Positions 1 to 64,000 of a stretch of DNA of 64,000 nt are shown one piece after another; the stretch's first letter is position 1; each line of letters starts with the position of its first letter. The notes beneath the pieces are model-generated. The model saw nothing but the letters and a program-made list of their open reading frames with translations. It did not search any database and was not told the origin of the DNA. The DNA comes from Chloropicon primus (Eukaryota > Chlorophyta > Chloropicophyceae > Chloropicales > Chloropicaceae): assembly GCA_023205875.1 (NCBI GenBank), contig CP060769.1, forward strand, positions 1-64,000, given 5' to 3'. A program made the translations under genes and the position numbers.

Positions 1-459
1 AAACCTAAACCTAAAACCTAAAACCTAAAACCTAAAACCTAAAACCTAAAACCTAAAACCTAAACCTAAAACCTAAAAACCTAAAACCTAAAACCTAAAA
101 CCTAAAACCTAAAACCTAAAACCTAAAACCTAAACCTAAAACCTAAAACCTAAACCTAAAACCTAAAACCTAAAACCTAAAACCTAAAACCTAAAACCTA
201 AAACCTAAAACCTAAAACCTAAAACCTAAAACCTAAAACCTAAAACCTAAAACCTAAAACCTAAAACCTAAAACCTAAAACCTAAAACCTAAAACCTAAA
301 ACCTAAAACCTAAAACCTAAAACCTAAAACCTAAAACCTAAAACCTAAAACCTAAAACCTAAAACCTAAAACCTAAAACCTAAAACCTAAAACCTAAAAC
401 CTAAAACCTAAAACCTAAACCTAAAACCTAAAACCTAAAACCTAAAACCTAAACCTAAA
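1..459. repeat. Telomere repeat array
   Basis: The array is almost pure CCTAAAA with scattered CCTAAA units, so the G-rich strand reads TTTTAGG/TTTAGG toward the left end. A terminal array with the C-rich strand on + is what the left end of a linear chromosome looks like. The 7-mer TTTTAGG differs from plant-type TTTAGGG and Chlamydomonas-type TTTTAGGG. No gene is present. Confidence 0.95.
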
Positions 460-502
460 CAACCTAACAACCTAACAACCTAACAACCTAACAACCTACA
501 AT
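457..502. repeat. Variant telomere-like AACCTAAC repeat
   Basis: About five units of CCTAACAA follow the telomere directly and lead into the first subtelomeric repeat. A similar short run recurs at 650-672 before the second copy, so the degenerate telomere motif is part of the subtelomeric repeat unit. Confidence 0.8.
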
Positions 503-985
503 CCTAAACCTAAGGAAGGACGACCTGGCCAAGGAAAGGAGCCGGAGAACAAAAGAAGCCTAAGAGAAAGACACCGTCGCATCATCCAACCTTTCCGTGG
601 TGCCTCCGAGGCCGCGCCTAAAGCCTGGGAGCCTAAAACCTAACGCCTAAAACCTAACAACCTAACAACCTACAATCCTAAACCTAAGGAAGGAAGTCCT
701 GGCCAAGGAACGGAGCCGGAGAACAAAAGAAGCCTAAGAGAAAGACACCGTCGCATCATCCAACCTTTCCGTGGTGCCTCCGAGTCACCGCGTTTCCTAA
801 AGCCTTGGGAGTCCTAAAACCTAACGCCTAAAAGGCCCTCTCGTGGGTCCGAAGTGTCTTGAGTAGGGTTTGCCCGAGGAAGGAAGGAAGGACGACCTGG
901 CCAAGGAAAGGAGCCGGAGAACAAAAGAAGCCTAAGTGAAAGACACCGTTGCATCATCCAACCTTTCCGTGGTGCCTCCAAGCCA
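484..985. repeat. Subtelomeric repeat, three copies
   Basis: A block containing GGAAGGACGACCTGGCCAAG, then GGAGCCGGAGAACAAAAGAA and the end motif CCTTTCCGTGGTGCCTCC occurs three times: about 511-612, 680-785 and 879-985. Copies 1 and 2 are preceded by CCTAACAACCTACAATCCTA and followed by telomere-like CCTAAAACCTAACGCC. Copies are more than 90% identical by eye. No coding potential is apparent. Confidence 0.85.
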
Positions 986-1837
986 CCTCATGTTTTCCTT
1001 CTGGTTTAGGTCTTAAGTGTGATCTGGCTTTTAGTCGGCCCTAAACCAGATCGCATAAGACGACGGATTCCAGCAGAAGAGTGGATCAGGGTAAGGTTTA
1101 CGATTCAATCTCTTTCTTCTCTGGTGCCCTAGATTGCACTCCACCCGGAACAGGTCTCTCCATCACGGACTCCATTCACATAACATCATCATCATCCATG
1201 GAGGGCTGTGGTTTGGGTTTTAGTGGTCCGACAGATGGATCTCTACAGGCTCAAGGACGACGGGAAGATACACAATATTAGAGGAGTATCCAAATATAAA
1301 ATACAAACCCCTTCTGACAAAGTTTCACAGCTATCGGACACGAACTGGATCCGTCACTCCACTATTCGTACGAAAAAATAGGCCCAAAATGCGCAATAAA
1401 AGCTACAGAATCATATCATACACACCTACATTACACAATCAAGTCAGCATGAACCAAACCAAGAGGATCCAATCCACGAACAACTACCCACAGACACCTC
1501 TCCTTGCCTTCCCTCCTCTCCCACACTCCTGCATTGCCAAGCCGATGGTATCCTCGAGCCCCTCCACAGGCCCCCCATCACTAATGGGCCATCAGCGCCC
1601 CAATGAGGTTCTCCAAGCCTAATCACGAGATGCCACAAAAGCCACCAATGAACCCAGCACAGAAGCATTCCAACACAAACATAGCAACCCAAGATCCCCT
1701 CCCCTCCTCTCCCCTCCTCTCCCCTCCTCTCCCCCCTGCATTGCCTTCCTCTCCTCCTTCTGATTTCCGTTTCGCTTAGGTTTAGGAACACGAGGGCGAG
1801 GCAAACTTCACTTCACTGCGGCGAGGAGAGGGAGGGA

Positions 1838-1874
<37 letters not shown>

Positions 1875-1920
1875 TGGGATTGATTGATTGGTTGGTTGGT
1901 TGACGTGAGGCGACGCAGGC
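986..1920. other. Subtelomeric unique sequence without a gene
   Basis: I see only short unsupported reading frames here. The stretch has pyrimidine-rich CCCCTCCTCT repeats near 1696-1735 and a (GAC)n run at 1840-1872 just upstream of the V-ATPase G start, which is presumably promoter and 5' UTR. Confidence 0.6.
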
Positions 1921-2393
1921 ATGGCTTCCAACACGCATATCGCGGAGCTCCTCAAGGCCGAGGAAGAGGCACAAAACACGGTCTCTCAAGCGAGGAAAGG
2001 TACGAAGGAGAAGAAACTGTCGAGCGAGCCTTTAATTTGCGCGGGGCTGGCCGCTTCGCACGACCAACGCCGTAGCCAGAGGCTGATACCACTTGCTTTC
2101 GCTCGTCGTTTCTTTTTGTTCCTAAAACCCATCCCATTTCGTTTCGATTCACAGAGAAGACTGATTTGCTTCGGCAGGCAAACGTGGAGGCGGACCGTGA
2201 GGTTCAGGCGTACAGGCAGCAGCTGGAGACCCAGTACCAGGCGATGCTCCAGCAAGGGGGCGTGGACACGCAAGGCGCCCTGGTGAAGTTGAACCAGGAG
2301 ACCGACAAGGCCATCAGTGAGATGAAGCAAAGGGTGCAGCAAAAGAGCCAGCAGGTTGCGAACATACTCGTGGACCACGTGAAGAGGACCTAG
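1921..2393 (+). CDS. V-type proton ATPase subunit G
   Basis: Two exons, 1921-1999 and 2155-2393, joined in phase 1 by a GT-AG intron (GTACGA...TTCACAG), give 105 residues. The start MASNTHIAELLKAEEEAQ and the following charged helix match the short peripheral-stalk G subunit (about 110-118 residues), including the N-terminal LLxAExxA motif. Subunit G pairs with subunit E in the stator of the vacuolar/endomembrane H+ pump. The protein is predicted to be entirely helical with no membrane segment. The intron call rests on frame continuity and family similarity. It is the first gene inside the telomere. Confidence 0.85.
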
Positions 2394-2690
2394 TTTGCGG
2401 GAGGCCTCTCCTCCGGCAAAAGTCATGCGCGGTCGTGAACTGAAAAATTGTAATGTAATACCCTTCTTGCTTTGCCTTGGCTTCTGTTACAAAGAAGGAG
2501 ACCGAGAACCACGGTGGCGTCTTCTCGCACCACCTAAACCTCTCTCTCTCTCTCTCTCTCTCTGGTCGTCTGGTCTCTCTATCTATATCTATATGGTAAG
2601 TGGTTTGCGTCGTTGTTATAATTTACTCGTTGCCGCCGCCCAGCCAAAAGCCAAAAGCCCAAAGCCCAGGGCCTCCTCGGTCTTCTGCGA

Positions 2691-4271
2691 CTACGCCAGG
2701 AGGACGTCCTCCGAATCAAAGTAGTCCGAGATGAGCCTGTAGACGTAACTCGGGGAGTGGCACCCCGTGTCCGTGACGAACAGGGAAATCATGTCCGGCG
2801 GGATGTAGTCGTAGGCCGGGTTCAGCGCCGCCATCTCGAAGCTCTCGGCGTTGCCCCGCGGGTTTCCTTCCCCTGACCCTTCCTCCTCGTCCCTGGACCC
2901 CTCCGCGGCGCCCTCCCCCTGCTCCGCGTCCTCCTCCCCGGGGCTGGAGGGGTTCTCCCCTTCCCCCCCGTCGCTGCTCCCCCTCGGGGAGCTCACCGAG
3001 TCCGAGTCCCTGGCCGCCGCCTCCTCCTCCTGCCCCTTCCTCCTGTACGCCGCGCTCACGAACTGCTGCCCCACGACCTTGTCCATGTCGATGATCTCGC
3101 CCGGCGTCCTGTGGGAGTAGCACCGGAACGGCATGTCCAGCTTGGGGTCCCTGGGGAGCTGGGGGACGAGCTTGTGGATGCCGAGCACCACGACGACGGG
3201 CACGGCGTGGGTCCTGGCCGCGATGCACGTGGCGTGGGTGCCGACGGGGGCGATGATCCCGCCGTTCGCCAGCAGGGCGTGGGCCCCCAGGATCACCTTG
3301 TTCACCCGGCTCATCAGGGCGAACACGCAGGCGTCGGGGGCAAGGGTCACCGTGACCTTGCCGTGGCCGGACACGCCGCCCCCCTGGCCCATCGCGAGGT
3401 AGGAGCTCTGCGTGCTGTTGCTCTGCCTCTTGGTGTCCAGGGAGGCCAGGACCGTCGCCATCTTGTGGCCGCCGTATTTGGGGGCACCCTCCGCCACGAT
3501 CACGGAGAAGCTCCTCTTCTGCCGCATGCAGCAGGTGGTCAGGAAGCACTCCACCGAGTGGGAGTATCCGCAGGTCAGGATGACCTCCTTGGCGTGCACG
3601 TGCTCCAGGGACTGGTCCGCGATCAGCTGCTCGCTCTCTCCCAGGTCCTCGAGGAGGTCGTTGATGCTCTCGATCACCAGGAACTTCCTCCTCCAGCTCT
3701 TTTGCTGCTTTCCCGCCTTCTTGGGCTGCTGCTGCTGCTGCGGCTGCGGCTGCTGCTGCTGCCCTTGCTCGTGGTGCTCCCTCACGGCCTCCTCGATCTC
3801 CCTCTGGTCGAACAAGCTCTTGAGCGACGGGGCTCGCTTCATGGCCTGACCCAGTGCCAGGCTCTGCCTCAACTGAACCAGCTTCTTGTTCGCCGCCAGG
3901 CCTTGCTTCTCCTGTTGCCTCTGCTCCTCCTCCTCCTCTTCCTCCTCCTTGTGCCTGCTGTTGTTGGTGTTGTCCTGGTTGTTGTCCTTCTCCAAGGCGA
4001 GTTGCCTCTCCTGCTGCTCCTCATCCCTCACGAACTTGATGACCCTCCTGACGATGTTCCCCACGGAGAAGGCCAGAGGTTGCTCCTGCATGATCTCCTG
4101 CTCAACCTGCTTGACCTCCTTGATGATCTCCTTGGCATTGTGTGCCTTGCTTGTTGAGATACATATCCTCAACAACTCGGCGGTCCTTCTGGCGATATGC
4201 AAGGATCTCGTGTACTCCTTGGTCGTCCCTCGCCTCAGCTGGTTCCCCAAGTACGCTACCTGGTCCTCCAT
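2691..4271 (-). CDS. Translation initiation factor eIF2B subunit beta
   Basis: Single exon, 526 residues. The C-terminal half has the eIF2B alpha/beta/delta Rossmann-like regulatory fold: HAKEVILTCGYSHSVECFL, MSRVNKVILGAHALLANGG and the closing YDYIPPDMISLF with PSYVYRL, which is the beta-subunit signature. It forms part of the guanine-nucleotide exchange factor for eIF2 in cytosolic translation initiation. It is much longer than typical beta subunits (about 350 residues). The extra length is a Gln/Glu-rich insert around residues 100-200 and a Glu/Gly/Ser-rich insert around 410-475, both low complexity. It is transcribed toward the telomere, tail to tail with V-ATPase G. Confidence 0.88.
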   Translation of the reverse strand: MEDQVAYLGNQLRRGTTKEYTRSLHIARRTAELLRICISTSKAHNAKEIIKEVKQVEQEIMQEQPLAFSVGNIVRRVIKFVRDEEQQERQLALEKDNNQDNTNNSRHKEEEEEEEEQRQQEKQGLAANKKLVQLRQSLALGQAMKRAPSLKSLFDQREIEEAVREHHEQGQQQQPQPQQQQQPKKAGKQQKSWRRKFLVIESINDLLEDLGESEQLIADQSLEHVHAKEVILTCGYSHSVECFLTTCCMRQKRSFSVIVAEGAPKYGGHKMATVLASLDTKRQSNSTQSSYLAMGQGGGVSGHGKVTVTLAPDACVFALMSRVNKVILGAHALLANGGIIAPVGTHATCIAARTHAVPVVVVLGIHKLVPQLPRDPKLDMPFRCYSHRTPGEIIDMDKVVGQQFVSAAYRRKGQEEEAAARDSDSVSSPRGSSDGGEGENPSSPGEEDAEQGEGAAEGSRDEEEGSGEGNPRGNAESFEMAALNPAYDYIPPDMISLFVTDTGCHSPSYVYRLISDYFDSEDVLLA

Positions 4272-4975
4272 CTAAACCTAATGAAATGAAACCACAGGTG
4301 TTTCCTTCCTGTGTTGATGCCCTGTTATGCCCTGTGTCCTCCTTTGTGTTCCTTTCCTTCCTGGTTCTTGTTTCCTCACCCCACTCCACACCCCAGGGGT
4401 TGTTCTCTGCTCTGTGCCCAGAGGATGGGGATGACTTTGAGTTTTTGAGTTTGGGTTTGGGTTTGAGTTTGACCTGACCCAGAAAGTAGGAGTGAAGGGC
4501 GGGAGTGAAGGCACTAACTCCTCTTGTCCTTGTCCTCGTCGTTGTTGTCCTCCTCCTCCTCCTGTTGTTGTTGTTGTTGTTGTTGTTGGCGGCGACTCGG
4601 TGGGCTCGGTGTGTGACATTACCCCTTCCCGCGCAAAACACACAAACACACGACACGACACGACACGCGGGACAACAACAAGCAACACCAACACCAACAC
4701 CAACACCAACACCAGGACCAGGACCAGGACCAGGACCAGGACCAGGACCAGGGGACCGATAACAACAAGAGTATCCTATCCTGTCTGAGGTATTGATACA
4801 CTTCCTTCATCAACAAGGAAACCAAACACCAACACACACACACACACACACAACCAACAAACAAACCAACAAACGAACCAAGGAACGAACCAAGGAAGTG
4901 TTGGATTGGATCGTATCAGATTGAGTCCATCTTCTTCTTCTTCTTCTTCTTCTTCTTCTTGATCTCGTTGTTGTG
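4272..4975. other. Divergent intergenic region with microsatellites
   Basis: This is the shared 5' region of eIF2B-beta (-) and RFC5 (+). It holds (GTT)n at about 4562-4588, (ACCAAC)n passing into (ACCAGG)n at 4685-4752, (CA)n near 4833-4852 and (TTC)n at 4930-4960. No gene is seen. Confidence 0.6.
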
Positions 4976-6076
4976 ATGGCGAGCGGGAGTGGACCGAGCA
5001 GCAGCAGCGGGGGGAGTGAAGGGCTGGTGGTGCCGTGGGTGGAGAAGTACAGGCCGACGACGTTGGAAGACGTCGCGGCGCACAAGGATATCGTGGACAC
5101 CGTGAAGAGGCTCGTGGAGGAGAACAAACTCCCGCACTTGCTGTTGTACGGGCCACCGGGAACAGGGAAGACGAGCATGATACTCGCGATTGCAAAGCAG
5201 ATCTACGGAAAGAGAGCGAACCAGATGTGTCTCCACCTGAACGCGAGTGACGCCAGGGGGATTGACGTGGTCAGGAACGACATCCAGGGGTTCGCGTCCA
5301 CGAGGAACATCTCTTTCGCGTTCAAGAAGCCCGACTCCTCTTCCTCCTCCTCCTCCTCCTCGGGGGAGTTCAAACTCGTGATACTGGACGAGTGCGATGC
5401 GATGACGAACGACGCCCAGTTCGCGCTGAGGCGGATCATCGAGAAGTACACGAAGAACACGAGGTTCTGCCTGATCTGCAACTACGTGAACAAGGTGATC
5501 CCCGCTTTGCAGAGCAGGTGCACGAGGTTCAGGTTCTGCCCCCTTCCCGCCCAGTACGTCAAGGAGAGGCTGACGTTTATCATGGACAAGGAGGGGGTCA
5601 AGACGAGCGTGGAGGGCATGGACGTGGACGACGGAGAGTCGGACGATGGCGGAGTCGACGCGGTCGTGAGGCTGAGCAAGGGAGACATGCGGAGGGCTCT
5701 CAACCTCGTGCAGACCATGGCCATGTCCGGGAAGGTCGTGACGGAGGAGAACGTGTACGCCTGCACGGGCCAGACCAGGCCCAAGCAAGTCAAGGAGATC
5801 CTCAGGGTCTTGCTGAACTCGTCCTTCTCCGAGTGCATGAGAGTTCTGGGCGGCATGCAGCAGGAAGAGGGGTTCGCCCTGGTGGACATCCTCCAGGACT
5901 TGTACGGAGAGCTGAAGAAGGTGGGCCTCCCCAAGGGAGTGAGGTCGGACCTCCTGGACAAGCTGGCGGACTTGGAGTTCAACCTGAGTGGCTCTTGCAC
6001 CGAAAAGATCCAGCTCGGCGGCCTCGTGGGAACCTTCACCGCGGCCAGGAAGAACATCGTGGAGCAGGCGACTTGA
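4976..6076 (+). CDS. RFC5: Replication factor C subunit 5 (clamp loader)
   Basis: Single exon; the first ATG gives 366 residues, close to the family norm. The AAA+ clamp-loader small subunit has the RFC box WVEKYRP, Walker A GPPGTGKT at about residues 59-66, Walker B VILDECDAMT and the SRC arginine-finger motif in QSRCTRFRF. The order of blocks and FCLICNYVNKVIPALQSRC match human RFC5/yeast Rfc3. It loads PCNA at primer termini in the nucleus. A run of about nine Ser residues interrupts the core just before Walker B, and an acidic Asp/Gly insert precedes LSKGDMRRALN; both look like surface-loop expansions. Confidence 0.93.
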   Translation: MASGSGPSSSSGGSEGLVVPWVEKYRPTTLEDVAAHKDIVDTVKRLVEENKLPHLLLYGPPGTGKTSMILAIAKQIYGKRANQMCLHLNASDARGIDVVRNDIQGFASTRNISFAFKKPDSSSSSSSSSGEFKLVILDECDAMTNDAQFALRRIIEKYTKNTRFCLICNYVNKVIPALQSRCTRFRFCPLPAQYVKERLTFIMDKEGVKTSVEGMDVDDGESDDGGVDAVVRLSKGDMRRALNLVQTMAMSGKVVTEENVYACTGQTRPKQVKEILRVLLNSSFSECMRVLGGMQQEEGFALVDILQDLYGELKKVGLPKGVRSDLLDKLADLEFNLSGSCTEKIQLGGLVGTFTAARKNIVEQAT

Positions 6077-6282
6077 CCCACCACAACCGCAACGAAACCT
6101 AAAGCTTTGGCTTGGTTTTCTCGCAGCGAGGTGACCCGAAGTGACCCACCCTACACCATAGTAATACCCCAACCGTTGCGATCCTGATCACGGTGCCTAA
6201 AGAACGCTAATGATGCTGACAAAAGAAACTGTGTTCTCTCAAGTGCTTGCGTGTTTGTGGAAAGGAAAGGGAAGGGAAGGGA

Positions 6283-6316
<34 letters not shown>

Positions 6317-6590
6317 ATCATCCCCTTCCCTTTCCCCTTTCCTTCCCTTTCCCTTTCCTTCCCTTTCCTCGGTCCTGTCCCTCCCCTCCAATGTCAGCCA
6401 CAAAGATCTTCAAGCTTTCCGAGGAGAACGGAACCGCGGTCGCGAGAGAAACAGAGACACACAGAGACACAGAGAGAGAGAGAGGGCGGCGCCTTCTTCC
6501 TTTCATTTGACCAGACACACGACCTTCTTCTTGCTCCTCATCCCCATCCTCAACCTCGTCCTCGTCCTTGAGTTGTTGTTGTTGTTGATA
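6077..6590. other. Intergenic region
   Basis: Contains (ATC)n at about 6284-6317, a CCCTTTCC pyrimidine tract at 6320-6380 and (GA)n near 6470-6485. No gene is seen; presumably the promoter and 5' UTR of the MsrB gene. Confidence 0.5.
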
Positions 6591-7473
6591 ATGGTGAACC
6601 CGAGTGGAGGAGGCAGCAGAGTGTTCGCGAGCAAGGCGAGGGGAGCAAAGGTCGGGAGGGCGTGGTCCAACAAGGCCGCAGCCGAGGCGACCGGGCAAAG
6701 AATCAACAAGCAGCTGCCCTCCTCGTCGTCGTCGTCATCGTCTGGTCAAGGGAATCTGATGATGAGACGGGGTGTCCTCTCCAGAGGAGTGGCATCCACA
6801 TTGGCGTTGGTGACGGTGGGGAGCTACCTTGGGTTCTCCACGTGGGGGAGGCGCCGGGAGATCGCGGTGGCGGCCACGGAGGGAGGGAGCGGGAAGACCT
6901 CCAGCTTGGGGTTCGACCTCTCCATGTCCAAGGAGGAGATCAACGACGCGATCAAGGACCTCTCCGAGTTGTCGGTCAAGGTGACCATGAACGTAAGTCC
7001 AAGCAGGTGTTGAGGAAAGGAAAGGAAAGACTGACGCACACGACGACGGACGACTTCCCTGCTCTTGATCTCCTTTTGTTTTGGTGACCGGACTTGCCTG
7101 GTTGTAGGCCGGAACGGAGCGAGCGTTCACGGGCAAGACGGTGAACGGTTACTCGCACGACAACAAGGAGGACGGCGTGTACGTCAGCGCGGTGGGCGGG
7201 TTGCCACTCTTCGACTCGAAGGCCAAGTTCAACTCGGGCACGGGGTGGCCGAGCTTCTTCGCCCCGATCGCCCCGGACCACGTGAGGGAGATCAAGGACA
7301 CCTCGATCTTCTTCATGCCAAGGACGGAGATCGTGGACGCCAAGTCGGGCGCCCATCTGGGCCACGTCTTCGACGACGGCCCGGCCCCAACCGGCCTTCG
7401 GTACTGCATGAACGCGGCCGCCCTCAAGTTCATCCCGAGGGCCGAGTACGAGGCCACTTACAAGAAGCAGTAA
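6591..7473 (+). CDS. Peptide-methionine (R)-S-oxide reductase (MsrB)
   Basis: Exons 6591-6992 and 7108-7473 (phase 0, GTAAGT...GTTGTAG) give 255 residues. The C-terminal 150 residues are a SelR/MsrB domain with the GTGWPSFF block, RTEIVDAKSGAHLGHVFDDG and the catalytic-Cys motif RYCMN. The enzyme reduces methionine-R-sulfoxide. The structural zinc Cys pairs of most MsrB proteins are absent: VYVSAVGG stands where CAxC is usual, and GTGWPS has Thr at a position often Cys. The N-terminal 100 residues are basic, Ser-rich and include a hydrophobic stretch (LALVTVGSYLGFSTW), suggesting plastid or other organelle targeting. Confidence 0.88.
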
Positions 7474-8260
7474 GAAGCAGTGGGGGGGGAGGAGGAGGGT
7501 GGAACGTTTCTGCGAGGAGCGCGCGATTGACTCTTTCGAGAGAGTGCCTGGTAGGCGGACTGGCGGGTTGGTTGATTAAGCGTTCTCCGTTTTTCAACGA
7601 GTGATTCACATTCACTCGACGCTTCTTCTTCTTGTCGTTCGTTTGCTTGCTTGTTGTCGTGATCATCGATGCTAGACTTCGAATCAGCTTGTTCGTGCCG
7701 TGTCGTGTCGTGCTGTGCTGTGCTGTGCTGTGCTGTGCTGTGTTAAAAGAAGAGAACAAGATCCCCGTGGACCGTGTCACCGGCGAGAACATCGTCCATC
7801 CTCCTCTCCGAGGCCTCAATAGATCAAGATATAGATATTGATATAGTAGAAGATCAGCAACGTTCTTCAAGGCTTCAAGTGCCTGTGCGTGCGTGCGTGC
7901 GTGTGCGTGCAAGAGAGAGAGAGAGAGGGAGAGAGAGAGAGAGAAGGATTGTGTGTGTTGTGGTTGTGGTTGGTATTATTCCCAGAGTGCCCTCATGCCC
8001 GTCCCTCCCTCCTCCCAGTCCAGTCCAGTCATGTGATCATCCTATCCATGTGATCCCTGCCCTTTCCTTTTTTGGATAAACCTCCTCCTCATCATCATCA
8101 TCACGGCAGGCGACGACGTCGACCCAACACGAGAACGCCGCGGAGCTTCACTTCACAAGCAAGCAAGCAAGCAAGGAAGGAAGCCCTCGAGGAACACCAA
8201 AGGTTTCACTCCCTGACGCACTCACGCTCTCACGGACTCGCGGACGGACGGGAGAGAAAG
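7474..8260. other. Intergenic region
   Basis: Contains a (GTGCT)n run at about 7700-7742, (GCGT)n near 7885-7905, (GA)n at 7911-7946 and (AAGC)n at 8155-8175. No gene is seen. Confidence 0.5.
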
Positions 8261-9993
<1,733 letters not shown>

Positions 9994-10246
9994 CTTGCTT
10001 GTGCTTGTAGGGAGAGAATAGGGCGTTTTTCGGAGGAGACCGACAAAAAGTGGAGCATCGTGTGTTTTGTTTTGTAGAAGACGAGAGACCTAGAGAGATC
10101 TAGGATCTAGGAAGAAGAACCAGGGTAAAAGAAAAAAAAAAAAAAAAAACTGAGTCATCACCATTTCGTATAAAATTTGGGTACCAAACCAGCCCACAAC
10201 CGACGACCACGTGATCATAGATAAGTAAGATCTCATCTCACCTCTT

Positions 10247-12463
10247 TCACAAGGACACGACGAGCTCCCGCCGGAGGTGCGAGAGGAAGTCCACCATCTG
10301 GGACCACTCCTGGACGGTCGCGGACTCGTTCAACGAATTCCCTAAAACGTCGAACGAACTCCCCGGGGCGGCGGCAAACTGCCCCCCCCGCCTTCGCAGG
10401 ATGTCGCAGAGGGGCTTGACCATCTGCACCAAGTGACTCGTGGCGTACTCGCCCAGCAAGCCCCCAAAAATGCGCCTGTTCTCCAGCAAGAGCACGCTGA
10501 GATCGCAGGTGTCGATCAGAACCCCGAGGCAAGCCAGGTCCTCGTGGTCCCAACCGCCGTTGGCACCGCCATCACCCGACGACGGCGAAGGCGCCAAACT
10601 TCCCAAGGCCTCCACGGACCAGCCCAGCGCCTTTGTCAGGCCCTCCCCGCAGGCCTCCGACTCCAGGTAGTCCGAATCCCCGCACCTGGCCTTGGAGGCC
10701 AAGACGTGGTCCAGAATGACGAGGCAGTTGGAGAGCAGACCGAACTTGCCCTCCCTGCCCTCCCTGCGACCATCCGGAGCCCCCGGGGAGAGCTCGTCCA
10801 TGATGGCGGTGATGAGCCTGAGCAGCTGGTGAAGGCTCCCCCCGCTGATCTCCACCATTGCCGTGTAGCCGCACTCCTCGCAGACCTGGGCCACCGAGGG
10901 CGCGAGGTAGGACCATCCAAAGCTGCGGGAGGCCTCCGCGAGACCGTCGTCGTCGGCGGCGGCTTGTGCGGACGGCGAGGAGGGAGGCGATATTCCCGCA
11001 ACCGCGTCCAGGATCTTGGGCACCCTCTCGTCGTTCAGCAGGATCTCGGGCACCTCCATGAGGTACCTGCCCAGCACTGCGGTCGCCGCCAAGTTCACGG
11101 TCTTCTCGTCGTTCACGGTCTTCTCCTTGGCCACCTCCAAAAAGTAGTCGATCACGATGCCCGCCACGTCGTTCAGGAGCATAAAGTAGTCTTGGACCGC
11201 CTGCTGCTGCTCTTCTTGCTCCCCGTCCCCCTGCTGCTGGGCGGCCAGAGTCGCGACGCACTCGATCGCCTGGTCCACCACGACGAAGCAGGTGCCCAGA
11301 TGGGCGGCTGCCCTCTCCCCCGCCGTCAACGAGTGCTCCGCGTCGTGGGACCTCTGGGCCAGAGAGTGCTCGGCGGCCAGGACTCTCTGCTCTGGCTGCA
11401 GGGCGTCGCTCAGGAGGAGGGAGATCTCCGTCTTCGCCGTCAGCAGAACGAGATGCGCGAACCCCCCCTTGCGGAGCGGGGAGAAGGATCCCGAGGAGGA
11501 GTTCAGCAGCGCCGGACTCAGGATCCACTTGTGGCCGAGGGACCTGGCAAGGTTCGCCGCCACCCGAATGCAGTCCCTCTGACACCTGGTGCCGCTCGTC
11601 ACCAGCAGGCTCGCCACCGAGGCCCTCAGGCCCACCAGCCAGTCCTTCTTGCTACCCCCGCCCCGAGTGTGGGCCAGCACGCACTCGGGCTCCAGCCAGA
11701 ACCCCAGGGCCCTCACCGCCTCCAGCGGCGTCAGGGACGACGACGACGACGACGACTCGCCGTTGCTGCCCTTCCGCCGGTCCAGGGAAGACGGCGAGGA
11801 CGTGTTCATGGCACTCACCAGTGCGGTCGCCACCCGCTCAAAGTGAGATGACGACGAGGACGAAGACGAGGACGAGGATCGATCCCTTCCCCCCTCCGCC
11901 GCGTCAAGCTCCTCCAGGTTGAGGACGGCCAGGACCCTCCTCTGGCTGGACATGCGAGACAAGGCGACCCACAGGAGCCTCACTGCCCTCTGCCTCGCGA
12001 GTTCCCCTTCCTCCCCCTTTCCTCGGAGGGCCAACACGATCCTGCAAGCGTCCCGCAGGTGCATCGGACACTCGGGTCGCTCGTCCTCCACCACCTTGAG
12101 AGACTCGAGCGCCTTGGTGCACAGGTCGAGGACGGCCTCCAACGTGGTCATCGGACAAAGGGACGCGGCGCAGGACCGCAGGCACGAGGAGGCGATGCCC
12201 CACACCTTCCCGTCGCTCATGACCTCCTCCGAGAGTCCTCCCAGCGTCGAACACACCGCCGTCACGAGGTCCATCCCCTTGTGGGAGTCCCCCGCGAGGC
12301 TCTCCAGGAACCGTGGATCGAGGTTGGCGAAAGCTTTCCGTGCGAGTTCCGAGGCCCCGGTGGTCTTGATGGTCTTGAGCAGGTGGAGCAGCAGGAGCAT
12401 CCCGGCCAGGACCTCCTCCTTCGTCCCCCCCGCCACCATCCTCAGCACCGAAGCCTCCTCCAT
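10247..12463 (-). CDS. Neurochondrin-like HEAT/ARM-repeat protein
   Basis: Single exon of 738 residues from the first ATG (MEEASVLRMVAGG). The protein is helical throughout and rich in Leu/Ala, resembling the alpha-solenoid of the neurochondrin family. The N-terminal block 'GGTKEEVLAGMLLLLHLLK' matches the neurochondrin opening, where a helix counts resources before LLL(V/L)xKL. A poly-Ser stretch lies near residue 210. Plant relatives exist, but their role is poorly defined, and I see no catalytic motif. It could be another ARM-repeat protein; the family call is moderate. Confidence 0.55.
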   Translation of the reverse strand: MEEASVLRMVAGGTKEEVLAGMLLLLHLLKTIKTTGASELARKAFANLDPRFLESLAGDSHKGMDLVTAVCSTLGGLSEEVMSDGKVWGIASSCLRSCAASLCPMTTLEAVLDLCTKALESLKVVEDERPECPMHLRDACRIVLALRGKGEEGELARQRAVRLLWVALSRMSSQRRVLAVLNLEELDAAEGGRDRSSSSSSSSSSSHFERVATALVSAMNTSSPSSLDRRKGSNGESSSSSSSLTPLEAVRALGFWLEPECVLAHTRGGGSKKDWLVGLRASVASLLVTSGTRCQRDCIRVAANLARSLGHKWILSPALLNSSSGSFSPLRKGGFAHLVLLTAKTEISLLLSDALQPEQRVLAAEHSLAQRSHDAEHSLTAGERAAAHLGTCFVVVDQAIECVATLAAQQQGDGEQEEQQQAVQDYFMLLNDVAGIVIDYFLEVAKEKTVNDEKTVNLAATAVLGRYLMEVPEILLNDERVPKILDAVAGISPPSSPSAQAAADDDGLAEASRSFGWSYLAPSVAQVCEECGYTAMVEISGGSLHQLLRLITAIMDELSPGAPDGRREGREGKFGLLSNCLVILDHVLASKARCGDSDYLESEACGEGLTKALGWSVEALGSLAPSPSSGDGGANGGWDHEDLACLGVLIDTCDLSVLLLENRRIFGGLLGEYATSHLVQMVKPLCDILRRRGGQFAAAPGSSFDVLGNSLNESATVQEWSQMVDFLSHLRRELVVSL

Positions 12464-13322
12464 CCTCCACGAGCGAGCCAAGCGGAAGCGCCGACAGACC
12501 TCAGGATCAAGAGGAGAGAGAGAGAGAGAGGGAGAGAGAGGAGCGGCAGGGAAGGGAAGGAGGGGGATGGAATGGGATGCAAGCAAAGGTGTTGTGTTGT
12601 GATGCGATCCAATGGAACGTTCCTAATCCTAACCCTACTATCCCTCACCAAGGTGGAACCTTTGGAAGTGTGTGAAACGGTCTGAAACTGGAACTGGCTA
12701 GAGCTTAGCCCCTAGGAAGCAGCGCAGCGGCCACCCATGAAACCCGTGGTGGTGCAGTGAACGACGATGGCTTGGATTACCAACAGCAAACGGTAAAAGG
12801 CAAAAGGCAACAGCGTGCGTGATGTGATTGCGATCCTTGGCTCTGGCTTGGGATGATTTTGCCTGGTGTTGAGATCCAGCCCAAGGGAAGTGGTGGAGTT
12901 GTTACCCCCATTGATTGTCGCCAAACACGCGCCAGCACAGTCGCCGTGCTGATCATTGATCATGATGGTTCGGAGCCATTGAACCATTGAACCATCGAAC
13001 CATTGGTTGGTTCCTCTCTGGTGCCTGCCTCTGTCTCTCTGCATGTTTTGTGTTTTGTGCGTTATGAGAGGAGAGAAGAGAGAAGAGAGAAGCTGCTCCC
13101 TGTGCGACATGGATTGACACCCCCACCTCCATCCCCATCCTAAGCATCCACCATCATCATCAAAAAAAGATCTTCTTGGGTGTGATCTGGCACAACAAAA
13201 GCGACAACACGTGCGGGGACGACCACGACGGCGAAGGCGAAGAGCGAAGGCGAACCAACACAACGCAACACAACGCAACGCAACACAACCCAGGACCAGC
13301 AACACCAGGACCAGGACGAGCC
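12464..13322. other. Divergent intergenic region
   Basis: 5' sides of the neurochondrin-like gene and SerC. Contains (GA)n at about 12510-12537, a short GAACCATT run near 12975-13005, AGAGAAG repeats near 13065-13090 and ACAACGCAAC repeats at 13257-13290. No gene is supported. Confidence 0.5.
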
Positions 13323-14672
13323 ATGAGTCAGGTCAACCCTTTGACGAGGAACGCGAGGAGGACGACCAACACCATGAAGAAGGTGAACAAGGTCGTCGGC
13401 GTGAAACCAACTTCTTCTTCGACGATGACGATGAAGACGAGGAAGGTGAAGAAGGGTGCGGCGGGAAGAGGGTGTGGTGGCGGGACGAGGACGAGGGCCT
13501 TGGGGGACATGGGCGTGGGGACGGAGAGGCTGGTGAACTTCAGTGCCGGGCCGGCGTGCGTGTACGAGGACGTTCTCGTCAAGGCGCAGGAGGATCTGCT
13601 GAACTTTGAGAAGAATGGGTTGAGTGTGATGGAGATGTCTCACAGGGGGAAGGCGTTCACCCGGATTATCGAGGAGGCGGAGGCGGACCTGAGGGAGCTC
13701 CTCGGGGTGCCGGACGAGTACAGCGTGCTGTTCATGCAGGGAGGGGCGACGGCGCAATTCGCGGCGGTGCCCTACAACCTGGGTTGGTCGGACGACGTGA
13801 CCGACGTGGGCTTCCGTCCCAGGGCCGACTACCTCACCACGGGTAGCTGGAGCAAGAAGGCCCTGGCGGAGGCCAAGAAGGTCGGGGTGGACGCCAACGT
13901 GGTGGCCACGGGGGACAACAAGAGCATCCCCCTCGACGCGGCGGCGTGGGACGTGAACGCCGACAGCGGCAAGAAGAGCAAGTACTTTCACGTCTGCGCC
14001 AACGAGACGATTCAGGGCGTGGAGCTCAAGGGCCTGAGCCCCCGCTCCGTGCTGGACGAGGCCGCCGGCGGCATCTACCAGGGGGTCCCCCTCGTGGCCG
14101 ACATGAGCAGCAACTTTTGCTCCAAGCCCGTCAAGGTGAGCGACTACGGGGTGATTTACGCGGGCGCCCAGAAGAACGTCGGCCCGGCCGGCGTGACCAT
14201 CGTGATCGTGAGGAAGGACCTCCTCGGCAAGGTCAGGGAGGGCACCCCGACGATGCTCGACTGGACGATCATGGACGAGAACAGCTCGTTGTACAACACT
14301 CCCCCTTGCTTCTCCATCTACATGTGCGGCCTGGTGTTCAAGCACCTCTTGAGCCTCGGCGGCCTCGACAAGGTCGAGCAGATCAACAAGGCCAAGTGCG
14401 GCTTGCTGTACGACACCATCAAGCAGAGCCAGGGGTACTACGACTGCCCCGTGGACCCCAAGGTGAGGTCCGCCATGAACGTTCCCTTCACCATCCCGGA
14501 AAACCCAGACCTCGAGAAGGTCTTCCTGCAGGAGGCCGAGGCCAACGGGCTGATCAACCTCAAGGGCCACAGGTCCGTCGGAGGAATGAGGGCGTCCATC
14601 TACAACGCCATGCCCCTCGAGGGGGTGGAGAAGCTCGTGTCCTTCATGAAGGATTTCCAGGCCAAGCACTAA
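13323..14672 (+). CDS. Phosphoserine aminotransferase
   Basis: Single exon, 449 residues from the first ATG. The mature enzyme begins at RLVNFSAGPACVYEDVL, and the PLP-Lys motif is YAGAQKNVGPAGVTIV. GSWSKKALAEA and HVCANETIQGVE are characteristic of class V PSAT. It makes 3-phosphoserine from 3-phosphohydroxypyruvate and glutamate in the phosphorylated serine pathway. About 65 basic, hydroxylated residues precede the enzyme core and fit a plastid transit peptide. Family length is about 360-370 residues without the leader. Confidence 0.93.
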   Translation: MSQVNPLTRNARRTTNTMKKVNKVVGVKPTSSSTMTMKTRKVKKGAAGRGCGGGTRTRALGDMGVGTERLVNFSAGPACVYEDVLVKAQEDLLNFEKNGLSVMEMSHRGKAFTRIIEEAEADLRELLGVPDEYSVLFMQGGATAQFAAVPYNLGWSDDVTDVGFRPRADYLTTGSWSKKALAEAKKVGVDANVVATGDNKSIPLDAAAWDVNADSGKKSKYFHVCANETIQGVELKGLSPRSVLDEAAGGIYQGVPLVADMSSNFCSKPVKVSDYGVIYAGAQKNVGPAGVTIVIVRKDLLGKVREGTPTMLDWTIMDENSSLYNTPPCFSIYMCGLVFKHLLSLGGLDKVEQINKAKCGLLYDTIKQSQGYYDCPVDPKVRSAMNVPFTIPENPDLEKVFLQEAEANGLINLKGHRSVGGMRASIYNAMPLEGVEKLVSFMKDFQAKH

Positions 14673-15517
14673 GCACACTACGAAGCACACTACGAAGCAC
14701 TAGACTAGACTAGTGTGTGGTGTGTGGGATGAGGATGAGGATGAGGATGAGGATGATCGGACGGACGACGGAAGAAGAAGAAGAAGACGCGCGGCAGAGG
14801 TGAGGTTGTTGAGGGTGGTGAAGGGGTCTTAGGATAGGACAACAGCAATGACAGAAATGAGATGTAGATGTTTTTTTTTCTCTTCAACGTTGTCTCCTCT
14901 GTGTGTGTGTGTGTGTGTGTTTGTATTACATATATGATTCTTTTCTTTGAGACAACACCTTGAGGTTGAACTGAATTGAAACGGTAACGGCAACTGAAAC
15001 CGGTCCCTCCCTGTGTGATCCAGCACCACGTTTTCCCTAATCATCGGACGCCGTTTCGCACACGTACTGTTGGGGGTCAAAAAATAAAAAACACCTTTTC
15101 TTTTCTTTTCTTTTTCATTTCTTTGTCGGAGTCAGTTCTTCCAGAGAACCCCCTCCTCGATTGCCCCTCCTCCTCGATTACCCCTTCTCCTCGATTGCCC
15201 CTTCTCCTCGAACCGTACTTTGCGATCACAAGGATCTCCAGACTTGATCCTTCCCTTCCCTTTGGTCCTCCTAAACTGTCCCTCCTCCAGCATTGTCCCG
15301 CTTCCCGCGCAAAAATCCTCCAGGAGAGAGAGAAGGCGCGAGGACAGAGGGAGGAGGCGATGCGGCGATGAGGATTGCGCGTCCAAGATACCACCTTTGA
15401 ACACGCACTTCCGTACCGCGCAAGGCGAGGCCTTCTTGTTCCTCTTCGCCATCTCGTTCGAGCCAAGACAAGGAAACAAGGAAACAAGGAACACGCGACA
15501 GACGACGACCTCCACCC
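14673..15517. other. Intergenic region
   Basis: Contains (GATGAG)n at 14728-14758, (GT)n at 14899-14921, a TTTTC-rich tract at 15095-15122 and a 15-bp quasi-tandem CTCCTCGATTGCCCC run at 15150-15212. I see no supported gene. Confidence 0.5.
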
Positions 15518-15618
15518 ATGGTCCTGGGCAACGGGAGTATGTACGTCCTCAAGGACCGCGTCTTCAACGTCAAGTGGTGAGTACTTTGAGAACCAATGAG
15601 TCACACCAACCATTCGTT

Positions 15619-15666
<48 letters not shown>

Positions 15667-15705
15667 TGTGTTCACTTGTGTGCTCACGCACGTTGTTCTG
15701 ACTCA

Positions 15706-15739
<34 letters not shown>

Positions 15740-17167
15740 GCTGCTGCTGCTTGTGATGATGCTGTTGATGAATATGATGCTGTTGATGCTGTTTCCGGAA
15801 CCGGAACCAGGCGGACTGACTTTGACAAGGCGTGCGTGGTGGTGAACTTCGAGCGTCGAGGGTGGCAAAAGTGGAAGGAGTCCGACCACGACGACTGGAA
15901 CATCTGGTGGGCGAGCGTGTACTCGACCAAGCAGGTGTTCAGCTCGGACTCTCACATAAGGTTGAGCGACCACCAGCTTATCAACCACTTTCCGAACCAC
16001 TACGAGATCACGCGGAAGGACCTGATGGTGAAGAACATGAAGAGGTACAGGAAGGAGATGAACCGGGAGGGGAGGGATGTGTCCGTCCTGGACTTTGTTC
16101 CCACGACCTTTGTTTTGCCTGGGGACTACGCGCTGTTCGCCGAGGAGTACAGGAAGCAGCCCAACTCGACTTGGATCCTCAAGCCGTCCGCGAGGGCCCA
16201 GGGAAAGGGAATCTTCCTCATCAACAAGCTGAGCCAGGTCCGCAAGTGGTACGCCACCCAGTGGCCCGGGGCGATCAAGGTGAACAGCTCCGACGCCTAC
16301 GTGGTGTCCAAGTACATCCAAAACCCATTGCTGGTCGGAGGGAAGAAGTTCGACCTCAGGCTGTACGTCTGCGTGAGGAGCTACCGGCCGCTCTTGGCGT
16401 ACAAGTCCTCCCTGTGTTTCGCCAGGTTCTGCAACTTCAAGTACACCGAGGACGAGGACGACCTCGACAACGCTTTTGTTCACCTCACCAACGTGGCGGT
16501 CCAGAAGCACAGCGAGTCGTACAACGAGAACCACGGGAGCAAGTGGCCCCTGGAGAGCCTCAAGTTCTACCTCAAGACCAACTACGGCCTGGAGAAGACG
16601 AACAAGCTGATGCAGGACATCGACAGCATCATCGTTCACACGCTCAAGGCGTGCCAGGCAGTGATGATCAACGACAGGCACTGCTTCGAGCTCTACGGGT
16701 ACGACATCATCGTGGACGACACGCTGAAGCCTTGGCTGATCGAGGTGAACGCTTCCCCGTCGCTCTCCGCGACCACGCACGCGGACAGGCTGCTCAAGTT
16801 CCAGCTGATCAACGACACGCTCAAGTGCGTGGCCCCCAAGCAGTGGCACAAGCAGCAGCAGGGCCACCACGGGGGGGGGCACAAGTCCTCGTCGTCCTCG
16901 TCCTCCTCGGGGGGCGTGCCCAACTTCATCTCCGGAGGGGTCTCCCCCCTGCAGGAGACCGGGAGCTTCACCCTGCTGTACGACGAGGTCTCCAAGCAGC
17001 AGGAGAGGCTGAGGCTGAGGCGGGAGATGGAGAAGAGCGAGAGCGACCGGCCCCGCTGGAGCACCTGGGGGAGCAGCGCCAGCGTCGCCAGTGGGCAGAG
17101 GGACAGGGAGAGCAGCAGCAGCAGCAGTTACACGAGGAGGAGGGCCTTCTCCGCCAGGAGGGGGTAG
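15518..17167 (+). CDS. TTLL1: Tubulin polyglutamylase complex subunit TTLL1-like
   Basis: Exons 15518-15576 and 15811-17167 (phase 2, GTGAGT...AACCAG) give 471 residues. The tubulin-tyrosine-ligase ATP-grasp domain is complete: NFERRGW, LSDHQLINHFPNHYE, TRKDLMVKNMKRYRKE, QGKGIFLINKLSQ, GKKFDLRLYV and LKPWLIEVNASPSL. The order and wording match vertebrate TTLL1, the catalytic subunit of the complex that adds glutamate side chains to axonemal and centriolar tubulin. The C-terminal 100 residues (Gln/Ser-rich, then basic with EMEKSES) are variable. The intron holds (CT)n, (GT)n and (CTG)n tracts. The start is the first ATG in frame with exon 2; a further upstream exon is not excluded. Confidence 0.9.
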
Positions 17168-18325
17168 GTTGGTGGAAGGACGAGGAGGGAGGGGAGGGGT
17201 TGGACGGACGGACGGAGGGGGATATATATAAATGTGTGTGTGTGTGTGTGTGTTTTTGTAGGCAAGAAAGGGATGTTTGGGAATATCTATCCTCGTAATG
17301 TAATCGCAAAAAATTGTATTGGGTACAGAACGAGGACGAGGACGAGTGGTTGTGGTGGTGGTGGAATCACTCATTCACTCACTCACTCATTCACCCCCTG
17401 TCCTGAACCCACCACCACCACCCTGCCCTCTTCTTGTTGATGATGATGATGATGCAAGATCTCCTGCCTGGCGGCCGGACAGTAATAGTAACGGTAACGC
17501 TCGCGGGAAAGGTGTTGTTGTTTTTGTCGAGGACTTTGTGCGAGGGCGGGGACGGCGAAGGGAACGAACGGAAGGGCAGCGAAAGCAGTGGAGAGAGCAA
17601 GCAAGAGTCCTTCCTTGGATCGTAGTTTCTCTGGCCCCTCCCCCCTTGTGACCGAAGTGGACAAGGTTGTTCCTGATCATCATCATTAGGATAAATCGGT
17701 TTAGGATACCGGTTTTAAGGATTGATCTTTAGGATTGGTTTTAGGATCGGTTTAGGATGGGCTTTAGGATCAATTAGGATCGGCTTACGTTTTAGGATGG
17801 GTGTTTAGGATGGTTTTAGGAATGCTCTAGGATCGGCTTAGGTTTTAGGATGGGCTTCAGGAATGCTTTAGGATCGGCTTAGGTTTTAGGATCACTGAGG
17901 ATCCGGCTTAGGATCGATTTTTGGGGGGATGAGGATGTCTTTCGTGCTTTTCTTCTTTTTCTCCTCCTCCTCCTCCTCCTCCTCCTCCTCCTCATCATCA
18001 TCATCATCATCCTCCTAATATCACCGTAGGTTAGGTCTGTCGACAGACCCGCCGCCGCGTCCACCCCATCGCAAAGCACGCTTGCATTATTCACGTCGTC
18101 TGGATCGAAATCGAGATCGAGCGAGTCCTTCCTGGGATCCATCCATCCAGACCTCTCTCTCTCTCTCTCTCTCTGGTCGGTCCCCCCTTCCTTCACTGAC
18201 TCCTGCTCCTCTCAAATCAGGGGATTCGCGCGCGCTCTTCCTGGCGGCTCGGCAGCTCTTCGACTTGGCTTGTTGGAGCGAGGGAGGAGCGAGAGAGAGA
18301 GAGGGGGGGGGGGTCGGTCGCCGCG
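17168..18325. other. Intergenic region with interstitial telomere-like array
   Basis: Holds (GT)n at 17233-17252, (GATGAT)n near 17438-17453, the TTTTAGGAT array described separately, (TCC)n/(TCA)n at 17958-18013, (CT)n at 18152-18174 and a G run just before TSR2. No gene is supported. Confidence 0.6.
17685..17925 (+). repeat. Degenerate interstitial TTTTAGGAT array
   Basis: About 15 imperfect units of TTTTAGGAT(C/G)GG(C/T) are spread over 240 bp, e.g. GGTTTTAGGATCGG and GGCTTAGGTTTTAGGATGGG. The G-rich strand is on +, opposite to the terminal array. The core TTTTAGG is the telomere unit seen at 1-459. Confidence 0.7.
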
Positions 18326-18877
18326 ATGGAGTTGAGGAGCGGGTACGCGCTCGGCATGCGCGACGCCCAGAGGCCCGAGCTGACGCCCCAACACGTCGAG
18401 CAGCTACGGAAGGGCGTGATCCTGGTGTTCACGAGGTGGACCGCTCTGCAGCTGGCGATCGCGAACCAGTGGGGCGGCCAGGACAGCGAGGAGAAGGCCA
18501 GGGTTCTCGTGGACAAGGTCGTGTGCTGGCTGACGGAAACCAAGGAGGTGTACGCGGACGAGCTCGAGGACCTCCTGGACAACGAGCTCATCGACGATTG
18601 GAACACCCAGGCGGAGGACGAGAGCCCAGGCCAGGTGGCGGGCCTCGTGACGCGGGTGTTCTGGGAGACGGCCAGGAACGAGGGGACCCTCGTGCAGGAG
18701 CTGGAGGGGGCCCAGACGGAGGAGATGAGGAGGCTGGGCGCGGTGCTGGACCGGAGCGTCCAGGAGCAGCTCTGGCAGGAGAGGGAGAGGGCGAGGGAGG
18801 AGAGGGAGAGGAGGAGGGAGGAGGAGAAGAGGGAGAGGAGGGAGGACGACGACGGGTGGACCACGGTGACGCGGTAG
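18326..18877 (+). CDS. TSR2: Pre-rRNA-processing protein TSR2-like
   Basis: Single exon, 183 residues. The conserved TSR2 core is VILVFTRWTALQLAIANQWGG at residues 32-52, followed by a helical domain with acidic ELEDLLDNELIDDWN. The tail is a long Glu/Arg helix ending DDDGWTTVTR, as in other TSR2 proteins, which end in an acidic stretch. TSR2 is an escortin for ribosomal protein eS26 in 40S assembly. Length is normal for the family. The start is the only ATG that keeps the whole conserved core. Confidence 0.88.
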   Translation: MELRSGYALGMRDAQRPELTPQHVEQLRKGVILVFTRWTALQLAIANQWGGQDSEEKARVLVDKVVCWLTETKEVYADELEDLLDNELIDDWNTQAEDESPGQVAGLVTRVFWETARNEGTLVQELEGAQTEEMRRLGAVLDRSVQEQLWQERERAREERERRREEEKRERREDDDGWTTVTR

Positions 18878-19045
18878 AAGAGGAGAGAGGGGGGGAGAGG
18901 GGGGGGGGTGCGAGTGAATATATATATATTTTATATATTTTATATAGTTTATATATCGTGTAGTAGTGGCTCTTGTCGATTTTTTTTTGTCGGACGATCG
19001 ATCCTTGTGCAATTAACTTCACCCGGAGGAACAAAAAAAAAAGAG

Positions 19046-19117
19046 TACGCTCGCCGGGAATCGAACCCGGATCCTTTGCTTGGAAGGCAAATATCTTCAC
19101 CATTAGACTACAAGCGT
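19046..19117 (-). tRNA. tRNA-Gly (UCC)
   Basis: The minus strand folds into a 72-nt cloverleaf: acceptor ACGCTTG/CGAGCGT, anticodon stem TTTGC/GCAAA with loop CTTCCAA (anticodon TCC), T arm CCGGG-TTCGATT-CCCGG. There is no intron. A T-run on the minus strand just downstream (19032-19041) is a Pol III terminator. Confidence 0.95.
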
Positions 19118-19749
19118 CTTCTGTGCTAATCACATGCTGACAAAAGCAGATTTGGTGTTTATGTACGTTCTATGGATTCTTCAGATTATTCTTCCTCTTC
19201 CGTAACAGACGAGAGAGAAAGGCAACGCGTGAAGTGCCTTGGCGAGGAATTGCATTCACACATCGCGTCCCAGGAATAATCACTGTCGTAGTATTCCTCC
19301 TCGTAGTATTCCTCCTCGCCTGATCCTCGGTTCTCCTCGATCCACTCGACGATGCCATAATCCTCGTGTACATCTCCGCCTGTCTCCTGCGTTCCTCTCG
19401 GGTCCAAGGACAGGGCGGGTCCTGGCTCCGAAGCCACTGCAGAACATCAAGGTGACCGTGTTCAGCTGCCGAATTCAGGGCGGGCGGGCCTTGGTTGAGG
19501 ATCCCTTGTGAGGAATTCTCCACCCAAAAAAAAATACGAGCAAAGAGAGAAGAGAGAAGAGAAAGGCAAGGGGCCACGCCACATCCTTCCTTCGTGTCCC
19601 GCGTGGATTGAATTCAACGAAACCTAAACTATAAAAAAATTCACCTCCTCCTCCTCATCATCATCATCATCATCATCATCATTAGCCTACCCTAAAACCT
19701 AGTCGTCCACCCAGCCCAGCCTCCTCCTCCACCCAGCCCAGTCCTCCAC
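19118..19749. other. Intergenic region around ankyrin remnant
   Basis: Apart from the ankyrin fragment, this contains an A-run near 19528-19537 and (CTC)n/(ATC)n at 19644-19682, followed by CCTAAAACCTAG close to the FARSA stop. No other gene is seen. Confidence 0.5.
19185..19515 (-). pseudogene. Ankyrin-repeat gene 3' fragment
   Basis: One frame reads SAAEHGHLDVLQWLRSQDPP followed by CPW, the typical algal ankyrin unit (AAxxGHLxVLQWLRSQDPPCPW). A second frame, offset by one base, carries GIVEWIEENRGSGEEEYYEE and an acidic end, which looks like the natural C-terminus of such proteins. Only one full ankyrin unit is visible and the two pieces are in different frames, so I read this as a degenerate 3' fragment of a host ankyrin gene. 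No upstream repeats are seen before 19750. Confidence 0.55.
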
Positions 19750-21366
19750 CTAGTCCAGTCCGATCCGGCACAATGGGTTCCTCTTGATCATGTCCAGGTC
19801 GACCTTGTGGCCGAAGAGTTCCCTGATGTTGTCCACTCCGTAGAGCGTCATGGTGGGCCTCTCCAGGCTCAGGCCCCAGGCGATGACCTTGACGTCCTCC
19901 GGCAGGCCCATGGGCCTGAGCATCTCCGGCCTGAAGATCCCGCTGTTCCCGACCTCGAGCCACTCGCCCAGGCCGGGGTGGAAGGCGAAGATCTCCATGC
20001 TGGGCTCCGTGTAGGGGTTGTAGGCCGGCTTGAACTTCACGTCGCGCATGCCGATCTTGGAGAAGAACTCCTTGATGGTCCCCAGGAGGTGCGCCAGGTT
20101 GAGGTCCTTGTCCGCCACGAGGCCCTCGCACTGGTGGAACTCCGCCAGGTGGGTCCGGTCCACGCTCTCGTTCCTGAACACCCTGTCGACCGAAAAGTAC
20201 CTGCAGGGGGTGAACTTCCCCTCCCTCTCCATCTTCTTGGCGACCTGGTACAGCATCCTGCTGGACACGGCGGTGGTGTGCGTCCTGAGGATGTTCTTCT
20301 GGGCCTCCTCGAGCTTCCAGTTGTAGCCGTACCCCAGGGACCCGTAGCCCCCCTCCTCGTGGACCTTCCTCACCCTCTCCAGGTAGTCCGCGGGCCACTT
20401 GGCCGAGTCGCTGAACATGGGCTTGGTCAGGAAGAAGGTGTCGTGGGCGTCCCTGGCCGGGTGCTGCTGGGGCTGGAACAGGGCGTCAAAGTTCCAGAAG
20501 CTGCTCTCCACGAAGCGGTTCGTGGGCATCTCCTCGAAGCCCATCCTGATGAAGATCTTGCGGAACTGGGACCTGACCTTGAGGAGGGGGTGGAGGTGGC
20601 CGCCCGACAGCTCGGGGGCCATGGCCCGAAAGTTGTACCGCTTGAAGGCCACCGACGTGTACTTGTCGTTCGTCAGCAAGTCCCTCGTCAGGTCCGTCGC
20701 CTCCTTCTTCCTCTCCAGGGCGAACTTCGGGCCCTTGGCCACCTCGAAGAAGTTCGTCTTCTCCACCGCGATCAGCTTCCTCTTCTTCAGGTTCTGGGCG
20801 TCCTTGGGCCCCACCTCCTCGCCCTTGGCCACCGACTGGAGGAGTACCAAGCACTTGTCCTCGACCGACTCGCAGGACGCCAGAATGGTCGGCTCCGCCT
20901 TGGGCTCCTTCTTCTTCGCCGCCGCCGCCCCCCCCCCCTCCTCCTCCCCCTGCTTGGGCTTGGGCTTGTCCTGCTTCAGCACGGAGACCCACTTGGCCTG
21001 CATGGCTTGCTTGAACCCCACGCCCGCGACCTGCCCCCCGACCTTGTCCTTGAGCTGAGACATCGTCAACCCGCTCGGCATCGCTTCCCTCACGGCGGCG
21101 AACACCTGAGCCTCCGGCGAGGACCCTTGGCTCACGTACCCCAGCGCCTCCTCGGTCAACACCGTCACCTGCGTCGCGTGTTCCTTGGCCACCACCAGCC
21201 CACTCGCCGACAGCGACCGTATCGCACTGCACAGGTCCTTGTGATCGAACCCGCCGGCCGCGTTCTTGCTCGCGAACTCGAGCGAGTTCTCCACGCACCC
21301 CTCGCTCACCGCCTTGAGCAGCGTCCTCTCCACCGCTTCCATCATCATCATCTGCTGCTGTGTCAT
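19750..21366 (-). CDS. FARSA: Phenylalanine-tRNA ligase alpha subunit, cytosolic
   Basis: Single exon, 538 residues. The N-terminal DNA-binding-like winged-helix region is followed by the class II catalytic core: [31 protein letters not shown] and the motif-3 region [12 protein letters not shown]. The eukaryotic/archaeal alpha-subunit signature [18 protein letters not shown] is present. It charges tRNA-Phe in the cytosol as an alpha2-beta2 enzyme with FARSB, which is not in the window. Length is typical (about 500). A Gly/Ala/Lys-rich linker lies near residues 135-155. Confidence 0.93.
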
Positions 21367-21925
21367 GTCATGTCATGTCATGGAGGAACAAACGAAAACA
21401 AAATCCGTTTCTCAGCACTAAACCCTTCAAGAACGGTACCGATCGAAAGAGAACATAAAGACGCTTCCGAAGGTCCCAAGTTCATCACCCGTTTCCCCTG
21501 TTCTCGTCCCAAGGCGCCCCTCTCAAACTCACCTTCTCTCCCTCTCCCTCGTGCGCCCTGCGATCGATCGATCGACCCGGTCTCTTGAGGATATCTCATA
21601 ATGAGTGTAGTTAACATCGTTATTAGGACCCCACATCACCAAGATGGAATCTCTACTCTCCAGGAGGTTGACGGCTGGTCATTCCGCAATACACATTCCT
21701 ACGATACACGTCATGAAAGAACGTAATATGGATGTATAAAAGCAAATGCTACGTGATATAACGCATTGTATTTCGTACTAGACGTTTCTCATTGGAATGT
21801 CTTTCGAAGAGGATGTTGTCGTGGCGGCGGCGGAGAGGGAAAAAAAAAAAAGAGAAGAGAAGAGGAGCGAGCGGCAGAGAACGCAGGGTTGAAGCTCGGC
21901 GACGGTGCTTTAGTGCGACGACAAC
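21367..21925. other. Divergent promoter region, FARSA and RPL8
   Basis: Shared upstream region of two translation genes. Begins with three TGTCA direct repeats, has a GATCGATCGATCGA palindrome at 21572-21583 and an A-run at 21840-21851 before the RPL8 leader. No gene is seen. Confidence 0.5.
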
Positions 21926-22696
21926 ATGGGACGCGTGATTCGTGGACAGAGGAAGGGTAATGGAGGGATCTTCAAGTCCGTCTCCAGGACGAGGAAGGGT
22001 GCCGCCAAGTTGAGGAGGTTCGACTTCTCGGAGAAGAAGGGATACGTCAAGGGGGTTATCAAGGAGATCCTTCACGACCCCGGTAGAGGTGCGCCGCTCG
22101 CTAGGGTGACGTTCAGGGACCCCATCAGGTACAAGCACCAGAAGGAGACCTTCATCGCCGCGGAGGGACTTTACACCGGACAGTTCATCTACTCTGGAAA
22201 GAAGGCGACGCTTTCCATTGGAAACGTCAAGAACGTGGGAAGCATGCCGGAGGGTACCGTGATTTGCAACATCGAGAGGTACGCAGGAGACAGGTCCTCG
22301 TTGGCGAGGGCGAGTGGAACCTACGGAGTCATCGTGGCCCACAACGTCGACGCTGGCGTCACGAGGATCAAGCTCCCAAGCGGAAGCAAGAAGCTCATCC
22401 CTTCGGCGTGCAGAGCCATGATTGGCCAGGTCGCGGGAGGCGGAAGAACCGAGAAGCCTCTTCTCAAGGCCGGAGCCAGCTACCACAAGTACAAGGTGAA
22501 GAGAAACTGCTGGCCTAAGGTTAGGGGTGTTGCCATGAACCCTGTAGAGCATCCTCACGGAGGTGGTAACCACCAGCATATTGGTCACCCATCGACCATG
22601 TCCAGGGCCGCGCCTCCAGGTATGAAGGTCGGTCTCATCGCCGCCAGGAGAACGGGTAGACTGAAGGGAGCCCAGACCATCAAGGACTCAGAGTAA
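21926..22696 (+). CDS. RPL8: 60S ribosomal protein L8 (uL2)
   Basis: Single exon, 256 residues, against 257 in human. Starts [11 protein letters not shown] and contains the universally conserved uL2 peptidyl-transferase-proximal loop in [20 protein letters not shown], with the His that is hydroxylated in animals. The protein binds domain IV/II of the large-subunit rRNA. Codon use is visibly less GC-rich (more AAG/GGA, fewer CCC/GGG) than in neighbouring genes, as expected for a very highly expressed gene. Confidence 0.97.
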
Positions 22697-23112
22697 AGAC
22701 CTATATTCGTTGCGACTGAGAGCCGGGATGGAGACAACAACAACAACTTGTTTATAACGATAAATACTTCTAGAACTACTAAAAAAAAAGTGTGGGAGGA
22801 AGGCTCGGCTTGCGCTTGCCTTGTTGTGTAATGAACGCAAACACCTACCTTTTCTGCAAACGCCTACCTCTTCTGCCACAAGGACGAACTTGTTGTTGTT
22901 CCCCCCCCAAAAAAGAAAAGAAAACGTTCGTCGTCGTGTCGCTAGTGTGTGTTGCGTTGCGATTAAAGACCAATTATTATTATTATTATTATTCTCCCCT
23001 GACCCGATTCAGGTGAGGCTCCTCAACATCCCCCCCCACACACACACACACGCACGCACAACAGCAGCAGCAGCCGCGTCCGACGGCCCGGTCTTCCCTG
23101 CCTGGTGTCTCC
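22697..23112. other. Convergent intergenic region
   Basis: 3' flanks of RPL8 (+) and the TLC gene (-). Contains (TTA)n at 22976-22993 and (CA)n at 23037-23051. No gene is seen. Confidence 0.5.
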
Positions 23113-24135
23113 TCACTCTTCCTTGTCGCTGGACTTGTTCGTGATCGCATCGTAGGCCTTCTTCAGCAGGACGTAGTACCAGTACGAGTTGAGGAGGAGG
23201 AGGCCCCCGACCCCGAGGGCGAAGAAGAAGAGATAGCCGTCCACCAGCCAATGGAACTTGGAATTCACTTGGGAATAGATCTTCCCGTTCGCGACGTGGT
23301 TTGTGTGGTACCACCAAAGGAAGGGCAAGCTCGCGACCGTGATGATCCAGCGAATTCCGAACGTCAGGAGCAGCACGTACCCGTTCTTCTTCCACAGCTC
23401 CTTGCTGAAGTTCGCCTTCATCAAGAACCAGTTGTAGTTCAAGAAAGGCGTGCTGATCTCCGTCAGGGAGAACCAAAAGTACAGCACGATGCCCAGCGTG
23501 CAGGGAACGTACTAGCAAACCAAACGAAACGAAGATGGAGAATGGAGAATGCCAATGCATTCATCGTGAAGGAAAGGGTTCAGGAAAGGGTTCGTCAGCC
23601 AATTTCGCTTTCCCCGTGCTCTCTGGTCTCTCAAACCTTCCACACTGCTGGTGCTGCTGGTGCTGCTTCCACTTACCTGGGACAGGAAATAGGTGAACAC
23701 GAAGATGGCGTGGTGGACCAAGATCGTGGTCAACTGGTTCTTCATGTACTCGAAATAGATGGCGAGGAAGACGACATCGTAAAGAATATAACCGACCGAC
23801 ACTGCAGTCACGACGTGGAAGTACTCGCTGAAGGCGAACTCCTTGTGTGCGACCTCCTGCGCCCAACCCTTGGCGAAGTAGATGATTCCGCACACGAACG
23901 AGAAGACGGCGTGCGTCGTGGATATCATGTTATTGTGCACGCAGACCTTGTCCTTCCCCTTGGTTATCCCAAAAGACTCTGCCTTGATGTTCCTGCTGAG
24001 CAGCAGGTGGAGCAGCCCCCAGCACGCCGTGCAGATGGCCACAAGGTGTGGCATCAGACTGAGGAAACTCTTCCACCTTTCTTGATCCAGGTCCAGGTCC
24101 AGGTCTCCCTCCCTCCCCCTGATGAACAGCTCCAT
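23113..24135 (-). CDS. TLC-domain (TRAM/LAG1/CLN8) membrane protein
   Basis: Exons 24135-23677 and 23511-23113 (phase 0, GTAAGT...TGCTAG) give 285 residues. It has about six or seven hydrophobic helices, with SEYFHVVTAVSVGYILYD, then LTTILVHHAIFVFTYF and LTEISTPFLNYNWFL, the pattern of TLCD/TMEM56-type TLC proteins. These are ER or plasma-membrane lipid proteins. It has the paired His (VHH) and the TEISTPF block of TLCD4/TLCD5 rather than the Lag1 ceramide-synthase motif. The C-terminus NKSSDKEE is a charged cytosolic tail. Substrate unknown. Confidence 0.82.
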
Positions 24136-24177
24136 CCTCTCTCCCTCGTCTCAATCCTCTCCCTTCTCCAATGACCA

Positions 24178-24209
<32 letters not shown>

Positions 24210-24800
24210 GGTCTCCGTCGTCCCAGCAGGACAGGACAGGACACGGCTCCGATGGATGGATTGCCGAGAGACGAAACGAAACCAAAGACGAAAGACGAAA
24301 GACGAAAGACGAGGACGAAAGACGAGGACGAAAGACGAGGAGGACCTTTGTTTGTTTCTTTCTTTCTTTTGTCCTTGGCTTTGTTCCTTCGTTTCTTGGA
24401 AATTATGGGGCGCCCCATTGTTCCAAGAATAGACTAATCATCTCCACCATCCAGGCCAGGCCAGTGGAAAGGGGCAAGGGGCAAGGGGTTGACGACAAGA
24501 AAACAAAACAAAAGGAAAGGATTCCTTCCTTCCTTCCTTCTTTCCTTCTTCTCTAGTCTTCTTCTCCTTCTCTTCTTTCTCCTTCTTCTTCAGCGTCTTC
24601 TTCCTTGCCAAAGGTAAACGTTAACTTGACAGGAACGAAAACGAAAAAAGTCTGGAGGAGGAGGAGCACAAGACAGGCAGCTGGACCGGGACCGGGACCA
24701 AGGAAGACCTTCAGTCCTTGTCTTCTTCTTCTTCTTCTTCTTCTTCTTGTCGTCGTCGTCGTCGTCGTCTTTGCGTTTTTGGTGTGGGGGACGGGACAAG
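24136..24800. other. Divergent intergenic region
   Basis: Contains (TC)n at 24180-24209, a GACGAAA/GACGAGGACGAAA array at 24283-24343, (TTCC)n at 24522-24550, (TTC)n at 24720-24748 and (GTC)n at 24749-24769. No gene is seen. Confidence 0.5.
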
Positions 24801-26148
24801 ATGGCTCCCAGGGCCAGGAGGAAGTACAGCAAAAGGTATGGGGACCCCTCTGAGCCTGAGGAGGAGGAACTCAGCAGGAAGCTGAGCTTCTGCATCAACT
24901 CGTACAGGGCGGTGGGGAACTCCTCTCACATCAGCACGAGGTCCTTGCAGCGTATCAGGAAACAACTGAACGAGAACAACCCCAAAGTGAAGGAGCTCAA
25001 GGAGGACAAGGGTGACTACCTGCAGCACAAGATAAGCATACAGCACCAAATGATGCAGCTGGAGGAGAAGGTGAGTGGTGGCCTCCGGCACCGAACAAGA
25101 GGGGCGTTGTCGTCGTGTCCCGGCACTAACTAACGTTTTTGTGTGTCTCTGCCTTGTTGCCAACCTCAACACCGACGGCGCGACTCAGGTCAAGCGCGAG
25201 AGGTACAACGCTTTCAGCGCGCGGTACGAGTCCGAGCTGAGGGAGAGGCGGCTTCTGTTCCAGTCTCGGGAGAGGCTGAACGGCATGACTCGGCCTTGGA
25301 CGGCCCAGTCCTCCTCTCCCTCTGCCTCGCCGACGAAGAAGGAGAGGCCGGACCCTGCCCAGGAGTCCCCCAGCACCACGCCCAAGGGGGAGAAGGGCGC
25401 CAAGGTGGCGAGGAAGAAGGGCACCAAGGACAAGAAGCACGTCGACGTGGCCTTGGAGATCACGGCCTTGGTCCCTTCCACCACCGCTACCGCCCAGGAG
25501 AAGCAAGCTGCCGCCAAGGAGGCCAAAGACAGGGGGGTGGCCAAGGATGTCAAGCGCAAGTCGGTGGTCAAGCCGAAGCGGGCCTCCATGGTGAACGCAG
25601 CTGGCCAGAAGCAGTCCGAGGCGACGAGGAGGGACCGGGACCGGGACCGGGACCGGGACCGGGACGGAAGCGCCGGGCCGGGCCAGTCCTCGCGAAGGGG
25701 CCTGGGAGGGGGCTACGCCCTTCGGACCAGGGAGGTCCAGGGCACCGTGACCCTCCCCCACGGGATGGAGCAGCAGCCCAAGCTACGGAAGGTGAACTCC
25801 GCGAAGGCCAACTACAGGCACCCCCTGACGGGCCAGCTGGTCCAGAGGCCCTCCTCCCAGCCGGCGGGGGGGTTGCTCAACTCCAAGACGGTTGAGATGA
25901 ACTTTGCGTACTGGGGGTTCAGGAAGAAGCCCCTGAGCGCGGGGGGCGGAGGGAGCGGCCGGAGCCCGCGCAAGAGGCCGCCCAGCCTGAAGAGCAACAG
26001 GGACAGGATGCTTCTCTCCTCCAAAGAGGCGATGACGGGGAAGCTCCACTTGGGTTCCGGCTGGCGGCCTTGCCCCCCCGCCATGTTCGACGTGAGCAAC
26101 ATGAGCCCCGTCCACGGCAAGATCCGAGCCTGGCAGGAGCAAATGTAA
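24801..26148 (+). CDS. Unrecognised basic coiled-coil protein
   Basis: Exons 24801-25070 and 25189-26148 (phase 0, GTGAGT...ACTCAG) give 409 residues. I do not recognise the family. Residues 10-130 are a charged helical region (SLQRIRKQLNENNPKVKELK, then QHQMMQLEEKVKRERY) likely to form a coiled coil. Residues 140-290 are low-complexity, rich in Lys, Ala, Thr and Pro, with an (RD)n run. The C-terminal 100 residues look more ordered: NYRHPLTGQLVQRP, TVEMNFAYWGFRKKPL and PAMFDVSNMSPVHGKIRAW. It is clustered with NSL1-like and CFAP57 genes on the same strand, which is only suggestive. Confidence 0.7.
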
Positions 26149-26808
26149 CAAGCAGGCATGCGACCCTCACCACCACAGCCACCGCCACCGCCACCTTTGT
26201 TTTCTCTAACCCTTTGTACTCTGTTTTATATCTTATACTGTGTGTGTCTCAAAAACGTTATCGATAAAACGGGCCTCGAGGCAGCAATGCAATGCAGGAC
26301 AAGGACAAGGACGAGGACAAGGACGAGGACAAGGACGAGGACGAGGACCCCCTCCTCCTCCACTGCCGCTCCCCCCTTTGCTGCCTTGATCCCCTGTCCC
26401 TCCCTGGTCCCCTTGTCCGGCTCGCAATTCGCGTCCCTGAAGGGAGTGTCGTGGTGTCGTCGTACAAATCCAGACCCCCTCCGCTGCACCGTGTCTCAAC
26501 AGTTGATAAAATTTCTAGACTTTCTACTCGGAGTGAAAGACCTCCCCCACATACATTCGCCCCATCACGTCACCCCCGGAGTGGTTCCCCCACACTCGAG
26601 GTAACGCCACCCAACGAATACGTAACACTCGAAGATTCGAACTCAGGCGTCACCCTCACAGTTGTCCCCCAACCTTATGTGCTACGTCTATTGTAGAACG
26701 TCCGTTTGAGCCAGGCGACAGACAAGGAGCACCGCACCGCAGCGGAGCGGAGGGACAGAAGACGAGCGACGAGGACGACGACGACGAGCGACGAGGACGA
26801 CGACGACG
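26149..26808. other. Intergenic region
   Basis: Contains an imperfect (GGACAAGGACGA)n array at 26294-26350 and GAC-rich sequence at 26755-26808 running up to the next ATG. A unique stretch at 26480-26700 has no recognisable gene. Confidence 0.5.
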
Positions 26809-27984
26809 ATGTCGATGGTAGAGCTAGCGAGTCACGAGGAGTTCTCCAAGGTGACGGACTCCTTGCACAAGGCGGTGGACCAGGCCTTGAGGGTAAGAAC
26901 AAAACGAAAACGAAAACGAAAACGAAACGAAAACGAACTCAAAAAGGAAGATGAATGAATGAATGAATTGAATGAATGAAAGGGAAATCCTCTGGCTTGA
27001 GCACGGACTGACTCCTGGTGATTTCTTTCTCTATGCAGTCCGCGTCTCTTTCTGACTGGAGCGAGAACGAGAGGCACTCGATACGTTCGCGGTTGTTTCA
27101 GATGACGGACAACGTGTTGCACAAGCTGAGGCTCGGGGTAGACTGCTCGGGACTCGGGGACCACATCGTGAACAAGAACGGGGAGCTCGTGCTTTACTCC
27201 GGAGAGTCTTACAACAAGATCCACCAGGAGGAGATCGAGAACCTTGAGCAAAAGGTGAGTCGAACACACCTCCTCCTCCTCCTCCTCTTATTCCTCTTTT
27301 CATCGCAAGCAAGCAAGCAATGAATGAATGAATGAATGAATGAATGCGCGTCGCGTCGTGTCGTGTCTCGTCGTCTCCCTCTTCTCTGACTCTTTCTTTC
27401 TTGCTTGCTTGCTTTGTGTTCTTCTTGCTTGGTCTGGAACCAACCCAACCTCCTTCGTGCGTGCGTAGGCGAACTCCCTGGCCAAGGAGCTCGAGGAGTG
27501 CCGCCAGGCGGTTCCTCAGAAGATCCTGCAGCAGCTCAAGACGCAACTGGACGCGGTGAGGCCGGACTGCGAGCTGAAGATCTCCGCGCAGGAGGAGAAC
27601 AGGGAGACCAAGAGAGCGAGGGTCGACCCCTCTGCCAAGGACAACGCGGAGGGCCTCAAGGACAAGCTTTCCTTCGCCTCCCAGAAGATGCCGGAGATCC
27701 GAGCCAAGATTGAGGAGGCCGTCGCCAGGACGGACCGAGTGATTCGAGCGATGGAGTACCAGGCCGCGGCCTCCAAGAGCGACGGCGAAGGCGAGGACAT
27801 CGGAAACCTCCAAAAGCTGCTGGGAGAAGGCGGCGAGGACGGCACCGAGAGCGGTGGAACGGACGGGGTGTCCCCGGCAATCAAGGAGGCGGAAGCCACG
27901 GGGCACGTCTCCGTGAGAAAGAAGTGGGCCAAGCTCATGAGCTTCTCCAGCCCCATGAAGTTCTCCCTCAAAGACGCCAGGTGA
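26809..27984 (+). CDS. Kinetochore NSL1/Mis14-like protein (tentative)
   Basis: Exons 26809-26892, 27039-27254 and 27469-27984, all phase 0 with GT-AG borders, give 271 residues. The protein is helical. The block IENLEQKANSLAKELEECRQ then VPQKILQQLKTQL resembles NSL1/Mis14 of the Mis12 kinetochore complex, where a helix ends Y/VPxKILxxxKT. An N-terminal helix follows HEEFSKVTDSLHKAV as in NSL1, and a basic patch TKRARVDP lies near residue 130. The Mis12 complex links centromeric chromatin to Ndc80. A consensus 5' splice site (CAG|GTGAGC) overlaps the stop codon at 27980, so a further 3' exon is possible. Confidence 0.5.
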
Positions 27985-28640
27985 GCCGACATACGACCGA
28001 CGACCACGCAAGCTTCACGTACTTGTAATTGTAACTTTACCAAATGCACGTGTCCCAGCGCATCACTTACGCGCACAGAGACAAGTGCGAAGCCCCTCCC
28101 GTGATGCTTGACGCTACCCCCCGCCCTCCGTCCCCCTCCCGTCGGTCCTGAGTCCCTCCTCCCTCGCCCTCTCCTCCCTCCTGATGTCCGTTCGTTGATG
28201 CATTTTGGCCGAATTTCCAAGAATAATTTGAACGAAAGGCAACAGCCAGCCGAGCCACAGAGAGAGAGGTGGAGAGGTTGGCTTTGGACGAGACTGGAGG
28301 GTTTCTGGAGCCACTGTGGGACCAGGACGAGGGACACCTGGATGGAACAAGTCTTCCTCTTTCCATTAAGCCCTTCATCGATCCCTTGCGGGATAAAGTC
28401 GGGGCGAGACAAAGGCAGAGGCAGAGGCAGAGGCAGAGGCAGAGGTGGAGACAAAGGTATGGAGAACTTATCAGGGAGGTGACTTGAGGACGCCTGGGTG
28501 ATTGAGCCACGCTTTTGGTGCTCCTTGCGGCCTGGCTGAGACTTGTCAAGGACGAGGAGCGGCCAAGAGAGACGACAGAGGGGACAAAACAAGGGCAAGG
28601 ACGAGCAAGGAAGGAAGGAAGGGGTGTCGTCAAGTATCCT
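27985..28640. other. Intergenic region
   Basis: Contains a (GGCAGA)n tract at 28414-28447. I see no supported gene; presumably the promoter and leader of CFAP57. Confidence 0.5.
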
Positions 28641-31600
28641 ATGATGGAGTTCCAAAGCGAAGACGCCGAGGTGGTCACGGCTTTCGGGAGCTGCTTCGGC
28701 ATCAGCCCAAACCACGGGAAGTTCGTGGAGGTGATAGATGAGAGCAAGGTGATCTTCGCCTCCGGCACGAGCCTCGCCGTGTTTGACTCTGCGATTAACA
28801 AGAGGGAGTACATCAGGAGCGACGAGACTTGGTTCCGGGTCCTGGCGAGTGCGGTGAACGAGGCAAAGACCCACTGCGCGATTGTGGTGCTGGCGGGGAA
28901 GCCTTCTATCCCCAAGGTGAGGAGGGCGAGCGTGATCCAGAGGAGGGGATCCGTCTTTGGACCCGTGGACACCAAAGGCGCGACGGGGGGGGACCGGCCA
29001 GCCTCGGGCAGGGAGAACCGACAGACTCACATTCCGGTCGCCATTGCGGTGGCTGACCTGTACACGCAGGAAGTGGAGCAGCAGATTCAGCTGTCCAAGT
29101 CTTACTTCTTCGACCCCACGAGCATCTGCTTCTGCTCTTACAGCCAGGACGGGAAGGTCATCTGCATAGGAACCAGCGAGCCGGAGAACAAGGTCATTGT
29201 GATCGACCCGAGGACGGGGGAGCTGCTTTTCACTTTCAACAACGAGCACAAGATGATTGACGTGAAGTTCACGGTGGAGAAGAGGTTCAAGCAGTCGGAG
29301 ATCTACGCCCTGATGGTCCTCAGCGCCAACAAGCTCCAGTCGTACAAGCAGGAGGACAGGAGAACGACCTTCACGAATTCAAAGACGATTGCTGTGAACA
29401 AGCAAGGCAAGTTCACGTGCATGTCGAACGCCATCAAGAGCGAGTACTTTGGCCTCGGAAGCAAGGACGGCAGCGTTGGGTTTTACAGCTACTCGTCCAC
29501 GGGGAAAGGCAGCAGTGAGCTGAAGAGGATTAACCTGAGCGGTAAGACGCCGTACTGCGTCACTGTGGTGAGGAACGGGAGCTACCTCCTGTGCGGCTGC
29601 AATGACGGGACCGTCATGGTCTTCGAGGATTACCACAGCATCGCCTCGTCGTCGGACGGCAACCAGGACGAGCGGAGGAGGAAGGCCAAGGTCAAGGGCA
29701 TCACCACGGACCGGGTTGGCTTCCAATACAGGATGAAGTGCTCTGTCAACCTGGTCCCGATGGGGCGGTCACCCGTGGTGAAGATCATGCTCGACCTGTC
29801 CACCTGCACTACGGTGGCCGTGGGAGCGATGAACCAGATCGCGGCCTACTCCACCCAGACCATCCTCTCCGGAAAGATCGCCTCGTCGACCGTGGAGAAT
29901 GATTATGGCGAGGTCAGCGAGATCCAGAAAGAGCTCTCCTCGTACACCGAGAGCGTCAACAGCGTGTGCTCCTCGCACTTCGGGACGGTCACCAGCATGG
30001 ACGTCTGCGTGAGCCAGGGCCTGATCGCCTCCTGCTCGACGGACAACACGGTGAGGGTCTGGGACGTGGATACCTTGGACTGCGAGGTGGTGGGCCACTT
30101 CCCATCCAAGCAGGACATGGAGGACGGGTTCAACGTGGAGAACCAGGTGATGACGACCTTGGGCCCTCCTGAGTACGTCGCGTTCTTGCCTGGGGGGTAC
30201 CACCTCGCCGTCTGCCACGATGAGACCCTCTCCCTCTTCTTCATCCTGCACAACAGGTTGGAGCTGGTGCACACGTTCCCCGTGTCCCACTGCTTCAAGT
30301 GTTTTGTCTCGAAAGGGGGCAACCTGATCGCAGCAATATCGGGAAACACTATCGAGGTCTTCCAGACGTTCCCGCCTTACGCGCACTTTGCGACCCTCAA
30401 GGGCCATCTCGGAGCCGTCTCGAGCCTTTGCTGGTCGAATGACGATCTGCGCATCGCGAGCACGTGCGTCCGGGGATCCGCGCTTCTGTGGGACATGAAC
30501 CCATCGTACAAGACCAAAACGGACAGGGTCATAAGATTGAAGCAGGAAGAGTACATCAGAAAGATAGACAGCTTCATTGACGTTGCAATTGACGACGTGG
30601 AGCCTACCCTGAAGGAGAGGTCCATCGTCGTCGCCAGCTTTGATGGGTCGCTACAGTTCCTGAAGGGGGGGAACGTGCAGCACAGGCTAGCCGCAAAGGG
30701 CTTGCAGGGCGACCGGGCCACGGTGGTCCGATTCACCACGGTCACGATGCACTACGAGAGCAATCTGACCAAGGATCTCAGGATGGTCGACGAGTACTTT
30801 CACAAGCAAGACAACAGGCCAAAGGTAGGGGTGATGCTCGTGGGGACACACACGGGAAATATCCTGGCGTTCACGAATTGGCGGAGGCTGCAGAAGGACT
30901 CGAGCAACACCGAGGCCACCCTTGGCGAGAGCGTGATGACGAGCACGAGGAGGCACGTCTTCCCGCGATCCCACAGCGAGTCCATCGTATCCATTTGCAC
31001 GATGGAATCGGAGAGCACCTCCAACAAGTTCAACACCGTGATCTCCTGCTGTGCGGGTGGAAACATCTGCATCTCTTACATGGCTCTGCAAGAGGGAATG
31101 GAGGACAGCTTCCGCAAGGACAACAAGAGCAAGCTTTTCTCTGGGGCGGAGGCCGTGTCTCAGTTCGTTTTGGTGCCCCACACCCTGATCAAGAACTTTG
31201 ACGCTGAGATCAAGGAATTCAAGGTGAGGGTTCAGGAGCTGAGCACCGAGGTGGAGTACCAGAGGGAGAGGGGGGCCAAGCAGCAGAGGGACACGCTGAA
31301 GGTCTTCACCGAGAAAGAAGCTAACCTTGCTTCGGAGTACAAGACCAAGATGGTGGACCTCGAGCAAGCTGTTGAAAAGGCAGAGAAGACCGCAGACGTT
31401 AAAGTGAAGGCCCTGTCGATTAAGCAGGAGGAGACTCTGGCCAAGATCGAAGAATCATTCGAGGCCAAGCTTTACAGGGAGCTCGAGATCTCGAACCAGT
31501 TGCGGGGAGAGGCCGAGGAAACCGCGGTAAAGCACAAGCACGAGGTGAACTCCATGAAGAACACTTTGGACGGGAAGTACGCAGACCTCGAGGCTAGGAT

Positions 31601-33032
31601 GGCGAACAAGGTGTCCTCGATGAAGGAAGCGCAAGAGGCCCTTGAGAAGGCCAAGGAGGAGAGCGAGAAGATGGCGGAGCACTTCCTGATTGAGACGGAG
31701 GATAACTACGACAATGACTTGGAGAGCGAGCTGATGCGGACTGCCCACTTGGAGAAGGACTTGAGGCAGAAGATCCACGACGCGAATCTGGAGGCCAGGA
31801 TGCACAAGAGGTCGTACGACCAGTTGGTCGAGAAATTGGAGAGGGAACAAAAGGAGGAGCACGACCACGTGGCCGAAAAGCAGAGGATGAGGGACCAGAT
31901 CGAGGACCTTGAGAAGGAGTGCCTCAAGTTCGAGGACCTGATCAAGGAAAGGGAGCAGCAACTGGTGGAAAAGGAGGAGGAGAACGAGCAGCTCGTCAAG
32001 GAAAACAACGAGAAAGAGAAGCAAATTTTCTTGCACCAAGAGCTGCAGAGGGACATGAAGGAGAGGTTCGTGCCCATCAAGGAGAGGCTCGAGGTCGTGG
32101 ACGAGAGGATCCTTCTTCAAGATGCTGAGGTGGAGAAGCAGTTCAACAAGCTCCGCGGTCAGAAAGTTCAGATTGATGACAAGGACAGGCTGATCCGAAC
32201 GCTCCGCACTGAACTGAACAAGGAAGTGGAGAAGGCGAGAATTCTTTCGGCAAAGCTGGATCAGAAGGAGTACCAAGAGCTTCACCGGCCCAAGGAGCGC
32301 CGTGCGACCGTGGATCCGAGGGGCAGCCGGGGAAGGTCCAGCAGGCCTCAGAGGCCGCAATCGAGTCCCGTTTACCGCGGCAGCGGCGTGAAGGGAATGG
32401 CGAGACCGTCGGTCGGGGCCCCGGGACAGCCGATGAAGAACAATTTGATCAGGGTCAGCAACGAGGAGGAAGAATCGAAGATGGTTCATGAGTTCCAGAG
32501 GCAGAGGAATGTCATGGAAAAGCAGGGCAACAGCTTCTTGAGGCGCGCCACTTACTTTGAGGAGAAGGTGAACGAGGTGTCCGAGCAGAGGATGTCCGAG
32601 AACAGGGAGCTCTTGGACGAGAACATCAAGCTCAGGAAGAGGCTCAAGGAGGCGGAGAGAAAGATTCAGATTCACGAGTCGACGGCCTTGCAGAAGAGCA
32701 CCGCCTCGAAGCTCGAGTCCCATCATCAGGATGACAGAGCCTCGGACAGCGGGAGCGAGAGACCTCGGCCCAAGTCTGCTATGACACGGAGGCCCGTGTC
32801 CGGCAGTCTCGCTCGGGGCTCCACAAGCCGATTGATCAAGTCGGTCTCCGCAGCTGACAAGGAGAAGATCAACACCCTGATGTCTGAGTTGAAGGTGAAG
32901 AACATCAAGACGAAGGAGCAGAGCGACGAAATTAACCGACTCAGGAACATGGTGAACACTTACCGGGACGAGAAGGTACTGTCCGCAAGGTTGCTAAGGC
33001 CAGCTTCGGCTCCGCCTAAGAGGTGGAAGTAA
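28641..33032 (+). CDS. CFAP57: Cilia- and flagella-associated protein 57-like (WD40 + coiled coil)
   Basis: Single exon, 1463 residues from the first ATG pair. Residues 1-860 are WD40-type beta-propellers: TSMDVCVSQGLIASCSTDNT then VRVWDVD, and LKGHLGAVSSLCWSNDDLRI. The second half is a long coiled coil starting near residue 880 (FDAEIKEFKVRVQELSTEVEY). Propeller-plus-coil order and the closing MVHEFQRQRNVMEKQGNSF followed by ENRELLDENIKLRKRLKEAE match CFAP57/WDR65, an axonemal protein of the inner-dynein-arm g/d docking region. A low-complexity basic linker sits near 1220-1265 and a Ser/Arg-rich linker near 1355-1395. It is longer than human CFAP57 (about 1250). The absence of introns in 4.4 kb is notable. 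Confidence 0.82.
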   Translation: MMEFQSEDAEVVTAFGSCFGISPNHGKFVEVIDESKVIFASGTSLAVFDSAINKREYIRSDETWFRVLASAVNEAKTHCAIVVLAGKPSIPKVRRASVIQRRGSVFGPVDTKGATGGDRPASGRENRQTHIPVAIAVADLYTQEVEQQIQLSKSYFFDPTSICFCSYSQDGKVICIGTSEPENKVIVIDPRTGELLFTFNNEHKMIDVKFTVEKRFKQSEIYALMVLSANKLQSYKQEDRRTTFTNSKTIAVNKQGKFTCMSNAIKSEYFGLGSKDGSVGFYSYSSTGKGSSELKRINLSGKTPYCVTVVRNGSYLLCGCNDGTVMVFEDYHSIASSSDGNQDERRRKAKVKGITTDRVGFQYRMKCSVNLVPMGRSPVVKIMLDLSTCTTVAVGAMNQIAAYSTQTILSGKIASSTVENDYGEVSEIQKELSSYTESVNSVCSSHFGTVTSMDVCVSQGLIASCSTDNTVRVWDVDTLDCEVVGHFPSKQDMEDGFNVENQVMTTLGPPEYVAFLPGGYHLAVCHDETLSLFFILHNRLELVHTFPVSHCFKCFVSKGGNLIAAISGNTIEVFQTFPPYAHFATLKGHLGAVSSLCWSNDDLRIASTCVRGSALLWDMNPSYKTKTDRVIRLKQEEYIRKIDSFIDVAIDDVEPTLKERSIVVASFDGSLQFLKGGNVQHRLAAKGLQGDRATVVRFTTVTMHYESNLTKDLRMVDEYFHKQDNRPKVGVMLVGTHTGNILAFTNWRRLQKDSSNTEATLGESVMTSTRRHVFPRSHSESIVSICTMESESTSNKFNTVISCCAGGNICISYMALQEGMEDSFRKDNKSKLFSGAEAVSQFVLVPHTLIKNFDAEIKEFKVRVQELSTEVEYQRERGAKQQRDTLKVFTEKEANLASEYKTKMVDLEQAVEKAEKTADVKVKALSIKQEETLAKIEESFEAKLYRELEISNQLRGEAEETAVKHKHEVNSMKNTLDGKYADLEARMANKVSSMKEAQEALEKAKEESEKMAEHFLIETEDNYDNDLESELMRTAHLEKDLRQKIHDANLEARMHKRSYDQLVEKLEREQKEEHDHVAEKQRMRDQIEDLEKECLKFEDLIKEREQQLVEKEEENEQLVKENNEKEKQIFLHQELQRDMKERFVPIKERLEVVDERILLQDAEVEKQFNKLRGQKVQIDDKDRLIRTLRTELNKEVEKARILSAKLDQKEYQELHRPKERRATVDPRGSRGRSSRPQRPQSSPVYRGSGVKGMARPSVGAPGQPMKNNLIRVSNEEEESKMVHEFQRQRNVMEKQGNSFLRRATYFEEKVNEVSEQRMSENRELLDENIKLRKRLKEAERKIQIHESTALQKSTASKLESHHQDDRASDSGSERPRPKSAMTRRPVSGSLARGSTSRLIKSVSAADKEKINTLMSELKVKNIKTKEQSDEINRLRNMVNTYRDEKVLSARLLRPASAPPKRWK

Positions 33033-33453
33033 AGCTCAATGCTCTCACGATGAGCCAAACTGTATCAATCCATCATTTGTGTATACACAACCATAATCAC
33101 CTTCTCCCTTTCCCAGCAAGTTCGGGGACGCCGACGAGACCAAGGCGCCCTCTGACGCAAACCGCCTTTCCTACCCCGCCTACCACCATCTTCCACACCC
33201 ATTCCTCCTCCCTCCTCGTCAGTTACTGACCAACCGTCTTTCCCGCTGAAAGGCCAAAGTCTGAAATCTTGGTTCTGTACGACAGAGAGAGAGAGGAGGA
33301 GGAGGAGGACGATGGGAACGAAACGGCCATTCCTCCCCCGCCTACCACCATCCTCCACACCACCCACACCCATTCCTCCTCCCTCCTCGTCAGTTACTGA
33401 CCGACCGTCTTTCCCGCCAAGGTATGAAATCTTGGTTCTGTACGACAGAGAGA

Positions 33454-33484
<31 letters not shown>

Positions 33485-33497
33485 GAGGAGGAGGACG
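33033..33497. other. Intergenic region with duplicated leader
   Basis: 3' flank of CFAP57 and 5' region of the four-TM gene; its content is the direct duplication described as a separate feature. Confidence 0.6.
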
Positions 33498-33500
33498 ATG
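33160..33500 (+). repeat. Direct duplication of a promoter/leader, about 165-185 bp
   Basis: The block from CCGCCTACCACCAT through CCTCCTCGTCAGTTACTGAC, CCGTCTTTCCCGC and AAATCTTGGTTCTGTACGAC to the purine-rich end GGAGGAGGACGATGGG occurs at about 33176-33316 and again at 33338-33502. Identity is high, with small insertions (a CACACC unit, a longer GA tract). Each copy ends with an ATG, at 33312 and 33498. Confidence 0.85.
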
Positions 33501-34316
33501 GGTGCGTTGACGCATTGGGTGTCTCGGCGGACGAGGGTGAAGGAGGCAGAGGGTGAGGGGGATGGAGAGGACACACCAGGGACAAGCGCCTCGACGAGTG
33601 CGAAGGAGATAACCAAACCCAAACTCAAACCCAAACCCAAACCCAAGGCCAAGGCCAAGCCAGTGGGTGAAGGTGGAGGGAGCGAGAGAGAGGAGGAGGG
33701 GGGGGAGGGGAGGAGCCCGGACGAGGTCTGGCTGTCGACCCAGGGGAAGAGGAGGCACCCGCTTGGTTTCGTCCTCGCCTCGAGCGAGGCTTACGCCTTG
33801 GAGCCCACAAAGAATTCCAGGTGGCTCGCGGAGCAGAACTCGATTCGGTTCAAGATGTGGCCCGTGTTCCTTTCCGTGCTCGTGGACTTGCTCACGAATG
33901 CTTACACGGAGCCGGTCTACTCGAACAAGAGAACGGTTCACGCTTTGGTGTTCAGCTGTCAGATATGCACGCTTCTCCTCACCGTGACCTCTTTCGTGGT
34001 CCTCGTGGGCGGTGACAGCGCCTCGTTGACGCAGGCTGACTATTACGTCAGAGTCTTCTCGGAGAACAAAGCTATGCTTTTCTTCTGCCTCCTCAACGTT
34101 TTGGTGATGTGCACCTGCAGAATCATGAAACTCATCCTCCTGTTTGAGAACTATCCACACGCTGCCATCACCCAGCACCTTCCTTACAGGTTTTTGTACG
34201 GCACGCACCAAGTGGTCTCCACCCTGTACTACATCACGCTCTTCCAGAGCGTCCTGTCGGTCTGCAAGCACTACTGCATGAACGACCCCGCCAAAAGCAA
34301 GGGAAACAAGGTATAG
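33498..34316 (+). CDS. Four-transmembrane protein, TMEM138-like (tentative)
   Basis: Single exon, 272 residues from ATG 33498. ATG 33312 in the upstream leader copy is in the same open frame and would give 334 residues. Residues 1-100 are low complexity (Glu/Gly, (KPKP)n). Then come four hydrophobic segments: MWPVFLSVLVDLLTNAY, ALVFSCQICTLLLTVTSFVV, MLFFCLLNVLVMCTCRIMKL and STLYYITLFQSVLSV. Spacing and small matches (LVDLLTNAYTE against YDLFVNSFSE; a Tyr/Phe-rich last helix) recall TMEM138, a ciliary transition-zone protein of 162 residues. Other four-TM families are not excluded. It lies directly downstream of CFAP57. Confidence 0.6.
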   Translation: MGALTHWVSRRTRVKEAEGEGDGEDTPGTSASTSAKEITKPKLKPKPKPKAKAKPVGEGGGSEREEEGGEGRSPDEVWLSTQGKRRHPLGFVLASSEAYALEPTKNSRWLAEQNSIRFKMWPVFLSVLVDLLTNAYTEPVYSNKRTVHALVFSCQICTLLLTVTSFVVLVGGDSASLTQADYYVRVFSENKAMLFFCLLNVLVMCTCRIMKLILLFENYPHAAITQHLPYRFLYGTHQVVSTLYYITLFQSVLSVCKHYCMNDPAKSKGNKV

Positions 34317-34780
34317 CCTTTGAACTTGTCGGAGATAAAGCTTGGAGACCAATCGCATCGCATCAATCGCATCGCATCGCATCGAGACTGAGGGGACTCC
34401 TCCGTATTGCGGACACGGCAGAGAGAGAGAGTCCAAGTCCACCACCCTTAGCGAAGGGAGGCACACGCAATCGTTCTGCCTTTGGCATTGTTTCCTATCG
34501 TATTGTATTCCTATTCCTATTATCATGTCCACCACCACCACCGACGCCGACAGAAGCTCCGAGCGTTAGACAAACCCAAACCAACCTGGGTTGAGCCCTG
34601 TGGATGTGGATCCAGCTCCAGAGGACAAGACAAGTCAATGATCCACGTCCAGAGACAATGTCCAGTCCAGTGCATGCTTCCTCCCCTCCCCTTGCCTTGC
34701 CTTGCCTTGCTCCCTTCCTTGGCGTTGGCTTGGCTTGCTCCTGGTGTCTGGTCTGCAGAAGGAGAGCGAGGGAATTCTTC
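34317..34780. other. Intergenic region
   Basis: Contains (ATCGC)n at 34352-34386 and (CCTTG)n at 34691-34713. An in-frame ATG at 34604 could extend the downstream protease, but the sequence is repeat-rich and I do not favour it. Confidence 0.4.
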
Positions 34781-37473
34781 ATGAGCACGCGCTTGCTTCC
34801 GCTTCCTCGAGGAAGGTTGTTCGTTGCTCAAGGAGGAAAGGAAAGCGGAGGAGGGCGAGAGGGGAGGAGGAGGACGGCGAGGACGAGGCGCACGACAACG
34901 ACACCTTTGGGACGGAACCTTTGGAGCGAAACGAGTACGAGAACGAGAACGAGAAGGATGGCGAAAGGTGGAAAGGAGGAGGTGGTGAGGGAGCCATTGG
35001 AGATGGAGAGGGAGGCTTCGTTGTTCGAAGACCTGGCGAGGACGAGGGAGTTCAAGAAGGGGTGGATCACGAGAATGTCCTCGAGGTCGGGACCTGATGC
35101 GGCGTCGCTTTCCGTCTTGGTGTCTGCCGCTCAGAGGAACATCTCTCTCAACAAGCAGCGGAAAACCTTGACGCACGTGAGAGTCCCCATCACGACGGGA
35201 ACGGCGTCTGGGACGGCGAGCAGTGCCGAAGCTCCGGCGGCATTCGGTCTGCACCTTCCCCAGGACTGCGCAATGCTCCAGGTCTCGCCCTCTGGTGACC
35301 GCGTGCTCTTCGCTCGCGTCCTCGCCGGAGCCGAGGCGGAGAAGACCAGCGTGATCTGGGAGCTCTGCACGAGGGAAGGACACTTGCTCAAGGAGTTCCA
35401 CGTCCCTGGGAGTTGCCATGGAGCAGTGTACCCGGAGGGATACATCAGCAGGGGGATCACTTGGTCCCCTGACGAGAAGACTGTGGCATACGTCGCAGAA
35501 GTCCCCGCCAAACACAAGACTCCGATATGGGGCACCGACCTGGTTTGCAACTCGGACCTGGCGAACGACGAGGAGAAGGGGACCAAGGCCACTGCTGGGT
35601 CTTGGACGGGCCTTGGGGCCCACGAGGAGGATTGGGGCGAGCTCTTCGTGAACAAGAAAAAGGCTGCAGTGTATTTGCTGGACCTCGAGGACGGGAAAGT
35701 CGCGCAGGTTCGACCTCAATTGATGAAGGGAGACACGACGGAGGAGTCTGACCCGTACGGCGAGATGGATGCTGTGACGTGCGGCAAGCCAAGCTTCTCC
35801 GCCGACGGCAAGATGATCCTCTTCACTTGCTGGCCCCACATCCAGAGGGATTGGGTGGATGAGGAAGGCAACATCGTTGCCGCGAAGAAGCTGGGTTTGG
35901 TGTATTGCTACAGCAGGGCGTGTTACCTGCAGGTCGCCAAGTGCGAGGCCGTGTGGAAGGCGAGGGAAGACAAAGAGAGCGGCCCCGTGGCCTACTATTT
36001 GCTGACAGGGCACTCCAGCAGTCACAGTGCCGTCTTCCATCCCGAGACCAGAAAAACCACAGCCGAGGGCGTGGAGGGTGTGGAGATCTACAAGGTCTTG
36101 TTCCTGTCCCATGAAAGCGCGTACAACACGGGAGCGCACAACACCTGCGCCGAGCTTTGCAGTGTCGAGTTCGCTTGCGATGACAAGGGGTTCAACGTGA
36201 ACTACCACGAGAAGGGGAAGTGCGAAAAGGTCATATCGTACGACAGTAAGGTTGTTGTGCCTACTGTGGGAACCCCAAAGAAAGAGACCTTGGATTCCAA
36301 GGCGGCGTTTCAGGGCCTCTATTGCTCGGAAATTTGCGAGAATGCGATTCACAAGGACACCTTGTACCTGTCCTCGATCCACAGGTGCGCTATCGTGGTT
36401 TTGGCCATCAACTTGGGGACGGGGAAGGTGAAAATCATCACGGATGCGGAGAAATGCCACACCATTATCGGTGCGGGCGAGGGGAGGCTCCTCGTCTCCA
36501 CCTCCTCCCCAGGCGAGATCCCGAGCGTCCTCCTGTACGACGTCGCAAAGGGGGAGTTCTCTCCGGTTTTGGCACCGAAGCAGGACGAGGCGACCAAGAC
36601 GGAGGTCAGCGTGAAGATTCAGCAGCACTACGACAACTTTGATTCGATTCTGCTCACTCCGACCCACTCTGGGGCTCTGGACACTGTTTTGCTGATGCCC
36701 CACGGAGGCCCTCACAGTGCCCACACCTGTGGTTGGGTGTTGTACTACGAGTTCCTTCTGCAGCTTGGCTACACCCTCCTTCTGGTGAACTACAGGGGCA
36801 GCATCGGTTTTGGCAACGACAGCTTGCTGAGTCTGCCAGGAAATGTGGGCACCAACGATGTGAGTGATTGCATGCAGGCGCTTGACCACACTTTGAGCGA
36901 GAACGAGAACCTCAAGAAGGTTGGGGTGATGGGTGGAAGCCATGGGGGCTTCCTGACCTTGCACTTGCTTGGCCAGCACTCCGATCGCTTTGACGTTGGT
37001 ATCGCCAGGAACCCTGTCACCAGTATCGCTGGCATGGTCTCCGCCACGGACATTCCCGAGTGGTGCTACTGCGAGGCATTGGGTGTCGGTGCCCGACCAA
37101 GGTGCTTTGGGCCAACCGCAGAGGACCTGGATAAGATGCTGAGAGCCTCCCCCATCTACCACGCGAAGAACGTTAAGGCCCCCACCCTGTGGCTCCTCGG
37201 AAAGGAAGACAAGAGAGTCAGACCCCTGGCAGCGATGGATTACATAGCGTAAGTGCGGGTTTCATTATTCCGGAACCACCAAAAGACTCTGAAAAGTTCT
37301 TGAACTAACTCTCCGGTCTTCGCTTCCGCAGGTGCTTGAAATCGAAGGGGCTTCCACTGAAGACTGTGATGTTCCCAAAGGACTCCCATCCCTTGTCATC
37401 GCCCCAGACAGAATTTGAGTCCTTCATCAACGTGGCGTGGTGGCTCAAGAAACATCTTTATGAGACCGGCTGA
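34781..37473 (+). CDS. Acylamino-acid-releasing enzyme (prolyl oligopeptidase family S9)
   Basis: Exons 34781-37248 and 37332-37473 (phase 2, GTAAGT...TCCGCAG) give 869 residues from this ATG. ATG 34958 (MAKGGKEE) gives 810 and ATG 34604 a longer form; the conserved region begins after 34958. The N-terminal beta-propeller is followed by an alpha/beta hydrolase domain with HGGPHSA (oxyanion), nucleophile motif GGSHGGF, LLGKEDKRV (acid) and KDSHPL (His). The length of the core fits plant and animal acylaminoacyl peptidases, which remove N-acylated residues from peptides. The basic leader from 34781 may be targeting or untranslated. Confidence 0.88.
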
Positions 37474-37626
37474 AAATAAGCGCGTTCGTGTTTTAATAAC
37501 ATACATCTCACATCAATCATCACCAATCATCCTGCTGTCTATTTGCCATATTGTGTATATTTGCACACCAAATGCGCGTCCAACAGAACAAAAACCAAAC
37601 AGCCCCCGTCCCTCCACCTCCACCTG

Positions 37627-37660
<34 letters not shown>

Positions 37661-37904
37661 CCATCGTCGTCCCCTATCCATCCCGATCCCGATCCGGCCG
37701 TTGGCCTGGTGTCTGTTGAGAATCTCATCTCCTCGTGGAGGGAAGAATTGCATGAATTCTTCCATTTCGTTCATTTAAATCCAAGAATTGACAGATGGAG
37801 GATCAAAACTAGGGGAAAGGACATCATTGAGTGATGGCGCACGGGGCGGCGACCCTTGCGACAACGACTTTGTAGACGCTTGCTTGCTTGCTTGCTTGGC
37901 CGCC
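37474..37904. other. Intergenic region
   Basis: Contains (ATC)n at 37626-37663 and (TTGC)n at 37877-37898 immediately before the kinesin ATG. No gene is seen. Confidence 0.5.
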
Positions 37905-40900
37905 ATGACGCAACACAGAGAGAAGGATGAGAACATTAAGGTTCTGGTCAGGATAAGGCCACCGAGTGAGGCCGAGAAGGCCAGCGGTGGGTACAGAAAG
38001 GCCGTCTTCGCGACGGAGGACGGAAGAGGGGCTTTTCTCGCGAGTCCTGGGAGCCAGGACAACAACAAGGCGGTGTTCTCGTACGACAACGTCGTGGATG
38101 AGGAAACGAGTCAGGAGAAAGTTTTCGAGCTCGTGGGAAGGCCAATCGCGGACGCCTTCCTCAAGGGGTACCACAGCAACCTCTTGGCCTATGGACAGAC
38201 TGGAGCCGGAAAGACGTACACGATGCAAGGGGCAACGGAAGATCCCCACGCAGCAGACTCGAAGGCCCAGGTGGGGCTCCTGCCTCGTTCTTTGGAGTAC
38301 GTCTTCTCCTCCTTGGAGCAGAAGAAGCAGGAACACGAGGAGAAGAGCTTGAACTACACGTACGGCGCCCAAGTGTCTCACTTGGAAATCTACAACGAGG
38401 TCATCTTCGACCTCTTGGACCAGAACGGTGGGGGCAAGACCATCACCGTGAGAGAGGACGGCAAGAGAGGCGTCAAGGTAGACGGATGCTCGGTGGAGGA
38501 CGTGTACGACGCTGCGGAGGCCTTCAACCTCTTCAAGAGCGGCTGCGAAAGCAGGCACGTGGGTCAGACGGCAGCCAACAGAGAGTCGAGTCGCTCCCAC
38601 TCTGTCTTCATCCTTACTGTCACTCAGAAGTTCACCGACGCCGAGACCGGCCTGGAGAAGAGGCTCAAGGCGAGCTTCTACCTGGTGGACCTCGCAGGAT
38701 CGGAGAGGCAGAAACACAGTGAGGCCGTGGGGCAAACCTTGAAGGAAGCTTGCGGCATCAACAAGAGTTTGTCTACCTTGGGCAACGTCATCAAGTCCCT
38801 GGTGGACATCGCAGACGGGAAGGAGAGGCACATCCCGTACAGAGACTCCAAGCTGACGTTCCTTCTGAAGAACTCCTTCGGAGGCATGTCCAAGTGCAGT
38901 TTTGTTGCCAACGTTTCCCCGTCCATAGCTGCGTTGGAGGAGACGTTGAGCACGCTCAAGTTCGCACAGAGAGCGAAGACGGTCAAGAACACGAGCTCTG
39001 TGTGCGAGGAGACCATAGGCAGCGTTGTGGCGCTGCAAGCGGAGTTGAAGAAGGTCAAGGCCGAGCTGCTTAGCCTCCAGAGTGACCAGGGCATGTCGCA
39101 AATGTCCTTGGGGTCGGTGGTGCAGAACCTGGACGAGGAATCAAGCAAGCACCTCGAGAAGGTGAGGCAGCTTCTCACTTACGAGAGGGAGAGCCACGCC
39201 AGCGAGAAGGAAAAGCTTTTCGAGCAGGTGGAGTCCCTGCAGGGACTGGCGAAGAAGCTTGAGACGTCGCTGAAGAGCACCAAGCTTGTGGTCAGGCTGA
39301 GGGAGCAGAATCTGGAAAGGCTTCAGAGTAAGCTCCCCCCGGCCCCGGAGGCGTTCTGGGGGGAGCAGGGAGGCGCTGCCATCAAGGAGAACGAACAGCT
39401 CAAGGTGCAGCTGGAATGCCATCCTGAAGTTGTGAAGTGCAGGATGGAGATCGAATCCCTTCAGAAGGAGAACACAAAGTTGAAGAAGAAGCTTGAGACC
39501 GATGTGGAGTCGCAAATCTTTGTTTTCGAGGAGAATGCAAAGACGGCCATGGAGGAGCTCCACTTCCTTCTCCGAGACAGGGAAAACCTGCAAACCAGCC
39601 ACCAGGACCTCAACAAGCAGTTCAACCAGCTCAAGGAGGAGAACTTCATTGATTTGCAGAATGCACACGAAAAGCTGGAGAGTGTTTACAACACAAATGT
39701 TAGCTTGCAGGAAGCCAATGACCTGATGGAATTGGAGTGCACGGAACTGAAAGCGAAGATCACATCCCTCGAGAGCACTGTGAAGAGTGCCTCGATCGTC
39801 ATCGAGAAAACTCAAAGTGCATTTGAGCAAGTTCAAGCAGATCTTTTGGCACACACAGAGATGTACGACCAGCTCAATGATCAGGTGCAGACCATCACCA
39901 ATGCGTATGAACTTCTCCAAGAACAGAAGGAGACTGTGGAGGCAAGCTTCGAGAGCTTCAAGTCCGAGGTGGATGCCCAGAAGCAGGCTCACGCTGTGGA
40001 GTGCGGCCAGCTCAACGATCAGATCAAGACCATCCAGGAGCAGAAGGAGACTGTGGAGGCAAGCTTCGAGAGCTTCAAGTCCGAGGTGGATGCCCAGAAG
40101 CAGGCTCACGCTGTGGAGTGCGGCCAGCTCAACGATCAGATCAAGACCATCCAGGAGCAGAAGGAGACTGTGGAGGCAAGCTTCGAGAGCTTCAAGTCCG
40201 AGGTGGATGCCCAGAAGCAGGCTCACGCTGTGGAGTGCGGCCAGCTCAACGATCAGATCAAGACCATCCAGGAGCAGAAGGAGGCTGTGGAGGCAAGCTT
40301 CGAGAGCTTCAAGTCCGAGGTGGATGCCCAGAAGCAGGCTCACGCTGTGGAGTGCGGCCAGCTCAATGATCAGATCAAGACCATCCAGGAGCAGAAGGAG
40401 ACTGTGGAGGCAAGCTTCGAGAGCTTCAAGTCCGAGGTGGATGCCCAGAAGCAGGCTCACGCTGTGGAGTGCGGCCAGCTCAATGATCAGATCAAGACCA
40501 TCCAGGAGCAGAAGGAGACTGTGGAGGCAAGCTTCGAGAGCTTCAAGTCCGAGGTGGATGCCCAGAAGCAGGCTCACGCTGTGGAGTGCGGCCAGCTCAA
40601 CGATCAGATCAAGACCATCCAGGAGCAGAAGGAGACTGTGGAGGCAAGCTTCGAGAGCTTCAAGTCCGAGGTGGATGCCCAGAAGCAGGCTCACGCTGTG
40701 GAGTGCGGCCAGCTCAACGATCAGATCAAGACCATCCAGGAGCAGAAGGAGACTGTGGAGACAAGCTTCGAGAGCTTCAAGTCCGAGGTGGATGCCCAGA
40801 AGCAGGCTCACGCTGTGGAGTGCGGCCAGCTCAACGATCAGATCAAGACCATCCAGGAGCAGAAGGAGGCTGTGGAGGCAAGCTTCGAGAGCTTCAAGTC

Positions 40901-42443
40901 CGAGGTGGATGCCCAGAAGCAGGCTCACGCTGTGGAGTGCGGCCAGCTCAACGATCAGATCAAGACCATCCAGGAGCAGAAGGAGACTGTGGAGGCAAGC
41001 TTCGAGAGCTTCAAGTCCGAGATGGATGCCCAGAAGCAAGCTCACACCGCTCAGCTTCTTGCAGAGAAAGAGGCTTTTGAGAACGAGATGACAATGTTGA
41101 AGGAGAGTCACGAGGCCGAAATGGACGCAGCGACAGAGAAGATCAGTGAACTTCAGGCTCTGGTGGAAGACCTTGAGATGAAGGCTGCTAGCATTGAAAG
41201 CGAGGAAAATGCTTACCTTGGCAAACTGGAAGTTTTGGAGAACCAGCTCATCGAGAAACAAGAGTTGCTGACAGGAGCAGAGGAGAGCAAGAAGGAGACT
41301 GAATCTGACAGGGACCAGCTGGCTCAGGCTGTGACGGAATTGGAGAGAACCTGCGAGGAATTGCAGAATGAAGTCTCGACCATTCGTGCAGCAAACTCAG
41401 AGTTCATGGAAGATCTCAAATCCAAGTTGTCTGCCACCACGACCAAGTACGAGGAAGCGGTGCATGAGAATGACAGAGCCAACGCCGTGGCTGACTCTTT
41501 GACCAGCGAGCTTGCCGAGGTCAAGCAGGGTCGGGTTGAACTTGAGAAATCTCTTAAGGCCAAGATCACTGACCTTGAGCATGGGTTGGAGAGAGCCAGC
41601 GCAGAGAAGTCAGAAGCCGAGAAGGCCCTTGAAGAAGCAAAGGAGGAATTGTCCGCCAATGACAACAATGCTTCTGTCGCAGAGGCCCAAAAGGCGAAGA
41701 TCCGCAACCTTGAGAACGCTCTCAAGAAAGCCCAGGAGGCCGAGGCCGAGCTCAAGATGAAGAGCAGAGAGAGTCTGAGCTCGTGCAACACCGCCTTGGA
41801 GGAAGTTGAGAAGTTGAACAGCGAGAGCCAGGCCATGAAGGCAGCGGAGGAGGATCTCCGCGCACAGATCGCGTCGACCAACGATGAGCTGGGACGGTTC
41901 AAGCAACTTTACACGGAGAGCCAGGGCGAGCGCAAGGCTCTCGAAAAGGAGAAGGAGTCTCTCCTGTCCCAGATCGACTCGGAGGCTGAGAAGCGCCAGG
42001 CCGCCATCATGACCAAGGTGCAGTCCGAGTCCAAACTCTCGCAAGTTCGCGAGGAGGTCTTGGAGCTCCGGAACGACCTCGAAAGCCAGCTCAAATCCGA
42101 GAAGATGGTATCGGATCAGCTTAGGAAGAAGGTCAGGCAACTCGAGCTTGACGCGGCGAGGTCTCAGTCCCCCTCCACGCCGCCAAACGACGAGAACGTG
42201 CTGAGATCTTCCTCCTTCAAGATGGGCAGCGCCCACCGCAAGCCCTTTGGAGAGATCTCCAACAAGATCAAGTCCATCGAGTTGACTCCGACGAGGCAGG
42301 AGGGCAAGAGCAAGGCCGCTGACAAGAGCAAGCAGCTCAACCAAGTGAAGGCCCACCTTTCCGCCATCGAGAATGCCATCACGAGCAGAAACAGCAGCAG
42401 GTACGCCCTGAGGACACGCAACCGGGTGACGTACAAGGAGTAA
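37905..42443 (+). CDS. Kinesin-12 family motor with expanded coiled-coil repeat
   Basis: Single exon, 1512 residues from the first ATG. The motor domain occupies residues 12-365 with P-loop GQTGAGKTYTM, switch I NRESSRSHS and switch II DLAGSERQKHS. The neck FAQRAKTVKNTSSVCEETIG then VVALQAELKKVK is typical of kinesin-12 (KIF15/PAKRP/POK), which acts on spindle or phragmoplast microtubules. The remaining 1100 residues are coiled coil, including ten near-identical 39-residue repeats at about 672-1047. The C-terminus has an SPSTPPNDENV linker and a basic tail. Absence of introns and the repeat expansion are the unusual points. Confidence 0.93.
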   Translation: MTQHREKDENIKVLVRIRPPSEAEKASGGYRKAVFATEDGRGAFLASPGSQDNNKAVFSYDNVVDEETSQEKVFELVGRPIADAFLKGYHSNLLAYGQTGAGKTYTMQGATEDPHAADSKAQVGLLPRSLEYVFSSLEQKKQEHEEKSLNYTYGAQVSHLEIYNEVIFDLLDQNGGGKTITVREDGKRGVKVDGCSVEDVYDAAEAFNLFKSGCESRHVGQTAANRESSRSHSVFILTVTQKFTDAETGLEKRLKASFYLVDLAGSERQKHSEAVGQTLKEACGINKSLSTLGNVIKSLVDIADGKERHIPYRDSKLTFLLKNSFGGMSKCSFVANVSPSIAALEETLSTLKFAQRAKTVKNTSSVCEETIGSVVALQAELKKVKAELLSLQSDQGMSQMSLGSVVQNLDEESSKHLEKVRQLLTYERESHASEKEKLFEQVESLQGLAKKLETSLKSTKLVVRLREQNLERLQSKLPPAPEAFWGEQGGAAIKENEQLKVQLECHPEVVKCRMEIESLQKENTKLKKKLETDVESQIFVFEENAKTAMEELHFLLRDRENLQTSHQDLNKQFNQLKEENFIDLQNAHEKLESVYNTNVSLQEANDLMELECTELKAKITSLESTVKSASIVIEKTQSAFEQVQADLLAHTEMYDQLNDQVQTITNAYELLQEQKETVEASFESFKSEVDAQKQAHAVECGQLNDQIKTIQEQKETVEASFESFKSEVDAQKQAHAVECGQLNDQIKTIQEQKETVEASFESFKSEVDAQKQAHAVECGQLNDQIKTIQEQKEAVEASFESFKSEVDAQKQAHAVECGQLNDQIKTIQEQKETVEASFESFKSEVDAQKQAHAVECGQLNDQIKTIQEQKETVEASFESFKSEVDAQKQAHAVECGQLNDQIKTIQEQKETVEASFESFKSEVDAQKQAHAVECGQLNDQIKTIQEQKETVETSFESFKSEVDAQKQAHAVECGQLNDQIKTIQEQKEAVEASFESFKSEVDAQKQAHAVECGQLNDQIKTIQEQKETVEASFESFKSEMDAQKQAHTAQLLAEKEAFENEMTMLKESHEAEMDAATEKISELQALVEDLEMKAASIESEENAYLGKLEVLENQLIEKQELLTGAEESKKETESDRDQLAQAVTELERTCEELQNEVSTIRAANSEFMEDLKSKLSATTTKYEEAVHENDRANAVADSLTSELAEVKQGRVELEKSLKAKITDLEHGLERASAEKSEAEKALEEAKEELSANDNNASVAEAQKAKIRNLENALKKAQEAEAELKMKSRESLSSCNTALEEVEKLNSESQAMKAAEEDLRAQIASTNDELGRFKQLYTESQGERKALEKEKESLLSQIDSEAEKRQAAIMTKVQSESKLSQVREEVLELRNDLESQLKSEKMVSDQLRKKVRQLELDAARSQSPSTPPNDENVLRSSSFKMGSAHRKPFGEISNKIKSIELTPTRQEGKSKAADKSKQLNQVKAHLSAIENAITSRNSSRYALRTRNRVTYKE
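39918..41046 (+). repeat. 117-bp in-frame tandem repeat, ten copies
   Basis: Ten units spaced exactly 117 bp begin at 39918, 40035, 40152 and so on to 40971; the last is partial. Each encodes 39 residues beginning QEQKETVEASFESFKSEVDA. Only a few substitutions distinguish the copies: GAGACT/GAGGCT in units 4 and 9, GGCAAGC/GACAAGC in unit 8, AACGAT/AATGAT in units 4 and 5. This indicates recent expansion or active homogenisation. Confidence 0.97.
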
Positions 42444-42643
42444 GTCCCGCGCCCGGAGCGAGGAAACCCAACCCAAGAGGAGGATGTACCATCATAACCA
42501 ATCGTTGTTCTATAGAAGTTCTATTCGCTAATAAGTCATCCCCAACAAGTCAAGTCCCTTTGCCTCATGATGATCGGCCACAAGCCGTTGAGTGAGGCAT
42601 ATGAATCGGAAACGCCGTGATCCCTAGTTTCGCGTGACGTGCG

Positions 42644-43366
42644 ATGCCAACCCCCACTCCACTTGACCCCGTCCTCGGCGTCCAGTCCATGGAAGCTTCC
42701 CCTCCTCCTCCTGTCCTTGGGATCCCTGCCCTCTGCACTCTGATGCGCCACGCGTCATTCCTCGAGAGCGTCGCCATGGAGGAGCAAGCGGAAGCGGAAG
42801 CGGAAGTGGAAGTGGAAGTGGAAGTGGAGGGCGAGGGAGGGTACGCCTTGGACCTCTCTCCGGAGAATTGGGATGACACGGCGTTACTCCGAGCATACGA
42901 CAGAGCCCTGAGGCAGGTCACTGGCAAGGGCAAGGCCAAGACCGAGGCCAAGGTCAACCACGAGCACGACAAGCACGAGACCTTGAGCCACGACCAGGAC
43001 CAGTACGACGCGAGGAAGGCGGAGGCGGGAGAGGCGGAGGCGGAGGCGGAGGCGGAGGGGTCGTTGGGAACGGAGGCGCGCGAGGGCGGAGAGGAGGGGA
43101 GATACTTGAACGAGGAGTGGGCGCAGTATTATCAAAATTATCAACACTATGGGGGGCAAGAGTACGCGGGGGGGGGGCAGGGGGAAGGCAGTGGCGCCGA
43201 CCCTCCCGCGCGGACGGGGGATGGCGGCCAGGGAGACGTCTGGTCCAAAGCGAGAGAGCTCGCGATGCTGAGCTTGAGCGAAGAACAGGCAAGGCAGGGC
43301 CTGGCGGACCTCATGGCCTCGTGGTACTGCGCCGGGTACCAAGCGGGGAGGCAGCGCCGCGGCTGA
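42644..43366 (+). CDS. SMN-like protein lacking the Tudor domain
   Basis: Single exon, 240 residues. Residues 75-91 (PENWDDTALLRAYDRAL) match the SMN Gemin2-binding helix, which reads WDDTALIKAYDKA in animals. The C-terminal LADLMASWYCAGYQAGRQ matches the SMN YG-box oligomerisation helix (MLxSWYMSGYxTGYYxG). Between them are (AE)n runs, an NEEWAQYYQNYQHYGG segment and Gly-rich sequence, with no recognisable Tudor beta-barrel. SMN with Gemin2 loads Sm rings on snRNAs. The start is the first ATG; downstream ATGs at 42689 and 42743 are also possible because the first 45 residues are not conserved. Confidence 0.72.
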   Translation: MPTPTPLDPVLGVQSMEASPPPPVLGIPALCTLMRHASFLESVAMEEQAEAEAEVEVEVEVEGEGGYALDLSPENWDDTALLRAYDRALRQVTGKGKAKTEAKVNHEHDKHETLSHDQDQYDARKAEAGEAEAEAEAEGSLGTEAREGGEEGRYLNEEWAQYYQNYQHYGGQEYAGGGQGEGSGADPPARTGDGGQGDVWSKARELAMLSLSEEQARQGLADLMASWYCAGYQAGRQRRG

Positions 43367-43538
43367 CCTGGTGTTCGAGTGTCTCTAGGCGGACTTTTGC
43401 TATTGTATTGTATTGGGATATATTACAAAAACGCTTGAGCCTTCCAGAGGCTGAGTTGCTTCAACACTCCTACGTGTAGCCCCCTGGACCACGCAAAGCC
43501 CTCATTCTCCCTTCCTCGACTATGACTATTCCTCCTCT

Positions 43539-44431
43539 TTATTTCTCTTCTTCGCCTTCACCGTCTTCGGTTGGCCTTGTCTGCGCAAAGTAGTTGCTGC
43601 TTTGCTGCGGCGTGTGGAGCGCGTCCTCGTCATCCCCCTCTTCAGCAATACCTTCGGGCACCACTCTTGGAGTGTTGAGCTCGTCCTCCATTCCCAACCA
43701 CTTCTCCAAAGCGAAGAGGAACTCTCGGAACGAGACCTGGCCATTCTTATCCCAATCGAGTTCCTCAAACCGCCTGGCTGAGAATCCAACTAAACCCTTA
43801 TTCACCTTGGCCGACGGCGTGGCACCCTCGCTAAACCCCTCCATAACCTCCTCCTTGTCCAGGTAGCCTGAGTTGTTCTTATCAAAATACAAAAAGGCGT
43901 CGATGACCGTGTCATAGATGTCAGCAAACGCGTCTATCGTGCTGCCCTTGTTGTTCTCCTCCAACAGATACACCAACGCGCACACCACAACGAACTCCTG
44001 GAAATCAATCTCCTTGTCGTGGTTGAAGTCCGACATGTCAAAAAGCTTGCTCCTCGTGTCCTTGGAAAGCTTCACGCAGATCGTCTCGTCGCAGCAAGCC
44101 AAGAACTCGTCGGGTGAGATGGTACCAGAGTTTGACTTGTCTGCATTCTCAAAGTAAACCTTCAGCTTTTCAATCTTTTCTATCATTTGAGGGAACTTGA
44201 GCAGCAGTGTGTTGATGTGCTTGATCTTCTGCTTGTGCCGCGCACCCTTGAGCTACACAGAACGCAGAACCAAGAGCAGAGTCAGTGCCTGGTGCCAAAA
44301 AGGGAGCCACACGAAAAACTGGGGCAAAGGGAATGCTGGGCATGCTCAGCACTTACTCTCACGGCTTTAATGAGGGCGACCTCGATGTTGTCTGTCGCCT
44401 CCATGCTATTCTTGCACAATGTACCGCCCAT
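43539..44431 (-). CDS. Four-EF-hand calcium-binding protein, CML21/22-like
   Basis: Exons 44431-44357 and 44252-43539 (phase 0, GTAAGT...GTGTAG) give 262 residues. EF-hand loops are DKSNSGTISPDE, DFNHDKEIDFQE, DKNNSGYLDKEE and DWDKNGQVSFRE; loop 2 has Lys where Gly is usual. The order, the LLLKFP segment before EF1 and the RRFEELDWDKNGQVSFREFL region match the plant CML21/22-type proteins. The start MGGTLCKNS has Gly2 and Cys6, a likely N-myristoylation and palmitoylation signal placing it at a membrane. A second ATG lies nine codons downstream. The acidic tail DGEGEEEK is also shared with the plant family. Confidence 0.85.
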
Positions 44432-45451
44432 CTTGCTCTCTATACTTCGTCCCTCGGTCTCTGTCGTATCGTTCTACCACCCAAGAAGCCCCACTCGGAC
44501 TCCACAACAAGCTTTGCTCGTTCCCAAAGCTTTGCCCTTGTTCTTTTAGCGAGCGAGTCCCTCCTTCAACCTCGAATACAACACAACCCAAACCCGAACA
44601 AGACGTCGTAAAGGTCTTGTGCTTCGACAACCTTTGTCCTTCCCCAGCTCTCCGCGTTACTTTCTTGGTGCGTTCATCCTCTTGGACGCTCTGTCCTTCC
44701 TGCGCTACAACAAGCCAAGCCGAGAGAGTGTTCTAGGAAAACCAAGGACGAGGACTCCTCTCTGACTCGAGGATGGAAGGAGAGGCCAGGACCGGATTAC
44801 CACACAGAGACACAAGACCCAAGGAAAGGGAAAGCTTCTTCAGGCTGGGAAGGAAAAGGAGCTCTTCTTCTTCTTCGCTCTTTGTTTCTTGTTGTCCAAC
44901 AGACTCCTCCTCCTCCTGAGGTTTTCCTTGGAAGCATATAGCCTAATCGTTTCACACCAACGACAAGAGAGAAAGAGAGAAAGAGAGAAAGAGAGAAAAG
45001 AGGAAAGGAGTTTGTTTGGGGATGTAGGAGATGTTTCACCTTCCTTCCTCCCTCGGCAAGGCTTGGCTTGGCTTGGGCTTCCTCCCTCCCTCGTCAGGAC
45101 AATTCACTTCACAGGGTGAAGCAGCAGCAGCAAGTGTCTCGCGTCTCTCTGTCGTCGTCAAAGGGGGAAGAGAATCCCAGAAGCATCCCAGGGCTGATCT
45201 TGGCGACAACCCCCGAGGTGAGTTCGCGATGGATGGATGCCACCCTCTTCGCCGAGAAGGGGCATCCATCCATCCATCCATCCATCCATCTATCCCTCAT
45301 GTCTTTCTCTTTCGTTCCAAACCCAACCATCTTCTCCAAGCGCCCTGGTGTGTGAAGGAAGGAAGATACTTTGAGAGATGCTGATACGCGTCGTCGTCAT
45401 GGTTTCACGTTTTGTTCTCCGCGAAGAGAAGACCGAAAACAAGTCATTGAG
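44432..45451. other. Divergent intergenic region, about 1 kb
   Basis: Upstream of the EF-hand gene (-) and cathepsin 1 (+). Contains (GAGAAA)n at 44966-44999 and (CATC)n at 45265-45292. No supported gene or RNA is seen. Confidence 0.5.
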
Positions 45452-46735
45452 ATGTCAAAGATGCCATCTTTGAAGTGGAAGCACGCGACCTTGCTCGTCC
45501 TTGTTGTGTTCCTTGGTGGGACCCTGACCGCCACACAGGCGGTGAGGACAGCGAGGACAAGGCATGCAACGAGCTTGGAGGACTTGGATAACGAGCCCAT
45601 GGATTTGTTCCGAATGTTTGTGGAGAGGCACGGCAAGGTGTACAAGGACGAGAGCGAGAGGCAGCAAAGATACGACAACTTCGTGGAGAACTTGGAGCTG
45701 GCCAAGGCCTTCAACGCCAGGACGGAGGGCGGTTCGACCACCTACGGCATCACCAAGTTCTCCGATTGGTCCGAGAAGGAGTTCTCCGAGAAGGTTCTGA
45801 TGAGGAAGCAGGCCGGAGCGAGGCCTCCAAGGCAGGGCTACCTCCCAGTGAAGGGGGACTTGAAGGATGCCCCGGCGTCCTGGGACTGGCGCGACCACGG
45901 CGCCGTGACTCCGGTGAAGAACCAAGGAACGGTTGGCACGTAAGTCGAAACGAGCAGCGGAACCCTGCACCGATTCGCCTGCGAGCCCGTGGGCGTGAAT
46001 GACTGACACCTCGAGACCTCCCTCCCCCTCCCCCTCTCCTCCCAAAGGTGCTGGGCTTTCTCTGCGGTCGGCAACATCGAGGGGCAGTACGCTCTCGTGG
46101 ACGGCAACCTGGAGAGCCTGAGTGTGGAGCAGGTCACCGATTGCGATGGAGGCTCTTTCCCTAACAACAGAACGGGCGACTGCCAGGTCTTCGGGGGCTG
46201 GCCATTCCTCGCCTACGAGTACGTCATCAGAGTGGGAGGCCTTGAGCTCGATAGTGACTATCCGTACTGCATGTTGAACGAGACCTGTTGGCCTTGCGCG
46301 CCCCCTGGTTGGAATTCTACCATCTGTGGCCCACCCCAGCCTTACTGCAAGAAGGAAGATAGCTGCCACTTTGACCCAAGCCTTGCCGCCGCGAAGATAT
46401 CCTCGTGGGTGTCTTTGAGCTCGAACGAGGAGGAGCTCAAGGCGCAGCTGCACCAGCACGGTCCAGTAAGCATTGCAATCGACGCAACCTCTCTCTACAT
46501 CTATTGGGGCGGCATCGTCGAGGGGCACTTGTGCTCCAGCGACCCAGCCGACGTTGACCACGCCGTCCTCCTCGTCGGCTACGGTACCGCGAAGACCAGG
46601 TGGGGGCATGAAGAAGATTACTGGCTCGTTAAGAACTCATGGGGAAGTGATTGGGGTGAAAACGGTTATTTCAGAATGAGGAGGGGATCCAACACCTGCG
46701 GTGTCGCTAACTACGCCACCACGAGCATCATCTAA
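45452..46735 (+). CDS. Papain-family cysteine protease (cathepsin-like), copy 1
   Basis: Exons 45452-45939 and 46048-46735 (phase 2, GTAAGT...CCAAAG) give 391 residues. A signal peptide (ATLLVLVVFLGGTLTATQA) is followed by an I29 inhibitor prodomain (FRMFVERHGKVYKDESERQQ; YGITKFSDWSEKEF) and the C1A domain. Active-site residues: Gln in KNQGTVGTCWAF with the catalytic Cys, His in VDHAVLLVGYG, Asn in VKNSWGSDWGENGY. The intron splits the codon just before the catalytic Cys. Asn-X-Thr/Ser sites (NRT, NET, NST) suit a secreted or vacuolar enzyme. A Cys-rich insert (ETCWPCAPPGW...) occupies the middle of the mature domain. Tandem with copy 2. Confidence 0.93.
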
Positions 46736-47126
46736 ACCAGCCTCCCTTGTCATCCAAAACTTGATCATTCTTTCACCTGTCAGTCCAGCAGGACACAAAA
46801 GCCTTGACGTTTTTGAAGAGATATTGTTGTGACATGGATTACAATTCGTGCTGGGCATCTTAGCTTCCTACTTGGACTCAGGAAGTCCGCTATTGGCTTC
46901 GATGACAACGACAACGACATGAGGAGTGTGCACAGGACGAGGACAGCGACAGCTGCGGCCGCGGCCTTGCTCCCCTCCCCTTCCCCCATCTTGGTGGTTG
47001 CCTCGATGTTCGAGGAGGCGCGAGGGATGGGATCCCAAGGACAAGATTAGGAGTAGAGTCCGCGGAGCCCAAGGCGAGACGTGAGAGGTGTGTCCAAAAG
47101 GCAAAGGAGAGGGAAAGAGGAGCGCG
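46736..47126. other. Intergenic region between tandem proteases
   Basis: About 390 bp with no repeat or gene that I recognise; promoter of the second protease. Confidence 0.4.
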
Positions 47127-48469
47127 ATGACGATGAGAGGGACCTCAGTGCTCACGATCTTGGCCATCTTGGCTGCAGCTACGAACGTCTTGGCGTCTGA
47201 GGGAATGGAGCAACGCCTCAAGGTGGAGCAGGCGGAGAGGGAGCTCCAAGACACGGACCCGGTGGTGCTGTTCAACGCGTTCGTGGACAGGCACGGCAAG
47301 GTGTACGAGAGCGAGGCCGAGAAGGCCAGGCGCTACGGTATCTTCAGGGAGAACCTGGACAAGGTGAAGGCCCTGAACGAGAGAAGGGAAGGGGACAACG
47401 ACGCAGTCTTTGGGGTCTCTGGGCCTTTCTCGGACATGACGGCGGGGGAGTTCAAGTCCAAGGTCCTGATGAAGAATTTGTTCGAGGGGGAGAAGCCAAA
47501 GCCGACGCACGAGTTGGAGGTCTCAGCCGATGTCGAGGACGTGCCAGCGGAGTTCGACTGGACGTCGCACGGAGCGGTTACGAGGGTGAAGCAGCAGGGC
47601 GCCGTGGGAACGTGCTGGGCGTTCTCCGCGGTTGGAAACATTGAGGGGCAGCTCGCCCTTTCTGGAGGGAAGCTGGAGGATCTTGCTGTTGAGCAGGTTG
47701 TCGACTGCGACGGCACGATGTTCCCAAAGAACGACACCGGTAAGTATCGTCCAAGAGAGGGGAGAGGGAAGCGAGTAGGTGGAGGGGTATTGTTTTGAAT
47801 TGTCATGCCACGGGCTTTCGAACGGCGCCCCGCTCGAGCGATTTGGACCGCTGTCGAGGATGGCAGAAGACTGACTGAGACGCCCATTGCTTCGTGTTTT
47901 CAGGTGACTGTGGTTTGCACGGGGGCTACCCGGCGTACGCCTACGATTACGTCCTCCGGCAGGGAGGCATAGAGACCGACAAGGATTATCCGTACTGCAT
48001 CGGTGACTTATCCTGCCTCCCATGCCCGCCCTCGGGGTCCAACGCCACCATCTGCGGCCACGGCGATTGCAACAAGAAGGACAACTGTCACTTCGACGAC
48101 TCCAAGGTGGCCACGAAGCTCGCCGGTTGGGCTGAGCTCGCCCCGGGGAAGAATGAGACGATCATGACGGCCCAGCTCTATCAGCAGGGCCCCATCAGCA
48201 TTGCTATTGATGCCAGGACTCTCCAGTTCTACATGTTTGGCATCGTCAGTCCCTTGTTCTGCAGCTCTAACCCCAACGAAGCCGATCACGCCGTCTTGGT
48301 CACAGGATACGGCACCCAGAAAGACGTCCTGGGGCAGGAGACTCCGTTCTGGGATGTTAAGAACTCTTGGGGCGTTCTGTTCGGCTTCGACGGCTACTTC
48401 AAACTCAGAAGGTTTAGCAACACCTGCGGAGTCGCTAACTTTGCCACGACTGCTCTCATCAACCACTAG
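47127..48469 (+). CDS. Papain-family cysteine protease (cathepsin-like), copy 2
   Basis: Exons 47127-47739 and 47904-48469 (phase 1, GTAAGT...TTTCAG) give 392 residues. It has a signal peptide, I29 prodomain (LFNAFVDRHGKVYESEAEKA) and C1A domain. Active site: KQQGAVGTCWAFSAVGNIEG (Gln, Cys), ADHAVLVTGYG (His), VKNSWG (Asn). It shares with copy 1 the Cys-rich insert (CLPCPPSGSNATICG) and layout, so the pair arose by tandem duplication. The intron is at a different place (after FPKNDT) from that of copy 1, so intron loss or gain followed. After NSWG the usual W/GxxWGxxGY becomes VLFGFDGY. Confidence 0.93.
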
Positions 48470-48563
48470 AAGAAATGCAAGAAGAACAATTAATTTAATG
48501 ACAAAAGCCACGACGGCTTTCCTTTGGTTTCAACTCCACTCCGTCTCGGGCAGGCCTTACTCT

Positions 48564-50148
48564 CTAGCACACTCCTGGCGTGAGGTTGTTCTCTTTCTTG
48601 TAGTTGCAGCTCATGCACATGAAAGGGGGACCGACGTCCTGCCACTTTTGGATAATGTCCAGAACGGTGTTGCACAGGCACACGACGGCGAAGATGCAGG
48701 CTGTGACGATGATGGTCTTGCACACGAACTTCTCGGTCTTCGAGATGGCCTGGTCCACTTTGACGATGAACAGGCAGGGGAAGATGTACGTGGTGGCGAT
48801 GCCTCCGGTAGCCCCAGCGAAAGCGAGCAGCTCCGAAAAGAAGGACACCGTGTTGCTCAGCAGGAAGGACATGATGACCAAGAAGGTGCTCGAGACGCCC
48901 CAAATCACCTTGCGTTGGACTCGGCTCTCTGCGAAAGAAAGCGGGACAGATGAATTGAGCCAGGGGTTAGTGAGGAGAAAGGCGGAGGAGGGACGCGGCG
49001 AGAGCGAAGCGAACCCGGGGATCCTTGAATTGAGACGGACACTCACCTTTCGACTTTCCTGTGGGCCAGCTTCCCGGCCGCAGCACCTGCCACATGTAGC
49101 ACATTCCCTTGGTGAGGATGTTCAGCTCGATGATGTAGGCCACAAGCACGTGCCCGAAGAGCAAGATGTTCGCGATCTGGGCCCAGAAATCCTCTGGCAG
49201 AGCATCCGTCACCGGAGCGATGGCCAAACCTCCCAAGCAGGCGTAACCCACGCTCGCGATGAGGATATAAGACCCCATCATGGTCAAGGTGGACGACCAC
49301 ACCGCCTTGGGAAAGTCCGCTGGCTTGTCCATGGACGAGATAAGCTCGGTGAAGATCGCTTGCCCGCAGTAGGAGAACACGATCAGCACCAAGGTGTCCA
49401 CCTTGGGCCGAATATCCTTCCTCGACGTGTTAATCAGCTCCGTGTGGGCCCCCTCGAGCGGTCCCTGCTCCAGCATGCGGCAGACAGCGATGAGCACCGT
49501 TCCCAGAATCGTGACGCTCCCCAGAATGGCCAGGAAAGAGACGTTCTGCAAGCTTCTGATCTGCGCGAGGGGAAGAACGAGGAACACGGTCACCAGGGAG
49601 TACTGCCACAGGCACAAGTTACCTGCGACGTCGTAAAAGACGGTCTGGAGGGACTCGGCTGCCGCCAAGTGGAAGACGACGGTGACCACGCTGATGTAAA
49701 AGTACGTCACCGAGTTCACCACCTTCTGTCCCTTCTCCCCGTACGCAAAGTGCCCCAGGTCACCGTACTTGTCCGCCCGGTGCTTCCGGTGCTCCGCCAG
49801 AACCCATATACGCGTGATGAGACTTCCAGAGTAGATCGCCCCGAAGGCAAGAAGGACGATGAGACCCAAGCCAGGGATCCAACCCACGTCCTTCATGACG
49901 GCAGGAAGAGCGAGCACGCCCGCTCCCATCAAGTTGGCGCACATGATCACTCCCGTGTTCGTCCATGAAGATATCTTACTCTTGTGGTGCCCCCCCTCTC
50001 CCCCGTGCCCGTTCCCAAGAAGCTTGTCCTCCTCCGACAAGTCGCTTCCCCCCTCCCTCTCGCTCGCCAGGAGAGGCTGCCCTTGGTCGTACGACACCAT
50101 CCTTTCACTGTTGCTACCTTCCTCGTGAGAGTGCCTCTTCTTGCTCAT
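48564..50148 (-). CDS. Amino-acid transporter, AAAP/SLC38 family
   Basis: Exons 50148-49047 and 48928-48564 (phase 1, GTGAGT...TTCGCAG) give 488 residues. About 11 hydrophobic helices follow a 60-residue hydrophilic N-terminus. TM1 reads NTGVIMCANLMGAGVLALP, the AAAP substrate/Na+-site signature, and LAFAGATGGIATTYIFPCLF is the conserved late-TM block. It likely moves neutral amino acids across the plasma or vacuolar membrane; the substrate cannot be read from sequence. It is convergent with cathepsin copy 2, only 94 bp apart. Confidence 0.88.
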
Positions 50149-50439
50149 GCTCCGCTCGCACAACGACTACGCCTTACGTACGTTCCGTACGATGCCTCGC
50201 CTCTCGTCCAACACACCGCAAAAACCTCTCCTCGCCACAACGCCAACCTCAATCGATCCTCTCCTCTCCTCTCCTCTCCTCTCCTCTCTCTGGTGCCCTC
50301 GTCGATCGTCGTTTCGTGGTGTGCAATCCTCACCAGAGCGGCGACTCTTTCGAGCGGCGGCACTTTCGAAAGAGGAAGACCTGATGCTTCCGCCTGTGTG
50401 TCCCTCCCCCCTCACAACGCCCGTCCCTCCTCGTCCTCC

Positions 50440-50478
<39 letters not shown>

Positions 50479-50811
50479 CTGTCGAGTGAGTGACAGCTAG
50501 CGAGCTGATTGAAGCGATGGCGAAGATGATGGCGAAGGTGATGGCGAAGGTGATGGCGAAGGTGATGGCGAAGGTGATGATGGTGGAGGAGGAGGAGAGG
50601 GAGACTTGAGAGGGGCATATAGAATTTATTCACTCTCACTCTCACTCTAACTCTCAGTCCCCCTCCCTCTCTCTGCCGGCTCGACGTACCACACCAGAGG
50701 GTGGATGAGAAGACGGGCGATGAGAAAGAGAGCACCAGGGAGGGAGAGAGAGACCCGCAAAAAAGTCGAAAGTGTTCAGGGTTTATTCACTTCACTCTTG
50801 GCCGCCTTCCT
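50149..50811. other. Intergenic region with simple repeats
   Basis: Contains (TCCTC)n at 50255-50288, (CT)n at 50441-50474, the 12-bp minisatellite GGTGATGGCGAA (about five units, 50515-50580) and (CACTCT)n near 50630-50655. No gene is seen. Confidence 0.6.
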
Positions 50812-51555
50812 TTAGTTGTCCTCGCCATTGGGGGAATCGTCCATGTTCAGAAACAGAGGCTTGGGACTCAAGTCGAGTTGCCTTATGAGGTTTGCCGTCT
50901 CGATAGCGGTCACTGCGGCCTCGGAACCCTTGTTGCCGGCCTTGCCCCCCGCTCGGTCGAAGGCTTGCTCCATCGTTTCCGTGGTCAGGACGCCAAAGAT
51001 GCAAGGAACGCAAGTGTTGAGGCCCGCGTTCAGAATGCCGTTGGTGGCCGCCCCCGCCACAGAATCGTAGTGGGTCGTGGCTCCCCTGATGACCGCTCCG
51101 ATGCAAAGGATGACGTCGTACTTGCTCGTTGCCGCCATCTGCTGGGCGATGAGAGGAATCTCAAACGCGCCGGGAACCCAAACAACCTCAACGTCGCTCG
51201 TGTCCACCCCATACCTCTCAAACGTGTCAATGGCACCGTCCATGAGTGGCCTCGTGATGAGGTCGTTGAACCTCGCCACAACCAAGCCAACCTTGAGACC
51301 AGTCCCATCCAAGGAACCCACGTGCTCCACTACTCCTCCGCCACCTGCGCGGCCGACAACACAACGACGACGTCCCTCCACCACCATCGTCGAGGAGGAG
51401 GACAAACTTCCCTGCTGCATGGACCTTCCCCTGTCCCTCCTGCCTCCGCTCCCGTCCGTCCTCCTCGACGGCGTGGGCACCACCCGTCGACTCGCCATTG
51501 TCTTCACATCCCTCACCACCGCTCGCGCTCCCCCTCTCGCACTCGTCGCCACCAT
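50812..51555 (-). CDS. 6,7-dimethyl-8-ribityllumazine synthase
   Basis: Single exon, 247 residues from the first ATG. The C-terminal 155 residues are the complete enzyme: [45 protein letters not shown] (catalytic His region) and [18 protein letters not shown]. It makes the lumazine precursor of riboflavin from ribityl-amino-uracil and dihydroxybutanone phosphate. The 90-residue Arg/Ser/Thr-rich leader is a likely plastid transit peptide, as in plants. Confidence 0.93.
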
Positions 51556-51984
51556 CACGTCCACTGCAATGCAATGCCATGCAATACGATGAGGAACAAA
51601 CTTTTTGTCAGAGGTCGACGGCGTCGAGTGAGGGGTCAAACGAAAGAGGAAGAGACGACGGCGGTGATTCCGCCACCCTTCCGTCTCCCTCTCTTCGCCC
51701 TCGACTTACCTTCTCCGCCGTTGCGTTCGTTGGGTTCCCCTCCCCTCGTCGCCAGTCGCCAGTGGATAAGGGCACTGATCCCAAGGGAAGGAAGGACAAA
51801 ACTCTGGGAAACGAAAGTCTGGTGACTTTTGATCGAGGAAAGCGGGACACAAAGGACGGAAAGGAGGCCACGAGAGGAACATGGAACAAAAGTACGTCTC
51901 ACGAGCTTTCGATTGATACCTCGTTTGATACTTTTGACGCCCTGATCGAGGTGAGGGAGAGGGACGAAGGGATCGAGGACGAGG
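51556..51984. other. Divergent intergenic region
   Basis: 5' sides of lumazine synthase (-) and the pectin acetylesterase-like gene (+). I see no repeat or gene that I can support. Confidence 0.4.
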
Positions 51985-53253
51985 ATGTGCGTCGAGGGGA
52001 GGAATGGTGCAGCAAGGGGACGAGGGCGCCTTTTGGCGGTCCATCGGTTGAGGAAAAGGGTGACCTCGACGAGATTGCCAGGGTGTCACCTGCCTCTGAT
52101 AGTGCTGCTGTGTCTGTGCACACTGGGCTCTGGTTTGAGCATAGAGGGGGCTGAGACGAGGGATCCCAAGGCAACGAAACAGGTCCTGGGCGAACAATAC
52201 ATCAACTGCAGATGCTTGGACGGAACACTTGGAGCTTTTTACCCCAACTTGAATCCGGCAGGGAACGACACTTTTGTGATCTACCTGGACGGCGGGGGGG
52301 AGTGCACGGATGAGGCGTCTTGCGCCGGGAGGGCAAAGACGAAGCTCGGGTCCTCGACTTCGATGGACGACGAGGTCTACATGAACTATGGCGTGCTGGA
52401 CACGCGAGCGGAAGCCAACCCAAACTTTGCTGATGCGAACTTTGTTCGAGTCGGGTATTGCTCCGGAGACTTGTTCCTCGGGTCGAGGCAGGATCCAACC
52501 ACGGGTTCGGAGTTGTACTTCCAGGGGAGGTACATCGTTCACGGAGTTTTGGACACTCTGTCCCTCAAGTACGGCCTCCTCGACGCCAAGACGATCGTCT
52601 TCGGCGGCGAGAGCGCGGGCGGCATTGGTTCTCTAGCACTGATGGACGAGATGGCCGAGTCCTTGAGAGTGATGGGAAGCAAGGCAAAGTTCTTGGGGTC
52701 GATCCAAGGGGGTTACTATTTCCTCAACGACGATGTGTACGAGGGATCGAATCCACCGCCTTCGAACTACATCCCTTGGGGCTCCAAGGCCTTCCCTGAC
52801 TACATTGAGTTCTGGGGCGCAGAGGATGCCTTGCCGGCGGCTTGCACCGCCAAGGAGACGGAGGATCCTTGGAAGTGCATATTGGCCGACTACAACTTCC
52901 CTTACCTGTCCACCCCAGTCTTCGTTGCGGAGGCATTTACCGACAAGGTCGTCCTGCCCCTGCACACCGGGATGCCTGGCGTCCCACCGAACCTGACTGT
53001 CGACGAGAAGAAATTCACGTATGGGTGGAGCCTGAAGATGAGCGCGTCCCTGCAGAAGAATGTGATGGATCACCAATCCCCGGGCGGCTTGTTTGCTGCG
53101 GCGTGCTGGACTCACACTTCTTTCGAGGAAGGAAGACTCGTGCAGGGCACGACCCACACGGACGCCCTCGCGAAGTGGGTTCGGGGGGACACCGTGAAGC
53201 TTCTCGACACTTGCGGGACCTTCTTGTGCAACCCAACGTGCCCTCTGTCCTAA
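51985..53253 (+). CDS. Pectin acetylesterase/NOTUM-like carboxylesterase
   Basis: Single exon, 422 residues. A basic N-terminus and one hydrophobic segment (LPLIVLLCLCTLGSGL) form a signal peptide or anchor. The PAE/NOTUM core shows IYLDGGGECTDEASC (oxyanion and disulfide region), RVGYCSGDLFLGSR, and the nucleophile motif FGGESAGGIG; AFTDKVVLPLH and CWTHTSF supply candidate Asp and His. Family members deacetylate plant pectin or, in animals, palmitoleoylated Wnt. An alga without pectin-rich walls may use it on another polysaccharide or lipid. NDT and NLT glycosylation sites and paired Cys are consistent with secretion. Confidence 0.87.
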   Translation: MCVEGRNGAARGRGRLLAVHRLRKRVTSTRLPGCHLPLIVLLCLCTLGSGLSIEGAETRDPKATKQVLGEQYINCRCLDGTLGAFYPNLNPAGNDTFVIYLDGGGECTDEASCAGRAKTKLGSSTSMDDEVYMNYGVLDTRAEANPNFADANFVRVGYCSGDLFLGSRQDPTTGSELYFQGRYIVHGVLDTLSLKYGLLDAKTIVFGGESAGGIGSLALMDEMAESLRVMGSKAKFLGSIQGGYYFLNDDVYEGSNPPPSNYIPWGSKAFPDYIEFWGAEDALPAACTAKETEDPWKCILADYNFPYLSTPVFVAEAFTDKVVLPLHTGMPGVPPNLTVDEKKFTYGWSLKMSASLQKNVMDHQSPGGLFAAACWTHTSFEEGRLVQGTTHTDALAKWVRGDTVKLLDTCGTFLCNPTCPLS

Positions 53254-53326
53254 TGTTGGACGCAAAACAAAAGCACATACTCGTGTTACATAATTACACA
53301 AAAATGCCTAACTCTCCACTCTCGCT

Positions 53327-55006
53327 TCACTCCCAGACCTTTTCTGCCTTGTGGACCTGCTCGTGGAAGGAGTCCGCGGCCACGAGGAGCTGCTTGACCT
53401 CTTTCATGGCAATGAGCAACTTTCCGCACAGCACGGGCGAGAGCATGTCGCACATGGACTTGAGACCATTGATGTGAACCTGAGAGGACAGGCTCAGAAA
53501 TCTCGAGACGAGGGTTTCCATCGCCTTCTGGCCGGGCGGGGCTCCTGGAGACTTCAGGTAGCAATGCCGGAAGGCCCCTTGGAACAGGAAAGACGCCACC
53601 TTGGGATCGTGGTGCTTTCTCGTGAGCTCAAAGGGAGCGTCCCACTTGGTCTCAAACTCCTTCACCAGCCCCCCCTCCGCCTGCCTGATCTCCCCAAGAA
53701 CCAGCCCGACCCGAGCCTTGTCGCTGTCAGAGATGCTCTGCGTGGTCTTGTAGAGGTAGTCCACGGCCTGGGACAGGAGGGCGCTGAGGGAAGCCTCGCC
53801 CATGATGTTCAGGCTTCGCTCCGCGTGTCCCAGGTAGCACTGGCAAAGGATGCAGAACATGCACGTGCACCTCACCTGGCAAGGATCCTCCAGGATGCTC
53901 GAGGTCCCCGCGGAGGCCTCCAGGTGCGGCACCAGAGGCAGGTGGGCCAGCATCCTCATCTTGAGATGCAGCTGCTGCTCCTTGATGGACGCCAAGGTTC
54001 TCGAGTGAGACTGGAGAATTGGCCTCAGCATCTCCTCCTTCTGCTCCAAGCTCATCTCATTCGAGTCCACGATGTTGCTCACGGACCTCAGCAGCTCGTC
54101 GCACAGGAGGGTCTCCCTCTGGGCCAGGACGTGCCTGATGTTGACCGTGTCGGGGTGGTGCAGCACCACCTGAGTCCGGATGGACCCCTCGCCCGGGTTT
54201 TGGGTCTTGGCCAAAGCCTTGCTGATGCTCTTCGAGGCGTCGCGAAGCTCCTTGCCGACTTCGCTGCAGATTTGCTGCACGGCCTCCTCCGGGGACTTCT
54301 GGGTTTTGCTCCTGTTCGTGGAGGTGATCCTCCTCAGCTGCATCTGGTGGCTCACGTTGGAGTCCGCGGTCAGGGGCGTGTGGGTGTTCTGATCCGAGCC
54401 CTCGACGACGTGGTGACGCCGAGAGTCGGGAGTGGCGCCCTCCAACTTGCCGACCAAGGCCTTGTCGGCGATGTCCTCCACCCTCCTCGTCAGGGCCCCC
54501 GCGAGGGTCATCACCGCCTTCTCGATGCTCTTGTCCTTTCCCTCGCTCGCGCCCGCGGGGTCCCCCCGGTTGGTCTCGCTCTCGTCCGCGGTGGTGGCCT
54601 CGGCCTCCTCGCCCAGGTTGCTGCTCCCCTGCCTCAAGGTCGTCGTCGCCTCGTCGATCTCCTGCTCGTACTCCTTCATCTGCTCGAAGCTTCTCCTCAG
54701 CTCCTCGTTCTCCAAGTGCAGCCTGCTGTTCTGCTCCTTCACCGAATAGATGCTCTCGTTCAGGCACTTGATCTCGACCCTGAACACCTCCCTCTCGTGC
54801 TCCAGCACGTGCTTCTTCCGCTTCTTCCTCTGGTACTGGAGCCAAGCCCGGCACTGGGCTTGCGTCAGCCCCGTCTCCTGCGCCAGCGCCCTCACCTCCC
54901 CGCTCCCCGGCGCCTGATTCCTCTCGTAGCAAGCCTCCAGCGCCGCCAGCTGCTCGTGCGTGTACTTGGAGCTCCCAACCACCGTGCCGTACGACGTGCC
55001 CTCCAT
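53327..55006 (-). CDS. Divergent homeodomain-coiled-coil protein, paralog A
   Basis: Single exon, 559 residues. The homeodomain occupies about residues 12-66 (YTHEQLAALEACYERNQ; LTQAQCRAWLQYQRKKRKK). Spacing from L16 to W48 fits a typical 60-residue homeodomain, but positions 49-52 are Leu-Gln-Tyr-Gln, so the near-invariant Asn51 is Tyr. A coiled coil follows at once (EHEREVFRVEIKCLNESIYS then ENEELRRSFEQM), HD-Zip-like. After an acidic linker, a C-terminal domain of about 230 residues (CYLGHAERSLNIMGEASLSA; LSPVLCGKLLIAMKEVKQLL) is shared with the gene at 57713-59299. I do not recognise that domain; its ending faintly recalls the DOG1-like part of TGA bZIP factors. Probably a nuclear transcription factor. 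Confidence 0.8.
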   Translation of the reverse strand: MEGTSYGTVVGSSKYTHEQLAALEACYERNQAPGSGEVRALAQETGLTQAQCRAWLQYQRKKRKKHVLEHEREVFRVEIKCLNESIYSVKEQNSRLHLENEELRRSFEQMKEYEQEIDEATTTLRQGSSNLGEEAEATTADESETNRGDPAGASEGKDKSIEKAVMTLAGALTRRVEDIADKALVGKLEGATPDSRRHHVVEGSDQNTHTPLTADSNVSHQMQLRRITSTNRSKTQKSPEEAVQQICSEVGKELRDASKSISKALAKTQNPGEGSIRTQVVLHHPDTVNIRHVLAQRETLLCDELLRSVSNIVDSNEMSLEQKEEMLRPILQSHSRTLASIKEQQLHLKMRMLAHLPLVPHLEASAGTSSILEDPCQVRCTCMFCILCQCYLGHAERSLNIMGEASLSALLSQAVDYLYKTTQSISDSDKARVGLVLGEIRQAEGGLVKEFETKWDAPFELTRKHHDPKVASFLFQGAFRHCYLKSPGAPPGQKAMETLVSRFLSLSSQVHINGLKSMCDMLSPVLCGKLLIAMKEVKQLLVAADSFHEQVHKAEKVWE

Positions 55007-55997
55007 GACGAGCCCTTTGACCGTTACTCACACAAACCGCCACCCAAGCGAGCGAGCAAACAAGGGGTCCAGACCTCCCTCGGAGAGCAAAGGAAGAAGG
55101 GAAAACCGTCTCGCCCAATCGCGACGCCGTCGTCCCGCTCACTCCCTCGGCAACCAATCAATCGCACCGCCGACACATAAGGGGTTGTGTGCGCGAGGTG
55201 CCGAAAAAGAAAACGTTCGGTCGGCCGTTACTTTTTCCCTCCCTCCTGATGAGCCACACCTTCGTTTTCTCCCGCCGAGGGGTCGCTCGAAAGAGGAAGA
55301 CGAGGCGGTTCGCCGTGCTCCCGTCCCCTTCCCTTTCCCTTTCCCGTCCTCGTCGCCAAGCGTCCGTCTACCGCTGTCGCGCCATGTGGTGGCGGGCGCA
55401 GAGCCAACGATACTTTTCATGGCTTTCCTCACGAGGGAAGAATAGCGAGCTCATCCTGCCAATTATATTTGGGAGGAAAAATGGGTAATTCAAACCCCAC
55501 CTGAGGGTAACGGGCCAGGCGCTCCGTAACGCAAAAGATCGAGGGACGATGGACGTCCGCAAGTACTCGAAGCGGCACAAGCCCACCGAGGCGTGGGACA
55601 GAGGGACATGATCACGGGCAACAAAACGAAAAGACAAAAGACAACAAAGAATAACAGTGTTGCATCCCTCATAAATAAATAGCAAGGACCCTTTCATATT
55701 TCGGAGGATGGGGGGGTGGGACCCACCACCTGTTCTCCTTCTTCTTCTTCTCCTTCTGCTTCCATTGTCAGTCGCCCACCACACTCGAAGATCGAAGATC
55801 CACGCTCTCAAGCCAAGTCAGAAGAAGACGGCAGGACCTCGAACTCCCAGCCGTGGAGCTGGTTGTCGTAAAAGCTGCAGGAGGCAACCTCCACCCGATG
55901 ATGGTGGTGATGATGGTGGTGGTGGAAGACAAGTCGCGGGAGGACAAGCAAGCAAGTGAATCCCTCCATCAACAAGTTTATTATGTATGCTCTGCTT
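55007..55997. other. Intergenic region, about 1 kb
   Basis: Between the start of homeodomain paralog A and the 3' end of the SGNH gene, both on -. Contains a pyrimidine tract near 55320-55345 and GGTGAT repeats near 55903-55925. No gene supported. Confidence 0.45.
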
Positions 55998-57084
55998 TCA
56001 CGCGGCGGGATTCCCACTTTTTCTGACGAAAGAAACGTTTTGAAGGATCCTTCCGGGCTCCAGGTGGCCAGCTTCCTCGCCGGGGCTCTCCAGGGAGTCC
56101 ACCTCTCCCTCCAGCTCCCGGCACTTGATCTCGTACGTCTCGAACAGGAGCGTTGCCATGAAGTCCAAGGCCAGGGGACCAGGATGGAACCCATCGGGAG
56201 CGAAGAAGCTCTTCAAGGACGACAGGGAGGACGGCACGGTCCCCATCTCCCTCCTCACGAGGTCGTTGATTCCGGGACCCGTGTAGTCCACGTGGATGAC
56301 CGTTCCTGGCAGCGCGGAGCAAACCTTGGCCATCACCCCGTTGAACGCCTTTGCCTTTGCCCCGGCGAGCCGCTTCAGCAGGGGAGTGAGCGCGACGAAC
56401 ATCGACATGGGAGGCATGCCGAGAAGGATGATGGCAGAGTGTTCCCCCACCTTGGCCCGAATCGCGGAGAGCAAGGACCTGAGCTCCTCCTTGAACACGG
56501 CGTCACTCTGCATCGCCCTGTTCCAACCAGAGAGACAGAGAGAGACAGAGAGAGACGGAGAGAAGAATTAGTTTGTGCGAACGGCGACGCGCCAGACCAC
56601 CGACTTACAACAGATTGTTCACGCCCACGGACAGGACGACGACATCCGGATTGCCCGGGATCCTCTTCACGTGGTTTTTCTCGATCCTGGCAGCTTCATA
56701 ACCGTTCCTCCCTATCACCCGCCACGACACTGGCCGACCACTGTGCTTGGAAAGATGTCTCGCAAAGGTCCCAGCGCACGCCTCCTCGTTCGATGTCAGG
56801 CCGCACCCCGCCGCGACGCTGTCCCCGATGCAGACCATCCTCAGCGCCTTCCCCTTGCTCCCCTCGCTCCCCTTGCTCTCGTCCGCGAGGCCTTTCGTGG
56901 GCCCGGGTGCCTCTGGCAGCCTCGGCGTGAACATGGCGACGTAACCGAGCTCCGAGAGAAAGTACGCACCCGCCAGGCCAAGGGGAACGAGCGTGGAGAC
57001 GCAGGCCGTCACGATCGGACTCAATGTTCCCATCCTCCACCTCGCGCAGGGTCCCTTCCCTCTCCTCCCCTGCCAGAACACCAT
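55998..57084 (-). CDS. SGNH/GDSL hydrolase with N-terminal membrane anchor
   Basis: Exons 57084-56609 and 56517-55998 (phase 2, GTAAGT...GAACAG) give 331 residues from the first ATG. A hydrophobic helix (IVTACVSTLVPLGLAGAYFL) near residue 25-45 is a signal anchor. SGNH blocks: nucleophile in MVCIGDSVAAGCG, block II IGRNGYEA, block III SVGVNNLL (GxND with Asn for Asp) and block V DGFHPG with catalytic Asp and His. Such enzymes are esterases or lipases of unknown substrate. It sits between the two homeodomain paralogs on the same strand. Confidence 0.82.
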
Positions 57085-57712
57085 CGAGACTGAGCACCAC
57101 TCCACAAGCCACCTTGGCTTCCTGCTGGCAAACTCTTGGACGTCAAAACGAGTCAGAAGACGGCATCGGAACCTCGAGCGATGGCCAGGCAGGCCTCTTC
57201 ATCGCACTCGACTCACCTGAAGGGATTCTTGCCCTCCCTTCTTTCCTCGCCGTCCTCTTCCCGGTCGCTTGCGGGCTTGGCCTTGTCCCCTGTGAAAAAG
57301 CAAAAGCAGAAGAGAAAGCGTGTCACGTGACAGAGGGAGAGGCCACACCGTACGCGTGCGCGTGATGCCTGGATTGGTGAGGACTCGCTCCCTTCTGATT
57401 CACCAGAGCAACGATACGATTGCTGCCACTTGACTTAATGCTTGACCTTCTTGGTGTGGGTGGGTTGCAGAGTTTCCATGGGATGAGGGGACGACGAGGG
57501 AGGGCTTGGGGACTGTCGTCGTCGCGTGCGTCTGTACCTTGACTTGTAATGTGTACAACAAACAAACGAGCGAGAGAACGAATGAAGGAGCAGACGGGCA
57601 GAAGCTCTGCTGCCCTTTCCCTGCCGTCGTCGTCGTCGTTCGAATAATGGCGTGATGGGGAAGGACCCCTCTCTTTCAACCGTCGTCCAATAATCCAATA
57701 AAATGGGGGCGT
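57085..57712. other. Intergenic region
   Basis: Upstream of SGNH and downstream of homeodomain paralog B. No repeat or gene stands out. Confidence 0.4.
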
Positions 57713-59299
57713 TCACTTGACGAGGAGCTGGTAGAACCCGTCGCTCGCTCTCAGGATCTGCTTCACCTTGTGCATCGCCAGGAAGATTCTGGCGCACAGC
57801 AACGGGGGAAGCTTCTCGTAGCACTTTGCGATACCCTCCTTGTATACCTTGACCGCCCCCTCCATGGTCTCGATCATCAGGGCGGAGGTGTCCTCGGCGG
57901 ACGTCGCCAGGACGGACTCCACGTGGGACCGGACGCTCGCGTCCCGGTGCCTCTCCACGAAGGCGTAGGGCAGGTGGAACCCGACCTCGAACTTGCAGAC
58001 GAGCTCCGTCTCCTGCTTCTTCAGGTCCTCCCGGAACTTGTGCATCAGCATGATCTGGTCGAAGGGGATGGGCTCCTCCAGGTTGATCAAGTCGTATGCC
58101 TGGACGAAGAGGGCGTAGAGGCTGGCCTCCCCCATCAGGCACAGGCTCCTCTCCGCGTAACCCAGGTAAGACATGTTGAAGATGCACATGACGGACTCCG
58201 AGCGCACGTGCAAGTCGGGCTGGAGGACGGCCGCCGGGTCCCTCTTCCGGGGCAGGAGGGGCAGCTGGCCCGCGAGCTTCTTCCTCGTGCTCAGCTGGGC
58301 GTCCTTGATCGCGAGCTCGGCCTTGACGAACGAGTCCAGGAGCGGGCCCACCTCCTGCTCCTTCTGCTGGGCGGTCTTGCCCTTGTCCCCGACGATGTCG
58401 TCCAGGGACTTCATGAGCACGGTGATGATGTCCATGGGGTTCTCGGACTGGAACATCACGGCCCTCACCTGCTGGGCCTCCTGGCTGTGCAGCACGGCAT
58501 CCTGCACTTGGGTGTTCTTCCCCTCCCCTTGGAGGACTCGGGTGACCACCCGGGAGGCGCGCTTCACGTGGTCCCCCGCGTTGCTCGCGATCTGCCCCGA
58601 GACGTCCACGTTGTTCACGTCCAGCGGCTTGCTCACTGTTGAGGAGGCCCCCGCGGGGGGCCGGAGCAGGGCGGCCTTGATGGCGGCCAGGGGGTCTTGG
58701 GTCTGCTCCGACCCCGGGGACGCGTCGGCGGCCATCGTCCTCGGCCTCTTCGCCGCCGTCCCGAGGGTGGGCTCCTCCTCCTCGGCCGCCCCTTCGCCGT
58801 CGGCGACGTTACAAAAGTCCTCCACGTTCCTCCTCAGGGCCTTGTTCTCCGTGAGCAGCGCCGCGTTCCTCTCCTTGGCCCTCCCCAAGTCCTCCACCAG
58901 CAGCTTGATCTCCTTGTACAGGGATTCGGACTGGTTCTCCAGGACGTTCTTCTTCCTCTTCTTCCGCTGGTACTGGAACCAGGCCTTGCACTGCAGGTGG
59001 GTCAGGCCCGCCCTCGCGGCGATGCTCCTCAGGGACTTGGCCGTGGGGTTCGGGTTCTCCCCGTAGCACTCTTTCAGGATGGCCAGGTGGTGGTCGCTGA
59101 ACTTCTTCGAGGACGTCGACGACGTCGAGGGCAGGGTCCCCATCGACGAGGTCGCCATCGAGGGCAGGGTCCCCATCGACGAGGTCGTCGTCGTCGTCGT
59201 TGTTGTCGTTGTGGTGGTGGTGGTCGGGTCCGCCGCAGCAGCGGCGGCGGCGGAGTCCTCTGACTTTTTGGAAGAAAGCGCCATGGTCGTCGGCACCAT
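57713..59299 (-). CDS. Divergent homeodomain-coiled-coil protein, paralog B
   Basis: Single exon, 528 residues (ATG 59299; a second ATG at 59284). A low-complexity Ala/Thr/Ser leader with a duplicated SSMGTLPS segment precedes the homeodomain at about residues 67-120 (HHLAILKECYGENPNP; LTHLQCKAWFQYQRKKRKK). As in paralog A, positions 50-52 are Gln-Tyr-Gln and Asn51 is absent. A coiled coil follows (LYKEIKLLVEDLGRAKERNA, then ENKALRRNVEDF) and then an NLS-like AAKRPRT. The C-terminal 230-residue domain matches paralog A: YLGYAERSLCLMGEASLYAL and KLPPLLCARIFLAMHKVKQI. The two form a tandem pair split by the SGNH gene. Confidence 0.82.
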   Translation of the reverse strand: MVPTTMALSSKKSEDSAAAAAAADPTTTTTTTTTTTTTTSSMGTLPSMATSSMGTLPSTSSTSSKKFSDHHLAILKECYGENPNPTAKSLRSIAARAGLTHLQCKAWFQYQRKKRKKNVLENQSESLYKEIKLLVEDLGRAKERNAALLTENKALRRNVEDFCNVADGEGAAEEEEPTLGTAAKRPRTMAADASPGSEQTQDPLAAIKAALLRPPAGASSTVSKPLDVNNVDVSGQIASNAGDHVKRASRVVTRVLQGEGKNTQVQDAVLHSQEAQQVRAVMFQSENPMDIITVLMKSLDDIVGDKGKTAQQKEQEVGPLLDSFVKAELAIKDAQLSTRKKLAGQLPLLPRKRDPAAVLQPDLHVRSESVMCIFNMSYLGYAERSLCLMGEASLYALFVQAYDLINLEEPIPFDQIMLMHKFREDLKKQETELVCKFEVGFHLPYAFVERHRDASVRSHVESVLATSAEDTSALMIETMEGAVKVYKEGIAKCYEKLPPLLCARIFLAMHKVKQILRASDGFYQLLVK

Positions 59300-59806
59300 G
59301 CCCGATGTTCGTTTGTTCTTTCTTCTTCTTTCTTCTTTCTTCTTGGTTGGTTGGGGCGACGACCGTTACACCAGCAGCAGCAGCAAGCAGCAGCAGCAAG
59401 GAAAGACGGGCGTCGTCTTCGGAGGCCAAAGGGTCCCTTGGTGATTGCCGTCCGAGTCGAGCGGATACCGGCGCGAAGGGGCCAAAGGCCAGCAGTAACG
59501 GCCCTCTCAAGCAGTAACGGCCCTCTCAAGCAGTAACCCTACCCTACCCACCGTCGTCTTTCGTCGTGTGGTGCGCGCGAGCGCTCCCGCCGGAAAAAGC
59601 AAAGCCGTCGAAGAGAGAGACGAGAGAAGAGGAAGAGGAAGAGGAAGTTGTCGTCGTCTTCGAAGGGTCCCGGGACCAGGGTCTCTTTCGCGGTCCGGTC
59701 GTCGTCGTCGTCGTCGCCGCCCCCGAACAAGTGTTGAGGTTTCGACCACAGCAAATAACGTTCGACATCAAAAATTTTTGATTTTGATCCAATTCCGGAA
59801 AAACCT
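59300..59806. other. Intergenic region before the inverted-repeat island
   Basis: Contains (AGC)n near 59370-59398, a roughly 19-bp tandem AGCAGTAACGGCCCTCTCA (2.5 copies, 59491-59538), (GAGGAA)n near 59625-59645 and (GTC)n at 59698-59718. No gene is seen. Confidence 0.55.
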
Positions 59807-60210
59807 ATCATGAATTGGATTTTGATTGGAAGGGGGGAGAACGAAACGGCTTTCAGCAGGGAAAAACTGGACTTGGGAGGCAAAGGCGAGGCGAGGCAAG
59901 GCGAGGCGAGGGAGCAAACAAGACGAGGGATTGCCGGTCCCCGTCTTGCTGAGGGGACAGGGCAGAGGGAGGGAGCAAACAAGACGAGGGATTGCCAAGA
60001 AAAAGGATGAGGATGGTCAAGAGCTAGAGCTACTATGCTATGACCAGCACAGAAGCAGGCCAGAACGGGTGATTCTGGCTCGAGGTAGACCAAGCACGGG
60101 TCGAAGCTGGCAGCTCGGGCACATCTCCGCGGCTTCCTTCTTCCAGGTCTTGTTGCCTCTCCCACTGGAGCAGTTCAGGTTCTTCGTTGGCAGCAGCAGA
60201 TTGATACGGC
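59807..60210 (+). repeat. Long inverted repeat, left arm
   Basis: About 403 bp that recurs in inverted orientation at 62450-62852 with very few differences (e.g. GGATGGTCAAGAG against GGATGATCAAGAG). It carries internal duplicates of GGGAGCAAACAAGACGAGGG at about 59910 and 59974. No convincing protein is encoded; the open frame on + is equally open in the other arm. Confidence 0.93.
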
Positions 60211-60659
60211 CCGAGCTCACGATCACGAAGTGAATCAAGTGTTGATGATGGTCCGGGGCGCTGAGGCTGGTCAAGAGTTTGGTGGACCCATGGGGTGGCA
60301 GCTCCGAGTTGTGTTGGCTCTCGTGAAGGCGCTGCAACTTTCTCCTCGCGGCGGACTATGCGTGAGTGAGGTCATGATACGTCCCGATTGATTGAGACGC
60401 CGCCACAGATGTGGAATTGGACTTTGGACAACCCGTTTGTTTCTGCGTGAGACGCTGAGACTGAGACGCCCGTTCGGTGTGTGTGTGTGTGTGTGTGTGT
60501 GTTTGAGACCGCGTCTGTGGAAGGATGAGTCCATGAGTCCATGAAAAGGAAAAAGGCAAGCGTGTGCCGTCTCCTCCTCATACTCCTCATACTCCTCATA
60601 CTCCTTTGTGTCCAATCGGGAAGCCCTCGCCGTCATCACACGTCCATCGAGGGAAGGAT

Positions 60660-60795
60660 TCTCGTCTCCATCAGGGTACGATCAGGTAGGCCTTCACGAG
60701 GACTCGAGGGACGCATGCAGCATCGTGACACCCTTTGGACGGTACCGACCCTTGATCCTTCCTCAAGAGACAGTCCAGCAATATTCTCGATCATC
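60660..60795 (+). mobile_element. LTR-retrotransposon reverse-transcriptase fossil (short)
   Basis: A translated stretch with GYDQV, then EDSR and TPFGRYR resembles the palm region of Ty3-type LTR-retroelement reverse transcriptases, which read GY.Q..L.EDSR...F.TPFGRY. It is a short broken remnant, with no LTRs or other parts nearby. Old judging by length and isolation. Confidence 0.4.
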
Positions 60796-60931
60796 CTCGA
60801 TCAGAGTACCACCAAAGGCACGTTAATGAATTGTCTTTCTTGTTGTTTTTCTTGTTGTGTTGTGTCCTGTTTTGTGATGTGCCCTTCTCTCTGGCCTCTC
60901 TGGCCTCTCTGGCCTCTCTCTCTCCCTTGAG

Positions 60932-61366
60932 ATGACCACCCCTTTGGCGGCCAGCAGGGCTTCAAAATGTAACGGACGCCGAGTGATCAGGAAGAAGACG
61001 GCTCGCATGCTTTTGACGTTGAGGCACTATGCGCTCAGAACGTACTTGGCTTCCAAGGTGCTCTTGTGCGGCAAGGAGCTGGCGATCGTGACGGAGGAGT
61101 ACACCTCCAAGACCTGTGGCAGGTGCGGACACATCAAGGAGAACCTGGGTGGAGCAAAGGTTTGCAAGTGCCAGGAGTGTGGCTTCAAGTGCGATCGGGA
61201 TGCGAACGGGGCACGCAACATCCTTCTCAAGCACTTGTGTGAACCACAAGAAGTGCAACTCCTCAGGGTTGCACACGCGTTTGTTAGTACGAGCTGCCCT
61301 TGCTTGCTAAGGGTGGAATGGTCCTTTCGAGAAACTCAAACTGAAACGACCTTTGCACAAAACTAA
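60932..61366 (+). pseudogene. TnpB/Fanzor-type RNA-guided nuclease, C-terminal fragment
   Basis: The open frame contains GRRVIRKKTARMLLTLRHYA, then AIVTEEYTSKTCGRCGHI, CQECGFKCDRD and ANGARNILLKHL. This is the TnpB (IS200/IS605/IS607 OrfB) ending: a helix before the zinc ribbon, two CxxC knuckles, and the RuvC-III Asp in DRDxNGARN. Algal and giant-virus Fanzor proteins share this ending. Upstream RuvC-I/II and WED parts are not visible on either strand, and no ATG-anchored full protein exists, so it is a 3' fragment of a plain DNA-transposon gene. The frame runs on about 40 residues beyond the conserved end. Confidence 0.8.
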
Positions 61367-61399
61367 CGGGTAGAGATCCGGCCGTGGGAGGAGGACATA

Positions 61400-61760
61400 G
61401 ACCGCAGCAAATTGCCTGCGAGCTGAACCATACCAGCCATACCAGCTGCTGCTTCACTATGCCCCATATTGCTCTCCACTCCAGACATGTGGACAGGGAA
61501 GTCCCGTTTGGTGGCCTCGGAGAGTAACACAGCAGATGCCGCACCGACCTCAATGGGGCCACCAAGAGGAGTACCTGTACCGTGCATCTGCAAGACCTGT
61601 GCACTCCAGGCATCAAGGTCTGCCGAGTGCAAGCTCATACGCATCACTTGCTGTTGAGAGGGTCCGTGCGGTGCGGTCAAAGCACTGGATCGCCCATCTT
61701 GGTTCACAGCAGTGCCACGTAGCATCACCGTATCTTGTTTGGAACCATCTTCAAGAGGAC
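61400..61760 (-). pseudogene. Type I polyketide synthase ketosynthase fragment
   Basis: The minus strand encodes RGTAVNQDGRSSALTAPHGP, then LQMHGTGTPLGGPIEVGA and SNMGHSEAAAGMAG. HGTGT and NxGHxEAAAG are the two catalytic-His motifs of KS domains. Only about 115 of the roughly 420 residues of a KS are present, without the active-site Cys region (upstream) or the C-terminal part. No other PKS domain lies within the window, so this is a broken gene fragment. Prasinophyte and other green algae carry large modular PKS genes that could be the source. Confidence 0.85.
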
Positions 61761-61958
61761 CGAGAACGCAAGCGATGCATATTGTGTATATAGTCCCTTC
61801 GAGACGTCGCCAAGAACAAGGCTCATGTAGGACATGTGTGCTGCGACAAGAGAGGATGAACAAAAAAAAAGAGGTCGGAAGTGTATCACGGGTCGGAGTT
61901 TCCCGTGTCATTTTGAACCATGGTTGGAGAGCAACTTGTGTTCGTTGCTGCCGAGATG

Positions 61959-62066
61959 TGCCTTCGGCGGGGATCGAACCCGCGACCTTAGGATGACCCT
62001 TCGATCATTTTTCGATTTGATAGTTGTATTATGAGACCTACGCGCTACCGACTGCGCCACGAAGAC
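61959..62066 (-). tRNA. tRNA-Met (CAU), elongator type, with 35-nt intron
   Basis: On the minus strand: acceptor GTCTTCG/CGAAGGC with discriminator A, D stem GCGC/GCGC, anticodon arm TAGGTCTCATA...ATCCTA, T arm GCGGG-TTCGATC-CCCGC. A 35-nt intron sits at the canonical site between positions 37 and 38. The anticodon is CAT and the anticodon arm resembles plant and yeast elongator tRNA-Met (not the initiator GGGCTCATAACCC). The nearest minus-strand T-run is about 90 bp downstream. Confidence 0.88.
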
Positions 62067-62097
62067 GTTTTCCTTGTTGTTTCAAGGGTGTGCACGA

Positions 62098-62322
62098 GTA
62101 GGAAATGACATTTTGGACAACTTTGCGGAGACCTTGAAGGCAGACCTGGAGGAGACAAAGAGAGCCAAGGCCAATGAGGCTTCCGCCAAGTGCAACAGAA
62201 ACGGAGGCGCGCCGCTTGTGGTGCGAGGGATGCTGAAGCTCGTCCGCGTCGCCGTCGCTGGCGTCCTACCGTTGTTTCTGGCAAAAGAAGCGTTTCGAGT
62301 GAGCCAAAACTCGGGTTCGTAG
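62098..62322 (+). other. Short unassigned open frame in the island
   Basis: Reads ARVGNDILDNFAETLKADLE, then NGGAPLVVRGMLKLVRVAVA and a hydrophobic end LPLFLAKEAFRVSQNSG. Composition is protein-like (amphipathic helix, then hydrophobic helix) and a possible 3' splice site (TTTCAAG) lies just upstream. It may be the terminal exon or a fragment of an unidentified gene. I do not recognise it. Confidence 0.25.
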
Positions 62323-62449
62323 CACTTTGTTCTACTAGGTGACGAGGCCGACGCGCAACGCGTTGTGTCTGAGTGGCTCACTTGAGTAGCTCTAGCTCTT
62401 GATCATCCTCATCCTTTTTCTTGGCAATCCCTCGTCTTGTTTGCTCCCT

Positions 62450-62852
62450 CCGTATCAATCTGCTGCTGCCAACGAAGAACCTGAACTGCTCCAGTGGGAG
62501 AGGCAACAAGACCTGGAAGAAGGAAGCCGCGGAGATGTGCCCGAGCTGCCAGCTTCGACCCGTGCTTGGTCTACCTCGAGCCAGAATCACCCGTTCTGGC
62601 CTGCTTCTGTGCTGGTCATAGCATAGTAGCTCTAGCTCTTGATCATCCTCATCCTTTTTCTTGGCAATCCCTCGTCTTGTTTGCTCCCTCCCTCTGCCCT
62701 GTCCCCTCAGCAAGACGGGGACCGGCAATCCCTCGTCTTGTTTGCTCCCTCGCCTCGCCTTGCCTCGCCTCGCCTTTGCCTCCCAAGTCCAGTTTTTCCC
62801 TGCTGAAAGCCGTTTCGTTCTCCCCCCTTCCAATCAAAATCCAATTCATGAT
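62450..62852 (-). repeat. Long inverted repeat, right arm
   Basis: Inverted partner of 59807-60210. Its inner side is followed by a 65-bp partial copy (62386-62450) that directly repeats 62626-62690 (CTCTAGCTCTTGATCATCCT...), so a nested duplication occurred on this side only. Confidence 0.93.
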
Positions 62853-62854
62853 GA

Positions 62855-63262
62855 ACAATTCATGAGCTGGGCGAAGACTTTGTGCATGAGATGCGATCGA
62901 TGCTGGCCAAGGAGGAGGAAGACTTTTACTCGAGCTGCGTGGCCTGCGTGGACCAGGCCCTCGCCCTCTACGAGTCGAGGGAGTGGGACCATTCGAGAAC
63001 GGATGCTTTCCTGAGGACGATCGAGAGGGGCGTGAGGAGGAGGACGACGGAGCTCGCTGTCGCAGCGCAAGTGAAGGAGGTCTCGGTGGAGGCGGAGGCG
63101 GACAATGCCCTGTGGTTCCCGAAGAAGGGCGATAGGGTCAAGCTGAAGAGGCTTGGCGGGACGAAGGCCACCGTCGTCGGCTTCAACAAGACGAATCAGA
63201 CGGTCACCGTCCGGAAGGGAACGATAACAATGACGTGCACGCTGGGTGATCTCAGCAGATGA
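62855..63262 (+). pseudogene. MutS2 C-terminal fragment
   Basis: The open frame starts at a stop codon overlapping the inverted-repeat edge (62852-62854) and reads IHELGEDFVHEMRSMLAKEE, ending with DRVKLKRLGGTKATVVGF and VTVRKGTITMTCTLGDLSR. This matches the KOW-like linker region of plant/bacterial MutS2 (GDxVxVxxLGxxGxVxxxxx...VQxGxxxxxVxxxDL). ATG 62888 would give about 124 residues. The MutS2 ATPase and clamp lie nowhere in the window, nor does a Smr nuclease domain follow. It looks like a gene 3' end cut off at the repeat boundary, though a rare small gene starting at 62888 is possible. Confidence 0.6.
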
Positions 63263-63747
63263 AGAAGCCGGTGCGATGATGGATGTTGGATGATGGATCC
63301 TCTCTCTCTCCCCTCCCTCCTCTGTCTGATCAAAAGAAGCCTGATCATCTGTCTCTCTACTAAAGGGTAACTGAAGCAAAAGAAGCCAAATCATCATCCA
63401 AGCAAAGTAACCGATGCATCTCCTCCCTCCTCTCCCTCCTCTGTCTGATCCAAAGAAGCCTGATCATCATCCAAGCAAAGTAACCGATGCATCTCCTCCC
63501 TCCTCTCCCTCCTCTCCCTCTGTCTGATCCAAAGAAGCCTGATCATCTTAAGAGAGAGAGAGAGAGAAGGAGGGAGAAGGGAGGACGAGGACGAGGACGA
63601 GGGTGGCGGAGGGTTCGACAAAAGGAAGCGTCTCATTACGAGCTTTCCGTGGACCACTCGATTGAAGGATTTGGTGTCCTGTGGAGGATTGGAACCCACG
63701 GGAGATGATTGGAGGAAGTGGAAGATGAAGAAGACGCAGTGGTGAGG
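63263..63747. repeat. Intergenic region with about 73-bp minisatellite
   Basis: Units running AAGCAAAGTAACCGATGCAT through CTCCTCCCTCCTCTCCCTCC to TGTCTGATCCAAAGAAGCCT and GATCATCATCC occur about 2.5-3 times between 63300 and 63550, with a CTCCCTCCT internal length difference. A (GA)n run at 63551-63566 follows. No gene is seen before 63748. Confidence 0.75.
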
Positions 63748-63948
63748 ATGTCGCTGGCTGCTGAGGAGATCTTGGAGCTGAGCGAGCAAGTGTTGCGAAG
63801 CTCGAACAAGGTGAAAGGAATCGAAGCGGAGATGGTCACAGCCATTGCTCTCATCGAAAGCAGTGGAAACGTCAAGGCTTATCGGTACGAGGAGCACCTA
63901 GGAGAAGCTTCTTCTGGATTAACCCAACTGCTGCAAAGTACGGCGAAG
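63748..63948 (+). CDS. Lytic transglycosylase (SLT)-like protein, first exon (partial)
   Basis: First ATG in an open frame; 67 residues to a GTAAAT splice donor at 63949 (phase 0), the gene continuing past the window. The sequence VKGIEAEMVTAIALIESSGN then AYRYEEHLGEASSGLTQLLQ matches the start of SLT/lysozyme-fold lytic transglycosylases, where the Glu in the IESSGN motif is catalytic. Bacterial enzymes cut peptidoglycan; plastid or bacterial-like versions exist in plants and algae. No transit peptide is visible in this exon. Confidence 0.6.
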
Positions 63949-64000
63949 GTAAATGCGATTCTTTCGCTCTTTGATCTCGACGTCATGCGCATCTCCTCTC

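Follow-up and report, generated by a model that had tools for sequence, protein, structure and literature searches.

Do two diverged homeodomain genes of the chlorophyte Chloropicon primus, both with Tyr at position 51, belong to a known class of regulators, and what is the C-terminal domain that they share? Asn51 of homeodomains is near-invariant and normally contacts adenine. A preliminary description of the locus had noted a homeodomain pair with perfect spacing and Tyr51, to which each protein adds an HD-Zip-like coiled coil and a conserved C-terminal domain of 230 residues that it could not name, and had suggested an undescribed algal transcription-factor family.

Two open reading frames near a contig end

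The window (the whole stretch of DNA analysed, 64,000 nucleotides) is the first 64 kb of contig 16 in a genome that was searched as 17.58 Mb in 20 contigs. Its base composition is 0.54–0.62 GC; the published genome is given as 17.40 Mb, 20 chromosomes and 57.5% GC (PMC6731263). A telomere-like CCTAAAA repeat array opens the window (positions 1–530), whereas the telomere unit is printed as CCTAAAAA in the same publication (PMC6731263).

Both genes are located ~53–59 kb from the end of contig 16. Gene 1 (P0001; 53327..55006, reverse strand) is an uninterrupted reading frame of 559 residues comprising a homeodomain, a zipper, a linker and a DOG1-like domain, and gene 2 (P0002; 57713..59299, reverse strand), likewise uninterrupted, encodes 528 residues with a low-complexity N-terminus ahead of the same series of parts. 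The two are not adjacent: a gene with an apparent intron on the same strand (55998–57198) separates them, the first piece of which carries a GDSL-hydrolase match (PF13472, 37.7 bits) while the second piece has no family match. Adjoining gene 1 is a pectinacetylesterase gene on the forward strand (51955–53253; PF03283, 179 bits). P0001 and P0002 are diverged paralogues with 34% identity over the full alignment and 31% over the common C-terminal region.

Homeodomain, Tyr51 and zipper

The homeodomain of gene 1 (HD1–60 = residues 8–67; 54806..54985, reverse strand) matches PF00046 at 39.4 bits over residues 15–65 and that of gene 2 (residues 60–119; 58943..59122, reverse strand) at 38.0 bits over residues 66–117, both above the curated cut-off of 22.9 bits. 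Both keep the standard 60-residue spacing as well as L16, Y20, W48 and R53, and position 51, counted from W48, is Tyr and not Asn, encoded by TAC at 54833..54835 in gene 1 and at 58970..58972 in gene 2 (both reverse strand); the homeodomain pair is thus as first described. K55 and K57 are also kept in both recognition helices, and the stretch QYQRKKRKK is identical in the two proteins. The recognition helix with its basic tail is the most conserved stretch of the pair: 13 of its 17 codons specify the same residue and dN is 0.14, whereas the zipper reaches 0.66, the linker 0.97 and the C-terminal domain 0.74, so that Tyr51 is located in the least-changed part of the proteins.

HD-Zip zippers, such as that of ATHB1, start at HD61 and continue in heptads at HD61+7n. 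A zipper follows the homeodomain directly and in this register in both proteins, in agreement with the coiled coil noted earlier. Gene 1 (HD61–103; 54677..54805, reverse strand) has L, F, L, V, L and L at positions 61, 68, 75, 82, 89 and 96, where gene 2 (HD61–103; 58814..58942, reverse strand) has L, L, L, A, L and L. Both have Asn at a-positions 86 and 93, so P0001 and P0002 could pair with each other. Up to E 10, a search whose HMMER filters drop most weak matches gave no HALZ (PF02183) or START in P0001 or P0002.

At least 11 PF00046 matches were found in the genome at E ≤ 1, one of them weak. Position 51 is Asn in four of the 11, Tyr in two, His in two, and Lys, Ser and Asp in one each; Tyr51 is restricted to P0001 and P0002 among them. 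By these lower-bound counts the loss of Asn51 is by itself not rare in this genome, and it is therefore less exceptional than had been proposed. The homeodomains with Lys (L007) and Ser (L010) are, by eye, what we take to be the DDT and PHD types of plants.

The nearest other genome match to both P0001 and P0002 is an Asn51 homeodomain (L006; C3:1043363–1043518, reverse strand). It is followed by a zipper in partly matching register, as is a second Asn51 homeodomain on the same contig (L005; C3:380193–380339, reverse strand), each agreeing with the pair at four of six positions from HD68 on. Profile comparison of the frames found no C-terminal DOG1-like domain in either, and both are candidates for the canonical HD-Zip-like proteins of the alga. 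The two His51 matches (L015, C2:389327–389485; L012, C9:621122–621337; both forward strand) read WFDH.RR, with some 20 inserted residues ahead of helix 3. The frame of L015, which may read through an intron, also includes two cyclic-nucleotide-binding stretches (PF00027, E 2.4e-38), and its homeodomain taken by itself scores weakly, at 20.4 bits against a cut-off of 22.9; going by its sequence, L015 is a possible homeodomain–cNMP fusion. L012 has no PF00027 match, and the literature searched with terms for such a fusion combined yielded none.

The C-terminal domain

DOG1 was chosen for comparison with the C-terminal regions (283 residues in gene 1, 264 in gene 2) after a by-eye look at the motifs AER... 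and L.P...AR..LA and a hint in the preliminary description. The DOG1 profile consisted of TGA3 and TGA7 from the PDB together with TGA2 and DOG1 rows entered by hand. Aligned in hhalign, the paired profile of P0001 and P0002 scored 37.2 against it (probability 59.6, 147 columns), with an E-value of 8.9e-5 that is valid for one single comparison. This score was matched by none of 600 scrambles: the best of 200 column shuffles reached 21.4, the best of 200 28-column block shuffles 26.8, and the best two of 200 14-column block shuffles 34.0 and 33.9. Reversed profiles gave 12.1 and 11.2, and the pair's own N-terminal half scored 15.8. The single proteins stayed close to control level, at 21.8 and 19.2, and against the PDB-derived TGA rows alone the paired profile reached 22.4; the strong score needs both the paired profile and the two rows entered by hand.

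PF14144, the Pfam DOG1 profile, spans only 77 positions and matched neither the two proteins nor the genome up to E 10. A profile of the C-terminal domain retrieved nothing from the PDB sequences up to E 10, and the link to DOG1/TGA thus rests on fold and on profile–profile comparison. PDB sequence matches of the full proteins reflect the homeodomain. Viral contigs scanned with the whole pair and with the C-terminal domain yielded no relative.

Fold comparison of structure models of both C-terminal domains singled out the DOG1/TGA family by a wide margin, and the domain is predicted from these models to share its fold with the domain by which TGA3 and TGA7 interact with NPR1. In gene 1 it spans residues 284–550 (53357..54157, reverse strand), as placed by hhalign, structure model and fold search, and in gene 2 the fold match covers residues ~275–525 of a C-terminal region at 265–528 (57716..58507, reverse strand; structure model and fold search). 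Between 195 and 204 residues fit the known fold, so the 230 residues first estimated are about right and the domain is indeed shared, at the 31% identity given above. Profile alignment and structure agree in register at the domain end; compared with TGA, an additional loop and helix precede the AER motif in the models. The confidence of the models is modest (pLDDT < 50 over the AER motif), too low for side chains such as those of a fatty-acid pocket, and both share one two-sequence alignment. Foldseek E-values are 0.008–0.12, with some TGA chains at a TM of only 0.44–0.49 by target length, and for the gene 2 model the sixth place goes to an unrelated pore-toxin chain (probability 0.47), ahead of the last TGA chain. 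In a viral library, the fold-search probability never exceeded 0.41 among the best 50 of 357. The domain, which had seemed impossible to name, can accordingly be placed with DOG1/TGA by structure and profile comparison, the preliminary description having itself proposed a comparison with DOG1/TGA; an unknown fold was rejected, since both models match the DOG1/TGA fold.

In TGA3 (PMC9360754), the corresponding domain takes part in dimerisation, encloses palmitic acid and contacts NPR1 through Glu263, Pro264, Thr266, Asp267, Thr351, Thr352, Arg353 and Arg357. The residues at these positions are Q, S, S, D, S, P, V and K in gene 1 (one of eight kept) and E, P, P, F, P, P, L and R in gene 2 (three of eight), and for this reason the domain is probably used with partners other than NPR1. 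The only NPR1_like_C match in the genome was at 17.8 bits, below the cut-off of 25.

The Pfam search listed no bZIP match for P0001 or P0002, and membership of the TGA factors was rejected on this ground. Elsewhere in the genome, bZIP_1 matched 21 places at E ≤ 0.1. No DOG1-like tail scored above 20.3 in the first eight of these places and nine other homeodomain frames; these 17 are single frames, some of them incomplete, and the other 13 bZIP_1 places were left out. PF14144, which misses P0001 and P0002 themselves, could miss other divergent DOG1 domains.

A probable DOG1-type module on a homeodomain-zipper

Taking these results together, we consider it likely that P0001 and P0002 are transcription factors built from a homeodomain, an in-register leucine zipper and a DOG1/TGA-type domain, acting as dimers with altered base recognition and an NPR1-independent module. 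The order of the parts is well supported; the DNA target, ligand and function of the pair we infer. The zipper would dimerise the proteins as homo- or heterodimers, and a pseudo-palindromic site would be contacted by both recognition helices of the dimer. HD-Zip proteins bind sites with an AAT.ATT core; Tyr51 would be unable to make the Asn–adenine contact, and with this contact lost the site should differ from that core. The basic QYQRKKRKK helix may strengthen backbone contacts and so help affinity, and may double as a nuclear signal. The DOG1-type domain could form a second dimer interface and offer a pocket or surface for a ligand or partner that controls activity, in this case without NPR1; in TGA factors the domain wraps a fatty acid and binds a co-regulator.

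Tyr51 could also mean that the homeodomain no longer reads DNA, specific binding being abolished and the proteins titrating or tethering canonical HD-Zip-like paralogues, for instance the contig 3 protein with Asn51, through the zipper. The loss of Asn51 in both proteins fits this, as does the similar zipper register of their nearest other match in the genome, but a helix that no longer binds should drift, and here W48, R53, K55 and K57 are kept in the most conserved stretch of the pair; we regard this alternative as unlikely. The identity of only 31–34% between the duplicates could be read as decay, and dN is not below dS in any of the three other regions (dS 0.51 for the zipper, 0.66 for the linker and 0.71 for the C-terminal domain), so that purifying selection outside the recognition helix is not demonstrated; the strong GC3 bias (0.89 in gene 1, 0.94 in gene 2) makes these dS values unreliable. 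Two intact frames of more than 500 codons with such GC3 values and a conserved recognition helix led us to reject pseudogenes, which we find barely credible.

An unrelated helical bundle could resemble the TGA fold by chance, as helical bundles can give high Z in structure comparison, and the modest model confidence, the lack of a curated profile match, the near-background scores of the single sequences and the two high 14-column block shuffles would all allow it. This is improbable in our view, since both models single out one family, sequence profile and structure give the same end register, and the domain has the position seen in TGA factors, C-terminal to a zipped DNA-binding domain. Nor do we give much weight to the pair being ordinary HD-Zip members with a lineage-specific tail, which seems quite improbable. 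The register and position of the zipper fit the HD-Zip layout, and HD-Zips are reported from green algae (PMC6320839), but Tyr51 is outside the norm, HALZ and START matches are missing at the threshold used, and the fold of the tail can be recognised as one whose regulatory role is known.

The homeodomain-zipper with a DOG1-type module is the preferred reading. Each of its parts is known, and their combination is new as far as the literature searched goes: no homeodomain–DOG1 protein was found there, in the titles and abstract openings of the matches listed, subscription papers excluded. The suggestion of an undescribed algal family holds in so far as no description was found, but as a family it is only half shown, the evidence being two paralogues of one genome.

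TGA factors have a central role in salicylic-acid immunity, as DOG1 does in seed dormancy. A survey with a chlorophyte sample of Ostreococcus lucimarinus and Chlamydomonas reinhardtii reports TGA factors to be absent from chlorophytes and present in charophytes (PMC6508501), and the present results place a DOG1-type domain in the lineage reported to lack them. We tentatively suggest, at somewhat less than even chance, that the DOG1/TGA domain predates both TGA factors and NPR1, having served as a regulatory module that could be exchanged between zipped DNA-binding domains. Chlorophytes would have kept it on a Tyr51 homeodomain-zipper with a re-specified recognition helix, as a lipid- or partner-regulated class of transcription factors, while streptophytes would carry it on bZIPs and have later coupled it to NPR1 and immunity. 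A green alga whose genome has no detected TGA or NPR1 but joins a DOG1-type domain to a homeodomain offers a direct system for the ancestral activity of the domain before NPR1 and seeds, be it dimerisation, binding of fatty acids or other ligands, or partner binding. Likewise, how a homeodomain reads DNA without the near-invariant Asn can be tested on one in which Tyr51 is natural and has been kept by both diverged paralogues.

Among known systems, the DDT- and PHD-type plant homeodomains resemble the pair in having a residue other than Asn at position 51 (Lys in L007, Ser in L010), but they carry other domains and lack the zipper and DOG1 arrangement. HD-Zip factors share the zipper right after the homeodomain from HD61, with heptads at 61/68/75/82/89/96; the pair differs from them in Tyr51 for Asn51, the DOG1-type tail and the missing HALZ/START match. 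DOG1 and DOG1-like seed-plant proteins have the DOG1-type domain, and the LSPV motif is presumably common to DOG1 and gene 1; DOG1 is not known to have a DNA-binding domain, unlike the pair. In place of the DOG1 heme ligands His245 and His249 (PMC5989226), an ungapped by-eye reading against a DOG1 sequence entered by hand would put Lys and Val/Arg in the pair. TGA factors (TGA3, PDB: 7TAC, 7TAD and 7TAE; TGA7, PDB: 8GYZ) agree with the pair in the predicted C-terminal fold, in the register of conserved motifs and in the order of a zipped DNA-binding domain, a linker and a DOG1-type domain, but have a bZIP where the pair has a homeodomain-zipper.
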